Shown here one piece after another: positions 1 through 51,224 of a stretch of 51,224 nucleotides of DNA; the stretch's first letter is position 1, and every line of letters begins with the position of its first letter. The notes beneath the pieces are model-generated. The model did no database searches. It had not been told where the DNA came from and saw only the letters and a list, made by a program, of their open reading frames with translations. Both the position numbers and the translations under genes were made by a program. This stretch comes from Nitrospirota bacterium (GTDB lineage Bacteria > Nitrospirota > Thermodesulfovibrionia > Thermodesulfovibrionales > Dissulfurispiraceae), in NCBI GenBank assembly GCA_009773415.1, contig WSNO01000027.1:1-51224 (forward strand), written 5' to 3'.

Positions 1-83
1 CCTCTCTTTTGGTGTTTTTAAGTACTTGTAAACTCAATAATACCAAAGCTTGAGACTGAGTTGGCTTCTTTCTTTGCAATTAT

Positions 84-515
84 TTATGAATTATCTGGGC
101 TAAGCTCATCGAGCGAGTGAACAACCGCGGCGCCCTTGCGGGCAAAAATGGAGTGCGAGACAAACGAGTGCGCCGGAGCAAAGTCGAGGGTCCGCTCACG
201 TTCTTCGGAATGTGATATGCCCTGCAGGATATCGATTTCTTCCCGCTCCAGCGCCTTGCGCATCTCGGTCCAGGATGAACCGAGCCTGATTTTTACCTCA
301 AATCCCATCACGTCCGCAATCGCCCGGGTCAGGTCTACCGCAAAACCGGCAGGTTTGCCGTCCTTGTCGAGAAACTCATACGGCGGATATGCGCTGTTTC
401 CTCCGACAATGATTGTCTCGTGGTCGTTTGCGACCGCAAAGGCGCCTGCTGCGCTCAATAACAGCAGAAGGACAATCAATACCAAGTGACGGAAAACATT
501 CTTTTTCATGTTCAA
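84..515 (-). pseudogene. Truncated family 3 extracellular solute-binding protein (SBP_bac_3 type)
   Basis: The protein starts with a signal peptide (KK followed by a Leu/Val-rich stretch ending in AGAFA) and continues into the first lobe of a periplasmic amino-acid-type binding domain. The hallmark pieces are GNSAYPPYEFLDKDGKPAGF, then a DLTRAIADVMG helix, then ILQGISHSEERERTLDFAPA. It stops after SLDELS with the foreign-looking tail PDNS, at 143 residues. A complete domain needs about 230, and in signalling proteins it is followed by PAS or kinase domains. The second lobe is therefore missing. Downstream of the stop (positions 1-83) the DNA turns AT-rich (about 35% GC), which fits a disruption junction. 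It may have been the sensor part of a larger kinase. Domain recognition is solid; the cause of truncation is inference. Confidence 0.75.
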
Positions 516-614
516 TCGGGCAGCAATTCCTCAAGCCGAAATCGGCAGCATCGGCACCATATATTCATCATAACCTTTGAGCACCGGGTGATGTACAGGG
601 GGGGGGCACAGAAG

Positions 615-2411
615 CTATTTCAAATAATAGACCAGCAAATACGCGAGCAAAAACATGGTCACCCAGAGCACGGACGTGCCGACCGGCCAGCGTTTCATGA
701 TGTCGCCCGGGAAAATCTCCTTTTCCTGTTTAATTCGCTGCGCAATCTTCTGTCTGTGCTGTCCGCTGCTGAAGAACAAAAGAATCAAGTCTCCACCTAT
801 CTTGAGAGCAGCAAGAGGGTTTCTGCCGAACCATGCCAGGAACGCCGGCATGCGATCGAATACCGCCGCACTGAACCACTGTGCAACCCGTGCTGCCGGC
901 CGGTTGACAACCCACATGAACGCCTGTGCGCCCTTGCGGTAAAACCAGTCGGCGTCAAGATTGGTCGCCCGACGCTCAGGAGTCAATAGCCCGAAGCGGA
1001 CAAAAAGGAGATATGCCAGCGCACCGAACAAGAGAAGCTGGCATGTGGTGACAACATGCGCTGCCGTATACGGCTGAAAGTCGACTGGATACGGAAGCAT
1101 AGCATATAGGACAGAAGGATAGACGCCGACAGCAATGCAGAAAAACGCAGCGATGCCCATCGCCGCAAGCATGTGCGGGGGAGCTTCTTTTGGACTGAGT
1201 CCGGCATCATGCGCAAAAAAAGCACGGTACGGCACTTTTATCCCGACACTTTGAAAATCGCCGATTACGGCAATCATTAACAGTATCCATACCATCGCCA
1301 TCTGACCGATACCTGCGGCCTCAAGCACCATGGATTTGCTCACAAACCCGCTGAACAAGGGGAAACCTGAAATGGATACCGCACCGACAATGCAGAATGC
1401 GGTGGTCAGAGGCATGCTTTTGCATAATCCTCCGAGGTCGGTGCAATGAATCTTGCCGGTCCTGTGGAGAACCGCCCCCATGGACATCACCAGCAGGGCA
1501 TTGTACAAAATATGGCATATGACGTGGGAAACGGTGCCGTTTATGGAAAGTGGCGTGCCGATACCGATGCCGGCGACCATAAAACCGAGCTGATTAATAA
1601 GGCCGTATGCCAGCACCCTCCTGAGATTGTTCTCGATGAGGGCAAAGAATACCGGGAAGACGGCCATGACCGCGCCTATCCATATCAGCAGCTCAGTGCC
1701 GGGAAACGCTCTCAGGAGAACGAATACGGCAGTCTTGGTGGTAAACGTCCACATGAACACCGCACCCGCAGGCGTAGTTTGGGGATAGGCGTCCGGAATC
1801 CAGGCATGCAGACCCGGCCACGCACAGTTGATCCCGAAGCTGATGAAGAGCAGCCATGAGGCAAGACTGCCCAGCCCGATGAATCCGAAATCCGCCGTCC
1901 CGGTGGCCTGAATATGCAGAAGCGCGCCAAAAAGAAAAAAGAGCCCGCCGAAAAGATGTACGATAAAATATCGCATTCCCGCCGGGGCCGCGCCTCTTCC
2001 CGATCCCATCCAGACAAGAAGCGTCCCGGCAACAGCCATGATCTCCCAAAAGATGAAGAGCGAAATCAGATCGCCGGAAAACACGGCTCCCACACCAGAT
2101 CCGCTCAACAAGAGCGAGACGCTGTGATGGCCTCTCTCCCTGACATGAAGAGAGTAGATGACGGCAATCAGGGTTATCAGATGATAGACAGCGCCGAACG
2201 CAAGGCTCAGCTTGTCGACTTTTCCGAAGATAAGCGTGTGCTCAAGAAAATGAACGGTCCAGTGTGTGCCCTCCGGCGTAGAGATCAGGTTCAGAAAGCC
2301 GATCACCGGTATGCACATGAGCACTGCAGACCGCAGCCTGCCCTTCAGCAGCAGCACCATGAGTGCCCCTGCAAAAAAAACCATGAACGGAGGGAACGTG
2401 CTAATCGTCAT
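615..2411 (-). CDS. Mrp/NuoL-family antiporter subunit D-like protein (third, divergent copy)
   Basis: A 598-residue polytopic membrane protein of the proton-conducting NuoL/M/N and MrpA/D family, with about 14 membrane segments plus a C-terminal extension of roughly 100 residues ending in one more membrane helix. The conserved Glu of the fifth helix is visible in FIFWEIMAVAG. The family's lysine of helix 7 (the K of K-x4-PLHxWLP in the neighbouring copies) is replaced here by Asn in INCAWPGLHAWIPDAY; the next helix lysine (FTTKTAVFVLLR) is kept. It is the last gene of the antiporter operon and overlaps the upstream small gene by 11 bases. A role in cation/proton exchange or energy coupling is inferred from family and context; the altered residue suggests a different or non-pumping role. 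Confidence 0.85.
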   Translation of the reverse strand: MTISTFPPFMVFFAGALMVLLLKGRLRSAVLMCIPVIGFLNLISTPEGTHWTVHFLEHTLIFGKVDKLSLAFGAVYHLITLIAVIYSLHVRERGHHSVSLLLSGSGVGAVFSGDLISLFIFWEIMAVAGTLLVWMGSGRGAAPAGMRYFIVHLFGGLFFLFGALLHIQATGTADFGFIGLGSLASWLLFISFGINCAWPGLHAWIPDAYPQTTPAGAVFMWTFTTKTAVFVLLRAFPGTELLIWIGAVMAVFPVFFALIENNLRRVLAYGLINQLGFMVAGIGIGTPLSINGTVSHVICHILYNALLVMSMGAVLHRTGKIHCTDLGGLCKSMPLTTAFCIVGAVSISGFPLFSGFVSKSMVLEAAGIGQMAMVWILLMIAVIGDFQSVGIKVPYRAFFAHDAGLSPKEAPPHMLAAMGIAAFFCIAVGVYPSVLYAMLPYPVDFQPYTAAHVVTTCQLLLFGALAYLLFVRFGLLTPERRATNLDADWFYRKGAQAFMWVVNRPAARVAQWFSAAVFDRMPAFLAWFGRNPLAALKIGGDLILLFFSSGQHRQKIAQRIKQEKEIFPGDIMKRWPVGTSVLWVTMFLLAYLLVYYLK

Positions 2412-2607
2412 AGTACGTCTCGCCCCTTCTTACAATAGGCAGCAGAACATATTTCGCTCCCAGCATGAAGAGAACGAATGCCACGAATCCGAAGGCCGCA
2501 TAAAACAGGGGGACATCCTCCCACGGAAAATAGACATGCTTAAGAACAAAAAATTCTGCAACGACAGAAGCGAACAGAAGAAGAGAAAACAGCAGTTTCA
2601 TTCTCAT
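2401..2607 (-). CDS. Small two-helix membrane protein in the antiporter operon
   Basis: A 68-residue protein with two hydrophobic stretches (residues about 3-20 and 33-57), separated by a short loop containing YFPWEDVPLFYA, and a charged tail RRGETYYDD. The start codon overlaps the stop of the preceding gene (ATGA type), and its own end overlaps the next gene, so it sits tightly inside the operon and is very probably translated. I do not recognise a named family. Its position between two D-like subunits suggests a small accessory or assembly subunit of the antiporter complex, comparable to the tiny subunits of complex I-like machines; that is inference. Confidence 0.7.
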   Translation of the reverse strand: MRMKLLFSLLLFASVVAEFFVLKHVYFPWEDVPLFYAAFGFVAFVLFMLGAKYVLLPIVRRGETYYDD

Positions 2608-4124
2608 CGCCCACCCAGTGCATCGGCAGAGACCACTCTGGCCAGGTCAAGCATGATTGACGGCACAAAAAAGAACGCCACCGTTGCGATAGCCGTCAGC
2701 ACGAGAGGAACAACCATAAGCGCCGGGGCTTCACGCATCCCCGCCCATGCCATTGTGCCGTGGCCGGCCGCAGCATGGGCAGCGGCGGATTCAGTCTGCG
2801 CTTTCTTGAAAAATGCCCTGTAAACAATCGGCATGAAATAACATGCGTTGAGAATCGTGCTGAACGCAATCACGAGAAGAATGGGCAATTCCGATGCCTC
2901 CAGGGAGCCTTTTGCGATATACCATTTACTCAGGAAGCCTCCGAGTGGCGGTATGCCGATCATCGAAAAAGCACCGACGGCAAAAGCGGTCATTGTAAAC
3001 GGCATCAGCCTGCCCAGACCGTCAAGCTGGCTGACTTCAGTCTTGCGGGATGCCACATAAATTGCTCCCGCTGCAAAAAAAAGCGTAATCTTTCCGAACG
3101 CATGCAGGACAATCTGCAGAAAGCTGCCGAGAATTGCGGAGGGGGTAAGCAGGGCCACCCCGAGTATGACATACGACAGCTGGCTTACCGTGGAGTAAGC
3201 AAGCCGGGCTTTGAGATTATCCTTCCTGAGAGCAATCACCGACGCAACAAGAATGGTGAAAGACGCAACGTAGGCGAGCGGCATGCCGGCACCTATACCG
3301 GCTAGCGTGTCGACCCCGAAAATCTGCAGGACTATTTTCACAATGACAAATACGCCTGCCTTGACAACCGCAACCGCATGGAGAAGTGCGCTCACCGGCG
3401 TCGGCGCAACCATTGCCGCAGGCAGCCATGAATGAATCGGCATGATGGCCGCCTTGGCTATGCCTGCTACAAACAGGACAAAAATAATGATAAGCTGTGC
3501 CGATGCGACCGTTTCGGGGAAAATCCCCCCGTTTTTGAAGTCCAGGGTTCCCGCAGCATCGTAGGTAAGAAGAATGGCGGAAAGCTGAAATACTATTGAA
3601 GTGCCGAGCAGATAGACGACGTAGCGCCTGGCGCCTCGCATCGCCTCGGCGCTCTCCTTGTGGGCAACGAGCGGAAACGTGCAGAGCGTAATGATTTCAT
3701 AGAAGACAAATGTCGTAAACATATTCGCGGAGAAGGCAACCCCGAGAGCAGCGGAAAGTGCAATCGAAAAGCAGGTGAAATACCTTGTCTGCGAACGCTC
3801 CCGCAGGGTCCTGACATACCCGATCGAATAAAAGGAGGTGACAATCCAAAGAAGCGAGGCGGTGATGGCAAAGCCCATCCCGAGCGCGTCCACTCGGAAA
3901 CTCAGGTCAAGGCCGGGCATGACTGTAAAAAGCGGGCACTCGATTGTCCGGCCGTTCAGAATATCAGGAAGCAGAGAAAGAACAAGCGCGAACTTGATGC
4001 ATGAAGCCCCGATTGTCCAGAACTCTCTCAGGTTGGGCATTCTGCCGGAAAGCGCAATAAGAACCGATGCCGCGAGCGAAACAGCGACTGCGTACAGAGG
4101 CGTTGCCGAATGGATAACGTCCAT
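2604..4124 (-). CDS. Mrp-type cation/proton antiporter subunit D-like protein (second copy)
   Basis: A 506-residue polytopic member of the NuoM/MrpD family. The conserved helix-5 glutamate lies in TFVFYEIITLC, and the helix-7 region reads AKAAIMPIHSWLPAAM followed by APTPVSALLHAVAVVKAG, so both key charged residues of the proton path are present. I prefer the ATG at 4124 over a GTG one codon upstream because GGAGG lies six bases before it. The start overlaps the stop of the previous gene (TGATG). It is the second of three D-like subunits in this operon. The predicted role is ion translocation in an Mrp/Mbh-like membrane complex; which ion is moved cannot be read from the sequence. Confidence 0.88.
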   Translation of the reverse strand: MDVIHSATPLYAVAVSLAASVLIALSGRMPNLREFWTIGASCIKFALVLSLLPDILNGRTIECPLFTVMPGLDLSFRVDALGMGFAITASLLWIVTSFYSIGYVRTLRERSQTRYFTCFSIALSAALGVAFSANMFTTFVFYEIITLCTFPLVAHKESAEAMRGARRYVVYLLGTSIVFQLSAILLTYDAAGTLDFKNGGIFPETVASAQLIIIFVLFVAGIAKAAIMPIHSWLPAAMVAPTPVSALLHAVAVVKAGVFVIVKIVLQIFGVDTLAGIGAGMPLAYVASFTILVASVIALRKDNLKARLAYSTVSQLSYVILGVALLTPSAILGSFLQIVLHAFGKITLFFAAGAIYVASRKTEVSQLDGLGRLMPFTMTAFAVGAFSMIGIPPLGGFLSKWYIAKGSLEASELPILLVIAFSTILNACYFMPIVYRAFFKKAQTESAAAHAAAGHGTMAWAGMREAPALMVVPLVLTAIATVAFFFVPSIMLDLARVVSADALGGR

Positions 4125-5644
4125 CACATGCCTCCGAGCAGCAGCCGGGCTGCTGCTCCGGCATACGAAACTGACGTTGATGCCGCTGCACCGAAGACGA
4201 TGCAGAGTGCGGCAAGAATGAGCGTCGGCAGCAGCATCCCGAAAGGAGCCTCCTGCACACCCGCGCGACCCCGGGGTTCATTCAGGCCGCTCCCGCTTTT
4301 TTTGGCGCCAGGCTCTTTCGAGAAGTAGATGGTCTCGATAACCCGCCCGAAATAGACCGCCGTGAGCAGGGAACTGAGCAGTATGACAGGAACAAGATAC
4401 CACATATCCGCCTGAATCGCGCCGAGCGCAATATGCCATTTGCTGACGAACCCCACGGTAAGCGGCACCCCGACCATCGAGAGACCCGCAATGGTAAAAG
4501 CCGCCATGCTGAAGGGCATCCGCCGCGCCATTCCTTTTAACCCGGAGATGTCTTTAATGCCGGTCTTGTATATAACGCAGCCGGCGACAAAAAACAATGT
4601 CCCTTTCATCAGCGCATGATTCAGGATGTGCAGTATGCTCCCGGTCATCGCCGTTTCGTTCACTATGGTTGCACCGAGAACGATATAGCCGATCTGCCCC
4701 ACCGATGAATAGGCAAGCATTCTTTTGATATTCGTCTGTGCGATAGCGAGGACGGATCCCGCCACAATTGCGGTCAGCGATAAAAACAACAGTATGCTTG
4801 TGATGCTTACGACATGCAGATCGAATTCGACACTGAATACGGTAAACATTATCCTCAGCAGAACGTATGCGCCCACTTTCGTGGCCGTTGCGGCCATGAC
4901 TGCGCTCACAACGGAAGGCGCATACGTGTAAGCATTCGGCAGCCAGACATGCAGGGGAAACAGGGCGAGTTTGAGACTCAGCCCGACGGTGAAAAAAGCG
5001 AAGGCGGTCAGAACAACTTTCGAGTGGTAGAGCGAGGGCAGTCGCTCACGCAAATCGGCCATATTGAGAGATCCCGTCACCATGTAAAGATATCCGATGC
5101 CGATGAGAATGAATGTGGCGGCAATCGTACCGAGAATGAGGTAATTGTAACTGGCCAGCAGCGCTTCTTTCTTCCTGTTGGCTGCGATGAGTGCATACCC
5201 TGCCAGCGAGGATATTTCAAGAAAAACGTAGAGGTTGAAAACATCGCCGGTAATCACGATCCCCATCAGGCCTGTCACAAAAAGCATGAAAATGGAATAA
5301 AACGCGGGAATTCTGACCGGTTCGATTTCAGCCTCAATGCTTTTTCGCGCATACAGCACGGACATAAAAGCGATGAAAGAGATCACGAGCAGCACGAGTG
5401 CATTGAGATCGTCAAGAACGTATTCGATTCCCCACGGCGGCTCCCAGCCCCCCAGCCAGTAGCTAATCCTGCCCGTATCCCTCACGCGAAGGAGCAGCCA
5501 TCCGGAGATCAGAAAGCCGATGTGGGATGCGACGAATGCGACATGCCAGCATAATTGCCTGCGGATCATGCCGACAAGCGGGATGAGTATTGCCGACAAA
5601 AGAGGCGTAAGGATTACCAGTATGGGAAAGTGTTCCGCGATCAC
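4124..5644 (-). CDS. mrpD: Mrp-type Na+/H+ antiporter subunit D
   Basis: A 506-residue polytopic protein, the closest of the three copies to classical MrpD/MnhD. Visible signatures are the helix-5 glutamate in LYVFLEISSLAGYALIA, the helix-7 lysine in LKLALFPLHVWLPNAYTYAP, and ATATKVGAYVLLR. It begins with GTG overlapping the stop of the MrpC-like gene (GTGA), which is typical of translational coupling, and directly follows subunits B and C as in other Mrp operons. It acts in the cytoplasmic membrane as one of the ion-translocating subunits. The family assignment is firm. The symbol is used in the broad Mrp/Mnh/Mbh sense, because a full-length MrpA is absent from this operon. Confidence 0.9.
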   Translation of the reverse strand: MIAEHFPILVILTPLLSAILIPLVGMIRRQLCWHVAFVASHIGFLISGWLLLRVRDTGRISYWLGGWEPPWGIEYVLDDLNALVLLVISFIAFMSVLYARKSIEAEIEPVRIPAFYSIFMLFVTGLMGIVITGDVFNLYVFLEISSLAGYALIAANRKKEALLASYNYLILGTIAATFILIGIGYLYMVTGSLNMADLRERLPSLYHSKVVLTAFAFFTVGLSLKLALFPLHVWLPNAYTYAPSVVSAVMAATATKVGAYVLLRIMFTVFSVEFDLHVVSITSILLFLSLTAIVAGSVLAIAQTNIKRMLAYSSVGQIGYIVLGATIVNETAMTGSILHILNHALMKGTLFFVAGCVIYKTGIKDISGLKGMARRMPFSMAAFTIAGLSMVGVPLTVGFVSKWHIALGAIQADMWYLVPVILLSSLLTAVYFGRVIETIYFSKEPGAKKSGSGLNEPRGRAGVQEAPFGMLLPTLILAALCIVFGAAASTSVSYAGAAARLLLGGM

Positions 5645-6024
5645 TGCTGTGAATCCGTTCTCCGGCGCGGCTCGATCTCCTGCATTTTCAGGATCGCGTC
5701 CTCTTCAATGGTGCCGAACTCCCGGTAAATCAGGATAATAAGCGCAAGGGCCACCGCCGTGGTGCTGACCGAGACGACGATAGCGGTGAGAATGAGCACA
5801 TGCGGCAGGGGATTGTCGTACAGGATCGCTTTTTCCCAGAGTATGGGCGCGGTGCCTCCCCTGACTTTTGCGATGGAGATGTAAAACAGAAATACGGCGG
5901 TCTGAAAAATGTTCATGCCGATTATTTTCTTGATCAGATTTCCCTTTGCAATCATCGCATAAAATCCGATCATCATCAGGGCGATATAAATCCAGTAATT
6001 ATACTTTCCGACAATAAGATCCAT
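5641..6024 (-). CDS. mrpC: Mrp-type antiporter subunit C (NuoK-like)
   Basis: A 127-residue three-helix protein of the MrpC/MnhC/NuoK family. The diagnostic stretch is KIIGMNIFQTAVFLFYIS, followed by the loop GGTAPI and then VLILTAIVVSVSTTAVALAL. A longer reading frame is open upstream, but the ATG at 6024 is preferred because the domain starts there (MDLIVGKYNYWIYIALMMIG) and the ATG overlaps the TGA of mrpB by one base (TGATG arrangement typical of this operon). It ends by overlapping mrpD. In the complex I-related machines this subunit packs between the large antiporter subunits and carries conserved membrane residues of the proton path. Confidence 0.9.
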   Translation of the reverse strand: MDLIVGKYNYWIYIALMMIGFYAMIAKGNLIKKIIGMNIFQTAVFLFYISIAKVRGGTAPILWEKAILYDNPLPHVLILTAIVVSVSTTAVALALIILIYREFGTIEEDAILKMQEIEPRRRTDSQQ

Positions 6025-6458
6025 CACTGGACTTCCCGTCCGATAAGAAAGTAGAGCGTAATCATGACGCCGGCAACCGTGATTCCTATGCCCCACTCTA
6101 TTACGAATATGGCCAGATGGCTCGCGAGCTGCGGTGAGCTGAACGGCAGGCTTGCGTACTGGAGATATGCCCCGCCCGCAACAATGCACGCGAACCCTGT
6201 TGCCGCAAACAGAAGGACGCCTGCGGTGCTGAGCAGGTCGCTGGCAGTCCTGGATATTCTTTTCCTGCCTTCATCCATCCCGAACGTTATCACATAGAGA
6301 ATAAACCCGGCTCCAAGGATGACGCCGCCCTGGAACCCCCCTCCGGGGCCGATGTCCCCATGTGCTATAACATAAAAGGCAAAAAGCTGTATGAACGGCA
6401 CGAGCAGCCGCGTCATCGCCCTTTTTATGATATTTTCACTCAACGGCTTCTCTTTCAC
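6024..6458 (-). CDS. mrpB: Mrp-type antiporter subunit B (MnhB domain)
   Basis: A 144-residue membrane protein matching the MnhB family. The signature is AFYVIAHGDIGPGGGFQGG, with the glycine-rich turn between helices 1 and 2, then four hydrophobic segments in total. It starts with GTG at 6458; no ATG gives the full domain. Its end overlaps the start of mrpC. The preceding 148 bases up to the DUF4040 gene hold no convincing gene but do hold a perfect hairpin. It is expected in the cytoplasmic membrane as part of the cation/proton antiporter. Confidence 0.88.
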   Translation of the reverse strand: MKEKPLSENIIKRAMTRLLVPFIQLFAFYVIAHGDIGPGGGFQGGVILGAGFILYVITFGMDEGRKRISRTASDLLSTAGVLLFAATGFACIVAGGAYLQYASLPFSSPQLASHLAIFVIEWGIGITVAGVMITLYFLIGREVQ

Positions 6459-6487
6459 GAAAACTCTACTCCCGCTGTATATGCGCT

Positions 6488-6514
6488 CTGCCTGATTTCC
6501 CTGAAATCAGGCAG
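6488..6514. other. Perfect 12-bp hairpin inside the antiporter operon
   Basis: CTGCCTGATTTC, loop CCT, then GAAATCAGGCAG forms a 12-bp perfect stem with a 3-base loop in the 148-base gap between the DUF4040 gene and mrpB. On the plus strand it is followed by TTTT, but operon transcription runs on the minus strand, where no T tract follows. It could be an mRNA processing or stability element setting the ratio of subunits, or a terminator for antisense transcription. Structure is seen directly; function is inferred. Confidence 0.6.
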
Positions 6515-6606
6515 TTTTGCCGGTCGCACGGCCGGATACCTCCGGATGACCTTCATGACCCGGTCTTTTGCCGAAGCCTCTGCATTCACAGAACAACAAA
6601 AGCGAA

Positions 6607-7128
6607 TCAGATTTTTCTCCTCAGCAGCAATATTACACACATCCCCGCACCGAAAATAACGGCTGTCTCTCCGAGAGTATCATACCCTCTGTAGCTCGCG
6701 AGCACCGCAGTGACAAAATTTACAACCCCGGTCTCTTCATATGACTTCTCGATATACCGTGGCGCCACATGCTGATAGGCAGGAGCCCCAGGATCCCCGA
6801 AGAGAGGCATGTCGATGGTACCGTAGAGCAGAACCGCACTGGTAAGCATCACGACGACTCCGTAAATGACTGAATTGACAAGAGGAACCGTCTGCCCCAT
6901 TTCTCTTCTTTTTGTCCTGCTGAGCGTGGCAATCAGCAGGATGGTCGTAATGCCTGCGCCGACCGAGGCCTCGGTGAAAGCGACATCCACTGCATTCAAC
7001 CTCGTCCAGACAACCGCCATGATAAAGCTGTAGCTGCCGAGAAGCATTATCGCGCTCAACAGATCTTTCATCTGGATTGCGGCTAATGCGCAGACCACGA
7101 GAAATAACAAAAGGGCAAAATCAATCAT
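6607..7128 (-). CDS. MrpA C-terminal-type subunit (DUF4040, MbhD plus MbhE fused)
   Basis: A 173-residue membrane protein equivalent to the C-terminal end of MrpA, or to MbhD fused with MbhE in archaeal-type operons. Residues about 1-75 form the MbhD part, with AIMLLGSYSFIMAVVW and VDVAFTEASVGAGITTILL. The rest is the MbhE part, with a membrane helix, a periplasmic loop, and VLASYRGYDTLGETAVIFG. No NuoL-like N-terminal part of MrpA is attached, so the ion-translocating work must be done by the separate D-like subunits. Its start overlaps the stop of mrpG by four bases. The assignment is well supported by the YRGYDTLGE motif and operon position. Confidence 0.87.
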   Translation of the reverse strand: MIDFALLLFLVVCALAAIQMKDLLSAIMLLGSYSFIMAVVWTRLNAVDVAFTEASVGAGITTILLIATLSRTKRREMGQTVPLVNSVIYGVVVMLTSAVLLYGTIDMPLFGDPGAPAYQHVAPRYIEKSYEETGVVNFVTAVLASYRGYDTLGETAVIFGAGMCVILLLRRKI

Positions 7129-7457
7129 GCATCCGCGCCTTTCTCTTTTTTCCTGGTCCAGGGCTGAACGTCCGCAACATATGCCGCCTTTGCGATAGAA
7201 TGAGTAGCCGCAGGATTGACGATGAAAATAAGCACGATAATGATAAAAAGCTTGAGGCTCACAACCGAAACTCCTTCGTATACCATCAGTCCTGAAAGTA
7301 TCAGCGCCTGCCCCATGGTATCGGACTTGCCGGCCGGATGGAGCCTGGTATAGAAATCAGGAAATCGCACGACTCCTATCGAAGCGACCACAACAAAAAA
7401 ACAGCCGACACATAAGAAAATACCTGTTATCACTTCTCGGAGCTCCACGATAGCCAT
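7125..7457 (-). CDS. mrpG: Mrp-type antiporter subunit G (MnhG)
   Basis: A small three-helix protein of about 110 residues. It carries the MnhG signature GVVRFPDFYTRLHPAGKSDT after the first helix, followed by two more helices and a Lys-rich tail. The ATG at 7457 has GAGGAG immediately in front; a GTG three codons later (7448) has the same GAGGAG at a better distance and may be the true start. The frame is open to 7502, but that would overlap mrpF further and adds nothing conserved. It lies between mrpF and the MrpA C-terminal-type gene, exactly as in other Mrp operons. Confidence 0.88.
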   Translation of the reverse strand: MAIVELREVITGIFLCVGCFFVVVASIGVVRFPDFYTRLHPAGKSDTMGQALILSGLMVYEGVSVVSLKLFIIIVLIFIVNPAATHSIAKAAYVADVQPWTRKKEKGADA

Positions 7458-7461
7458 CTCC

Positions 7462-7716
7462 TCAGTCAAGCCTGCCCATTTCCCGATACTTGAGAAACGC
7501 AAGCGTTGAGATGTAGTTCATAAGCGCATAGACAAGGGCGATATCGAGAAAATGCGGTCGCCCGTATGCGAACCCGATCAGCGCCAGCAGCACGACCGTC
7601 TTGGTTCCGATTATATTGACCGCAAGCGCCCTGTCGTATACCCGCGGCCCTTTTATCGCCCGGTACAGAACAAGCACTGCCGCAAGGGTAATTACTGTCG
7701 CTGCGATGTCAAACAT
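7462..7716 (-). CDS. mrpF: Mrp-type antiporter subunit F (MnhF/MrpF)
   Basis: An 84-residue three-helix membrane protein with the MrpF signature RAIKGPRVYDRALAVNIIGT after helix 1 and a final segment DIALVYALMNYISTLAFLKY. The ATG at 7716 is preferred to an upstream TTG at 7731 because the family domain begins with MFDIAATVI and GAGG lies nine bases before it. It overlaps the end of mrpE by eight bases. In the complex it is one of the small membrane subunits required for antiport. Confidence 0.9.
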   Translation of the reverse strand: MFDIAATVITLAAVLVLYRAIKGPRVYDRALAVNIIGTKTVVLLALIGFAYGRPHFLDIALVYALMNYISTLAFLKYREMGRLD

Positions 7717-8191
7717 CGTCTTCGCCCTCAATCTTCTTCACCCTGCTCTGCATCCCCCCGGAGATGATGCTATCGGCTGCATCCTGTGAGACGGCATGGA
7801 TGATGAATTCCTCTCTGTTGACATCGATGGTGACGGTGCCGGGCGTCAGGGTGATTGAATTCGCCAGTATCACCATCGCCATTTCAGTTTTGTAGATGTT
7901 CTTTATTTTGAAAACCACCGGGGAAATCGGCAGCCCCGGGTGAAGAGTGCGGCGCACCATATCGACGTTGGAGAGGACGACCTGCCAGAGCAGCCACGGA
8001 AGATATGCGATGAATCTGGCCAGCCGCATGATGCCGAGCCGGATATTTGCCTGCCCGATGAATACATCATGCGACAGATATGCTACGGTGAGGCTTGAGA
8101 CAATTCCGGAAATGATGTACAGGGGTTCGAACTGCCACGAAAGCGCTATCCAGAAGATGAACATGAAAAGAGCCGTTATCAGAAAACTCAT
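7709..8191 (-). CDS. mrpE: Mrp-type antiporter subunit E (MnhE)
   Basis: A 160-residue protein with two or three N-terminal membrane helices followed by a soluble C-terminal domain. The MnhE signature is visible as MAMVILANSITLTPGTVTID. It is the first gene of the antiporter operon; 362 bases separate it from the next gene upstream. It overlaps mrpF at its end. The gene order E-F-G-A(C-term)-B-C-D matches archaeal Mbh-type antiporter modules (mbhA to mbhH). Confidence 0.9.
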   Translation of the reverse strand: MSFLITALFMFIFWIALSWQFEPLYIISGIVSSLTVAYLSHDVFIGQANIRLGIMRLARFIAYLPWLLWQVVLSNVDMVRRTLHPGLPISPVVFKIKNIYKTEMAMVILANSITLTPGTVTIDVNREEFIIHAVSQDAADSIISGGMQSRVKKIEGEDDV

Positions 8192-8553
8192 AAACCCTCC
8201 ATGCAGTTGCCGGATACGTTATTAAAATCAAGCCCGCTCATTCCGCGCTCGTTGCAGTTCGCCATCAGCCGCCTGCCTTATGTTGTTTTTTGTCCGGCGC
8301 ACACAATACCGGGGGAAGTTCAAAAAAAGACGGCAGTGAAAAATCGCCGTTCAATGTGCTTTCTGTTCCTGCTAACAAGGCGCAGTATCGGCGACAGCCT
8401 GACCTGAAGAGTGGAATATTATTGCAACATTGTCAAGGTTTTATCAACGACCGTGATGCTGAGGCTCCCGCTACGCGCCGACGGCAGACACGTTCAGACG
8501 AAGATTCCTAAGATACGATCGTTGAAAAGCTTGCAGACGCATTGGTGCCAAGG
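8192..8553. other. Intergenic region upstream of the antiporter operon
   Basis: This 362-base stretch holds no supported gene. It should contain the promoter of the antiporter operon and the end of the transcript from the 189-residue gene. A TTGACA is readable on the minus strand near 8435, but the nearest TAATAT is only nine bases away, so I do not call a promoter. A hairpin followed by seven T on the minus strand lies at 8322-8350. Confidence 0.4.
8322..8350 (-). terminator. Candidate rho-independent terminator for the 189-residue gene
   Basis: Read on the minus strand, ACGGC, an 11-base loop and GCCGT form a short 5-bp stem, followed by one C-rich base pair step and a run of seven T (A run at 8322-8328 on the plus strand). 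It lies about 200 bases after the stop of the gene at 8554-9123 and before mrpE, so it would separate the signalling operon from the antiporter operon. The stem is short, so confidence is modest. Confidence 0.4.
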
Positions 8554-9123
8554 CTATTTTGCGGGGGACACTGCCGCCTTTTTGATTTTGATCAGTCGCG
8601 GTTCATGTGTCCGCGGAACCGCTATGCAGAATTTTGAGGGAAAGAAGGACTCTTTCCCTCCGAAATGCTCTTGCTTGTCGAACGTGACCCTCACCGCATT
8701 TTCAGACCCGTAAATACCCCGCCGGTGCAGCAGAATGCTCCGGCCGTCTGAACTCTCGAGCATGAGCCTGACTTCATCAAAAGCCTTGTCCGGAACAAGC
8801 ACGGCGAGGAATTCAGCGCGCTCCCTGAGTTCGCGCGGCGACTCCATGCGCACGCAACACTCCGCAGGATTTTCACCGACAGCCTTTATCGCCAGCGTGA
8901 GGATGCCGCCCGGGGAAAGTGTACACTCGTGCAGTGATGTGTCATGCGGTTCAATCATGCCGGACAGGAAAGACTGCGCACCCGGTGCTTGCGGAATGCC
9001 TTCAGGATGCGGCGGAAACAGGACCTCCCATTGTGTTACCAAAGCAACAACGAGAAACAAAACAAAGCCGGTAATTCCGACCGCTGTCTGCCTTGCCGGT
9101 GTTTTCTCCTTATGGAGCCGCAT
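8554..9123 (-). CDS. Hypothetical protein with one N-terminal membrane anchor
   Basis: A 189-residue protein. Residues about 13-30 form a hydrophobic helix (VGITGFVLFLVVALVT) after a basic start, so the remainder is probably exported and membrane-anchored. The soluble part has two cysteines in tandem (ECCVRMES), a third in LHECTLSPGG and a fourth near the end (KFCIAVP), and alternating strand-like segments. I do not recognise a family. It lies between the sigma-54 activator and the antiporter operon in the same orientation, so it could be an output gene of that signalling system; that is inference from location only. Confidence 0.55.
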   Translation of the reverse strand: MRLHKEKTPARQTAVGITGFVLFLVVALVTQWEVLFPPHPEGIPQAPGAQSFLSGMIEPHDTSLHECTLSPGGILTLAIKAVGENPAECCVRMESPRELRERAEFLAVLVPDKAFDEVRLMLESSDGRSILLHRRGIYGSENAVRVTFDKQEHFGGKESFFPSKFCIAVPRTHEPRLIKIKKAAVSPAK

Positions 9124-9297
9124 GATTTTCCTCCGGCAGAGCCCTGTAGGGCGATTGTTCCGTTTTCATGCAATCGGATGAATTCATCAATCCCGGGCAA
9201 TCGTACACGTTATCATATTCGGCAAACATTTTATCCCGCCACGCTCCTTTTATCCAACCCCTGTTTTTTCTGATAGGGTTGCCTATGCGCGGAAATG

Positions 9298-10659
9298 TCA
9301 CTCCTCAGGCAGGAAACCGTGATGCTTCATTTTAGTGCGCATCTGTTTGCGGGAGATTCCCAGAACATCGGCAGCCTTTGTCTGGTTCCAGCCGGTCTTT
9401 TCAAGCGCCCGGAGCAATAATTGCCGCTCTGTTTCGAGCAGGTTCAGACCGTCTGCCGACGGATTGCATACGGCGGGCTGTTGCCGGAGAGAGCGCGGGA
9501 AGTATGCGGAAGATATGGTCGCTGCGGGGCAGAGCACCACCGCGCGCTCAACCACGTTTTCAAGTTCACGGACATTCCCCGGCCAGTGAAATGCCTGAAG
9601 AGCATCCATTGCGTCGCTGTCAAACGACAGCATCTGCTTATTATTTGCAGCGGCATATTTCTTAAGAAAATGCATGGCGAGCAGGGGAATGTCTTCGCGC
9701 CGGTCACGGAGCGGCGGCACGGTTATACGCACCACGTTCAGGCGGAAGAAGAGGTCTTCACGAAAGACGCCTTTTCTGACATCCTCTTCAAGATCGCGGT
9801 TCGTCGCCGCCAGTATCCTTACGTCCACCTTGATATGCGTAGTGCCGCCGACGCGGAGGAATTCACGCTCCTGCAGAAAGCGCAGAAATTTTTTCTGAAT
9901 CGCAAGGGGCATCTCTCCGGCTTCATCAAGAAAGACCGTGCCGCCGTCGGCATGCTCAATCTGGCCGATCTTGCGCTCGAAAGCGCCGGTAAACGACCCT
10001 TTTTCATGGCCGAAGAGCTCACTCTCCAGCAGCTGCTCTGTAAGAGATGTGCAGTCGATGGGAACGAAACGTTTCTCTGCGCGGGCCGATTCAAAATGAA
10101 GTGCCCTGGCGATTAATTCCTTGCCGGTGCCGCTCTCGCCCTGTATGAGAACATTGGAACTGGATCGGGCCACGGTCTCGACAAGGTCGAATACCTCCTG
10201 CATCGGTCCGCTTGTGCCGATTATATTTTTGAAGCTGTTGTTATCGCGCAGCTGAGCCCTGAGCGAAAGATTTTCCTGCACAAGCCGCCGCTTTGTGACT
10301 GCCTCGCGAATGACGGTAAGCAGTTCATCGGGATTCACCGGTTTGGCAATATAGCTGAATGCGCCTTTTTTCATGGCATCAACCGCTTTCCCGATGGAGC
10401 CGTATGCAGTTACCATAACGACGGGAAGGTCAGGAGATGCAGAGCGCAGCGCATCAAAAAGCCCGCCGCCGTCCATGCCGGGAAGACGAAAGTCGGTTAC
10501 AACGGTATCAAAGTCGATTTTGCCTGTTCGGTCAAGTGCTTCTTCCGCAGTGCGGGCGGTCACGACAGTATATCCTGCCGAGCGCAGAATGACCGAGAGC
10601 ACGCGAAGCGTATTCAGCTCATCATCGACAAGAAGAATCGAACCTTTCTGCTCACTCAT
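9298..10659 (-). CDS. NtrC-family sigma-54-dependent response regulator
   Basis: 453 residues in three parts. A receiver domain (about 6-120) carries the acidic pair in LLVDDE, the phospho-acceptor Asp in VVTDFRLPGMDG and the Lys in YIAKPVNP. An AAA+ sigma-54 interaction domain (about 145-375) has Walker A GESGTGKE and Walker B GTVFLDEAGE. A Fis-type helix-turn-helix lies at the C-terminus (NQTKAADVLGISRKQMRTKM). The loop that contacts sigma-54 reads GSFTGA instead of the usual GAFTGA, a known natural variant. It follows the kinase gene with no gap (TAG then ATG), so the two form a cognate pair. Targets are unknown; the flanking antiporter operon is a candidate. Confidence 0.93.
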   Translation of the reverse strand: MSEQKGSILLVDDELNTLRVLSVILRSAGYTVVTARTAEEALDRTGKIDFDTVVTDFRLPGMDGGGLFDALRSASPDLPVVMVTAYGSIGKAVDAMKKGAFSYIAKPVNPDELLTVIREAVTKRRLVQENLSLRAQLRDNNSFKNIIGTSGPMQEVFDLVETVARSSSNVLIQGESGTGKELIARALHFESARAEKRFVPIDCTSLTEQLLESELFGHEKGSFTGAFERKIGQIEHADGGTVFLDEAGEMPLAIQKKFLRFLQEREFLRVGGTTHIKVDVRILAATNRDLEEDVRKGVFREDLFFRLNVVRITVPPLRDRREDIPLLAMHFLKKYAAANNKQMLSFDSDAMDALQAFHWPGNVRELENVVERAVVLCPAATISSAYFPRSLRQQPAVCNPSADGLNLLETERQLLLRALEKTGWNQTKAADVLGISRKQMRTKMKHHGFLPEE

Positions 10660-12297
10660 CTAGCTCTCCATCGGGATGGTAATTCTGAATTCCGTTCCGG
10701 AGTTCGGCGCACTGACAACCAGTATGTCGCCGCCGTGGTCCCGGACAATACGTTCAACACAGGGGAGTCCGAGTCCCGAACCGCGCATTTTCGTGGTATA
10801 AAAAGGGCGGAAAATCTCAGGAAGCACGTCATCAGGGATGCCCGCCCCCGTATCTGTAATAATAACATCAGCCGAACCTTCGCGGGCGACTGTTCGCATC
10901 GTGATGGTATCGCCCTCTCTGGTCGCATCGATCGCATTGACAAGCAGGTTCAGCAGCGCCTGCTTCATCTGATGCACGTCAAACCGGAATTGCGGCAACG
11001 TGTCGTCCGTCTGAAGCAGAATCTCCTTGTTCTCTTCCAGCGCTTCCTGCCGCATAAGCTTGAACACGTCCCTGACGGCGTCATTCAGACTTGCCGGTTC
11101 TTTTCGAAGCGGTGCAGGCTTTGAGAAAACAAGGTAGTTGGTCACAATCTCATTCAGCCGTTTTGTTTCGGCTTCTATAATGCCGAGAAACTCCTTCAGC
11201 ACTTCTCCCTGAAAGTTGTCCTGGAGATATGACACGGCACCGCGGATAGCGTTCAGCGGATTTTTGATTTCATGAGCAACGGTCATCGACATTTCGCCGA
11301 GAGCCGACATTTTTTCGAGCCGGGCCTTTTCCCGCGTCGACTGTTCCAGTTCATCGAGACTTCGACGGAGGCGGGCGACCATCTCTTCAAATGACTGCTC
11401 AAGCTCGCCGATCTCATCTCCGGCATTTTCCCGGTAGACAGGGCAGGTATGGCACGCCCGCCGATCGCTGCTCCCGCCTGACACAAGCTCGCATTGGCCG
11501 CACAGATTCGGCGTCATCCAGCAACGCATGTCTTTTCCATACGACGGGCAGGTTGTGTGTTCGCACTTCATCATCTCCCAGCACTTGCCGGAAGGCATCC
11601 GGTCGGGGTCCGGCCGCAGGTCGCCCGACTGGACCCGACCCATCCGCTCGCGCAGGCGCTTCATCGGCGTCGTCAGCACCCGTGCCAGAAAGAATGCCCC
11701 GGCAATGCCGACAATCAGCATTGCTGCAGTAATGCCGAACAATGCGCGCTTCAGATGGGCAAGATTCTCATCCGCCAGCGCATCAATTCGGCTTGCCGAG
11801 AACCCGCCGACGGCCGCCCCGATGCCTTCGTTTCCGATGCGGACCGGCACCCATATTTCCCGCAGCGACGGATCCGCGCTGTCTCCGGAACGCTCACGGA
11901 CACGCTCTGCGCTCATGCCGCCGGACCGTTCAGCTTCTCCAGACAGGTTGGCCCCCAGCTGCTTGCGGTCGCTATGCGCCACGACACGTCCGGTCTTGTC
12001 GAGCACCATGGCATACGCGCAGCCCGGGGTTTGTGCGGTAACCTGCAGATGCTGATCGATGCGCAGGGGATCGAGAAACATGAGCGGTTCAGTCACGTCC
12101 TTGGCGAGGGTTCTGATAACCAGCATATGACTGTTTTCGATTTCATCGCGAAGCGCGGATTTCTGCGCCGTCATGACCAGTGAATTCACGACTATCATGA
12201 TGATCAGGACAAGACAAATGACCGCAAGCAGAAACTTCTGCGCAATCGGCAGTTTCCGGAACGCGGACTGCACGGTTATTTTCATGTTGTCCAGCAT
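10660..12297 (-). CDS. Sensor histidine kinase with a Cys-rich (two-CW type) insertion in its HAMP region
   Basis: 545 residues. There are two membrane helices (about 20-43 and 186-206) flanking a periplasmic sensor of about 140 residues, then the start of a HAMP domain. A cysteine-rich module follows at about 239-285, with C239-W240, C245, C250, C259-W260, C266, C269, C282 and C285. HAMP-like sequence resumes after it (DEIGELEQSFEEMVARL). The kinase core then follows, with phospho-acceptor His in AHEIKNPLNA (H342), an N box (LLNLLVNAIDATREGD), DTGAGIPD and GSGLGLPCVERI. The two CW pairs match a domain called two-CW in current databases. It lies five bases after the PhnD-like lipoprotein gene and abuts the NtrC-type regulator. 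Cysteines may bind a metal or sense redox state; that is inference. Confidence 0.92.
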   Translation of the reverse strand: MLDNMKITVQSAFRKLPIAQKFLLAVICLVLIIMIVVNSLVMTAQKSALRDEIENSHMLVIRTLAKDVTEPLMFLDPLRIDQHLQVTAQTPGCAYAMVLDKTGRVVAHSDRKQLGANLSGEAERSGGMSAERVRERSGDSADPSLREIWVPVRIGNEGIGAAVGGFSASRIDALADENLAHLKRALFGITAAMLIVGIAGAFFLARVLTTPMKRLRERMGRVQSGDLRPDPDRMPSGKCWEMMKCEHTTCPSYGKDMRCWMTPNLCGQCELVSGGSSDRRACHTCPVYRENAGDEIGELEQSFEEMVARLRRSLDELEQSTREKARLEKMSALGEMSMTVAHEIKNPLNAIRGAVSYLQDNFQGEVLKEFLGIIEAETKRLNEIVTNYLVFSKPAPLRKEPASLNDAVRDVFKLMRQEALEENKEILLQTDDTLPQFRFDVHQMKQALLNLLVNAIDATREGDTITMRTVAREGSADVIITDTGAGIPDDVLPEIFRPFYTTKMRGSGLGLPCVERIVRDHGGDILVVSAPNSGTEFRITIPMES

Positions 12298-12302
12298 TGC
12301 CC

Positions 12303-14003
12303 TTAATATTTCTTGAGCGCTTCCAGTTCGGCCTCCTGTGCTGCCTGAAACGCCCGGACGCGGGCGGCTTTCAGTATTTCAGGCTTGTCGAGCGCAAGCA
12401 GCAGCTGACGGACTTTCTGCGCAAGTGCAGGATTACTCTTCTTCGTCCACGCAATCGGCCAGTTCGGCAGCGGGCTGGTTGCGGTGAGAACCTGAATCTG
12501 TCTCATATCTATTTCATCCTTGATCATTTGAAGTGCCGTTTCACGAACGAATCCGGCGTCAGCCTCGCCGTTGTATACACCGAGAATGACTTTCTCCTGG
12601 CGCTTTGCATCGATGATTTTGAGATCCTTCTCGGCCGAAATGCCGCGCTCCGCGAGAAAAATCTTCTGCGAAAGGAAACCGCCGGCCGACCGGGGAGAAA
12701 CAATCATGACGCGCTTCCCCTTCAAATCATCCAGCGTCCGGATAGGACTGTCCTTCCGGGTAATGATGACCCCCCGGAACGCAGCGCCGCCGCCGGCTTC
12801 ATCCCCCGGCTCACTCAGCGTTGCAGCTATCGCTTTGATGCCATACTCGCGGTCAATCTGCGCAAAGATATACGGGTTCTGATAAGAAAAATCGATGGCA
12901 CCGCTTTTCACAATGAGGAGGAACTCATCAAAATCTTTGGGGATGACCAGCTTGAACTCAAAACCGGTGTTCTCAGAGAGATATCGCATGAGCGGCTCAT
13001 AACGCTGATAGATGGTGCTGGCAGGGTAAAGCGGCAGGACCGCAAAACGCACGGTTTTAGGGCCGTATTCAATATAGTCCAGGCCGGTCAGGTTCTTTAT
13101 CATAATGCGCACAAGATCAAAATCACGATCTTCTGCCGGCACGAAGCCCTCGATGTCACGCTCGATGGAGGCAAGAATGCCCTTGTCTTTCAGGGCGACG
13201 AGACTCTTCAAAACCGCCTCCCGGTCGGCCTTCGGCAGCACCGAGGAAGCCGACAGAAACAGCTGAGGCACAGGATCCGACCGCTTGATGATTCGCAACC
13301 CGTCGGCAGCATATTTTTTTGCTACCGACTCGCTGATGCCGCCGACGTCGTGCGTTCCGATAAGCACGGACAGGGCAATGCGATCTTCCTGCTGCATGTA
13401 ATCGACAGAGGTGAAGTCCTTCACATTGATGCCGACATCGAGCAGCATTGCGAGCGGGATAAGATAACTGAACGACGACTGCTGCGAGCCGAGTGCAAGG
13501 CGCTTGCCCCGCACATCTACAATTCTTTCAATCCCGCGAATATCCTTGGTGATAAGAACGCTGCGGGCAGCAGCGACATTCGTCCCGACAGCGCGGACGA
13601 GCGGCAGAACCCTGCCGCGATGTCGCGCGCGCGCCTCGCAGTATGCAGCGGGATCCAGGTAGGAGAGGTGTACGGCACCGCTTGCGAGATCTGCAATGGC
13701 AGCCTGGTAATCGCGGGCAATGACAATGGTTACCGGCCTGCCGAGCTCCCGTTCAAGATAGTATTTCAGCGGCTGAAACTTTTCATACATTGAGCGAGGG
13801 CTTTCGACCGGGATGACCGATAAAATCAGCGGATCTCCCTGCAGAACGGATTGATGCGACGCAGGCGAAGAGACCGGCGGCTCTGCCGGTGGCTGCCGGC
13901 ATGACGCAAGGCATGCGACAATCAGAAGCGCTGCCGCAAGGGAACGCTTCACGCTTCCTGCTCTCTGCCGAAGCACTGTTTTTCTCGGGGCGGGCATGCT
14001 CAT
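12303..14003 (-). CDS. Lipoprotein with two tandem PhnD-like substrate-binding domains
   Basis: 566 residues. A lipoprotein signal peptide ends in the lipobox LASC, with the lipidated Cys at residue 35. Two homologous periplasmic binding domains of the phosphate/phosphite/phosphonate (PhnD) family follow. Domain one (about 55-310) begins LILSVIPVESPRSMYEKFQP and has HLSYLDPAAYCEA. Domain two (about 318-545) begins VRFAVLPLYPASTIYQRYEP and has DFSYQNPYIFAQI. No ABC permease or ATPase genes are nearby, so transport is unlikely; the neighbour five bases downstream is a membrane kinase. The likely role is a surface-anchored ligand receptor feeding that kinase. The ligand is unknown, and the fold alone does not prove a phosphorus compound. 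Confidence 0.88.
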   Translation of the reverse strand: MSMPAPRKTVLRQRAGSVKRSLAAALLIVACLASCRQPPAEPPVSSPASHQSVLQGDPLILSVIPVESPRSMYEKFQPLKYYLERELGRPVTIVIARDYQAAIADLASGAVHLSYLDPAAYCEARARHRGRVLPLVRAVGTNVAAARSVLITKDIRGIERIVDVRGKRLALGSQQSSFSYLIPLAMLLDVGINVKDFTSVDYMQQEDRIALSVLIGTHDVGGISESVAKKYAADGLRIIKRSDPVPQLFLSASSVLPKADREAVLKSLVALKDKGILASIERDIEGFVPAEDRDFDLVRIMIKNLTGLDYIEYGPKTVRFAVLPLYPASTIYQRYEPLMRYLSENTGFEFKLVIPKDFDEFLLIVKSGAIDFSYQNPYIFAQIDREYGIKAIAATLSEPGDEAGGGAAFRGVIITRKDSPIRTLDDLKGKRVMIVSPRSAGGFLSQKIFLAERGISAEKDLKIIDAKRQEKVILGVYNGEADAGFVRETALQMIKDEIDMRQIQVLTATSPLPNWPIAWTKKSNPALAQKVRQLLLALDKPEILKAARVRAFQAAQEAELEALKKY

Positions 14004-14023
14004 TGAACGAACGATCTGCCCGC

Positions 14024-14818
14024 CTATTCCTTCTCTTTCGTGTCGGAAAGAAAGTCCACGGCAGGCCGCTCAATTTTTGACCAGTACGCCTCCTTAATTT
14101 TCCCAGCCAGCAAATCTATGTCGGCGGGCTTGCTGACAAAGTCGAACGCGCCGTACCGAATAGCCTCTGCCCGGTCGCCGGCGGTCTCCTGTCCGGACAG
14201 AATAATTACCTGCACCTCAGGATGCGATGCCTTGATGTTTTTCAGAACATCAAGGCCGTCCATGCCCGGCATCCGGAGATCGAGGAGGACAATGTCCGGC
14301 GTCTCCTGCCCGACGAATTCAAGCGCCTGTTCGCCGCGCGTCGCTACTTCAGTCCTGAAGTTTTTCAGGGTCAGCCGCTGCGAAAGCGCGTTGGCAAATG
14401 CGGCTTCATCGTCGACAAGCAGCACCTTGAACGTTGAAAAGTCCCTGGGAACGACCGAAACCTTGCTGAGCGACTGGCGGGCTATGCCGGCAAACTTCTC
14501 CGGCACCAGAATGAGGTCGAACCGCCCCTCCTGGGCATATGTTATCAATTCATGCTCAAGTCCGCATTCGCACGACAGGAGTTCGACCCGCTGCCCCTTG
14601 CCGGATTCGGCAATTACCCTCCTCGCATCGTCAAGATGCCGGGAGGCTTCACTCCTGAGAGCGTCATAGATTTCGAATCCTTCAAAATCCTTCACGAAGT
14701 CGCTGTCAAGCATCTGGAGAACCTTGAGCTCTCCCCCCGTCGTCTTGATGCGATAGAGTCCGTACCGCAAAACATCTTTCGCATTGAGTGTCCCGTCATA
14801 CGCCGCCAGAATTCTCAT
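14024..14818 (-). CDS. Universal-stress-protein-like domain fused to a receiver domain
   Basis: 264 residues. The N-terminal part (about 1-125) starts MRILAAYDGTLNAKDVLRYG and continues through a VKDF / LLSCECGLEHELI / FDLILVPE pattern typical of UspA-like folds. The C-terminal part (about 130-250) is a response-regulator receiver with VLLVDDEAAF, phospho-acceptor Asp in IVLLDLRMPGMDG, the Thr/Ser position in VIILSGQE and Lys in DFVSKPAD. The ATG at 14818 is chosen because GGAGGGG stands seven bases before it; an upstream in-frame ATG at 14848 lacks such a site. There is no output domain. The UspA-receiver order is unusual and suggests a protein that joins nucleotide or stress sensing with phosphotransfer. 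Confidence 0.85.
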   Translation of the reverse strand: MRILAAYDGTLNAKDVLRYGLYRIKTTGGELKVLQMLDSDFVKDFEGFEIYDALRSEASRHLDDARRVIAESGKGQRVELLSCECGLEHELITYAQEGRFDLILVPEKFAGIARQSLSKVSVVPRDFSTFKVLLVDDEAAFANALSQRLTLKNFRTEVATRGEQALEFVGQETPDIVLLDLRMPGMDGLDVLKNIKASHPEVQVIILSGQETAGDRAEAIRYGAFDFVSKPADIDLLAGKIKEAYWSKIERPAVDFLSDTKEKE

Positions 14819-14898
14819 TATCTTGCCCCTCCGAAAAATATGTCTCAATCCGGGTTCTTGCCAGGCCGCACTTCGGCAGATGCAGAACCGTTATATTG

Positions 14899-15609
14899 CT
14901 ATGGGAACAGTTCTTGGCGCCGCAGGAGAATGCTGGTCTCCTGTTCAACACCGCCGGTTGAAATCTCTGCGCCGATATCCCCGGCTACCGAAAGCAGTAT
15001 CTCCCGGGGGCAACGACCTCCCGAACCTCCGCCCGCATGCCGTCGCCCGTGCGGGATGATGCGTATCATGATTCCCGGCGGATGCTCTGTCATGCGCACC
15101 AAAACGCTGCCCCCCTGCTCCAGAGAGCAAAGGCTTTCATCAAGCAGAAAAAAGACGAGCATTTGAAGCCGCGCAGGGTCTCCCGAAACAGGGGGGAGAG
15201 AGGGTTCGAAATCCGTTTCCAGCCCTACACGCTTCTCCTCGGCGGTACGCTTAACAAGATCGATTAGCTCTTCGAGCACCTCCTGAACACAAAAAACAGA
15301 CCTCTCGGTATCCAGGCGATGCGTAAAACGGTTCAGAACGCTTGTCAGCCGAAGCGCATTGCCGACGTGCCCATCCACGGAACGCAGGGCCTGGACAAGC
15401 CCGCTGATATCTTTCACGGACCGGTCGATGGCGATGATGTCCTGCTGCAACCCCGCTATTTCCTTGACAACAGCAAGGCGATTTCTGAGTTCATGGGTAA
15501 AGCTCGCGAGAATGGTTCTCATGAACAGCTTCTGATACTGAATCTGTTCAGGCCTGCCCGTGCTTTCCACGCTCCCCGTCCTTCCTCGCGCACCGTGCAT
15601 CGTGCTCAT
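14899..15609 (-). CDS. Degenerate histidine kinase (H box kept, ATP-binding half eroded)
   Basis: 236 residues without membrane helices. The dimerisation/phospho-acceptor helix is recognisable (ASFTHELRNRLAVVKE, with His in the H-E-L-R-N pattern) and is followed by a second helix. The catalytic domain begins normally with an FEPSLPPVSGDPARLQML stretch. Where the N box should be it reads VFFLLDESL, with no Asn. The GxGxG boxes are replaced by a Gly/His/Arg-rich stretch around HGRRHAGGGSGG. ATP binding therefore looks lost. It may act as a phosphotransfer scaffold between the receivers encoded on both sides. The first 62 bases overlap the upstream receiver gene; a later start at 15522 would remove the overlap. 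Confidence 0.75.
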   Translation of the reverse strand: MSTMHGARGRTGSVESTGRPEQIQYQKLFMRTILASFTHELRNRLAVVKEIAGLQQDIIAIDRSVKDISGLVQALRSVDGHVGNALRLTSVLNRFTHRLDTERSVFCVQEVLEELIDLVKRTAEEKRVGLETDFEPSLPPVSGDPARLQMLVFFLLDESLCSLEQGGSVLVRMTEHPPGIMIRIIPHGRRHAGGGSGGRCPREILLSVAGDIGAEISTGGVEQETSILLRRQELFP

Positions 15610-15967
15610 TTTTTGCGCTATCTATCTTCTTCGTCAGTTCCTGAATCTCCACCGGCTTCATGACAAAATCAACTATAAGTCCGTCGTGAATCCAGTTCTC
15701 TGTTTGCAGTGACCCCTGCCCCGAGAGCAGTATGATCGCAACGGTGGAATCGACCTGCCTTACCGCACGCGCAAGATCATTTCCTGGCATCCCGGGAAGG
15801 TGCAGATCAATGACCATGACCTCCGGTGCCTCACGGCTGACAGCCTCCAGCGCTTCCGGAGCGCTATAGACCGATCTTGCCCGATAATGCCTCATATTCA
15901 GCCTCCTGGCGAGCGTCTGTGCCAGATCCGCCTCGTCATCGACCAGAAGCACGTTTGCGCGTTTCAT
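15548..15967 (-). CDS. Single-domain response regulator (receiver)
   Basis: 139 residues, essentially one receiver domain: LLVDDEADLAQTLARRL at the start, phospho-acceptor Asp in VMVIDLHLPGMPG, the Ser in IILLSGQG and the Lys in DFVMKPVE. A charged tail of about 20 residues follows. There is no output domain. Its ATG overlaps the original stop of the upstream kinase gene (TAATG), so they were translationally coupled. With the degenerate kinase and the USP-receiver fusion it forms a small phosphorelay-like set inside one operon. Confidence 0.9.
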   Translation of the reverse strand: MKRANVLLVDDEADLAQTLARRLNMRHYRARSVYSAPEALEAVSREAPEVMVIDLHLPGMPGNDLARAVRQVDSTVAIILLSGQGSLQTENWIHDGLIVDFVMKPVEIQELTKKIDSAKNEHDARCARKDGERGKHGQA

Positions 15968-17696
15968 TATCCGTTCGCCTGGACGTTCGCACTGAGCGGG
16001 AGAATGATGGTAAACGTCGTTCCCTTGTGCAAAACACTGTCAACCTCAATCGTTCCGCCAAGTCGCTTGATGATGCCGTATGACAGGGAAAGCCCGAGTC
16101 CCGTGCCCCTTCCCTTCTCTTTTGTCGTAAAAAACGAATTCCGGCGCCGTCATCCCGAATCACGATCTTCAGTCCGCCCTCGGTCGCTGTCATAGTCGAC
16201 AAGCCAATTTCTCCGCCGTCTTTGACTGCGTCCATAGCATTGTTTGCAATATTCAGAAAGACCTGCTGCAACAAGCCCCGATCGCTCTCAATGTGCGGCA
16301 GCTTGTCGTCAAGATTCAGTTCGAGCCTGATATTTCTTACCACAATCTCACGCTCGAGAAACCCGACGACCTCACGCAAAACCTCATTCACATTAATCTG
16401 CTCAATGTCGATCTCCATGCGCCGGGCAAAACCGAGCAGTCGGTGGGTAATCGTCCGGCATCGTCCGACGCTGTCGGAGATAGCGTTCACCAACGGCAAA
16501 AACTCCTTCTGGCATCCGCTTGATTCCGGGTGCACCTCAAATAAATCCTTGATTAGTCCCGCTTTTTCATTGATGATGGCCAGCGGATTGTTGATTTCAT
16601 GCGCCACGCCGGTTGCGAGGCGTCCGATAGATGCGAGTTTGGCTGAGTGCTCGGAATGGGCAATCGCTTCTTCTCTCGCCTTTTCGGTTTCCCGGATGCG
16701 GTTCACAATGCGCTGAGTGGTGCGGTAATTCATCAGAATGCCGATGGCGACAAAGACGATGACCAGGTAGACCGCAAGAATTTCTCTTTTCAGCATGCTC
16801 GCAATTCTCGCCAGTGTAGCCGGCTTGATAATCGCCACCAGCGTCCACGGAGACCCCTGCACCTTAACCGACCCGAAAATCCCTTTCCCGACCACTTCAT
16901 CGTCAATTTTCGCAATAGACACCACTTTTTGCTGAGACAATACCGGCAAAGACACCCGCTCAAGAGCAGCGCCGTGCAGTCGGGAGGTTGTCTGCAGCAT
17001 GTCATTGCCGGCAACCAGGAATGCGTCATCACGATCACTGAGTTCAATCTCCGCGACAAACCGGGTCAGTGTCTCGACATCAAACGATGCCCGGAGAATC
17101 CAGAAGCCTTCGCGCCCGGGCATCTCCTGTCGGACCGCGATGATGTAATGCAAAATATTCCGGTCGCCGGGGAACACCTGGCTGATGGCGACACCATGCA
17201 CCTTCGCCCGGATAAACCAGTCGTGATTCGCATAGTTGCTGCTCTTGTCGGCATAGGGACCTGCGTACGATACCCGCTTCCCGCCGGAGCTCAAAACTTC
17301 AAGATCTATCAGTTCCGGAAATTCCTGCTTGCTCTTCCGGAAAATGGTCCTGAGCGACTGCTCCTTCGAAAGCGCTCCATACGAATGCACTGATGCAAAA
17401 TAGCGGGTGCTCGATACCCGATCCTGCAGGAAGGACTCAAGCCCTTCCTGCGCATGCTCCATCTGCCAGCGCAGCTGACGGGAGAAGTCATCGACCAGAA
17501 CCGCGTGCAGCCAGAAGAAGCAGACGGCGGTCACAATCAGCAACGGAACGCCGGCGAGGGTGCCGACCGTAAAAAAAATACGCACTTTCAGGCTTTTATA
17601 GCGATCGTTCCGAATAGCAGCCGCAGTTCGGATGGGAGACAGAAGCATGTCTTTTGCTGAGCCCAGGCGAGTGTCTGTGGTCTGATCTTCAGGCAT
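15967..17696 (-). pseudogene. Cache-domain sensor histidine kinase, broken by an internal deletion
   Basis: The first 520 or so residues read cleanly. A membrane helix lies at about 39-68, a large periplasmic Cache sensor at about 70-295, with YAGPYADKSSNYANHDWF in the middle, and a second helix at about 305-328. The kinase core follows with the H box [14 protein letters not shown] and N box QQVFLNIANNAMDAVKDGG. After DDGAGI the frame changes. The expected linker up to [20 protein letters not shown] is missing, and only two bases (16135-16136) separate ATT from the TTTTTT of the next box. In the other frame the protein then runs to a normal end at 15967 with the stop overlapping the next gene. 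About 31 bases seem lost. This is either a real pseudogene or a sequence error. Confidence 0.85.
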
Positions 17697-17901
17697 AATG
17701 TCCCTTCGTGTGTCATTGTGCTTTCACGGCACGTCTTTCACAATACCATTGAAAACAAGGGAAAAAGGAGCAGAGCGTAGCATCGCAAAATCAGCCGTTA
17801 GTTATAGCACGTCCCTGACCGGCGACTGATGGCTTCGCACCTATGGTGACATTATAAACGGAAAATGCAATGAGCAGGAAAATAAATAGGACTATTATTT
17901 A

Positions 17902-17934
17902 ATCTTATATTCTCCGGTTCGGAGAATATAAGAT
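17902..17934. other. Perfect 14-bp AT-rich hairpin
   Basis: ATCTTATATTCTCC, loop GGTTC, then GGAGAATATAAGAT makes a 14-bp perfect inverted repeat. It lies just after the end of the MBL-fold hydrolase gene (stop at 17955, minus strand) and about 200 bases before the kinase operon starts. It could be a terminator for the hydrolase transcript, although no clear T tract follows, or an operator for the downstream operon promoter (a TATAAT lies at 17851-17856 on the minus strand). Confidence 0.6.
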
Positions 17935-17954
17935 TGTCGAACGATGAATCCGGA

Positions 17955-18584
17955 TTATAACAACAGCTCATCCGAAAACATATTCTCGCGTTTCTCAAAA
18001 CCAATGGTGGAACTCTCCCCATGGCCTGCAAAAACCGTCGTCTCTTCAGGAAGAGTCATGAGGCGACGGAATGACAGTTTCAGCTTTTTCATATCGCCGC
18101 CCGGCAGATCGGTGCGCCCGACCGAGCCTGCAAACAGCGTGTCGCCCGAAATGAGGGCGCCGTTGCCGTACAGGCAAACACTGCCCGGGCTGTGACCCGG
18201 CGTGTGCATGACCGCCATCGTGAGGCTGCCGAAGCTGATGGCATCGCCCTCCTTCAGAAAGCCGTCCGGCTCAGGCTGAGGATCGACGTCAAACCCCCAC
18301 AACGCGCCTGCCGCTTTTGCAGCGCCATACAGAAACATGTCGTCATGATGAATCAGCACCCGAGCTCCTGTTTCCTTTTTGATGTCCACAACCGCGCCGA
18401 TATGATCGAAATGCCCATGCGTGCAGACAATCAGCTTTAACGACAGTCCGAGCTTCTTGACGACATCCAGAATCCGATCCGGTTCATCCCCCGGGTCAAC
18501 AACAATCGCCTCTTTCGTCGCCTCATCGGCGACAATATAGCAGTTTTCCTGCAAGGGTCCGACAACAATCGGCCGAATTACCAT
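17955..18584 (-). CDS. MBL-fold metallo-hydrolase (glyoxalase II-like)
   Basis: 209 residues of the metallo-beta-lactamase fold. The metal-binding motif THGHFDHIGA is intact. The later ligands are visible as HTPGHSPGS, SGDTLFAGSVGRTD and FAGHGESSTIG. The N-terminus PLQENCYIV is typical of the hydroxyacylglutathione-hydrolase-like subgroup (YcbL type). The ATG at 18584 is chosen because GGGAGG precedes it; longer starts reach into murJ. The murJ stop lies one base upstream, so the pair is probably cotranscribed. Substrate is unknown; thioester hydrolysis or persulfide-related chemistry are both known in the family. Confidence 0.88.
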   Translation of the reverse strand: MVIRPIVVGPLQENCYIVADEATKEAIVVDPGDEPDRILDVVKKLGLSLKLIVCTHGHFDHIGAVVDIKKETGARVLIHHDDMFLYGAAKAAGALWGFDVDPQPEPDGFLKEGDAISFGSLTMAVMHTPGHSPGSVCLYGNGALISGDTLFAGSVGRTDLPGGDMKKLKLSFRRLMTLPEETTVFAGHGESSTIGFEKRENMFSDELLL

Positions 18585-18585
18585 G

Positions 18586-20235
18586 CTACCTCCCTCTGAA
18601 TCTTTCATGAATTTTTTTTGTGAGATACAACAGCTCTTCACTCTTCAGCACATAGGAAACGGCGAGATACAGTCCGATTGATCCGCATACGGCACCGCTT
18701 AAAAAGATCGCTTTCAGGCCGGCCTGTCCGCTGGTGGTCCAGAGTTCACTCCGGGTTGCAACCCAGCCCGCGATGCCCATAACGGCGGCAGCAGCGCATG
18801 TTTTTGCAAATGACCGGACTATGCGTTTCGTCCCGATGCCTCCGAGCTTATCCCGGAGAAAATAAAAGAGCAGCAGGAAATTCACCGCTGCGGCTATCGA
18901 GTTTGCCAATGCAAGTCCGTTATGCTGCATGGGTCCCATGAGCGCGACACTGGCGATGACATTGATAATGACACCGCACGCTGCAATCTTCACCGGAGTC
19001 TTCGTGTCCTGCATCGCATAAAATGTTGACGTGATCGTCCGAACGCCGACGATTGCCCAGATACCGACTGCATAATACATCAGAGCCTGCGCTGTATTGA
19101 TTGATGCCGCATGGGTGAACTCACCCCGCTGAAAAAGCGTATTCACAATCGGCATCTGAAGAGCAATCAGTCCCGCCATTGCCGGAACCGTAATGAAGAA
19201 AAGCAGCCGCAGCGCAAAGGAAAAATCCTCTTTCAACAAGCCGAGCTCTTTCTTTGCCGCATGCTCGGACAACGCCGGAAGAATCGCCATGCCCATTGCA
19301 ACACCAAATATGCCTATCGGGAACTGGATCAGCCGCATGGAATAATACAGGTAGGTAATGCTGCCGTCAGACAGGTATGAAGCCAGGATGGTGCTGACAA
19401 AGATGTTGATCTGGGCGACTGCCATGCCGAATGTTGCCGGAATGACAAGAGTTCCGATACGCCGAAGCCCCGGATGGGAGAAAAGTGGTGAGGCGTGAGG
19501 CGTGAGGCGTGAGGCGTCTTTTGCTGGATTCTGGCCTCCTGACTCCTGACTCCTCTCTCCTGCCTTCTCACTTCTGAAGAACGTAAACCCTTGCCGCCAG
19601 AACGCAGGCACCTGAAAAAGAAACTGCACCAGGCCGCCAAGCGCAATGCCTATGGCGACCGCTATGATGGGATTTGCAAACTGTGATGCCAGTGTAACGA
19701 TACATACTATTGTCACCACATTCAGCAGAGCCGGAGCGAGCGCCGGAATAAAGAAAACGCCGCGCGTGTTCAGCGCTCCCATCGCCAGTGATGCCAGGCT
19801 GATGAAGAGCAGGAAGGGGAACATGATGCGGGTCAGCAGAACGGCATCGGCAAACTTCACCGGTTCATGCACAAATCCGGGGGCTATCAGCGACACTATG
19901 ACCGGAGCGAAAATTATGCCAAGGATGCACACTGCTCCGACAACAAGCAGAACGACGGCAAGGACTGCTCTGACGAGACGGTTGGCCGCTTCCCTGCCTT
20001 CTTTTGTCTGCGTTTCTGTCAGAACCGGAACGAAAGCCGCCGACATCGAACCTTCCGCAAAAAGTTCTCGCAGCAGATTGGGAATACGAAATGCAACAAA
20101 AAAAACATCCGACTTGGCCGATGCCCCGAAGTAGCCGGCCAGAATCATGTCCTTGATATATCCGAGAATGCGGCTTATGAGCGTAGCAGCAGACATGACG
20201 CCTGCTGCCCGTGCAATCTTCCCTTGTGCGCTCAA
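18586..20235 (-). CDS. murJ: Lipid II flippase MurJ (MviN family), with a repeat-derived insertion
   Basis: 549 residues with about 14 membrane helices. Family features include the start RAAGVMSAATLISRILGYIKD, LRELFAEGSMSAAFVPVL, and helix pairs through to the C-terminus. It flips the peptidoglycan precursor lipid II across the cytoplasmic membrane. Translation probably begins at TTG (20235) with GGAG seven bases upstream. Between about residues 220 and 252, in a cytoplasmic loop, sits a low-complexity segment (SQESGGQNPAKDASRLTPHA) encoded by 7-base repeats; homologs normally lack it. The insertion keeps the frame open. The gene sits between glgP and the MBL hydrolase in one orientation. Confidence 0.92.
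   Translation of the reverse strand: MSAQGKIARAAGVMSAATLISRILGYIKDMILAGYFGASAKSDVFFVAFRIPNLLRELFAEGSMSAAFVPVLTETQTKEGREAANRLVRAVLAVVLLVVGAVCILGIIFAPVIVSLIAPGFVHEPVKFADAVLLTRIMFPFLLFISLASLAMGALNTRGVFFIPALAPALLNVVTIVCIVTLASQFANPIIAVAIGIALGGLVQFLFQVPAFWRQGFTFFRSEKAGERSQESGGQNPAKDASRLTPHASPLFSHPGLRRIGTLVIPATFGMAVAQINIFVSTILASYLSDGSITYLYYSMRLIQFPIGIFGVAMGMAILPALSEHAAKKELGLLKEDFSFALRLLFFITVPAMAGLIALQMPIVNTLFQRGEFTHAASINTAQALMYYAVGIWAIVGVRTITSTFYAMQDTKTPVKIAACGVIINVIASVALMGPMQHNGLALANSIAAAVNFLLLFYFLRDKLGGIGTKRIVRSFAKTCAAAAVMGIAGWVATRSELWTTSGQAGLKAIFLSGAVCGSIGLYLAVSYVLKSEELLYLTKKIHERFRGR
19485..19575. repeat. Heptamer-repeat element inserted in murJ
   Basis: TGAGGCG occurs four times in tandem (19489-19516), and CTCCTGA occurs twice plus a partial copy (19536 onward). 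Together they make a two-part low-complexity block of about 90 bases. A 7-base period shifts reading frame with each copy, so the encoded peptide is not itself repetitive. It lies in a loop region of murJ and does not break the frame. A compositionally similar block is found in prmC. Confidence 0.8.
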
Positions 20236-20251
20236 AAAACGCTCCGGCCCC

Positions 20252-22601
20252 CTAGCTTTTTACTGAAGGGAGATTCCAGATATTGTCTGCATACTCCTTG
20301 ATTGCTCGATCACTGGAAAAGAATCCGGACCGGGCAACGTTCAGAATCGCCATTTTGGTCCACAGGTCGCGATCTCGGTAGACAGCTGCGACACGATCCT
20401 GACAGGCGACATAGGACGCATAGTCCGCAAGCACAAAAAACCAGTCAACGTCGAGCAGCGAACGCACGATGGGATGAAACAAGCCCGGATTCTCAGGCGA
20501 GAAGTGTCCCTCCAGCAGCTGGTTGATCGCCTGCCGCAATTCCGGATCCTGCGCATAATAATCCTGAGGACGGTAGGAACTTCTCTTTGCCATGACTTCC
20601 TCGGTAGTGAGTCCGAAGAGAAAGAAGTTTTCCTCGCCCACTTCCTGGCGAATCTCGACGTTCGCACCGTCGAGCGTCCCGATGGTAAGCGCTCCGTTCA
20701 GGGTGAATTTCATGTTGCCGGTGCCGGAGGCTTCAAACCCCGCTGTCGAAATCTGCTCCGACAACTCGGCTGCGGGCATGATGCGCTGCGCAAGCGATAC
20801 CGAGTAGTTCGGCACAAAGAGGAGCTGGAGCTTTTCGCGGGCGATCTGGTTGGCAGAGATGGTGGCGCCGACCGAATGAATCAGCTTGATGATGAGCTTG
20901 CACATCCAGTACCCCGGCGCCGACTTGCCGGCAAGGAGAACCGTGCGCGGGACAAATGTTTGATCAACCCGCCCCTCACGCAAACGGTTATACAGCGTGA
21001 TGACATGCAGGATGTTGAGCATCTGGCGTTTATATTCGTGCATGCGCTTCACCTGACAGTCGAGCATGAAGTGCGGGCGGAACGCTGTCGTCGGCAAATG
21101 GTTCGAGCGCCCGGAGTTCCGCAAGATCATACATCCACCGGTCGCCGATTGCTTCAGTGACAAGCGCCGAGAGGCGGGGGTTTGCCTCGATCAGCCATCG
21201 CCGGTGCGTAATGCCGTTTGTAACATTAGTGAACCTGTCCGGAAAGACAGCGTGGAAATCCGGGAAAACGTTCGTCTTGAGCAGATCCGAGTGCAGCGCC
21301 GAAACACCGTTCACCGCGTGGCTGCCGACGATTGCAAGCCGGGCCATGTGGACACGCCGGTCGCCGTCGCCGGTGATGATCGCCGTCTGTGCGATGCGAT
21401 GAGGATTGTCCGGAAACTGCATGCCGACTTCGATCTGAAAACGCCGGTCGATCTCCTGAATAATCTGGAGATGGCGCGGCAAAAGATTGCCTAAAAGTCC
21501 CTCCGACCATGTTTCAAGCGCTTCGGGAAGCACCGTGTGATTTGTGTAGGCAAATGTATTCCTGGTGATGTCCCACGATTCCTCCCACGAAATGCCTTCC
21601 TGGTCAACCAGCACATGCATCAGTTCGGCGATTGCGATGGTGGGGTGCGTGTCGTTGAGCTGAATGGCAACCTTGTTCGGAAATTCGGCATAAGATCGGT
21701 GGAACTTCCGGTAGCGGCGAATGATGTCGCGCAGCGTTGCGGAAACAAAGAAATACTGCTGCTTCAGTCGCAGCTCCTTGCCCGCAGTCGTATGATCATC
21801 AGGGTAGAGAACCTTCGAAATATTTTCGCTCTGGTTCTTGTCTTCCATCGCCTTCATATAGTCGCCGCTGTTGAAATAGCTGAGATTGAATTCACGGGTC
21901 GCCTTGGCGGACCAGAGACGAAGCGTATTGACGATGCCGTTGCGATACCCGGGAACCGGATAGTCATAGGCCATCGCCATGACTTCTTCCGTATCGGTCC
22001 AAAGCATACGATGGCGTCCGCTGCCGCAATTTATGGCATCCACCTTACCGTAAAAACGGACAGGATACAGAATCTCCGCGTGCGGGAACTCCCATCTGTT
22101 GGTATATCGGAGCCAGTTATCCGGAATCTCGACCTGATACCCATCCTTGATCTTCTGGGCGAAAATGCCGAACTCATAGCGGATGCCGTAACCGTAGGCC
22201 GGATACTCGAGCGTTGCGAGAGAGTCGAGATAACAGGCTGCGAGACGGCCAAGTCCGCCATTGCCGAGACCGGCATCAAATTCGAGTTCGACAAGATCCT
22301 GATAGGACAACCCGAAGATGTCAAGCGCCTGCGCATACTGGCCCATAAGGCCAAGATTGTTTACATAGCTGTTGAGCAGCCTGCCGAGCAGAAACTCAAG
22401 CGACATATAGTAGACACGCTTTGCATTTACCTGATAATACTTCTGCTGCGTCTTGATCCAGCGCTCCGAAAGCTGATCCCGCACTGAAAGCACGACAGCA
22501 TCGAACTTGTCACGCTGGGTCGCTGAATACGCATCCTTTGCCAATGAGAAGGTAAGGTGTTCTAGCAGCGATTCCTGAAAAACTATGCTTGACCGTGGCA
22601 T
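20252..22601 (-). pseudogene. glgP: Glycogen/maltodextrin phosphorylase, frameshifted
   Basis: The N-terminal three fifths read from an ATG at 22601, preceded by GGAGG, through family motifs such as YYMSLEFLLGRLL, GLGNGGLGRLAACYLDSLAT and GYGIRYEFGIF, to LRALEPFADD near 21090. The frame then shifts. The C-terminal part resumes near DCQVKRMHEYKRQMLNILHV and carries the phosphorylase core, with VSLAQRIMPAAELSEQISTA, GTGNMKFTLNGALTIGTLDG and ending in NIWNLPSVKS. Compared with family members, about 25 residues between PFADD and the QVKRMHEYKR box are missing, along with the frame. A working enzyme would release glucose-1-phosphate from storage glucan. As written the gene is broken; a sequence or assembly error is a real alternative. 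Confidence 0.85.
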
Positions 22602-22641
22602 CACAACCTCCGCGCATTTTCTGTATGGAAAACAGTGCTTT

Positions 22642-22670
22642 ACAATACCATTTTTCGGCCGGCATTGCAA
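22642..22670 (-). promoter_or_regulatory. Candidate sigma-70 promoter for glgP
   Basis: On the minus strand, TTGCAA (22665-22670) and TATTGT (22642-22647) are separated by 17 bases, each matching four of six consensus positions. It lies about 40 bases before the glgP start. The rest of the 222-base divergent region toward the fluoride channel shows no other convincing site. Confidence 0.35.
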
Positions 22671-22823
22671 AAGTTCCCGCAAGAAACCGACCTGTCTGTT
22701 TTCTTGTCTGGCGAATATGAACGCCACCCTTCAAAGGAGAACTCCGCATTCTTTTCAGCTTCAACCTGCACGAACGCCCCTGCACAGCAGCCTTTTTTCT
22801 TCCTGCTCTGATAAACTCAAACA

Positions 22824-23201
22824 ATGATTGCAAAACTTCTCGTCATAGGACTGGGCGGATTCCTGGGATCAATAGCGCGCTATCTTGCCGCATACTGGGT
22901 TGGCCAGTACTGGGGAAGGAACTTCCCCCTCGGCACTTTTCTCGTGAACATCAGCGGCTGTTTTCTTATCGGCCTGCTCATGCATCTTTTTACTGAACGT
23001 TTCATGGTGAGCCCGCAGTGGCGTTTTTTCTTCATCGTCGGCTTTCTTGGCGCATATACAACGTTTTCGACCTTCGAATACGAAACCGGGGAACTGGTGA
23101 AAGACGGCGAGATGCTGGCAGCTCTTCTGAACATTGTATTGAGCGTTGTTGTCGGCTTTATTGCGCTGAAGCTCGGTGAAGCGCTCGGAAAGTCTCTGTA
23201 G
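22824..23201 (+). CDS. crcB: Fluoride ion channel CrcB/Fluc
   Basis: 125 residues with four membrane helices. Conserved family features are GGFLGSIARYLAAYWV, FPLGTFLVNISGCFLIG and the pore signature GFLGAYTTFSTFEYE, including the phenylalanines that line the fluoride path. The protein works as a dual-topology dimer that exports fluoride. The DUF190 gene follows after 11 bases, a common pairing. No clear Shine-Dalgarno sequence precedes the ATG, and I could not make a convincing fluoride riboswitch in the upstream 222 bases. Confidence 0.93.
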   Translation: MIAKLLVIGLGGFLGSIARYLAAYWVGQYWGRNFPLGTFLVNISGCFLIGLLMHLFTERFMVSPQWRFFFIVGFLGAYTTFSTFEYETGELVKDGEMLAALLNIVLSVVVGFIALKLGEALGKSL

Positions 23202-23212
23202 GAGGAATTCAT

Positions 23213-23548
23213 ATGGTTACTGCTGGTCCTGCAAAACGCCTCACAATTTATGTCGACGAAATCGACAAAGTGAAAGGCAAGACCGCCTATAAAGCAATTC
23301 TGGATTTTCTCTTCAAAAACGACTTCTCGGGAGCCACGGTATTCCGCGGCGTAGCAGGATACGGGGGCGACAGCGTTGTTCACCGCGCCAGAATTCTGGA
23401 ACTCTCCGATAATCTGCCGTTAAAGATTGCAGTTGTCGAATCCGCTGAAAAACTGGACCCTATCATACCGGAACTGCTGCAATTGGTCGGCAAAGGACTC
23501 ATCGAACTGAGCGATTCGACTATTCTGAAGGCGTCGGGAAAGGATTAG
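23213..23548 (+). CDS. DUF190 protein (PII-like fold), partner of the fluoride channel
   Basis: 111 residues of the DUF190 family, small PII-like proteins often encoded next to crcB. The pattern RLTIYVDE, then KAILDFLFKNDFSGATVFRG, then GYGG and the strand LPLKIAVVES is characteristic. GGAGG lies seven bases before the ATG. The stop overlaps the stop of the convergent hybrid kinase gene by three bases, so there is no room for a terminator between them. It is thought to modulate the neighbouring transporter, but its ligand is not known to me. Confidence 0.9.
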   Translation: MVTAGPAKRLTIYVDEIDKVKGKTAYKAILDFLFKNDFSGATVFRGVAGYGGDSVVHRARILELSDNLPLKIAVVESAEKLDPIIPELLQLVGKGLIELSDSTILKASGKD

Positions 23549-25716
23549 GTGCTCAGCACTTCACGGATTTTCAAGGCCAGAGCTTTGACACTAATCGGCT
23601 TCTGAATAAAATTCAGTCCCTCATCAAGCACTCCTCTGCCGACAATCACATTTTCCGAGTACCCTGACATGAATAAAACCTTCATATCGGGATGCAGCTC
23701 TGCTATTTTCGCGCTCATCTGCTTGCCGTTCATTCCCGGCATGACAATATCCGTCATAAGCAATGAGTACGGCGAGGAGCTGTTTCCGGCAATAGCAAGA
23801 GCCTCTGCAGGCGAGGTTGCCGCAGTGACTGTGTAGCCGAGCGTTTTCAGTATTGTCTGTGTCGCGCGGCAGAGCATCTCGTCATCTTCCACCAGCAGGA
23901 TTGTCCCCGTCCCTGTCACAGCATGGGCTGCATCCTCTTGCTCAGGCCTTTGTTCAGAATCGTCAGCGCTCGGGAAATACAGTTTAAATGTCGTGCCCCG
24001 TCCGACTTCGCTGTAAACATTGACGAACCCTGCATTTTGCTTGACGACGCCATACATCGTGGCAAGCCCCAACCCTGTACCCTTGCCAACCTCCTTGGTA
24101 GTAAAAAACGGTTCGAAAATATGCTCCATCGTTTCCCTGTCCATCCCGATACCTTCATCGCTCACCGACAGCCGCACATATTTACCGGGATGAAATCCTT
24201 CATGTTGCTGACAATAAGCCTCATCGAAATCGACGTTCGCGGTTTCTATCATGAGCTTCCCGCCGTCAGGCATGGCATCCCGGGCATTTAGCACGAGGTT
24301 GATAAGCATTTGTTCAACCTGCGACGGATCGACTTCGATTCTTCTCAAGTCTGGAGTCAGAAGAAAGCGAAGCTCGATATCTTCGCCGATGAGACGGGTA
24401 AACGACTTTCCTGTTTCAGCGATTACTTCATTGAGATTCACTACCCTGGGAATAATTATTTCACGCCGGGAAAAAGCGAGAAGCTGACGGATAATATCAC
24501 GCGACCGTATTGCAGCCCGTTCAATTTCGAGAAGATGGCGCAGGAGCGGATCATCATCAGGCATCTTCGTCTTCATAAGTTCGATAGCAATGAACATAAC
24601 CATAAGCATGTTGTTAAAATCATGAGCAATGCCGCCCGCCAGGCGCCCGATTGACTCGAGCTTCTGCGCCTGCTGCAACTGCGTTGCCAGCTTTTCTTTC
24701 TCGGCTTCCGCTTTTTTGCGGTCGCTGATATCGATGCCGATTCCGGTAAAGTAGGTATTGCCGGCAATGGTCAGAGAAACCGCCGTAAAATACATGGGGA
24801 TCTTTGTTCCGTCTTTCCTCTGCAGGTCGGCCTCGGCATCAGCGAATCCTTCCTTGAAGACTTTCCGGATTTTTTCCGCAATCAGCCTTATCGAACCCTC
24901 ATCGCCCTTAAACCAGTCCAGCGCATGCATGCGGGAGATCTCTTCGTGTGTATAGCCGGTCATCTCCTCAGCCTTCTTATTCCATCTGACAATGGAATCC
25001 TTTTCGTCATATACATAGAGAATGCCGGGAATGCTGTTGAGAACTGAATCGATAAATTTCATCTCTTTCTGAAGGAGCATTTCCATGCCTTTACGCTCGG
25101 TTATGTCCGCGTGCGTGCCGATAACCCGCAGGGGGGTTCCGTCTTCGTCCCGGGAAACGATTTTCCCTCGATCCAGAATCCACTTGTACGAACCGTCTTT
25201 ACACCGCAATCGGTGTTCACTTATATACATTGGCGTCTGGCCGCTGAAATGTTTCCCGATTTCGGCATATGCAGTGTCTCTGTCTTCCGGATGGACACGG
25301 GAATCCCACTCTGCAAGCGTACAGCCGATTTCATGTTCTTCATACCCCAGCATCTTTTTCCACTGCCGGGAGAAATAGACCTCGTTGGTCTTCGCATTCC
25401 AGTCCCAGACGCCGTCACCGGCGCCTTCCAGCGCAAACTGCCAGCGCTGTTCGCTTTCGCGCAGTGCAGCCCGTGACGATTCAAGTTCACGGGCATGCTC
25501 CTCCGGAACACGCCGGAGCCCGTCGGAATAGCGCCTCAACATGAGCACGCCAAACGCACCGGCCAGAAGCACAAGTACTCCCTTCATGACCAGAAGATGC
25601 CGTTCGTCGGCGACAATCATCACGACAGCGGCAACGCAGACAATAACCGCCGCGGTTATGAACCGCAGCCTTCTGGTCGTGAAATGCCCCGCCGGACTTT
25701 GATTCTCGGTCGCCAT
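23545..25716 (-). CDS. Hybrid sensor histidine kinase (two membrane helices, two PAS domains, kinase, receiver)
   Basis: 723 residues from the ATG at 25716; the frame is open from a TTG at 25764, but only the ATG has a GAGG nearby. Order: two short membrane helices (about 17-60) and a coiled segment. PAS 1 follows (about 90-205, with [17 protein letters not shown] and the PAC motif [11 protein letters not shown]), then PAS 2 (about 215-335, with [20 protein letters not shown] and [10 protein letters not shown]). The kinase core has H box [15 protein letters not shown] box [17 protein letters not shown] and [19 protein letters not shown]-terminal receiver carries phospho-acceptor Asp in [13 protein letters not shown] and Lys in FIQKPISVK. 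It is cytoplasm-facing with no periplasmic domain. No partner regulator is adjacent. Confidence 0.93.
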
Positions 25717-25884
25717 GTCCTCAGTCACCTGCTCTGCCTTTGAAATGCTGAAAAGTATCTTCAAAAAAGGTTTTTCTGAAAAGATACGTCATCTTGAGAC
25801 TCTATCAGAAACATCGCTTCCTGTAAAGATCACTATCCGTAAGCATATCACAGGGAAATCAAGTCCTATTTTTCGCAGAGATGT

Positions 25885-26823
25885 TCAGTTTTTCAGCACA
25901 CTTGCCGTTTCAAGCTGCTCAGCACTGAGATGTCCGACAAAAAAGCGCCTAACTCCTGCGTAGTCCAAAATGCAGCGAATGCCGACGAATGCATTCGTAC
26001 GCGCCATCCCTATGGCGTCATCAGCTTGATCGTGACCAAGCTCCATGATAAGTACCCCCCCTGGTTTAAGAAAGGCAGGAGCTTCCGACAGAATTCTGCG
26101 GTGGAAGTCGAGTCCGTCCTGACCGCCGTCCAGTGCGCTCAGAGGTTCGTGCAGTTTTATTTCACTCTGCAGACCCTGGATATCCGATGTCTTAATATAG
26201 GGAGGATTGGCAATAATGCAGGTAAATTTCTGCCCGGCAAACGGGGCGAACAGATCCCCTTCAATAAACATCACAGTATCGATCGCATTGCCGGCAGCAT
26301 TTTTTTTTGCATACTGCAATGCAGCAGGCGAAATGTCAGAGCCGACAACCGCCGCGTTGGGAAATGCCTGTGCGAGAGAAAGAGCGATGCATCCGCTGCC
26401 GGTGCAGAGATCGAGAATAGTCATAGGCGATGAATTATGCGTCACGTGTGACGAGGCGACACTGCGCCCTTGCGCTTGCCGTTCTTCTGCCTTTTGGCTT
26501 CTGAGCTGCTTGATTGTTTCTTCAACCAGCAACTCCGTTTCCGGACGCGGGATAAGCACGCCGGGACCGACGGCGATGCGCAGGCCCATAAATTCGAGCT
26601 GCCCGATGATGTAATGGATCGGCTCTCCTGCGGCACGCCGCTCAGCATACTGTTGAATGGTTTGAATCGATTTAGCAGAAACTTCTGCCGGAGATGTGCA
26701 GAGCTGTGCACGAGAGAGGTGCAGAAGCGACGACACTATCAGTTCGGCCTCTTTTGCAGAATCGGCAACGCCGTGGTCGCGAAGCCGCTGTGCGATGTCC
26801 TGCACGAGGGCACCGATAATCAC
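25885..26823 (-). CDS. prmC: Release-factor glutamine methyltransferase PrmC (HemK), with a low-complexity insertion
   Basis: 312 residues. The N-terminal substrate-recognition domain (about 1-85) is followed by a SAM-dependent methyltransferase with [15 protein letters not shown] and the catalytic NPPY in [13 protein letters not shown]. It methylates the Gln of the GGQ motif in release factors, and the gene for RF1 is directly upstream with its stop overlapping this GTG start (GTGA). Between the linker [10 protein letters not shown] and the SAM-binding strand TILDL lies an extra segment ([20 protein letters not shown]) that looks repeat-derived. A run of eight or more T at about 26300 is a possible slippage site, but the frame is intact. 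Confidence 0.93.
26425..26512. repeat. Low-complexity insertion in prmC
   Basis: This block has a purine-rich half and a half with GTCACGTGTGAC (a 12-base perfect palindrome around 26441-26452), in the same two-part style as the heptamer element in murJ. It falls exactly in the variable linker between the recognition domain and the methyltransferase, and the frame stays open. It is not a copy of the murJ element at the base level as far as I can see, so a shared origin is an inference. Confidence 0.5.
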
Positions 26824-27881
26824 AGTTCTTTCAATCGTTCGGTCTGATAGTGAGTAATTAGGGCGTCAATGAGTTCGTCGAGGCTGCCTTCGAGTACCTG
26901 TTCGAGCTTGTGGAGGGTAAGACCGACCCGATGATCAGTCACGCGGTTTTGCGGATAGTTGTATGTGCGGATGCGTTCGCTGCGATCGCCGGAGCCGACC
27001 TGGGTCTTGCGGTCGGCGGCGCGCTCTTTTTCTTTCCTCTGCAACTCACTCTCATAGAGGCGCGCACGCAATACCTTCATCGCCTTGTCTCGGTTCTTCA
27101 GCTGGGAACGCTCATCCTGGCACTGAACAACCGTATTGGTCGGCACATGGGTGATACGCACCGCCGAATAGGTCGTGTTGACGCTCTGGCCACCGGCGCC
27201 TGATGAGCAGAAGGTGTCTATGCGGAGGTCTTTTTCCTCAATCTTCAGATCCACTTCCTCAGCCTCAGGCAGCACAGCAACCGTTGCTGCGGAAGTGTGG
27301 ATGCGACCCGACGCTTCCGTTGCAGGAACACGCTGCACACGGTGCACGCCGCTCTCGTATTTAAGTCTGCTGTATGCTCCCCTGCCGGTGATATTTGCGA
27401 CCACTTCCTTCAGACCGCCGATGCCCGTCTGGCTGGAATCGATAATCTCTATCTTCCAGCGGCGCACCTCCGCGTACTTCGTGTACATCCGGAAAAGCGC
27501 CGCCCCGAAAAGCGCTGCCTCGTCGCCGCCTGTGCCGGCGCGGATTTCAAGGATAACGTTGCGATCATCGCGCGGATCCCGGGGCAGAAGCATGAGCTTC
27601 AGCTCATCTTCTGCGGCCGGACGCTGTTTTCTCAACTCCTCCAGCTCTTCCAGCGCAAGCTCTTTCAGGTCAGCATCGGCGCCTTTCAGCAGAGCTTCGG
27701 CTGCATCCGTATCATCAAGAATTTTCCTGTACTCTTGAATCTTCTCATATATGGGCTGGAGATCCGACCGTTCTTTAGAGAACTTCTGGTACTCCTGCGC
27801 ATTGCCCAACACCTCCGGCTGCGCAAGCGTAGCGGTAATTTCGATATATTTTGCTTCGAGGGAGGCAAGCTTCTCTAGCAT
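26820..27881 (-). CDS. prfA: Peptide chain release factor 1
   Basis: 353 residues, normal length. The stop-codon recognition tripeptide typical of RF1 is present in [18 protein letters not shown], and the catalytic GGQ lies in [18 protein letters not shown]. It reads UAA and UAG stop codons and triggers peptide release on the ribosome. The start codon overlaps the end of the DUF1385 gene, and the end overlaps prmC, whose product modifies this GGQ. The prfA-prmC pair is a conserved bacterial arrangement. Confidence 0.96.
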
Positions 27882-28777
27882 TGGATGCAGCTCTCCTGCT
27901 TCGGATTCTCAAGCTTCAGAACCTCATTCAGCGCCGCGATCGCGGTTTCAATCTGGGCGTCATCAGGTTCATGCGCCGTCAGCCGCTGCAGAAGCATTCC
28001 AGGGAACACCAGAACACCCATGACAGGATGGTCCTTCACTCTGGCGGAAAGACGCTGCGCTTCATATGCAATGCCTGCAATAAGCGGGATACAGAAAATC
28101 CTTGCGAGGAGTTTTTCAGCGAATGTCCATTCCTGGGGAATGAACATAAACGCCATGATGCTGATGATCATGACAATCAGCAGAAAACTTGTTCCGCACC
28201 GCGGATGAAACGGCGTATATTTCCGCGCATTTTCGACCGTCAGCTCTTCGTTCGCCTCAAACGCGTATATGACCTTGTGCTCGGCGCCATGATACTGGTA
28301 GATACGCTTCATCTCACCCCAGAACCCGATGGCCATGATATAGAGGAAAAAGATGAAGACCCGCGTAACACCGTCTATCAGATTAAACAGGAATGAACTT
28401 TTTGCCACGCCTTCATAAACGGCTCCCAGCCCTGTAGCAGCCAGCAGCGGAAGGAATTTGAAAAGCGCAATGGCGAGCACAAGGGCCATGCCGATTGACA
28501 GGGCCATGCTCCACGGGGAGAGCGGCTTTTCCCCTTCCTCCTGAAAGGCGATATTGCCGGAAAACTCTATTGCCTTAATCCCGATGATAAGGGCCTGAAA
28601 TAGCGCAACAGAGCCGCGAATAAGCGGAAGCCTGAAAAAAGGATGGTTATTTGTCGTTCGGACCGTTTTGAAATTGATCACGCCCTGCGGATCGCGCACT
28701 GCTACGCTCCACCCCTCGGGTGACTTCATCATAACGCCTTCAATGACCGCCTGGCCGCCGATTGTTTTGGTATGCAT
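27875..28777 (-). CDS. DUF1385 membrane protein
   Basis: 300 residues. The family hallmark is the N-terminal [20 protein letters not shown], followed by four or so membrane helices with a conserved [15 protein letters not shown] segment and [17 protein letters not shown]. The function of the family (YqhQ in Bacillus) is not known; it often sits between rpmE and prfA, exactly as here. GGAG stands five bases before the ATG. It ends seven bases inside prfA, implying cotranscription. The His/Glu and Cys motifs could bind a metal, but nothing here proves it. Confidence 0.9.
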
Positions 28778-28789
28778 TGTTTCTCCTCA

Positions 28790-28831
28790 AATAAAAGAGG
28801 GTTAGAAAAAGCCTGTGCCTCTCCTAACCCT
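28790..28831 (-). terminator. Rho-independent terminator after rpmE
   Basis: On the minus strand AGGGTTAG pairs with CTAACCCT (28824-28831 with 28798-28805), and the 18-base loop contains further pairing. It is followed by TCTTTTAT. It stands between the rpmE stop and the start of the DUF1385 gene, so rpmE may be made mainly as a short transcript with partial read-through. Confidence 0.6.
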
Positions 28832-28848
28832 GTGCAGACAGAATAATG

Positions 28849-29049
28849 CTATTGTTTAGCGTATTTCTTTTTGAACTTCTCGACACGGCCTTCCGCATCC
28901 ATAATCTTCTGCTTGCCGGTGTAGAACGGATGGCATTTGGAGCAGATGTCGATATGAAGCTTTTCACGCGTCGAGCTGGTCGTAAATGAGTCACCGCATG
29001 CGCAGACAACCTTGACCTCTTTATACGCCGGATGAATCTTTTCTTTCAT
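28849..29049 (-). CDS. rpmE: Ribosomal protein L31 (zinc-binding type)
   Basis: 66 residues. It starts [20 protein letters not shown] and has the four cysteines of the zinc-binding (C+) form: the CAC pair near residue 16-18 and the [13 protein letters not shown] motif near 36-39. It is a component of the large ribosomal subunit. GGAGG precedes the ATG. A promoter-like pair lies just upstream, and a terminator just downstream. Confidence 0.97.
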
Positions 29050-29080
29050 AATGAGCCTCCTGCAATATGCTTAGCTTGTT

Positions 29081-29110
29081 ATATTACAAAAAAATCCTCC
29101 TGTTTGGCAA
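29081..29110 (-). promoter_or_regulatory. Candidate promoter of rpmE
   Basis: On the minus strand TTGCCA (29105-29110, five of six consensus positions) and TAATAT (29081-29086) are 18 bases apart, about 30 bases before the rpmE start. The 203-base divergent region also has to hold the promoter of the RNase gene on the plus strand, for which TATACT near 29171 and TACAAT near 29212 are possible -10 boxes without good -35 partners. Confidence 0.35.
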
Positions 29111-29252
29111 GCACGCCGGAAAAGATTGTCTCTGAATCCTGCAGGAACGGATGAGAAAGCTGTGCATGGTATACTGTCGAACTGGAACCGTGAACGCTTT
29201 TGAAAATAGTGCTACAATAGAGCAGTATTGATCGAAGGAGTCTCCGTATTGC

Positions 29253-31364
29253 ATGAAAGAACAGAACGAAACCCCCGAATATTCCGCACCCATCGCCCAT
29301 CCTGAGGCTGAGGCATCAGAGCCGAAGCCGAGGCTTACCACCCGTCGCCTACCGGCAAAAAAGAAAGCAGCGCCGGGCTTATCTGCTGATAGTCAGCTTC
29401 CCTTAACAGCGGAGACTCCCATGGATGAGGAAAAGGTCGCGCTTTCGCCCGTCAAGCCGCGTCGCCGCAGAACCAAGAAACCGAAAGATCCTGAGGACAT
29501 GACGACGACGGCCGGTCTTCAACGACCAGCAACAGAACAGCCCGCCGAACCTGCTGTTCCGCCTGCGGAAACACTGCCGGCGACAATCACCTCAATGGGA
29601 TATGAAAGTACAACTCCGCCTCTGCCCGGCACCGGTCGCAGGAAGCGGAGACGCCGCAGAAGAAGCAGAAAACCGCAAGCTGGAGAGCCGTCGACCGCGT
29701 CTTTGGTTGAGCGACCCGTTGCCGGCGATTCTGAGCCGACGACTCCAAATATTGAGATTGCTTTGAAGTCAGAACATGTGGATGAGCGGGGAGATCAGCC
29801 GGAAAAGCCGCGCAAACGCAGAAGAAAACGCCGGGCAAAAAAGCCTGCTGATTCAGAATCTTCAACGACTCCGGATAATGAAACCGTTGTTTCTGCTGAA
29901 CCCGATTTGGCTCTGGACACGACCAAGCGCATTTTAATCCACGCCCGGTTCGCTGAAGAGCAGCGCGTTGCCATTGTGGAAGGCAACCGGCTGCTGGATT
30001 TTTATGCGGAAAGCTCCTCGCGAATTCACCTCAAAGGCAATATCTACAAGGGAATTGTGGAAGGTCTCGCTCCCAGCCTGCAGGCGGCTTTTGTCGATTT
30101 TGGTCGAAAAAAACGCGGGTTTCTTCAGTTCCGTGAGGTCATGCCTGAGCTCCGCCGCGGAGAAAACATCCTTGAGGAAGGTCAGGAAATCCTCGTTCAG
30201 GTTGAACAGGATGAGCGCGACGCGAAAGGGGCGAGTCTCACGACATTTGTTTCGCTGCCCGGCAGATATATTGTCATGCTCCCCGGACAGCAGAAGGTGG
30301 GCATCTCACGCAAAATCGAAGGCCGTGAAGATCGCGACCGGCTGAAAGAGACGTTTAATGCACTGAAGCTCCCAAAAGGCGTGGGGTTTATTCTCCGTAC
30401 TGCCTGCGGGGACTCGCTGAATGAAGAGCTGGATCGCGACCTGCAGTATCTTGCCAAGCTCTGGAGCCGAATCACTGCCGATGCAAAAAGGGCGAAAGCT
30501 CCGAAGCTGGTTTACCAGGAGCAGAGTGTTACCATGCGTGCACTCCGCGATTATCTGACATCGGATACGTCTGAAATTCTGATCGACGATGCGGAAGCAT
30601 TCAAGACGACAAAATCGTTCCTGCAGAAGATAATGCCGTGGCGAACCGTCAATGTTGCACACTATGCGGAGAAAGAGCCGCTGTTCACAGTCTTCGGGGT
30701 TGAAAAGCAGGTAGCGGATCTGGTAAATAGTCGCGTCAAGCTGCCGTCGGGGGGCACAATCGTGTTTGACAAGGCGGAGGCGCTCACCGCTATTGATGTG
30801 AACTCGGGGAAGAGCCACAAGGAAGACAATATTGAGGACACCGCCCTTTCGACGAATCTGGAGGCGGCTGAAGAGATTGCCCGGCAGTTGCGTCTGCGCG
30901 ACATCGGCGGGCTTGTGGTAATCGACTTTATCGATATGCGTTCCGGCAGGAATCGCACTCTGGTAGAGACGCGGCTGAAGGATTCACTCTCCGCCGACAA
31001 GGCGAGCATTGAAGTCCTGCCGATATCGCGGTTCGGGCTTCTTGAAATGACGCGGGAACGCCTTCGTCCTGCCTATGCTGCGGCAATGTGGCGGACCTGT
31101 CAGGTCTGCAGCGGGCGGGGAACGGTCTATTCGGACGATCATGTTGTGCTGAATGCACTCCGGGAGCTTCATGCGCTTGCTGAGAGTAACCCGGGGTCTA
31201 CTATTCGCTGTCATCTTCCTGTTGAGAGTGCCAACATTATGTCGAATACAAAGCGCAGTGAGTTGGCAGCGCTGGAGCACCAGCAGCAGGTGACCGTCCA
31301 GATTATTGCCGAGCAGTCGCTGCATCAGGGGCAGTATTCGCTTGAGGTGAAAAAGCAGAAATAG
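29253..31364 (+). CDS. rng: Ribonuclease E/G family protein with a long basic N-terminal extension
   Basis: 703 residues. Residues about 1-220 are low-complexity, rich in Pro, Glu and Thr, with arginine/lysine clusters such as RRKRRRRRRSRKPQ, KPRKRRRKRRAKK and KPRRRRTKKPKD. The catalytic part follows: an S1-like RNA-binding domain from about 225 (IVEGLAPSLQAAFVDFGRKK), then the RNase H-like core with the metal-binding Asp in AIDVNSGK and VVIDFIDM, and the zinc-link cysteines in CQVCSGRG. It is an endoribonuclease for RNA maturation and decay. GAAGGAG stands 12 bases before the ATG. In most bacteria disordered tails of RNase E are C-terminal, so the N-terminal placement is notable. It could be called rne or rng; no C-terminal scaffold tail is present. 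Confidence 0.93.
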   Translation: MKEQNETPEYSAPIAHPEAEASEPKPRLTTRRLPAKKKAAPGLSADSQLPLTAETPMDEEKVALSPVKPRRRRTKKPKDPEDMTTTAGLQRPATEQPAEPAVPPAETLPATITSMGYESTTPPLPGTGRRKRRRRRRSRKPQAGEPSTASLVERPVAGDSEPTTPNIEIALKSEHVDERGDQPEKPRKRRRKRRAKKPADSESSTTPDNETVVSAEPDLALDTTKRILIHARFAEEQRVAIVEGNRLLDFYAESSSRIHLKGNIYKGIVEGLAPSLQAAFVDFGRKKRGFLQFREVMPELRRGENILEEGQEILVQVEQDERDAKGASLTTFVSLPGRYIVMLPGQQKVGISRKIEGREDRDRLKETFNALKLPKGVGFILRTACGDSLNEELDRDLQYLAKLWSRITADAKRAKAPKLVYQEQSVTMRALRDYLTSDTSEILIDDAEAFKTTKSFLQKIMPWRTVNVAHYAEKEPLFTVFGVEKQVADLVNSRVKLPSGGTIVFDKAEALTAIDVNSGKSHKEDNIEDTALSTNLEAAEEIARQLRLRDIGGLVVIDFIDMRSGRNRTLVETRLKDSLSADKASIEVLPISRFGLLEMTRERLRPAYAAAMWRTCQVCSGRGTVYSDDHVVLNALRELHALAESNPGSTIRCHLPVESANIMSNTKRSELAALEHQQQVTVQIIAEQSLHQGQYSLEVKKQK

Positions 31365-31391
31365 CGCCTTTTTGTGCGCGATCCAAAAGAG

Positions 31392-31426
31392 AAAGGGCCG
31401 ACTGGGAATTCCCAGCCGGCCCTTTT
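31392..31426. terminator. Bidirectional terminator between rng and hppA
   Basis: AAGGGCCG-A-CTGGGAA pairs with TTCCCAG-C-CGGCCCTT around a central EcoRI-like GAATTC, giving a near-perfect 15-bp stem with one mismatch. It is flanked by A-rich DNA on the left and TTTT on the right, so it can end transcription from both convergent genes. Confidence 0.85.
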
Positions 31427-31442
31427 CATTGCTGCAGAAAGG

Positions 31443-33518
31443 CTATCTGTTGTACTTGATCAAAAGAGGAGCAATCAGCAGAGCCACGATGTTGATAACC
31501 TTGATCATCGGGTTGATTGCCGGACCTGCGGTGTCCTTGTAAGGATCGCCGACGGTGTCGCCGGTGACGGCTGCTTTATGGCCGTCGCTGCCCTTTTTGT
31601 GCGTAACGCCCTTGTCGTCGGTCACGCCGTCTTCAAATATTTTCTTGCCGTTGTCCCATGCGCCGCCGCCGCTCGTCATGGCGATGGCCTGGAAGAGACC
31701 GGTAAGAATGCTGCCGATGAGCATGCCGCCCAGCGCTTCCCTGCCGAGTACGAAGCCGACTAATATCGGTGCGAGAACCGGTATAAGGGCAGGCCACATC
31801 ATCTCCTTAATGGCTGACTGGGTGACGATATCAACACACTTGCCGTACTCCGGCTTTCCGGTGCCTTCCATAATGCCCGGAATTTCGCGGAACTGTCTGC
31901 GGACCTCGTCGACGACGCCGCCCGCGGCCCTACCGACCGCAAGCATCAGCAGACCGCCGAAATAGTAAGGAATAAGTCCGCCGATAAAGAGTCCCGCGAT
32001 AATCATCGGGTCTGAAAGATCGAACTTGATTACCCCGGGGAACGACCTCGAATATTCGGCAAACAGAACAAGTGCAGCGAGGCCTGCTGAGCCGATGGCA
32101 TATCCCTTGGTAACAGCCTTGGTCGTGTTGCCGACTGCATCGAGAGGGTCGGTAACTGCGCGGACGCTCTCGGGAAGCCCCGCCATTTCAGCGATGCCGC
32201 CTGCGTTGTCAGTAATCGGACCATAGGAGTCAATTGCAACAACGATGCCGGTCATCGAAAGCATCGAGACCGCTGAAAGGGCTATCGCGAAAAGACCGCC
32301 GGCCGCATTGCCGGCAAACCCGCCGCCGAGGGAATATGAGCCGAGGATCGCTCCTACTATGGTAAGCGCCGGCAGTGCGGTCGCTTCCATGCTCATGGCA
32401 AGACCAGCAATAACGTTCGTGCCGTGGCCGGTGAGACTGGCTTTGGCAATGATCTTAACAGGCCTGTATTCCTTGCCGGTATAATACTCGGTAATCCAGA
32501 CGATAAGTCCGGTCAGGACAAGACCGATAACCGCGCAGAGGAAAACGTTCAGTACCGGCATCGTCTGCTGACTGGCTGGCAGAAGAGTATAGAACCAGCT
32601 CGTGGCGAAGTAGAACGCAATAGCGGCAAGAATACCCGCGACCGCCAGTCCCTTGTAAAGTGCTCCCATGATGTACTGACCGGCGCCCATTCTAACAAAA
32701 TAGGTTCCGATGATGGATGCGATGATGGATATGCCGCCAAGCAGAAGCGGATATTCGACCCAGAGGCTGCTGGCGCCAAAAACAGACTTGGCAAGCAGCA
32801 TCGCAGCAACAATGGTCACCGTATAGGTTTCGTACAGGTCAGCCGCCATGCCTGCGCAGTCACCGACGTTGTCACCGACGTTGTCAGCGATGACGGCAGG
32901 GTTGCGCGGGTCGTCTTCCGGAATTCCCGCTTCAACTTTACCGACGAGGTCAGCGCCGACGTCGGCGGCCTTGGTATAAATACCGCCTGCGATACGGGCA
33001 AAGACCGACATGAGCGAGCAGCCGAAGCCGAGGCCTATCAGGGCGTGGAACGCCGTCTCTACGTCAACTGATGCCTTTGCAATCATATAAAACCCGGCAA
33101 TGCCAAGCAGTCCAAGGGCGACAACCATAACACCCGTAACTGAACCGCCCTTGAATGCTACGGAAAGAGCTTCCTGAAGGCCCTTCTTGGCAGCTTCAGT
33201 AGTTCTCACGTTCGACATAACCGTGACAACCATGCCGAAATAGCCTGCCGCAGCTGAACCTATTACGCCGATTACGAATCCGATAGCAGTCCAGAGACCG
33301 AGTCCTATGGCAATGATAGCGGATAATACAACGGCTACGATTGCGACGGTCTTGTACTCGCGCGCAAGGAATGCCTCAGCGCCTTCCTTGATTGCCTCAG
33401 AAATCTCGATCATTTTGGCGGATCCGGTCGGCAGACCGGCGACCCATGATTTGGTGACAAATGAATAAATAATGCCTATTGCGCCGCAAATCAGGGCAAA
33501 AATAAGTATTGGTGTCAT
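31443..33518 (-). CDS. hppA: Membrane proton-translocating pyrophosphatase (K+-independent type)
   Basis: 691 residues with about 16 membrane helices. Catalytic loops are intact: the PPi-binding region around [20 protein letters not shown] and the acidic [17 protein letters not shown], plus [18 protein letters not shown] near the end. The subtype marker reads [14 protein letters not shown], with Lys at about residue 467. Potassium-dependent enzymes have Ala at that place, so this is predicted to be the K+-independent proton-pumping form. It splits PPi and stores the energy as an ion gradient. It lies 140 bases after qmoC in the same orientation, so it fits removal of PPi made by Sat. GGAGG precedes the start by about 12 bases. 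Confidence 0.96.
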
Positions 33519-33658
33519 CCCCTTTTTTTCCTCCTTCTGTTTTTTCTGCTTATGCGTTCAATCATTTGCAACGATGCTGCCTCTGTTTCCCTGTGACCCT
33601 CACCTCCCTGAAAACTGACTTTATCCCATTAGCAATTACAGTTCAGACAATCCATCGC

Positions 33659-34786
33659 CTAGCTGCGCTTGCTGTACTTTGCAAAAACCATCGCAGTCGT
33701 GCGGTAGACCATATGAGCCATCTTCGAGTACGGCGCATACGCAAACAGCACAAAGACAAAAACCAGATGCGCGAAGTACATCGGATACCCGAGGACCGGA
33801 ATGTTCGCAAGCCGAAGAATCTGTGCCAGCATGCCGGTCAGACCTACGCCGTAGACGACAACGATAAAGAACCAGTCGAAATAACTGCCTGCCCCGACTT
33901 TTTCCTTATTTTTGATGCGGTTCATGACTATCATCGTAATTCCGATGAGCATCGCCACTCCGCTCACATTGCCGATCCACTTCACAATATTGGTCTGCGG
34001 ATACGGACCGTTGTAATCAAAAACGTAAATGTACGAAGCGGCAAGCGTAGTCGTGATAGCAAGACCGATAAAAGAATAAAAAAGAATCTTGTGCGCTATC
34101 GAGCGATCTTTTGAAACACCGCATTTCTCAAAGACCGAATGCGTGAGAATTTCCCGGACTGTTTCGGCCAGAGGGGTAATGACATCCTTGCGGGGCGGCG
34201 CCGGATAGTTGGCCGACATGGCAGCCCAATAGTTTTTTATCCCCTTGAAAAACATAAACGCCGCAAAGAAGGCAACGGGGACAAATACGGTGTCGATATA
34301 AAGCGTCGGCGGAAACATGAGTGAATACGACATAAGCTGTCCGTTCGGGATGCGCGGAATGCCGTTGGTCAGATGCCCCTGTATGAACAGTTCAAAGAGG
34401 AAGATAATGGTCGGAATTGCGAAAAGCAAGAGCAGAAATTTCGAATCGTTGACCATTTTACCCATAAATGACGGACTCGAAAACTCCTGAATCGTCATCT
34501 TGCGCACGGCGCCGAGAACCTCACCCGGCTTTGCGCCGCGGGGGCAGTGGGCGGTACAGTCGCTGCATTGATGGCAGAGCCATACATCCGGGCTTGCAAG
34601 GAGCTTGTCCTTCAGACCCCACTGCGCATACAGCATCTCTTTTCGCGGGAACGGCTTCCGATCAGGGGTTACGTCGCAGACGACCGTGCAGGTGGAGCAC
34701 TGATAGCACTTCTTCAGCGACTCACCGCCTGCAGCGATAATCTCTTTTGTAAACTCAAGGTCAGGCTTCAATATTTGATCTGACAT
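33659..34786 (-). CDS. qmoC: Quinone-interacting membrane-bound oxidoreductase subunit C
   Basis: 375 residues. The N-terminal HdrC-like part has two iron-sulfur motifs, CYQCSTCTVVCDVTP and CHQCSDCTAHCPRGAKP. The C-terminal part has about six membrane helices of a b-type-cytochrome-like (HdrE/NarI-related) domain, for example FWYW-free hydrophobic segments from about 125 onward. It anchors the Qmo complex in the membrane and exchanges electrons with the quinone pool. It follows qmoB after 10 bases and is the last gene of qmoABC. Confidence 0.95.
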   Translation of the reverse strand: MSDQILKPDLEFTKEIIAAGGESLKKCYQCSTCTVVCDVTPDRKPFPRKEMLYAQWGLKDKLLASPDVWLCHQCSDCTAHCPRGAKPGEVLGAVRKMTIQEFSSPSFMGKMVNDSKFLLLLFAIPTIIFLFELFIQGHLTNGIPRIPNGQLMSYSLMFPPTLYIDTVFVPVAFFAAFMFFKGIKNYWAAMSANYPAPPRKDVITPLAETVREILTHSVFEKCGVSKDRSIAHKILFYSFIGLAITTTLAASYIYVFDYNGPYPQTNIVKWIGNVSGVAMLIGITMIVMNRIKNKEKVGAGSYFDWFFIVVVYGVGLTGMLAQILRLANIPVLGYPMYFAHLVFVFVLFAYAPYSKMAHMVYRTTAMVFAKYSKRS

Positions 34787-34796
34787 TTATCGCCTC

Positions 34797-36935
34797 CTAC
34801 ATGCCCTTGAACGGATTCGGGCCGATCTCTTTAATCTTGTCTACAAAATCATTAATAATCTGCGTTACCTTGCCGTACTCGTCAATCGCAACTTCGACCA
34901 GCTTGACTCGGTCAGCCTCGAGTTGCAGGCGGTCGAGCGTCTCCTGAACCTTGCCGAGACGGTAGTTTGCAAGCTCACTGCCCTTGGCAAAGTGGCACTG
35001 GTAGTTCTCTCCGAACTTGCAGCCCATGAGGAGCATACCGTCGACGCCGCGCGAAAAAGCGTCTGCAAGCCAAACCAGGTTCATCGAACCAAGGCACCGG
35101 AGTGTAATGAATCGGGCTGCCGGATCGAGCTTCATCTTCTGCAGTGCGGCAGTATCGATAGCCGGATAGGCATCGTTTTCGCAGCAGATTACAAAAACGC
35201 GCGGTTCGTCTTCATCATCCGGTATCGAGGTCGACTTCATCATTGAACCGATCATGTCGACGTGATAGTCCTTGAAGGAAACAATGCGCTCAGGACATGC
35301 GCCCATGCAGGTTGCACAGCGGCGACAACGTCCCGGCTTGAAGAACGGCGTGCCTTTTTCATCCTCGTCGATTGCTCCGAACGGACACTCTTCCGTACAC
35401 CGTTTGCATGAGGTGCAGCGGGTCATCATCGGATCCGGGAAGGTAAGATCCCACGAGCGCGGATGTACCGACATGCCGACTGCGACATGCTCAGCAGACT
35501 GAATTGCTTTCAGAGCTGCGCCGGTTGCATCTTCCTGAGCTTCCGTCATGTTCATCGGCTGGCGAACAGCGCCTGCGGCAAATACACCGGTTCTCCGGGT
35601 TTCGTACTGGAAGCAGATGAAGTTGGAGTCTGCAAACCCGTTGAAGAGCTCAAGATCCGGCAACCCCGGACCCTGGCGATACTGGAGGTTCAGCACCGGA
35701 TCGTCTGCCGTTGCGGGAACCATGCCGGTTGCAAGGACTACAAGGTCAGCCTCGAGCTTCACCGAGGAGCCAAGCAGGGAATCCTTCATTTCAACGTACA
35801 GATTACCGTCAGCACCTTCGCTGACACCGCTTACATCAGCCTTTGTCAGCATGACGCCCGGATCGTTCTGCGCTTCCTTATAGTAGTATTCAGTTCGGCC
35901 CGGCGTGCGCATATCCTTGTACAGAATCATCGCTATCGCATCGGGGTCCTGACGCACATATTTGGCCTGTTTCAGAGAGGCGGCGCAGCACATTGCCGAA
36001 CAGTACGGAAGATGATTGGCGTCGCGCTGTCCGGCGCACTGAATAAAAGCGACCTTCTTCGCGGGCTTCCCGTCGGACGGACGGGCAATGCCGCCCTTCT
36101 TGGCAATCTCTTCCAGCTCGACCTGCGTAACAACGTCTTTGAACTTGCCATAACCGAGATGACCAAGCTTGCTGGCATCATACGGCTTCCAGCCTGCCGC
36201 CAGAATAACCGCGCCAATCTTAACTGCCTCACTGGAACCGTTACTTGAGATGGTGACATCGAATGCGCCCGGCTGTCCTTCAATTTTCTCCACTTTTGCA
36301 GACTTGAACACCTTGATATTTGCATTGCTCTCAACTGACCTGATCGTCGGCTCAAGATCAACGTCGACAATGAGCGGCTCTCTGAACGGGAGCGTTGTCG
36401 GGATTTTTTTATACAGCTTCGCTGAAAATCCGCCGAGCGCCGCTTCCTTTTCGACCAGCACGACATTGTATCCGGAATTAGCGGACTGAAGCGCTGCATT
36501 CATGCCGGCTACCCCGCCGCCGATGACCAGAATGTCCTTGACGGTTTCCATCAGGTACGGTTCCGGCATATCGCCTTTTTGTGCCTTGATGATGCCCATC
36601 TGGATATAGTCTTCAGCTGCCTGCTGCGCATCAGACTTTTCCTGTGACCAGACGGCAAGCTCGCGAACCGGCACCCGCTCGACTATGCATCCCGGAAAGT
36701 CGAATTCCTCATACTTCACACGACCGGAGCAGGCTGCAAGCACCAGAGTATTGACGCCTTCCGCTGCAATATCAGCCTTTATCATCGCAATGCCTTCAGT
36801 TCCGCAGAGCGTTTCATGGTTCTTTACAACCGGAACCTTCATCTTGTTTTTGCTGACAGTTTCAATCTTCTCGAGTTTGATGCTCTCACCGATTGAGCAA
36901 CCTTTGCAAATATAGAGTGCGAGTTTCTTATCCAT
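34797..36935 (-). CDS. qmoB: Quinone-interacting membrane-bound oxidoreductase subunit B
   Basis: 712 residues related to HdrA with an MvhD-like C-terminus. Features in order: an N-terminal CKGCSIGESI segment, a nucleotide-binding fold ILVIGGGVAGMNAALQSA for FAD, a ferredoxin-like pair of clusters CTSCKRCTEECPFGA and CRRCATCMGACPERI near residue 520-560, and the MvhD-type domain with FVICCENDAYPAID and LRCLGSMNL. It is a soluble subunit in the Qmo complex that passes electrons between QmoC and AprBA. It starts six bases after qmoA ends. Confidence 0.95.
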   Translation of the reverse strand: MDKKLALYICKGCSIGESIKLEKIETVSKNKMKVPVVKNHETLCGTEGIAMIKADIAAEGVNTLVLAACSGRVKYEEFDFPGCIVERVPVRELAVWSQEKSDAQQAAEDYIQMGIIKAQKGDMPEPYLMETVKDILVIGGGVAGMNAALQSANSGYNVVLVEKEAALGGFSAKLYKKIPTTLPFREPLIVDVDLEPTIRSVESNANIKVFKSAKVEKIEGQPGAFDVTISSNGSSEAVKIGAVILAAGWKPYDASKLGHLGYGKFKDVVTQVELEEIAKKGGIARPSDGKPAKKVAFIQCAGQRDANHLPYCSAMCCAASLKQAKYVRQDPDAIAMILYKDMRTPGRTEYYYKEAQNDPGVMLTKADVSGVSEGADGNLYVEMKDSLLGSSVKLEADLVVLATGMVPATADDPVLNLQYRQGPGLPDLELFNGFADSNFICFQYETRRTGVFAAGAVRQPMNMTEAQEDATGAALKAIQSAEHVAVGMSVHPRSWDLTFPDPMMTRCTSCKRCTEECPFGAIDEDEKGTPFFKPGRCRRCATCMGACPERIVSFKDYHVDMIGSMMKSTSIPDDEDEPRVFVICCENDAYPAIDTAALQKMKLDPAARFITLRCLGSMNLVWLADAFSRGVDGMLLMGCKFGENYQCHFAKGSELANYRLGKVQETLDRLQLEADRVKLVEVAIDEYGKVTQIINDFVDKIKEIGPNPFKGM

Positions 36936-36941
36936 CGATGA

Positions 36942-38189
36942 TTACCTCCCCTTCCCTGCATGGATCGCCTTGAGCGCTGCGCTCGTGGCATCCTGTGCCG
37001 ATTTCGAGACGTCCATCGGATTCCTGCTGCAGCCTGTCGGAAAGATTCCCGCGCCCGGTGCGGCAAAGCCCTCGATATAGCTCACTCCCGGCAACTGCTT
37101 CAAAGCTCCCGCCGGCTCCATGCCGGTTGCAAGCACAACCATATCGAATGTCTTTTCAACCTTGTCGCCGGTCAGCATGTCTTCGGCAGTGACCGTCACG
37201 TCGCCGTTCTTCACCTTCTCGATCTTTGCTACCTTGCCCTTGATAAAGGAAACCTTCGCATCAGCCTGCACCTGGTTGAGAAACTTCTCATACCGGCCCG
37301 GCGTGCGCATGTCGATATAGAATATGGAGACTTCCGCATCAGGATTCTGCTCCCTGATGTACAGGGTCTGCTTGAGGGATGCCATGCAGCAGATATAGGA
37401 ACAGAATGCGAGGTGGTTTTCATCGCGGCTGCCTGCACACTGAACAAAGGCAATCTTCTGCACCGGCTTCCCGTCTGAAGGGCGGTTAATCGCGCCGCCG
37501 GTCGGTCCGTTGGGCGCCGCCAATCTCTCCATCTCCATATTTGAAATGGTGTTCGGAACCTTGCCGGATCCAAGCGTCTCAATCCTGTCCGCATCATACG
37601 GATTCCAGCCCGTTGCAACAACAATGCTGTCGACCTTCACGTTCACCGTCTCGGCTTTCATTTCGAGGTCGATCGCATCGTACTTACAAGCTTCCTTGCA
37701 CGGCGTTCCACAATCTTTTTTGCAGGCCTTTGCATCGATGACGTACTGCTGCGGGAATGCCTGATTAAACGGCAGATATGCCGCCTTTGTCTTGTCCATG
37801 CCGAAATTGAAATCATTGGCCCGCGTTGCCGGACACGCTTCAGCGCATGCGTTGCACGCTGTACACTTGTCGTTAACATAACGCGGATGTTTCTGAATGG
37901 CAACATCATAGTTCCCCGGTCCGCCGGAAACAGACGTCACCTCTGACAGGGTGTGGAATTGAACGCCGGGGTTGGTCTTGATGCGCCGGAAGTTGATTTC
38001 GAGGCCGCAGACCGGCGGGCACATCTTCGGGAAGTATTTATTGAGCTGAGCAACCCTACCTCCCAAGTGGGGATTCTTCTCGACGATAATCACCTCAGCC
38101 CCTGATTCCGCTGCATCGACTGCGGTCGTCAGTCCGCTGAAGCCGCCGCCGATCACCAGGATGCGACTGGGCTTGTCACTGCTTTGCAT
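36942..38189 (-). CDS. qmoA: Quinone-interacting membrane-bound oxidoreductase subunit A
   Basis: 415 residues, HdrA-like flavoprotein. FAD-binding signature RILVIGGGFSGLTTAVDAAE at the N-terminus, then cysteine motifs CTACNACAEACPATRAN and CKKDCGTPCKEACKYDAIDL, then a second flavin-fold segment VVATGWNPYDADRIETLG. The ATG at 38189 is chosen because GGAGG lies six bases before it; a longer open frame upstream starts inside intergenic hairpins. It is the first gene of qmoABC, separated from aprA by 134 bases holding two strong hairpins. Confidence 0.95.
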   Translation of the reverse strand: MQSSDKPSRILVIGGGFSGLTTAVDAAESGAEVIIVEKNPHLGGRVAQLNKYFPKMCPPVCGLEINFRRIKTNPGVQFHTLSEVTSVSGGPGNYDVAIQKHPRYVNDKCTACNACAEACPATRANDFNFGMDKTKAAYLPFNQAFPQQYVIDAKACKKDCGTPCKEACKYDAIDLEMKAETVNVKVDSIVVATGWNPYDADRIETLGSGKVPNTISNMEMERLAAPNGPTGGAINRPSDGKPVQKIAFVQCAGSRDENHLAFCSYICCMASLKQTLYIREQNPDAEVSIFYIDMRTPGRYEKFLNQVQADAKVSFIKGKVAKIEKVKNGDVTVTAEDMLTGDKVEKTFDMVVLATGMEPAGALKQLPGVSYIEGFAAPGAGIFPTGCSRNPMDVSKSAQDATSAALKAIHAGKGR

Positions 38190-38229
38190 GCTGTTCCTCC
38201 TCCATCGCGTTGTGTTCTGACATGAATAT

Positions 38230-38269
38230 GCACAGCAGGAACCGCTTGCTTGGGCGCTTCCTGCTGTGC
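38230..38269. other. Hairpin A in the aprA-qmoA gap
   Basis: GCACAGCAGGAA pairs perfectly with TTCCTGCTGTGC across a 16-base loop. It lies 40 bases upstream of the qmoA start on the minus strand, after hairpin B. No T tract follows. It may protect the 5' end of a processed qmoABC transcript. Confidence 0.6.
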
Positions 38270-38283
38270 CCATTCAGGAAGAA

Positions 38284-38311
38284 TGGGAGAGGGGCCGAAG
38301 CCCCCCTCCCA
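38284..38311 (-). terminator. Hairpin B (UUCG-type loop) after aprA
   Basis: On the minus strand TGGGAGGGGGGC, loop TTCG, GCCCCTCTCCCA makes a 12-bp stem with one mismatch and a stable UUCG-type tetraloop, 12 bases after the aprA stop. A short TTCTTCC stretch follows. It can act as a partial terminator or as a 3' end stabiliser that raises aprBA mRNA over qmo mRNA. Confidence 0.6.
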
Positions 38312-38323
38312 AATGGGTGAAAC

Positions 38324-40327
38324 TTAAGCAAAGAGCTCCACGTAAGGAACCTTCTTGAAGTTCCAGGTATCGGTGGCTGCATCATAGGTCGAGTTGACGA
38401 AGCACTTCCACTCGGCATCATTGATGGCAAGGAAGTCGCCGCGATAGTAGTAACCCGGATAACGGGTCTCTTCGCGGAACAGGATGTGGCGGGCATGTGC
38501 CTCAACTGACAGGATGCGGTGGTAGTTCTCCCAGCAGCGGAGCAGCTCATGGAGGTTTGAGGCTGCCATCTTGTTGGCGTCTTCCTTGAGCATGCCGAGC
38601 AACTTCAGACCTTCGTCAAGCATGGTCTTGGAGGTCATGTACCAGGTTGCGCAACCGCCAAAGTACTCGTCGGCGATCTTCTGCATGCGGGCCTGGAGCA
38701 TCTTCGGACGGATGTAGTACGGGTTGGTGAACGGGTCGGTCGAGAAGGTTTTGTACTTCTCATAGACCTCAAACGGCAGGTAGAGCTCTGCACTGATCTC
38801 GTCGGCAGTCTCTTTGATGACCGGCTTGAAGTTCGGCTCGTCGAGAATCAGCGCGATTGCTGATTTTGCGCAGATACGGCCTTCAGCATGCGATCCGGAA
38901 GAGAACTTGTGGCCGGAAGCTCCGACAACGTCGCCGGCCATGAAGAGACCCTTCACCGTCGACATTCTGTTGTAGCCCCAGAACCACTCTTTCGGCGCGC
39001 CCGGTATAGTGCCCGGTCCGCTGACCCAGAAGCCTGCACAGCCGGCGTGCGAACCGAGAAGATACGGCTCGGTCGGCATGATTTCGGACGGCGTCTTGTC
39101 AGGCTCGATGTTCTTGGAAGCCCAGAGGCCTGCCTGACCGATAGCCATATCGAGGAAGTCTTCCCATGCCTCAGCTTCGAGGTGCTTGATCTTCTTCTGT
39201 GCGTCTTTTTCGCCGAACTTCTCGACGAAGGTCTTGCTGATCGCGTCCATTGCATGATGGGTGTTCATCCAGATCGGGCCTTTGCCGGCCTTCATGTCCA
39301 TCATCATCATGTGGTTGCGGAGACAGGTGCCCAGCTTTTCAACATACGGGCTGTACAGCTTCTTCGAAGCTTCGAAGTTCTCGCCGGTGCAATAGTCTTC
39401 GCCGGCTGCGTTGCGGGCCTGTGCCTTGAAGAAGAGGAACCATGCGCCGACCGGGCCGTAACCGTCTTTGAAGCGGGCCGGGACGAAGCGGTTTTCCATC
39501 ATGGTCAGCTCAGCGCCGACCTGCAGACCGAGTGCGTAGCCGGAGCCGGAATTCCAGACCGGATACCATGCGCGGCCCTGGCCTTCAGCAATCGACCGCG
39601 GACGGAAACAGTTGACTGCGCCGCCGGCTGCGTTGATGATAGCCTTGCCTTTGAAGATGTAAATCTTGTTCTCACGGACGCTGAAGCCTGCAACTGCTGC
39701 GATTCTGTTCGGCTCGTTTGCATCTTTGTATGCCTTGACGCAGAATACGCGCTCATACAGGTTCTGATCCATGCCGGTCGCTTTTCTGTTGTACTCGAGA
39801 GCCGCCTTTGCAGCCTCACCGACGATAACCTTGTAGGATTCGCCGTTGATCATGATCTGCCACTTGCCGGAACGCACCGGGGTGCCGCCGTCTTTCAGGA
39901 GAGCCTTGCCCTCGTCGCGAGCCTGGAAGCCGTCGAGCGAGAAGCCGTCGTCGCCTTTTTTCCAGATCGGGAGGCCCCACTCTTCAAAGAGGTGGACGGA
40001 ATTGTCGACATGGGCGCCGAGGTCGGCAACCAGATCTTCGCGGATGATGCCCATCAGGTCGCCGCGGACATACTTGACATAATCGGCAACCTTGTTCTCA
40101 CCGACGTAGGTGTTGATTGCGGAGAGCCCCATGGCGACTGCGCCGCTTCTGTCGGTAGATGCCTTGTCGACCATAACAATCTTCAGGCCCTTCGGCGTTG
40201 CGTAGCGGGCTGCTTCATATGCTGCGCCGCAGCATGCCATGCCGCCGCCGATCAAGAGCAGATCTGCTTCGACCACTACAACTTCAGGCTTCTGACAAAA
40301 TGAAAACGTACAGGTTTCTTTTTCCAT
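38324..40327 (-). CDS. aprA: Adenylylsulfate (APS) reductase alpha subunit
   Basis: 667 residues. The FAD-binding motif LLIGGGMACCGAAYEAARYA is at the N-terminus, followed by the conserved substrate-site region with SAINTYVGENKVADYVKYVR and NRFVPARFKDGYGPVGAWF. The enzyme converts APS plus two electrons to sulfite and AMP (reversible) in the cytoplasm, as a complex with AprB. GGAGG precedes the ATG by about seven bases. It follows aprB after 18 bases. Length and motifs are those of an intact enzyme. Confidence 0.97.
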   Translation of the reverse strand: MEKETCTFSFCQKPEVVVVEADLLLIGGGMACCGAAYEAARYATPKGLKIVMVDKASTDRSGAVAMGLSAINTYVGENKVADYVKYVRGDLMGIIREDLVADLGAHVDNSVHLFEEWGLPIWKKGDDGFSLDGFQARDEGKALLKDGGTPVRSGKWQIMINGESYKVIVGEAAKAALEYNRKATGMDQNLYERVFCVKAYKDANEPNRIAAVAGFSVRENKIYIFKGKAIINAAGGAVNCFRPRSIAEGQGRAWYPVWNSGSGYALGLQVGAELTMMENRFVPARFKDGYGPVGAWFLFFKAQARNAAGEDYCTGENFEASKKLYSPYVEKLGTCLRNHMMMMDMKAGKGPIWMNTHHAMDAISKTFVEKFGEKDAQKKIKHLEAEAWEDFLDMAIGQAGLWASKNIEPDKTPSEIMPTEPYLLGSHAGCAGFWVSGPGTIPGAPKEWFWGYNRMSTVKGLFMAGDVVGASGHKFSSGSHAEGRICAKSAIALILDEPNFKPVIKETADEISAELYLPFEVYEKYKTFSTDPFTNPYYIRPKMLQARMQKIADEYFGGCATWYMTSKTMLDEGLKLLGMLKEDANKMAASNLHELLRCWENYHRILSVEAHARHILFREETRYPGYYYRGDFLAINDAEWKCFVNSTYDAATDTWNFKKVPYVELFA

Positions 40328-40345
40328 TATATGATCCTCCCTTCC

Positions 40346-40774
40346 TTATTCAGCTTTCGCCGGGCCATTGAAGAAACCCGACTTCTTGAGGTCGTCAAAA
40401 TTCGGCTCCGGCAACCCTGCAAAAATGCTGTCGGCAGTCCATGCGCCTTCAGCGGTCAGGCGGATAGGAAACTTGTAACGTTTCAGGCTGCCGTTGCGGA
40501 ACTTGACGGTCCACATAATGGAGTCCGTGCCGCGCATCGGGATAACATTGGCGCCGAGCGGGGCGAAATCCTGATATGCTCTTACCTCTACTGCCTGCTG
40601 CGGGCAAATCTTTACACAGTTGTAGCACTCCCAGCACTGCTCCGTCTCCTGGTTGTAAGCTTTCATCAGATCTCTGTCGAGGGCCATAAGGTCGTTCGGG
40701 CAAATGTACTGACAGGCAGTCTTGTCCTGAGCCTTGCAGCCGTCACATTTTTCGGTAATGACATAACTTGGCAT
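40346..40774 (-). CDS. aprB: Adenylylsulfate (APS) reductase beta subunit
   Basis: 142 residues. Two [4Fe-4S] cluster motifs are visible, CDGCKAQDKTACQYICPND and CWECYNCVKICPQQAVEV, followed by a C-terminal tail that wraps around AprA. It passes electrons from the Qmo complex to the FAD in AprA. AAGGAGG stands before the ATG at normal distance. It opens the aprBA unit, 146 bases downstream of sat. Confidence 0.97.
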   Translation of the reverse strand: MPSYVITEKCDGCKAQDKTACQYICPNDLMALDRDLMKAYNQETEQCWECYNCVKICPQQAVEVRAYQDFAPLGANVIPMRGTDSIMWTVKFRNGSLKRYKFPIRLTAEGAWTADSIFAGLPEPNFDDLKKSGFFNGPAKAE

Positions 40775-40877
40775 ACTGCGAACCTCCTTGTGAGTGTTGT
40801 TTGTATTTGCACTGCGCTAAAACTTTATGCGTCACGATGACTTCCTCCGGACCCTGCACCTCCTTTCGGAACATCGC

Positions 40878-40906
40878 GTGCGGCAGGGCCGAAGACCCTG
40901 CCGCAC
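40878..40906. other. Perfect 11-bp GC-rich hairpin in the sat-aprB gap
   Basis: GTGCGGCAGGG, a 7-base loop, CCCTGCCGCAC forms a perfect stem, 14 bases after the sat stop on the minus strand. No T tract follows. It parallels the hairpins after aprA, which suggests a common way of setting mRNA levels between the parts of this pathway; that is inference. Confidence 0.6.
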
Positions 40907-40920
40907 AGCATCACTTTACG

Positions 40921-42141
40921 TTATTTCTTTTCGCCTTCCGAATACTTGTGCAACTTAATCTCGACCTTCTCGGTCAAGCCTGCATAGTAATCTCTCAGAA
41001 GATCAAGAACCTCCTGACGGCTGAACTTCGTGGTAACGTCTTCTCCTTCGGAGAGCATCTTGCGAAGCTTGGTTCCGGAGAGGAGAATGCGATCATCCTT
41101 GCCGTGCGGGCAGGTCTTCATGGAAGCCATGCCTTCGCATGCGTTGCAATAGAAGGTCCAGTCAATATTGAGCGGCTTGGTCTCAAGCGCATCTTTCGGA
41201 ATCTCGGTGAATATCTTCTGTGCATCAAACGGACCGTAGTATTCGCCGACGCCTGCATGGTCGCGTCCTACGATGAGATGGCTGCAGCCGTAGTTCTGAC
41301 GGAACAGGGCATGAAGCAGAGCTTCGCGCGGACCGGCATAGCGCATATCAAGCGGATAGCCGGCGACCATAACGGTGTTCTTCACGAAGTACTTTTCGAC
41401 GAGCACGTCGATGCACTTCTGGCGGACATCCGACGGAATGTCGCCCGGCTTCAGCTTGCCGAGGAGCATATGGATGTAAACGCCATCGCAAACTTCAACG
41501 GCGACTTTGGCAAGGTACTCATGAGAGCGGTGCATCGGGTTTCTGGTCTGGAATGCTGCGACACGGCTCCAGCCCTTCTCTTCAAATGCCTTTCTGCTCT
41601 CGGCCGGACGCTGGTAAATACCCTCGTACTCGGTCGGGAAGGTGCCTTCGCTCAGAACCTTGACCGGGCCGGCAAGGTTAATCTCAGCCTGATCCATAAC
41701 CATTTTGACGCCGGGGTGCTCAACATCCGTAGTTTTGTAAACCTGCTGGCACTCGTACGCCTTGTCTATCGTGTATTTCTCGGTAACCTTCATCGTCGCC
41801 ATGATCTCTTTGAATTCTTCAGAGTAAAGCGCGATTTCCTGACCTTCCTTGATCTGGTCAGCTGCGGCCTTGTTGCATGAAACGGTAATCGGGATCGGCC
41901 AGAACGTGCCGTCTGCCATCTTGAAATCGGCGCAGACGCCCTTCCAGTCAGCCTGTGTCATGAAGCCGGTCAGCGGGGTAAAGCCGCCCATCCCCATCAT
42001 GATAAGGTCGCCGGTCTCACGCGACGATATATTGACCTTAAATAACGTCTCGGCCTTTGCCTTCTCGTCTGCAAGCGCCTTTCCTTCGAGCAGAAGCGGC
42101 ATAAGCTTTTTCTCTTTACCATGCGGATTAACAAGTGCCAT
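40921..42141 (-). CDS. sat: Sulfate adenylyltransferase (ATP sulfurylase)
   Basis: 406 residues, homo-oligomeric dissimilatory type. The ATP-binding motifs are intact: [11 protein letters not shown] at 198-208 and GRDHAGVG from about 292. Between them [20 protein letters not shown] is conserved. A zinc-type cysteine set [16 protein letters not shown] follows near 332. It makes APS and PPi from sulfate and ATP (or the reverse in sulfur oxidisers). GGAGG precedes the ATG. It follows adk after 35 bases and so is probably cotranscribed with it. Confidence 0.97.
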
Positions 42142-42176
42142 TCAAATCCTCCTTCTGAGTTTTCTGTTTGTTGTGG

Positions 42177-42824
42177 TTATTTCAGGTTGAGCGCAGCGCA
42201 GACCTGAGCGAAAATGTCATCGATACTGCCGGTGCCGGCAATAGATTTCACAATGCCTTTCCCCTTGTAATAATCAAGTAACGGCGCGGTCGATGCAGTG
42301 TAGACATCAAGGCGCTTCTTGATTGTCTCTTCCTTGTCGTCATCGCGATGGAAGAGTGCTCCGCCGCACTTGTCGCACGCATCGCCTTTTGAAGACGGCG
42401 AAAAGTAGACATTGTACATCTGGCCGCATGCCTTGCAGGTACGACGGCCGGTGAGACGCTTCATAAGATCTTCAAACGGTACATCAACGCTGAGTGCTGC
42501 ATCAAGAGACATGTTCAGAGAGGCAAGCATCTTGTCGAGGACTTCTGCCTGAGACGTGTTCCGCGGAAAGCCGTCAAGAATATAGCCCTTTTTCACATCA
42601 TCCTGCTTCATGCGTTCCTCGACCATGCCAAGAACAACGCTGTCGGGAACCAACTGCCCCTGATCCATGTAGGATTTGGCTTCTTTGCCGAGGGGTGTGC
42701 CTGCGGAAACTGCTGCTCTCAGAAGGTCGCCGGTTGAAATCTGGGGGATGCCATACTTGTCAACTAATTTTTTTGCCTGGGTCCCTTTGCCGGCTCCGGG
42801 AGCGCCGAGAAGTACGATTCTCAT
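42177..42824 (-). CDS. adk: Adenylate kinase (zinc-containing LID)
   Basis: 215 residues. P-loop GAPGAGKGTQAKKL at the N-terminus, AMP-binding STGDLLRAAV, GYILDGFPRNTSQAE, and a LID domain with four cysteines CKACGQMYN and CDKCGG that will hold zinc. It interconverts ATP plus AMP and two ADP. The ATG at 42824 has GGAGGG six bases before it; the upstream in-frame start is not supported. In this location it would recycle the AMP produced by APS reductase. Confidence 0.97.
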   Translation of the reverse strand: MRIVLLGAPGAGKGTQAKKLVDKYGIPQISTGDLLRAAVSAGTPLGKEAKSYMDQGQLVPDSVVLGMVEERMKQDDVKKGYILDGFPRNTSQAEVLDKMLASLNMSLDAALSVDVPFEDLMKRLTGRRTCKACGQMYNVYFSPSSKGDACDKCGGALFHRDDDKEETIKKRLDVYTASTAPLLDYYKGKGIVKSIAGTGSIDDIFAQVCAALNLK

Positions 42825-42897
42825 GAAAAGCCCTCCAATCAAAAAGATATGCTGGTCATATACCATAATCGTTGAAGGGGTTTAATGCAATTTTAAA

Positions 42898-42925
42898 ATT
42901 ATAATGGTGTGATAAGAATTGCTAA
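42898..42925 (-). promoter_or_regulatory. Candidate promoter of the adk-sat-apr-qmo region
   Basis: On the minus strand a perfect TATAAT (42898-42903) lies 16 bases after TTAGCA (42920-42925, four of six). It is in a markedly AT-rich 122-base gap between rdgB and adk, about 75 bases before the adk start. A long transcript from here could cover adk, sat, aprBA, qmoABC and hppA. Confidence 0.4.
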
Positions 42926-42946
42926 TATGAGCACATCATATTGAAA

Positions 42947-43537
42947 TTAAAGCAGAAACTTGAGAAAACCGGCCAACTGGCGAAGTGCTTTTCTTCGGTG
43001 GCTGAGTTCATCCTTCTCGGAGGCGGTCATTTCGGCGAAAGTGCGGTCATGTCCCGCAGGGTAAAAAACCGGGTCGTACCCGAACCCGGAGGCTCCTTTC
43101 CGCTCCCTGCCGAGAGATCCTTCGGCGAATCCCCAGAACGTGCGGGCATCTCCCCCCGGAACGGCAAGGGCAATGCAGCAGACGAACCTCGCAGCGCGCT
43201 GACCATCCGGGACGTCCCGCATCTCGAAAAGGAGCTTTTCTACGTTGGCCTCATCAGTCGCGCCGGAGCCGGCATATCGCGCCGAATAAACGCCCGGATC
43301 TCCGTTCAGTGCCGCGACTTCAATGCCTGAGTCGTCCGCAAGCGCAGTCCGTCCGGTAAAAGCGGCAACTTCCCGGGCTTTCTTCAGCGCGTTCCCGTCA
43401 AACGTGCCGGCGTCTTCAACAACGTCGGGGCAATCGGGGAAGTCGGCAAGCGAGCGGATTTCAACGGACTGAGCAGCCAGAATTCTTTGTATTTCTTCCG
43501 CTTTTTTGCGATTTCGCGAGGCCAGAACTATTTCCAT
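42947..43537 (-). CDS. rdgB: XTP/dITP diphosphatase (RdgB/HAM1 family)
   Basis: 196 residues. Family motifs: MEIVLASRNRKKAEEIQRIL at the start, FDGNALKKAREVA, the metal-site DDSGIEVAALNGDPGVYSAR and GFGYDPVFYPAGHDRTFAEM. It removes non-canonical purine nucleotides such as XTP, ITP and dITP, releasing PPi. The ATG at 43537 has AAGGAG six bases before it. It is the first minus-strand gene of this block; the initiator tRNA gene starts divergently about 120 bases away. Confidence 0.95.
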   Translation of the reverse strand: MEIVLASRNRKKAEEIQRILAAQSVEIRSLADFPDCPDVVEDAGTFDGNALKKAREVAAFTGRTALADDSGIEVAALNGDPGVYSARYAGSGATDEANVEKLLFEMRDVPDGQRAARFVCCIALAVPGGDARTFWGFAEGSLGRERKGASGFGYDPVFYPAGHDRTFAEMTASEKDELSHRRKALRQLAGFLKFLL

Positions 43538-43618
43538 CCGGGACTCCTTCATTTCAGTGTCAGATGCTCTCACAGCTTAGCATAGAATGCATATTGACGC
43601 AAAAAACAGGCTCCGCAT

Positions 43619-43648
43619 TTGACTTTTTCGGCGCCTATCCGTTAGATT
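43619..43648 (+). promoter_or_regulatory. Promoter of the initiator tRNA gene
   Basis: TTGACT (43619-43624) and TAGATT (43643-43648) are 18 bases apart, with the tRNA starting eight bases after the -10 box. This spacing and position fit a sigma-70 type stable-RNA promoter. Confidence 0.55.
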
Positions 43649-43655
43649 AAACGTC

Positions 43656-43732
<77 letters not shown>

Positions 43733-43761
43733 AAGCATCTGCTTATTTATTAATAAGTTAA

Positions 43762-43800
43762 GGCCCTTTCGGATATTATCTCCGAAAGGGCCGTGTTTTA
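43762..43800 (+). terminator. Terminator of the tRNA gene
   Basis: GGCCCTTTCGGA, loop TATTATC, TCCGAAAGGGCC is a perfect 12-bp stem followed by GTGTTTTA. It lies 30 bases after the tRNA CCA end. Confidence 0.85.
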
Positions 43801-44200
43801 TCAGAAAGACGGTAGCAGGACTGTCGGGGAAACGGCTTTCGTCCCAACATTTACTATAAGGAAGATTCCATACAATAAATATTCTCTCTCCAAAGAACAG
43901 CGTGAACGAGTCTTGGAATATCTCAATCTATACGAAGATGGCGTCATTCCGGCATTCAATCAATCGGTCCTTATCGGAAAGGGCAAGTCGATCGCCAAAG
44001 AAACCACCAGTCCAAATTGAACTGTTCAGCGTCCGTTTTCCAAAACTTGACTTGTCAATCAACTTTTATTTATGTTTAAAACAAGAGCGTTCAATGCTGA
44101 AAGCGCAGCTTCTGGTTTTTTTGTCAGTATCGCAACCGTTGCACTTAAAACGGTCGGTTATCTTTATATTGAATGCCCTTTACAAATTAAAGAGAAAATC
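43801..44200. other. Gene-poor stretch between the tRNA terminator and the DGC gene
   Basis: About 400 bases, more AT-rich than the neighbours. A 75-codon frame runs from a GTG inside the terminator (43793) to 44020, with the sequence IPYNKYSLSKEQRERVLEYL in the middle. That part looks protein-like, but I recognise no family, there is no ribosome site, and the start is in a terminator. It might be a remnant of an inserted element downstream of the tRNA. Nothing else is visible. Confidence 0.35.
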
Positions 44201-44596
44201 ATGTCTGACTGTCGCGGAAATGCATCAAAAAAAACCATTACTATTGCATGCTCGGGAGCTGCCGATGTCGGGGCTCTTGCAGATTGGGCAGCTCGCGCCC
44301 TTGCCAATAACGGGAAAGGATTATTGTTCTGCCTGGCTGCTATGGGAGTTCGGGTTGAAGGAAAGCTCAAGGAATTCATGAGCGTTGATGAGGTTATATC
44401 CATCGATGGCTGTAATCAAACCATGGCGTTGAATGCCGGACGCACACCGGTTGCATTTGATCGCGGCGTGCTCGGCTATGTCAAGGGAGAGCCCCCGGGG
44501 TCGGATGAGGTCGTGTATGAAGCAGGCACTCGTATCTCCCGCAAGCTTGCATGCCCAGCGGGAGGAGAGATGTCAGCATCCGGCTGCTGTTCATAA
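44201..44596 (+). CDS. DGC-domain putative zinc-binding protein
   Basis: 131 residues. It has the family pattern: an early ACSGAADVGALADWAARALA, then GLLFCLAAMGVRVEG, then the motif that names the family, ISIDGCNQTMALNAG, and a Cys-rich end CPAGGEMSASGCCS. Members are small and probably metal-binding, with cysteines in the three conserved spots. The ATG at 44201 is preferred to an upstream in-frame ATG at 44072 because the domain begins here; the ribosome site is weak (AGAG). It opens the plus-strand block with the redox protein, ArsR regulator and permease, so it probably belongs to a metal or arsenic response. Confidence 0.82.
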   Translation: MSDCRGNASKKTITIACSGAADVGALADWAARALANNGKGLLFCLAAMGVRVEGKLKEFMSVDEVISIDGCNQTMALNAGRTPVAFDRGVLGYVKGEPPGSDEVVYEAGTRISRKLACPAGGEMSASGCCS

Positions 44597-44615
44597 ATCC
44601 ATCAAGGAGAACCAT

Positions 44616-44855
44616 ATGGAAATCAAGGTATTAGGTCCAGGATGTGCGAACTGCACAAAGATGGAAGAGATGACAAAACAGGCAATCAAGGAACTGGGCA
44701 TTGATGCACAGGTGCAAAAGATAACCGACATGCGTGAGATCATGAAATACACCATGTCTACGCCCGGACTGCTCGTAAACGGAAAGCTCAAGCATTCCGG
44801 CAAACCACTTCCGCCCGTTGAAAAAGTAAAGGAACTGATCAAGTCGGAAGCATAG
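44616..44855 (+). CDS. Small redox-active disulfide (thioredoxin-fold) protein
   Basis: 79 residues. MEIKVLGPGCANCTKMEEMT carries the CxxC active site (CANC), and the strand TPGLLVNGKLKHSG has the cis-proline found in thioredoxin folds. This matches the small glutaredoxin-like family first described from thermophiles (MTH895 type). AAGGAG lies six bases before the ATG; a longer upstream frame is not supported. It sits two bases before the ArsR gene. Such proteins often accompany DUF318 permeases. Confidence 0.92.
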   Translation: MEIKVLGPGCANCTKMEEMTKQAIKELGIDAQVQKITDMREIMKYTMSTPGLLVNGKLKHSGKPLPPVEKVKELIKSEA

Positions 44856-44857
44856 CT

Positions 44858-45217
44858 GTGGAGGCACTGGCCACTATCTACCATGCACTGTCTGAGGTGA
44901 CGCGGCTCCGCATCCTGAAACTGCTTGAGCACGGAGAACTCTGCGTGTGCGATCTTGTGGCCGCGCTCGACATGAGCCAGCCGAAGATCTCGTTTCATGT
45001 CGCAGCTCTGAAAAGCGCGGGCATCATCAATGACCGGAAACAGGGACGCTGGATTCATTACTCCATCGTCGCCGACTGCGACCTGTTCCGGAGATATCTC
45101 ATTACTACTACCCTTGAGAAGATTCAGTCTGATGCAGCAGCAGAAGACCGTGCGCGGCTCGAAGATTTCCTGAAAAAGAAAAAAGCCGCTTCTCCGGCAG
45201 GAAAAAAAAAGGCATGA
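44858..45217 (+). CDS. ArsR-family metal(loid)-responsive repressor
   Basis: 119 residues, starting at GTG. A winged-helix domain with the recognition region LDMSQPKISFHVAALKSAGI. The metal-binding ELCVCDLV (C-V-C) motif is the arsenic-type sensor site of ArsR. Wing residues follow (DRKQGRWIHYSI), and a Lys-rich C-terminal tail ends at GKKKA with a run of nine A. It should repress this operon until As(III)/Sb(III) or a related metalloid binds. The stop overlaps the next start (ATGA). Confidence 0.93.
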   Translation: MEALATIYHALSEVTRLRILKLLEHGELCVCDLVAALDMSQPKISFHVAALKSAGIINDRKQGRWIHYSIVADCDLFRRYLITTTLEKIQSDAAAEDRARLEDFLKKKKAASPAGKKKA

Positions 45218-45455
45218 ACTTTGGCCCGAATTCGGCTGTAAAGCGGTGCTCTTTTTTTATGGGCTTGCTCATCGCGCTATTCTCGTCAATCCCGGCATTG
45301 GCGCAGGCGCAGCAAGGCGGGCGTGCTGTCATGCTGGAGCTCGGTCGGTCGGCTGCATCCCGTGCGAACAGATGCGTCCGGTGATGGAAAAGCCGTCGAA
45401 CACCTGCAAGGGCAGACTCGATGTCATTTTCGTTATGGAGGACAACCACCTATGA
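45214..45455 (+). pseudogene. Exported thioredoxin-like protein, frameshifted and shortened
   Basis: The ATG at 45214 overlaps the arsR stop and opens a signal peptide (FMGLLIALFSSIPALAQAQ). After VMLEL the frame breaks near 45340. One base appears to be missing, because the next frame reads RSVGCIPCEQMRPVMEK, with the CIPC active site, and then GRLDVIFV. That frame then jumps to MEDNHL and stops, overlapping the ATG of the permease gene in normal operon style. Homologs need another 50 or so residues of thioredoxin fold before their end, so a second loss near 45434 is likely. The original product would have been a periplasmic thioredoxin. Confidence 0.75.
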
Positions 45456-46642
45456 CCTTCTTCAGCGACATGAAAGAATGGCAGAAGCTGCTCCTCGTCA
45501 TCGGCGGCTTTCTTCTCTGTTTCTTTTTGCCGGTCGAGTCGGAACGCTTCAGCAATGCAGTTTTAGAGTCGCTCGCGCTTACCAAGTGGTATGCGCAGGA
45601 GCACGTGCTGCTCTGCCTCGTGCCTGCCTTTTTTATTGCCGGAGCGATTGCCGTCTTCGTCAGTCAGGCCTCGGTCATCAAGTATTTTGGCGCGCGGGCA
45701 AACAAACTGCTCTCGTATACGGCAGCAGCGACATCAGGGACAATTCTTGCGGTCTGCTCCTGCACGATTCTTCCGCTTTTCATGAGTATTTATCAGCGCG
45801 GAGCCGGACTGGGACCCGCAATCGCCTTTCTCTATTCAGGACCTGCTATCAATGTGCTTGCCATTATTCTGACGGCTCGCATTCTGGGACCGGAGCTCGG
45901 CATTGCAAGGGCGGTCGGTGCAGTTGCATTCAGTGTCATTATCGGGGGGATCATGCATCTGCTGTTTCTGCAGGAAGAACGGGATCGGCAGGAAGCAGAC
46001 GACTTTGACATGGCAGCGCCCCCTGCATCGCGGCCTCTCTGGCAGACCATCATCTATTTTGCCGCCATGATCGGCGTGCTGGTGTTTGCAAACATGGGCA
46101 GACCGGCTGAGGGTGAGGCAGGTCTCTGGGTGACAGTTTTCTCGGCGAAATGGCTGATTGCAGGTTCTTTTCTTGCTGCCCTGCTCGTGATGATTGCGGT
46201 CTGGTTCAGAAAGGAGGAACTCACTGAATGGGCGCGACAGAGCTGGGTTCTTGCGCTTCAGGTGCTGCCGCTGCTTCTTCTGGGCATACTGGCAGCCGGG
46301 TTTCTGCTCGGCAGGGTTGGCCACGAAGGAGTCATTCCATCAAGCATCGTTGCGTCTTTGGTAGGAGGGAATTCACTATTCTCAAACCTCTTCGCCTCGG
46401 TGTTCGGAGCGTTCATGTATTTCGCCACGCTTACGGAAGTTCCAATACTGCAGGGGCTTATCGGTGCCGGCATGGGCAAAGGGCCTGCACTTGCGCTACT
46501 GTTGTCCGGCCCGTCTCTCAGTCTGCCGAGCATGCTCGTCATACACCGGGCAATCGGAGCGAAGAAGACAGCCATCTATGTGCTTCTTGTCATTGTTTTC
46601 TCAACTTTTACAGGGTATGGATTCGGTCTTTTCATGGAGTAG
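45452..46642 (+). CDS. DUF318-family permease (ArsP-like)
   Basis: 396 residues with about ten membrane helices in two related halves. Conserved family segments are TAAATSGTILAVCSCTILPL (with CSC), the second-half match TLTEVPILQGLIGAGMGKGP and LLSGPSLSLPSMLVI. Members include ArsP, which exports trivalent organoarsenicals. The start at ATG 45452 has GGAGG 11 bases before it and overlaps the stop of the broken thioredoxin gene. With ArsR and the small redox protein it forms a known type of metalloid-response operon. The substrate is inferred from family and from ArsR. Confidence 0.9.
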   Translation: MTFFSDMKEWQKLLLVIGGFLLCFFLPVESERFSNAVLESLALTKWYAQEHVLLCLVPAFFIAGAIAVFVSQASVIKYFGARANKLLSYTAAATSGTILAVCSCTILPLFMSIYQRGAGLGPAIAFLYSGPAINVLAIILTARILGPELGIARAVGAVAFSVIIGGIMHLLFLQEERDRQEADDFDMAAPPASRPLWQTIIYFAAMIGVLVFANMGRPAEGEAGLWVTVFSAKWLIAGSFLAALLVMIAVWFRKEELTEWARQSWVLALQVLPLLLLGILAAGFLLGRVGHEGVIPSSIVASLVGGNSLFSNLFASVFGAFMYFATLTEVPILQGLIGAGMGKGPALALLLSGPSLSLPSMLVIHRAIGAKKTAIYVLLVIVFSTFTGYGFGLFME

Positions 46643-46823
46643 CAGACGCAACTAATTGTATTGCACCCCTTCACGCGCGCATTGCCCGGGTACTGGCGTG
46701 CTGAAGTTCAGGTGCGGAGGACAGAAACGGGTGCTTTTTGGGGAAAACATGCGGTTGATAGCCGTCTTTTTTATGCTTGCATCATTCATGCACTTGGCAG
46801 CCGATGAATTCGCATTGCACCAC

Positions 46824-47387
46824 TCAATTATCAAATAACCGTTCGCACTCCTGGACCAGCGCCGCCAGCTCTTCCGGAGAGACGTCGGCTGCAATTATTC
46901 TGCCCTGCTCATCACGCTCCATCTTTGCTATGCCCGGATACTGCCGCTCCAGCAGCCTGAGATCAAGCGCCTGCTGCCGCACAATCGCCAGAAGCCGTCT
47001 GTTCTCCGCCTCGAGATTGTATTTCTCCAGTGCGGCCTGCACGGCGAATCGAAGCTCCGCATCATCCCATGGTTTTGTAAGGAAGCGATAGATCTCCCCC
47101 CGGTTGATGGCCGAAATAGCGGCGCTAAGACTCGCATGCCCGGTCAGCATGATGCGGATGGTATCCGGATGCTCGTTTCTGACTATTTCAAGCAGTTCGG
47201 CGCCGGTCATGCCGGGCATGCGCTCATCAGATATGATGATTTTGACTTCTTCGCCCTTCAGGAGCGCAAGCGCTTCCCCTGCGCTTTTCGCGACAAGCAC
47301 CCTGACCGGAAGATCAAAAAAAGCACGCCTCAGCGCGTCCAGAATATGCTGCTCGTCATCCACGCAGAGTATCGCATCAGGGATCAT
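46824..47387 (-). CDS. Response regulator, receiver with a short alpha-helical tail
   Basis: 187 residues. Receiver domain (about 4-120) with ILCVDDEQHI, phospho-acceptor Asp in IIISDERMPGMTG, Thr in IMLTGHAS and the Lys in YRFLTKPWDD, the RpfG-like form shared by its neighbours. A helical tail of about 65 residues has AENRRLLAIVRQQALDLRLL. There is no recognised output domain. It overlaps the upstream HD-GYP gene by four bases and is last in the operon. Confidence 0.9.
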   Translation of the reverse strand: MIPDAILCVDDEQHILDALRRAFFDLPVRVLVAKSAGEALALLKGEEVKIIISDERMPGMTGAELLEIVRNEHPDTIRIMLTGHASLSAAISAINRGEIYRFLTKPWDDAELRFAVQAALEKYNLEAENRRLLAIVRQQALDLRLLERQYPGIAKMERDEQGRIIAADVSPEELAALVQECERLFDN

Positions 47388-48712
47388 GCGGGCTTTACCT
47401 TTGTGAGAATGGCGATTTTTTCCTTGAGCGGATCAACGGCGTGATAGCGGCACAAGCTGTCCAGCGCCTTTTGCGACAGAGCTGCTCCCTTACCGAGAAG
47501 GAGCAGGTTTGAGCCGCTGCGGATATCGCGCGCAAGCACCATGCCCACCGCCAGCTTTTCCAGAGGCAGTTCAATTACGATGTCCTGCCCTTTATCGGCA
47601 TCGGTGGTGTAGACCGAAGCGGCTGAGGCCTTCAGCGATTCAAACAGCCTGGGGTCGAGCCGAACACCGAACAGCGGCCGGATTTTTTCGAGCATGCCGG
47701 CAACGGCATTCTGTGCGTGACCCGCGCGGCACATCATCCAGTCAAACGTGTCGGCTACGGCTATGACGCGCGCGCCGAGCGGGATAGACTCCCCCTGGAT
47801 CCGATCCGGAAATCCCTGGCCGTTGTACCACTCATGGTGGTTCCGTATCCAGAGTCCGACCTGCTTCAGGTCGTCGATCACCGAGAGAACCGACTGTCCG
47901 CGAACCGGATGAACGGCGTATTCCTGCTGTTCTTCGGGAGACATTTCCTTCATGTCTTTCAGGAGCGACATGTCAGGACTCTTCAGCGAGCCGATATCAT
48001 GCAGCTGAGCGGCGGAAACGAGCAGCTCGAGCGTCTCAGCCTTCAATCCCATGGCTTTGCCCATTCCTTCAACCAGCGCGGCAACCTGGATCGAATGCCG
48101 GTAGAGAAGATGGTCCCTGAGTTCCATGATTTTCAGGAAGGCCGTAATCATGTCGCGGAAATTCTTTTTCAGCTTCACCGCAAGCTGTTCCAGCTCTTTA
48201 TTTCGCCTGCTCAGGTCGATTGTCTGCTGCTGGACATAGGTTTCGAGTTCAGCGCCCCATTTCCGGAGCTCTTCATTCTGCTCAATCGTCAACGCCGTCA
48301 GTCGCCGGTTTTCGGCGCCGAGCCGGTAGCGCTCAAGCGCATCGCGCACCGCATGCACAAGGTCTTCGTCGTTCCACGGCTTCGTGATATAGCGGTAGGC
48401 TCCTCCCTTGTTGATTGCATCCATTGCCGCCGAGACATCCGCATATCCGGTCAGGATCATGCGGACGGCGTCAGGCTGTATTTCGCACGATTTTGCCAGA
48501 AACTCGGCGCCGATCATTGCGGGCATCTTCTGGTCCGAAACAATAACCGCCACCGGAGTCTCCTTCAGGATTTCCAGCCCGGCCTGCCCTGAACCGGCGG
48601 TCAGAATCGCGAAGGGCTCATCGAGAAACAGCCGCTTCAGCGATTTGAGTACATTCTCCTCGTCGTCGACAAACAGAACTGCAAGCTTGTCGGTGTTCAA
48701 TTCACTGGTCAC
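47384..48712 (-). CDS. Receiver plus variant HD-GYP domain protein
   Basis: 442 residues from the GTG at 48712, which has GGGGG about five bases before it; an ATG at 48748 would overlap the upstream gene more. Receiver domain (about 10-125, VIVSDQKMPAMIGAEF, YRYITKPWND), a coiled segment, then an HD domain. Metal-binding HD is present in AAQLHDIGSLKSPD, but the usual Lys of HDxGK is Ser. The GYP part reads NHHEWYNGQGFP, that is GFP in place of GYP. The family hydrolyses cyclic di-GMP, so activity here may be altered. Its tail after the HD domain (about 90 residues) has no recognised domain. Confidence 0.9.
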   Translation of the reverse strand: MTSELNTDKLAVLFVDDEENVLKSLKRLFLDEPFAILTAGSGQAGLEILKETPVAVIVSDQKMPAMIGAEFLAKSCEIQPDAVRMILTGYADVSAAMDAINKGGAYRYITKPWNDEDLVHAVRDALERYRLGAENRRLTALTIEQNEELRKWGAELETYVQQQTIDLSRRNKELEQLAVKLKKNFRDMITAFLKIMELRDHLLYRHSIQVAALVEGMGKAMGLKAETLELLVSAAQLHDIGSLKSPDMSLLKDMKEMSPEEQQEYAVHPVRGQSVLSVIDDLKQVGLWIRNHHEWYNGQGFPDRIQGESIPLGARVIAVADTFDWMMCRAGHAQNAVAGMLEKIRPLFGVRLDPRLFESLKASAASVYTTDADKGQDIVIELPLEKLAVGMVLARDIRSGSNLLLLGKGAALSQKALDSLCRYHAVDPLKEKIAILTKVKPA

Positions 48713-49655
48713 ACGATCCCCCAATCCAGGCAATGAAATAATCGGCAAGTGCCGGATCGAACCATGTCGAGCGGCCCTCGCAAATAATGTTCAGTGCATC
48801 CTTTTTCTGCATCGCCTTCCGGTAAGGCCGGTCGGTCGTAACCGCATCATAGACGTCGGCAATCGCCAGAATCCTCGCCCCCAGCGGGATCGTCTCCCCT
48901 GATATTCCGTGCGGATATCCGCTGCCGTCGTATTTTTCATGATGGTGAAGAATGGCTTTCACTACAACGTCGGGGAGGGCGGCCTTTCCGGCGACATCGG
49001 CTCCCCACTCGCTGTGCTTGCGCACGATACGCATCATGTCTTCGGTCAGCCGTCCGGGATAGTTCAGAACCTCTTCCGGCACGCCTATCTTTCCGCAGTC
49101 ATGCAGCCAGCTCGCATATTTGATATCCTTCAGATCGTCTCCTGCAAGCCCGGCAGCGGCGGCGATTGCAAGTGCGTACCTCGCCACATTTTCACAGTGC
49201 CCCCGCGTATAATGGTCCTTGAGCTCAATGGTCTGCGCCAATGAAAGGAGCTTGGCTTCGTCGGCTGATCTGAGGGCCGACACGATGCCATGCTCGCGGA
49301 CGCCGTCAAGAACCGTCCTGCGGAGGTTGTCATTGTCCCACGGTTTTGTCAGAAACCGGTAAACACCCCCGCGGTTGATTGCATCCATCGCCGACTGCAC
49401 ATCCGCATAGCCGGTCATGAGAATGCGAATCGTATCGGGAGCAAGCAGCTTCGCCTGCTCAAGGAACTGAATTCCGTTCATGCCGGGCATCATGTTGTCG
49501 GATACAATCACTGCAACCTCGCGCTCCCGCAAAACAGAAATGCCCTCCGCGCCGCTGTCTGCCGTCACCAGCTCGATTTTATCTTCAAGAAAAATCCGGC
49601 GCACGGCGGAGAGTACTCCCGGCTCATCATCGACGAACAGCACAACCGGCGTCAC
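48702..49655 (-). CDS. Receiver plus canonical HD-GYP phosphodiesterase
   Basis: 317 residues. Receiver (about 4-120) with VVLFVDDEPG, Asp in VIVSDNMMPGMNG, Lys in YRFLTKPWDN. HD-GYP domain (about 140-300) with HDCGKIGVPEEVLNYPGRL and HHHEKYDGSGYP, so the metal-binding and GYP motifs are all present. It should hydrolyse cyclic di-GMP in response to phosphorylation. It overlaps the neighbours at both ends and shares a receiver subtype with them, consistent with tandem duplication of an RpfG-like gene. Confidence 0.93.
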   Translation of the reverse strand: MTPVVLFVDDEPGVLSAVRRIFLEDKIELVTADSGAEGISVLREREVAVIVSDNMMPGMNGIQFLEQAKLLAPDTIRILMTGYADVQSAMDAINRGGVYRFLTKPWDNDNLRRTVLDGVREHGIVSALRSADEAKLLSLAQTIELKDHYTRGHCENVARYALAIAAAAGLAGDDLKDIKYASWLHDCGKIGVPEEVLNYPGRLTEDMMRIVRKHSEWGADVAGKAALPDVVVKAILHHHEKYDGSGYPHGISGETIPLGARILAIADVYDAVTTDRPYRKAMQKKDALNIICEGRSTWFDPALADYFIAWIGGSCDQ

Positions 49656-50452
49656 GGCGCTTCGTCCCTGCGGATAAAGACGAGAATGATGCCCTCCTGC
49701 TGCTCCTGAGAACTGTGCAGCCGCGAGCCGATGAGTCGTCCCGGAACACCATTGACCGTCAGATAGCCGTCTGCACGCCCTTCCTGCCGGACGCGCTCAA
49801 GCACCGGCGCTGCATGCGGCATGAAGCCGGCGACGTTCTGCCCGAGCGAGCTGTAATCGCCGCCCGAGATGCGGAACCACTCCTCATTTGCCTGCACCAG
49901 CGTCCCCTCACTGTCAAGCCCGAGCACGCCGAGCGGAATGGCATCGATAATATTCTGAAAACTCCGGAGCATCTGGCCGCGCTGCTCAAGGCTGTTCGTC
50001 CGCTCCGCCAGCAGATGGTTCAGCTCCGCATTCTTGCGGGTCAGTTCATCGCTCAGCTCGCGGTTTTTCTTTGAGAGAAAATATCGATCAATCGCATGGC
50101 CGACCGTTATCCTGATTTCATCATCGTTCCACGGTTTCGGAATAAACTTGTAAATCTGCCCCTCATTGATTGCCGAAACGATGGCCGCGGTGTCCGCATA
50201 GCCGGACAGGACGATCCTTACCGTATCCGGCCACTTCCTGTTCACTTCCCCGAGAAACTCAACGCCGGTCATTGCCGGCATCCGGTAGTCGGAAATGATG
50301 ATCTGCGCATGCTCCCGCTCCTGCAACTCAAGGCCGTCGGCTCCGGAGGTCGCCGTCAGAATTTCATAGTTATCATCAAGGAACAGGCGACGGAGCGCAT
50401 TCAGGACGTTCTGCTCGTCGTCGACACAGAGAATCTTGATCGGTTCATCCAT
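49652..50452 (-). CDS. Response regulator with receiver and PAS domains
   Basis: 266 residues from the ATG at 50452; GGAGG stands nine bases before it, whereas the GTG at 50461 would be right on it. Receiver (about 5-120) with ILCVDDEQN, Asp in IIISDYRMPAMTG, Lys in YKFIPKPWND. A coiled linker (about 130-165) follows, then a PAS domain with IDAIPLGVLGLDSEGTLVQA and GIILVFIRRDEAP. There is no kinase or HD domain behind the PAS. It stands directly after the sensor kinase and is probably its first target or relay. Confidence 0.88.
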   Translation of the reverse strand: MDEPIKILCVDDEQNVLNALRRLFLDDNYEILTATSGADGLELQEREHAQIIISDYRMPAMTGVEFLGEVNRKWPDTVRIVLSGYADTAAIVSAINEGQIYKFIPKPWNDDEIRITVGHAIDRYFLSKKNRELSDELTRKNAELNHLLAERTNSLEQRGQMLRSFQNIIDAIPLGVLGLDSEGTLVQANEEWFRISGGDYSSLGQNVAGFMPHAAPVLERVRQEGRADGYLTVNGVPGRLIGSRLHSSQEQQEGIILVFIRRDEAP

Positions 50453-50457
50453 ACCTT

Positions 50458-51224
50458 TCACACCTCCACAACCGGAATGCGCACCGTAAACGTCGTGCCT
50501 TTGTCCGGTTCGCTCTCCACGGTCAGCTCTCCGTCATGCTTCTTCACAATGTCATACGCTATGCTCAGACCCAGACCGGTCCCCTTGCCCACGTCCTTGG
50601 TCGTATAGAACGGCTCGAATACCTTCTGCAGCTTGTCGGCAGGAATGCCGGCGCCGGTATCGCTGATGGCGATGAAAATGCTCCCCTCTTCCGCCCATGT
50701 CCGTATCCGTATCTCTCCCCGCTCCGGTATCGCCTGCGCCGCGTTGATCAGCATGTTCATGAAGACCTGGTTCAACTGCCCCGGATTGCTCCAGTCCCGC
50801 GTTGATGTCCGCCATCGTGCTCTCCGCCTCGTCTATCCGGGAAAACCCTTTCAGATCCTGCACGATGCGCTTCACCCGCTCCGCTCCGTCAAGGGATTCC
50901 GCCAGCAGGCTGCTCGCGTCTTCCAGCGCAAAATCTACTTTCAGGGCGGCGCGCTCAGTCTTCACTGCGTCCAGTTTATCCTCGGCAGAGGACGGCGAGG
51001 CAACCACGTCCTGCAGGGCGGCCTGCTGTATGCCGATGAACCCCTGAAGCCGCCCGATGTATTTTTTGAGCGTATTCAGGTTGCTCATGATAAAGCCCAT
51101 CGGGTTATTGATCTCGTGCGCCACGCCTGCCGCAAGCTGGCCGATGGACGACATCTTTTCCTGCTGCAGAAGCTGCGACTGGAGCATCTTCAAATCGGCG
51201 TATGCCTGCTCAAGCTGCTGCTTT
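50458..51224 (-). pseudogene. Sensor histidine kinase, cut by the window edge and by an internal deletion
   Basis: The 5' part runs off the right end of the window. The visible coding starts in a coiled segment ([13 protein letters not shown]), then the H box [20 protein letters not shown] and a long dimerisation helix. After [20 protein letters not shown] the frame changes at about 50788. The other frame continues with [20 protein letters not shown], the N box, then [20 protein letters not shown] and [20 protein letters not shown] to a proper end. In homologs about 28 residues lie between these two parts, so roughly 83 bases seem lost. It stands at the head of the receiver cluster and was likely its kinase. 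Confidence 0.85.

What the first reader, a model, noticed from the sequence alone, without database searches (positions are those of the whole stretch)
19485..19575. Seven-base tandem repeats inserted in murJ without breaking it
TGAGGCG x4 and CTCCTGA x2-3 form a two-part element in a cytoplasmic loop of an essential flippase. A 7-base unit should disturb frame, yet the frame is open. It may be a small mobile or expanding repeat able to enter coding regions, and copy number changes would switch the frame of murJ.
Basis: partly seen in the sequence, partly recalled or inferred. Interest (0 to 1): 0.55.

Follow-up and report, generated by a model that had tools for sequence, protein, structure and literature searches.

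The report
Seven-base repeats rewriting bacterial protein loops
A stretch of seven-base repeats sits in frame in a loop of the cell-wall gene murJ, and related bacteria carry different seven-base repeats at that same spot and inside many other housekeeping genes, which suggests that some process copying in steps of seven bases keeps rewriting tolerant protein loops.

Summary
murJ (18586-20235, minus) carries GTGAGGC x4.3 at 19488-19517 and about six diverged CTCCTGA units at 19536-19577, in frame in the linker between its two conserved halves. It is recent: the sister species and two further relatives lack it. It is one case of a wider pattern. In one relative's 400-kb sample I found 22 period-7 arrays, against 0-4 at other lags apart from the harmonic 14; all 22 lie in open frames, mostly housekeeping genes. 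The same murJ, ruvC and prmC loops carry arrays of different units in different species. Close pairs show loops replaced, not cleanly inserted. The CTCCTGA unit equals the published Geobacter metallireducens class-3 heptamer, read there as a regulator site. Best reading: a copying process with a 7-base step writes short arrays, and only in-frame ones in tolerant loops survive. A frame switch in murJ is unlikely: changing one or two units truncates it. No reverse transcriptase, Y1 transposase or Ku is shared by all carriers. The generator is unidentified.

The parts
18586..20235 (-). murJ, lipid II flippase, 549 aa (start codon TTG as listed)
   Evidence: Pfam PF03023 E 6.4e-124 spanning residues 33-495; PDB MurJ chains align to residues 10-217 and 252-463 only
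19477..19590 (-). variable linker of murJ (residues 216-253) that holds both arrays; 114 nt against 60 nt in the sister species G001
19536..19577 (-). first array on the coding strand: GTCAGGA-type (CTCCTGA on the + strand), about 6 units, 77% match
19518..19535 (-). spacer between the two arrays
19488..19517 (+). second array: GTGAGGC x4.3 perfect (GCCTCAC on the coding strand, read ASRLTPHAS)
25885..26823 (-). prmC, 312 aa, with a long loop between its N-terminal domain and its methyltransferase domain
26420..26505 (-). prmC loop ([29 protein letters not shown]): may be a decayed heptamer insert; period 7 here is not significant (p 0.20), but the same loop holds significant, different heptamer arrays in 9 of 27 genomes tested

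Best explanation
The segment is a recent, lineage-specific pair of heptanucleotide arrays on opposite strands, written in frame into the tolerant cytoplasmic linker of MurJ. It belongs to a class of heptamer arrays, often built on a GTNA core and including the published Geobacter class-3 heptamer, that this family of Thermodesulfovibrionales (Nitrospirota) carries inside many housekeeping genes. Shown: the 7-base period; different units at the same loops in different species; recent origin in murJ; in-frame retention in the one readable orientation; replacement of loop sequence in close pairs; no dependence on reverse transcriptase, Y1 transposase or Ku. Inferred: a DNA copying or repair reaction that realigns in 7-base steps makes the arrays, partly by recopying units already present elsewhere in the genome. 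Selection then keeps only frame-preserving, stop-free, hydrophilic results in loops, or hydrophobic ones in signal peptides. Later point mutation blurs them into ordinary linkers.
For: Unbiased lag scan of 400 kb of G010 (score >=18, N runs excluded): 22 arrays at lag 7, 9 at the harmonic 14, 4 at lag 8, 3 at lag 16, 0 or 1 at every other lag from 4 to 21. Frame-neutral periods are almost empty (6: 1, 9: 0, 12: 1, 15: 0, 18: 0, 21: 1), although selection in coding DNA would favour them, so the generator itself must be 7-periodic. All 22 lie in open frames, 21 of 22 in frames of at least 150 aa; Pfam confirms ten of the proteins mentioned here. Period 7 with p<=0.003 in 9 of 29 murJ linkers (all 9 among the 22 of the own family) and 9 of 27 prmC loops, and with p<=0.001 in 5 of 29 ruvC loops; lags 5, 6 and 8 gave no p<=0.003 in murJ or ruvC. 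GTVA doublets at step 7 in 13 of 85 loops and TBAC doublets in 13 of 85, against 0 or 1 at steps 4, 5, 6, 8, 9, 10 and shuffle means of 0.43 and 0.32. murJ tree: presence changes 6 times (at least 4 forced by well supported branches), unit 9 times; G000 is nested within array-less G001, G009 and G020. trpE: about 30 nt replaced with a net change of +3 against an 87%-identical relative; thiD: net 21 nt. Of 60 array sites in 7 relatives, 53 lie in sense ORFs of at least 180 aa and one is crossed by an antisense ORF.
Against: The generator was not found. Copying from array to array is inferred, not seen. More than half of G010's arrays do not share the GTNA core: 9 of 22 have a GTVA or TBAC doublet. 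Unit specificity is weak outside this order: in viral contigs the unit gave 39 stretches and its reversed control 22. The own genome is lightly loaded: 1 array at score >=18 in 400 kb, the others mostly diverged and several of them upstream of genes. The own arrays do not fold better than shuffles (z -1.05), so the 'two arms' need not act as a hairpin. 22 of 22 in genes is not far above the coding fraction of a bacterial genome.
Confidence: 0.6

Rival explanations
1. A small non-autonomous mobile element, like the Rickettsia palindromic elements, that is copied by an enzyme acting in trans and inserts in frame into genes.
For: Many copies in frame in unrelated genes; the same unit at many loci of one genome; two arrays of opposite strand, with a second array found only downstream (7 of 60) and never upstream (0 of 60).
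Against: No constant length, ends or body; units differ between sites and species; the close pairs show replacement without target duplication. Y1 transposase is missing from array carriers G003, G011, G012 and RVT_1 from G000, G010, G011, G018, G027 (draft genomes).
Confidence: 0.15
2. A phase-variable contingency locus: the number of 7-base units switches the murJ frame.
For: A change of 1 or 2 units breaks the frame and a change of 3 keeps it. Heptanucleotide switches exist in other bacteria (neuO and hmw1A papers, seen only in the listing).
Against: MurJ is essential (recalled); only 4.3 perfect units; the sister species has none. The same arrays occur in ileS, murD, ddl, ruvC, dxr and others, where switching off should be lethal or costly.
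Confidence: 0.05
3. Ordinary replication slippage of chance short repeats in fast-evolving loops, with nothing special about the unit.
For: Arrays sit in variable loops; heptameric repeats are over-represented in bacteria, with a slippage explanation tied to the polymerase footprint (passages of PMC4692102). Several unit types coexist in one genome.
Against: Slippage in coding DNA should give periods 3, 6, 9 and 12, which are nearly absent. The same unit type recurs at many loci per genome: GTSAGRM x3 gave 257 overlapping matches in 42 of 150 genomes against 11 in 7 of 150 for the reversed unit (summed from its rows).
Confidence: 0.15
4. Binding sites of a global regulator, as proposed for the matching heptamers of Geobacter metallireducens.
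For: Paired arrays on opposite strands with a variable distance, as in class 3 of PMC2700814 (passages and legends).
Against: Here the arrays lie inside genes, in frame, in one orientation, and units differ between species at the same site.
Confidence: 0.05

Closest known systems
Geobacter metallireducens 'class 3' paired heptanucleotide sites, consensus MTYCTGA (PMC2700814; passages and figure legends read)
   Same: The same unit: MTYCTGA on the other strand is KTCAGRA, which includes GTCAGGA and GTCAGAA. Five tandem units, pairs on opposite strands at variable distance.
   Different: Eight pairs, read as regulator-binding sites, one of them between proB and proA. Here arrays lie mostly inside genes, in frame, with many unit types.
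Heptameric repeats of Xanthomonas (GGGAATC) and Nostoc (GGGGATT) (PMC4692102, passages) and TAACTGA repeats of Beggiatoaceae and cyanobacteria (PMC4679880, passages)
   Same: 7-base tandem units in many places of a genome; some convergent inverted pairs; no mechanism known. TAACTGA contains a GTTA core on its other strand.
   Different: Those are described as largely intergenic; units are more uniform within a genome.
Rickettsia palindromic elements (passages of the review PMC10969869)
   Same: Short repeats retained in frame inside unrelated protein genes, readable in the inserted orientation.
   Different: RPEs are about 150 bp families that each encode a conserved peptide; no 7-base period is reported; heptamer arrays have no fixed body.
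Heptanucleotide contingency loci such as neuO and hmw1A (search listing only)
   Same: 7-base units whose number can change the frame or expression.
   Different: Those are variable surface or capsule functions; murJ and the other host genes here are core functions.

Membership tests
Geobacter class-3 heptanucleotide sites | unit matches MTYCTGA | tested here: met
   Met by the 19536-19577 array (CTCCTGA). Not met by GTGAGGC at 19488-19517.
Geobacter class-3 heptanucleotide sites | two sites on opposite strands, variable distance | tested here: met
   GTCAGGA units on the minus strand, GTGAGGC units on the plus strand, 18 nt apart.
Geobacter class-3 heptanucleotide sites | acts as a regulator-binding site | not testable with these tools
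   Also only proposed in PMC2700814. The in-gene position speaks against it.
MITE / Rickettsia palindromic element | constant body and ends shared by copies | tested here: not met
   Units and lengths differ between sites and species.
MITE / Rickettsia palindromic element | target-site duplication at a clean insertion | tested here: not met
   thiD and trpE comparisons show replaced sequence, no duplication (two loci only).
MITE / Rickettsia palindromic element | in-frame presence inside unrelated genes | tested here: met
Phase-variable contingency locus | copy number differs between strains of one species | not testable with these tools
   Only one genome per species is held.
Phase-variable contingency locus | unit change shifts the frame and a frame-shifted product is tolerated | tested here: inconclusive
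   The frame shifts with 1 or 2 units; tolerance is unlikely for murJ (essentiality recalled).
Retroelement or Y1-transposase product | the enzyme is present in carriers | tested here: not met
   RVT_1 absent from G000, G010, G011, G018, G027; Y1_Tnp absent from G003, G011, G012.

The most novel reading that the evidence does not exclude
Bacteria contain an unrecognised, template-reusing copying activity with a fixed 7-base step. It overwrites short stretches of genes with heptamer arrays, carries favoured units from locus to locus, and so acts as a standing source of new in-frame loops and signal peptides in core proteins.
Probability: 0.25. Interest if true: 0.85.

Novelty: new variant of a known kind. 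Interest (0 to 1): 0.6.

Why it matters
Heptamer repeats have been noted as over-represented and mostly intergenic in bacteria, without a mechanism. Here they sit in frame in cell-wall, tRNA-synthetase, recombination and cofactor genes, and turn over quickly at the same loops. A 7-base step is the worst possible period for coding DNA, so its dominance points to the generating process, not to selection, and gives a clear handle for finding that process. If right, it is a route by which proteins gain new linkers and signal peptides.

Tried and rejected
Hairpin idea: the own element folds no better than shuffles as single-stranded DNA (z -1.05, 30 of 200 shuffles as good), G010 murJ z +0.87; only G010 ruvC is strong (z -3.19). 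So an imperfect inverted pair is a description, not a proven structure.

Trans-acting enzymes: Y1 transposase, RVT_1 and Ku over the same 150 relatives; each is absent from some array carriers, so none is required. Correlation was not computed because part of each list was not printed.

No control scan of that collection was allowed. The viral-contig control (22 against 39) shows that presence of one unit in a huge collection is weak evidence, so I do not claim a shared element across phyla.

Exact heptamer in the own genome: GTGAGGC x2 found only here. The three-unit degenerate pattern with 3 mismatches is near its reversed control in number (82 against 64 matches), so only the best-matching places of that list were treated as real.

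prmC in the window was first taken as a second array; its own loop is not significant (p 0.20) and is kept as a possible decayed case.

Rows dropped: L053 (murJ with an inner stop) was left out of 30 murJ loci, leaving 29; the tree used 26 of these. ruvC: G034 was not recognised by the motif and the G001 fragment was not used; G030 (L140) was added, leaving 29 loops. prmC: G034 was missed and two further small loci were not used, 27 loops tested. Three N runs were removed from the G010 lag counts (after). In one search, two of the seven 'in order' pairs (L335, L439) and the one reverse pair are overlapping palindromic hits, so five clear ordered pairs remain. In the ORF counts, G003 and G129 sites were taken from most, not all, of the sites that one search listed.

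Full report
What is there. On the plus strand GTGAGGC is repeated 4.3 times without error at 19488-19517, and about six CTCCTGA-like units (77% match) lie at 19536-19577. Both are in murJ (18586-20235, minus strand), which matches Pfam MurJ across the site. Solved MurJ chains align to residues 10-217 and 252-463 of the protein and leave the repeat segment unaligned, in the linker between the two halves (that this is the cytoplasmic loop between helices 6 and 7 is recalled). Read on the coding strand, a purine-rich GTCAGGA array comes first and a pyrimidine-rich GCCTCAC array second. Neither unit has a stop in any frame on that strand; on the other strand both units contain TGA. Three heptamers make seven codons, so such arrays read the same seven residues in every frame.

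It is not chance. The region is the lag-7 maximum of the window, and the linker has p = 0.0005 for lag 7, with lags 5, 6 and 8 at about 0.7.

It is recent and local in murJ. The linkers of 29 genomes, the own one included, were compared (30 loci from 57 matching genomes of 60, one dropped). Period 7 is significant (p<=0.003) in 9, all of them among the 22 of the own family. The units differ: GTGAGGC/GTCAGGA here, GAAGCCA with CTCATCA in G010, GAAGACA in G006, GTCAGCC in G002, GTAACAA in G016, AAATTTC in G013 and G022, GTCAGAA in G027 and G011. On a murJ tree built without the linker the presence of an array changes at least 6 times (at least 4 on starred branches alone) and the unit 9 times. 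The own species sits within array-less G001, G009 and G020. G001 belongs to the same genus.

It is not only murJ. The ruvC loop after GYGLI shows period 7 at p<=0.001 in 5 of 29, and the prmC loop at p<=0.003 in 9 of 27, again with many units. G001, which has no murJ array, has one in prmC. Over the 85 loops of the three genes, a GTVA core repeated at step 7 occurs in 13 and its complement TBAC in 13; other steps from 4 to 10 give 0 or 1; shuffles give 0.43 and 0.32. Five loops have a clear GTVA array followed by a TBAC array, as in the window.

How common it is. A 400-kb sample of G010 holds 22 period-7 arrays at score 18 or more, and 0-4 at other lags except the harmonic 14 (9). All 22 lie in open frames, 21 of them of at least 150 aa. 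By eye they are ddl, murD, murF, dacA, bioD, thyX, lspA, ileS, murJ (two arrays), hemC, a cusA-type pump, dxr, lpxK, uvrA, mqnC, mqnB, a thioredoxin-like protein, ribD and others; Pfam confirmed ddl, thyX, hemC, dxr, lpxK and ribD, gave an AAA domain that fits bioD, and confirmed ruvC (G018), murJ and prmC. The own genome has 1 such array in 400 kb and the sister species 0 in 173 kb. The three-unit GTSAGRM pattern occurs in 42 of 150 relatives (257 overlapping matches summed from the printed rows) and its reversed control in 7 of 150 (11 matches). Of 60 fetched sites in seven relatives, 53 are in sense frames of at least 180 aa; in the own family 50 of 52, in G129 of another family 3 of 8.

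How it arises. Close pairs were compared at two loci. In trpE, G030 has an array where G018 (87% identical over the region) has about 30 nt of other sequence; the net change is 3 nt. In thiD, four of five genomes carry the array; G006 has about 15 nt of unrelated sequence and is shorter by 21 nt. In G030 a 24-nt piece of another sequence lies in frame inside the thiD array. So loops are rewritten rather than split by a unit with fixed ends. Within coding DNA, periods of 3, 6, 9 or 12 would be tolerated far better than 7, yet they are nearly absent; this is the strongest argument that the generating reaction itself moves in steps of 7. Carriers exist without reverse transcriptase, without Y1 transposase and without Ku. 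I infer a polymerase or repair reaction that realigns by 7 bases and reuses units present in the genome, filtered by selection for frame, absence of stops and a tolerant place.

What it does. In most genes it probably does nothing beyond lengthening a loop. Some arrays form the start of secreted proteins: the first array gives a basic stretch and the second, TCTGTNT-type array gives the hydrophobic core (for example L099, L100, L123, L128, L136). In murJ a switch is unlikely: one or two units more or fewer truncate the protein at 284-306 residues; three keep the frame.

Against what is known. MTYCTGA, the class-3 site of Geobacter metallireducens, equals KTCAGRA on the other strand, which includes the unit of the window. 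That paper (abstract, passages and legends read) describes five tandem heptamers in eight pairs on opposite strands and proposes regulator binding. Other heptamer families are described as mainly intergenic (passages of PMC4692102 and PMC4679880). In-frame repeats in unrelated genes are known for Rickettsia palindromic elements (passages of PMC10969869). Full-text searches for the DNA units, the encoded peptides and heptamer terms listed no paper that I recognised as describing in-frame heptamer arrays at shared loops of housekeeping genes; the library holds open-licence papers only, and most listed papers were seen as titles and abstract starts.

Limits. One genome per species, most of them drafts. 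Two loci for close-pair comparison. ORFs are stop to stop within short stretches, and gene names are partly by eye. Outside this order the favoured unit is not clearly special, and arrays in cyanobacteria are mostly not in long frames (5 of 46, against 9 of 9 in Nitrospirota loci).

Noticed in passing
L099, L100, L123, L128, L136, L137: Heptamer arrays seem to supply whole signal peptides: a basic RSQKSEVRS-type stretch followed by a hydrophobic CALSSVFCVLSS-type stretch from TCTGTNT units.
   Followed up: partly
L038 and L039 (murJ linkers of G027 and G026), also L097, L108, L112: Directly after the GTCAGAA array lies a C-run/G-run palindrome (C7..C7..G7..G7) in frame; its layout resembles the intrastrand triplex motifs described in PMC4666352 (passages read).
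   Followed up: no
L363 (G030 thiD): A 24-nt piece CCCTTCGACTTTATTCAGGGCAGG is inserted in frame inside the heptamer array that relatives have intact.
   Followed up: no
L345 (G003 ruvC loop): The same ruvC loop that carries heptamers elsewhere holds a long near-perfect hairpin of another kind (AATTAGGGACACATCCC ... GGGATGTGTCCCTAAT), in frame.
   Followed up: no
window 20252-22727: Glycogen phosphorylase appears split into two overlapping frames (21030-22727 and 20252-21163, minus), which suggests a frameshift or an assembly error.
   Followed up: no
window 15936-17696: The histidine kinase loses its expected ATPase-domain sequence near its C-terminus (after VIRDDGAGI), probably another frameshift.
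   Followed up: no
window 32859-32890: A 12-base tandem repeat GTCACCGACGTT x2.7, period a multiple of three, in contrast to the 7-base arrays.
   Followed up: no
L440 (G001 prmC): The sister species lacks the murJ array but has a significant heptamer array (TCCGGAA-type) in the prmC loop.
   Followed up: partly
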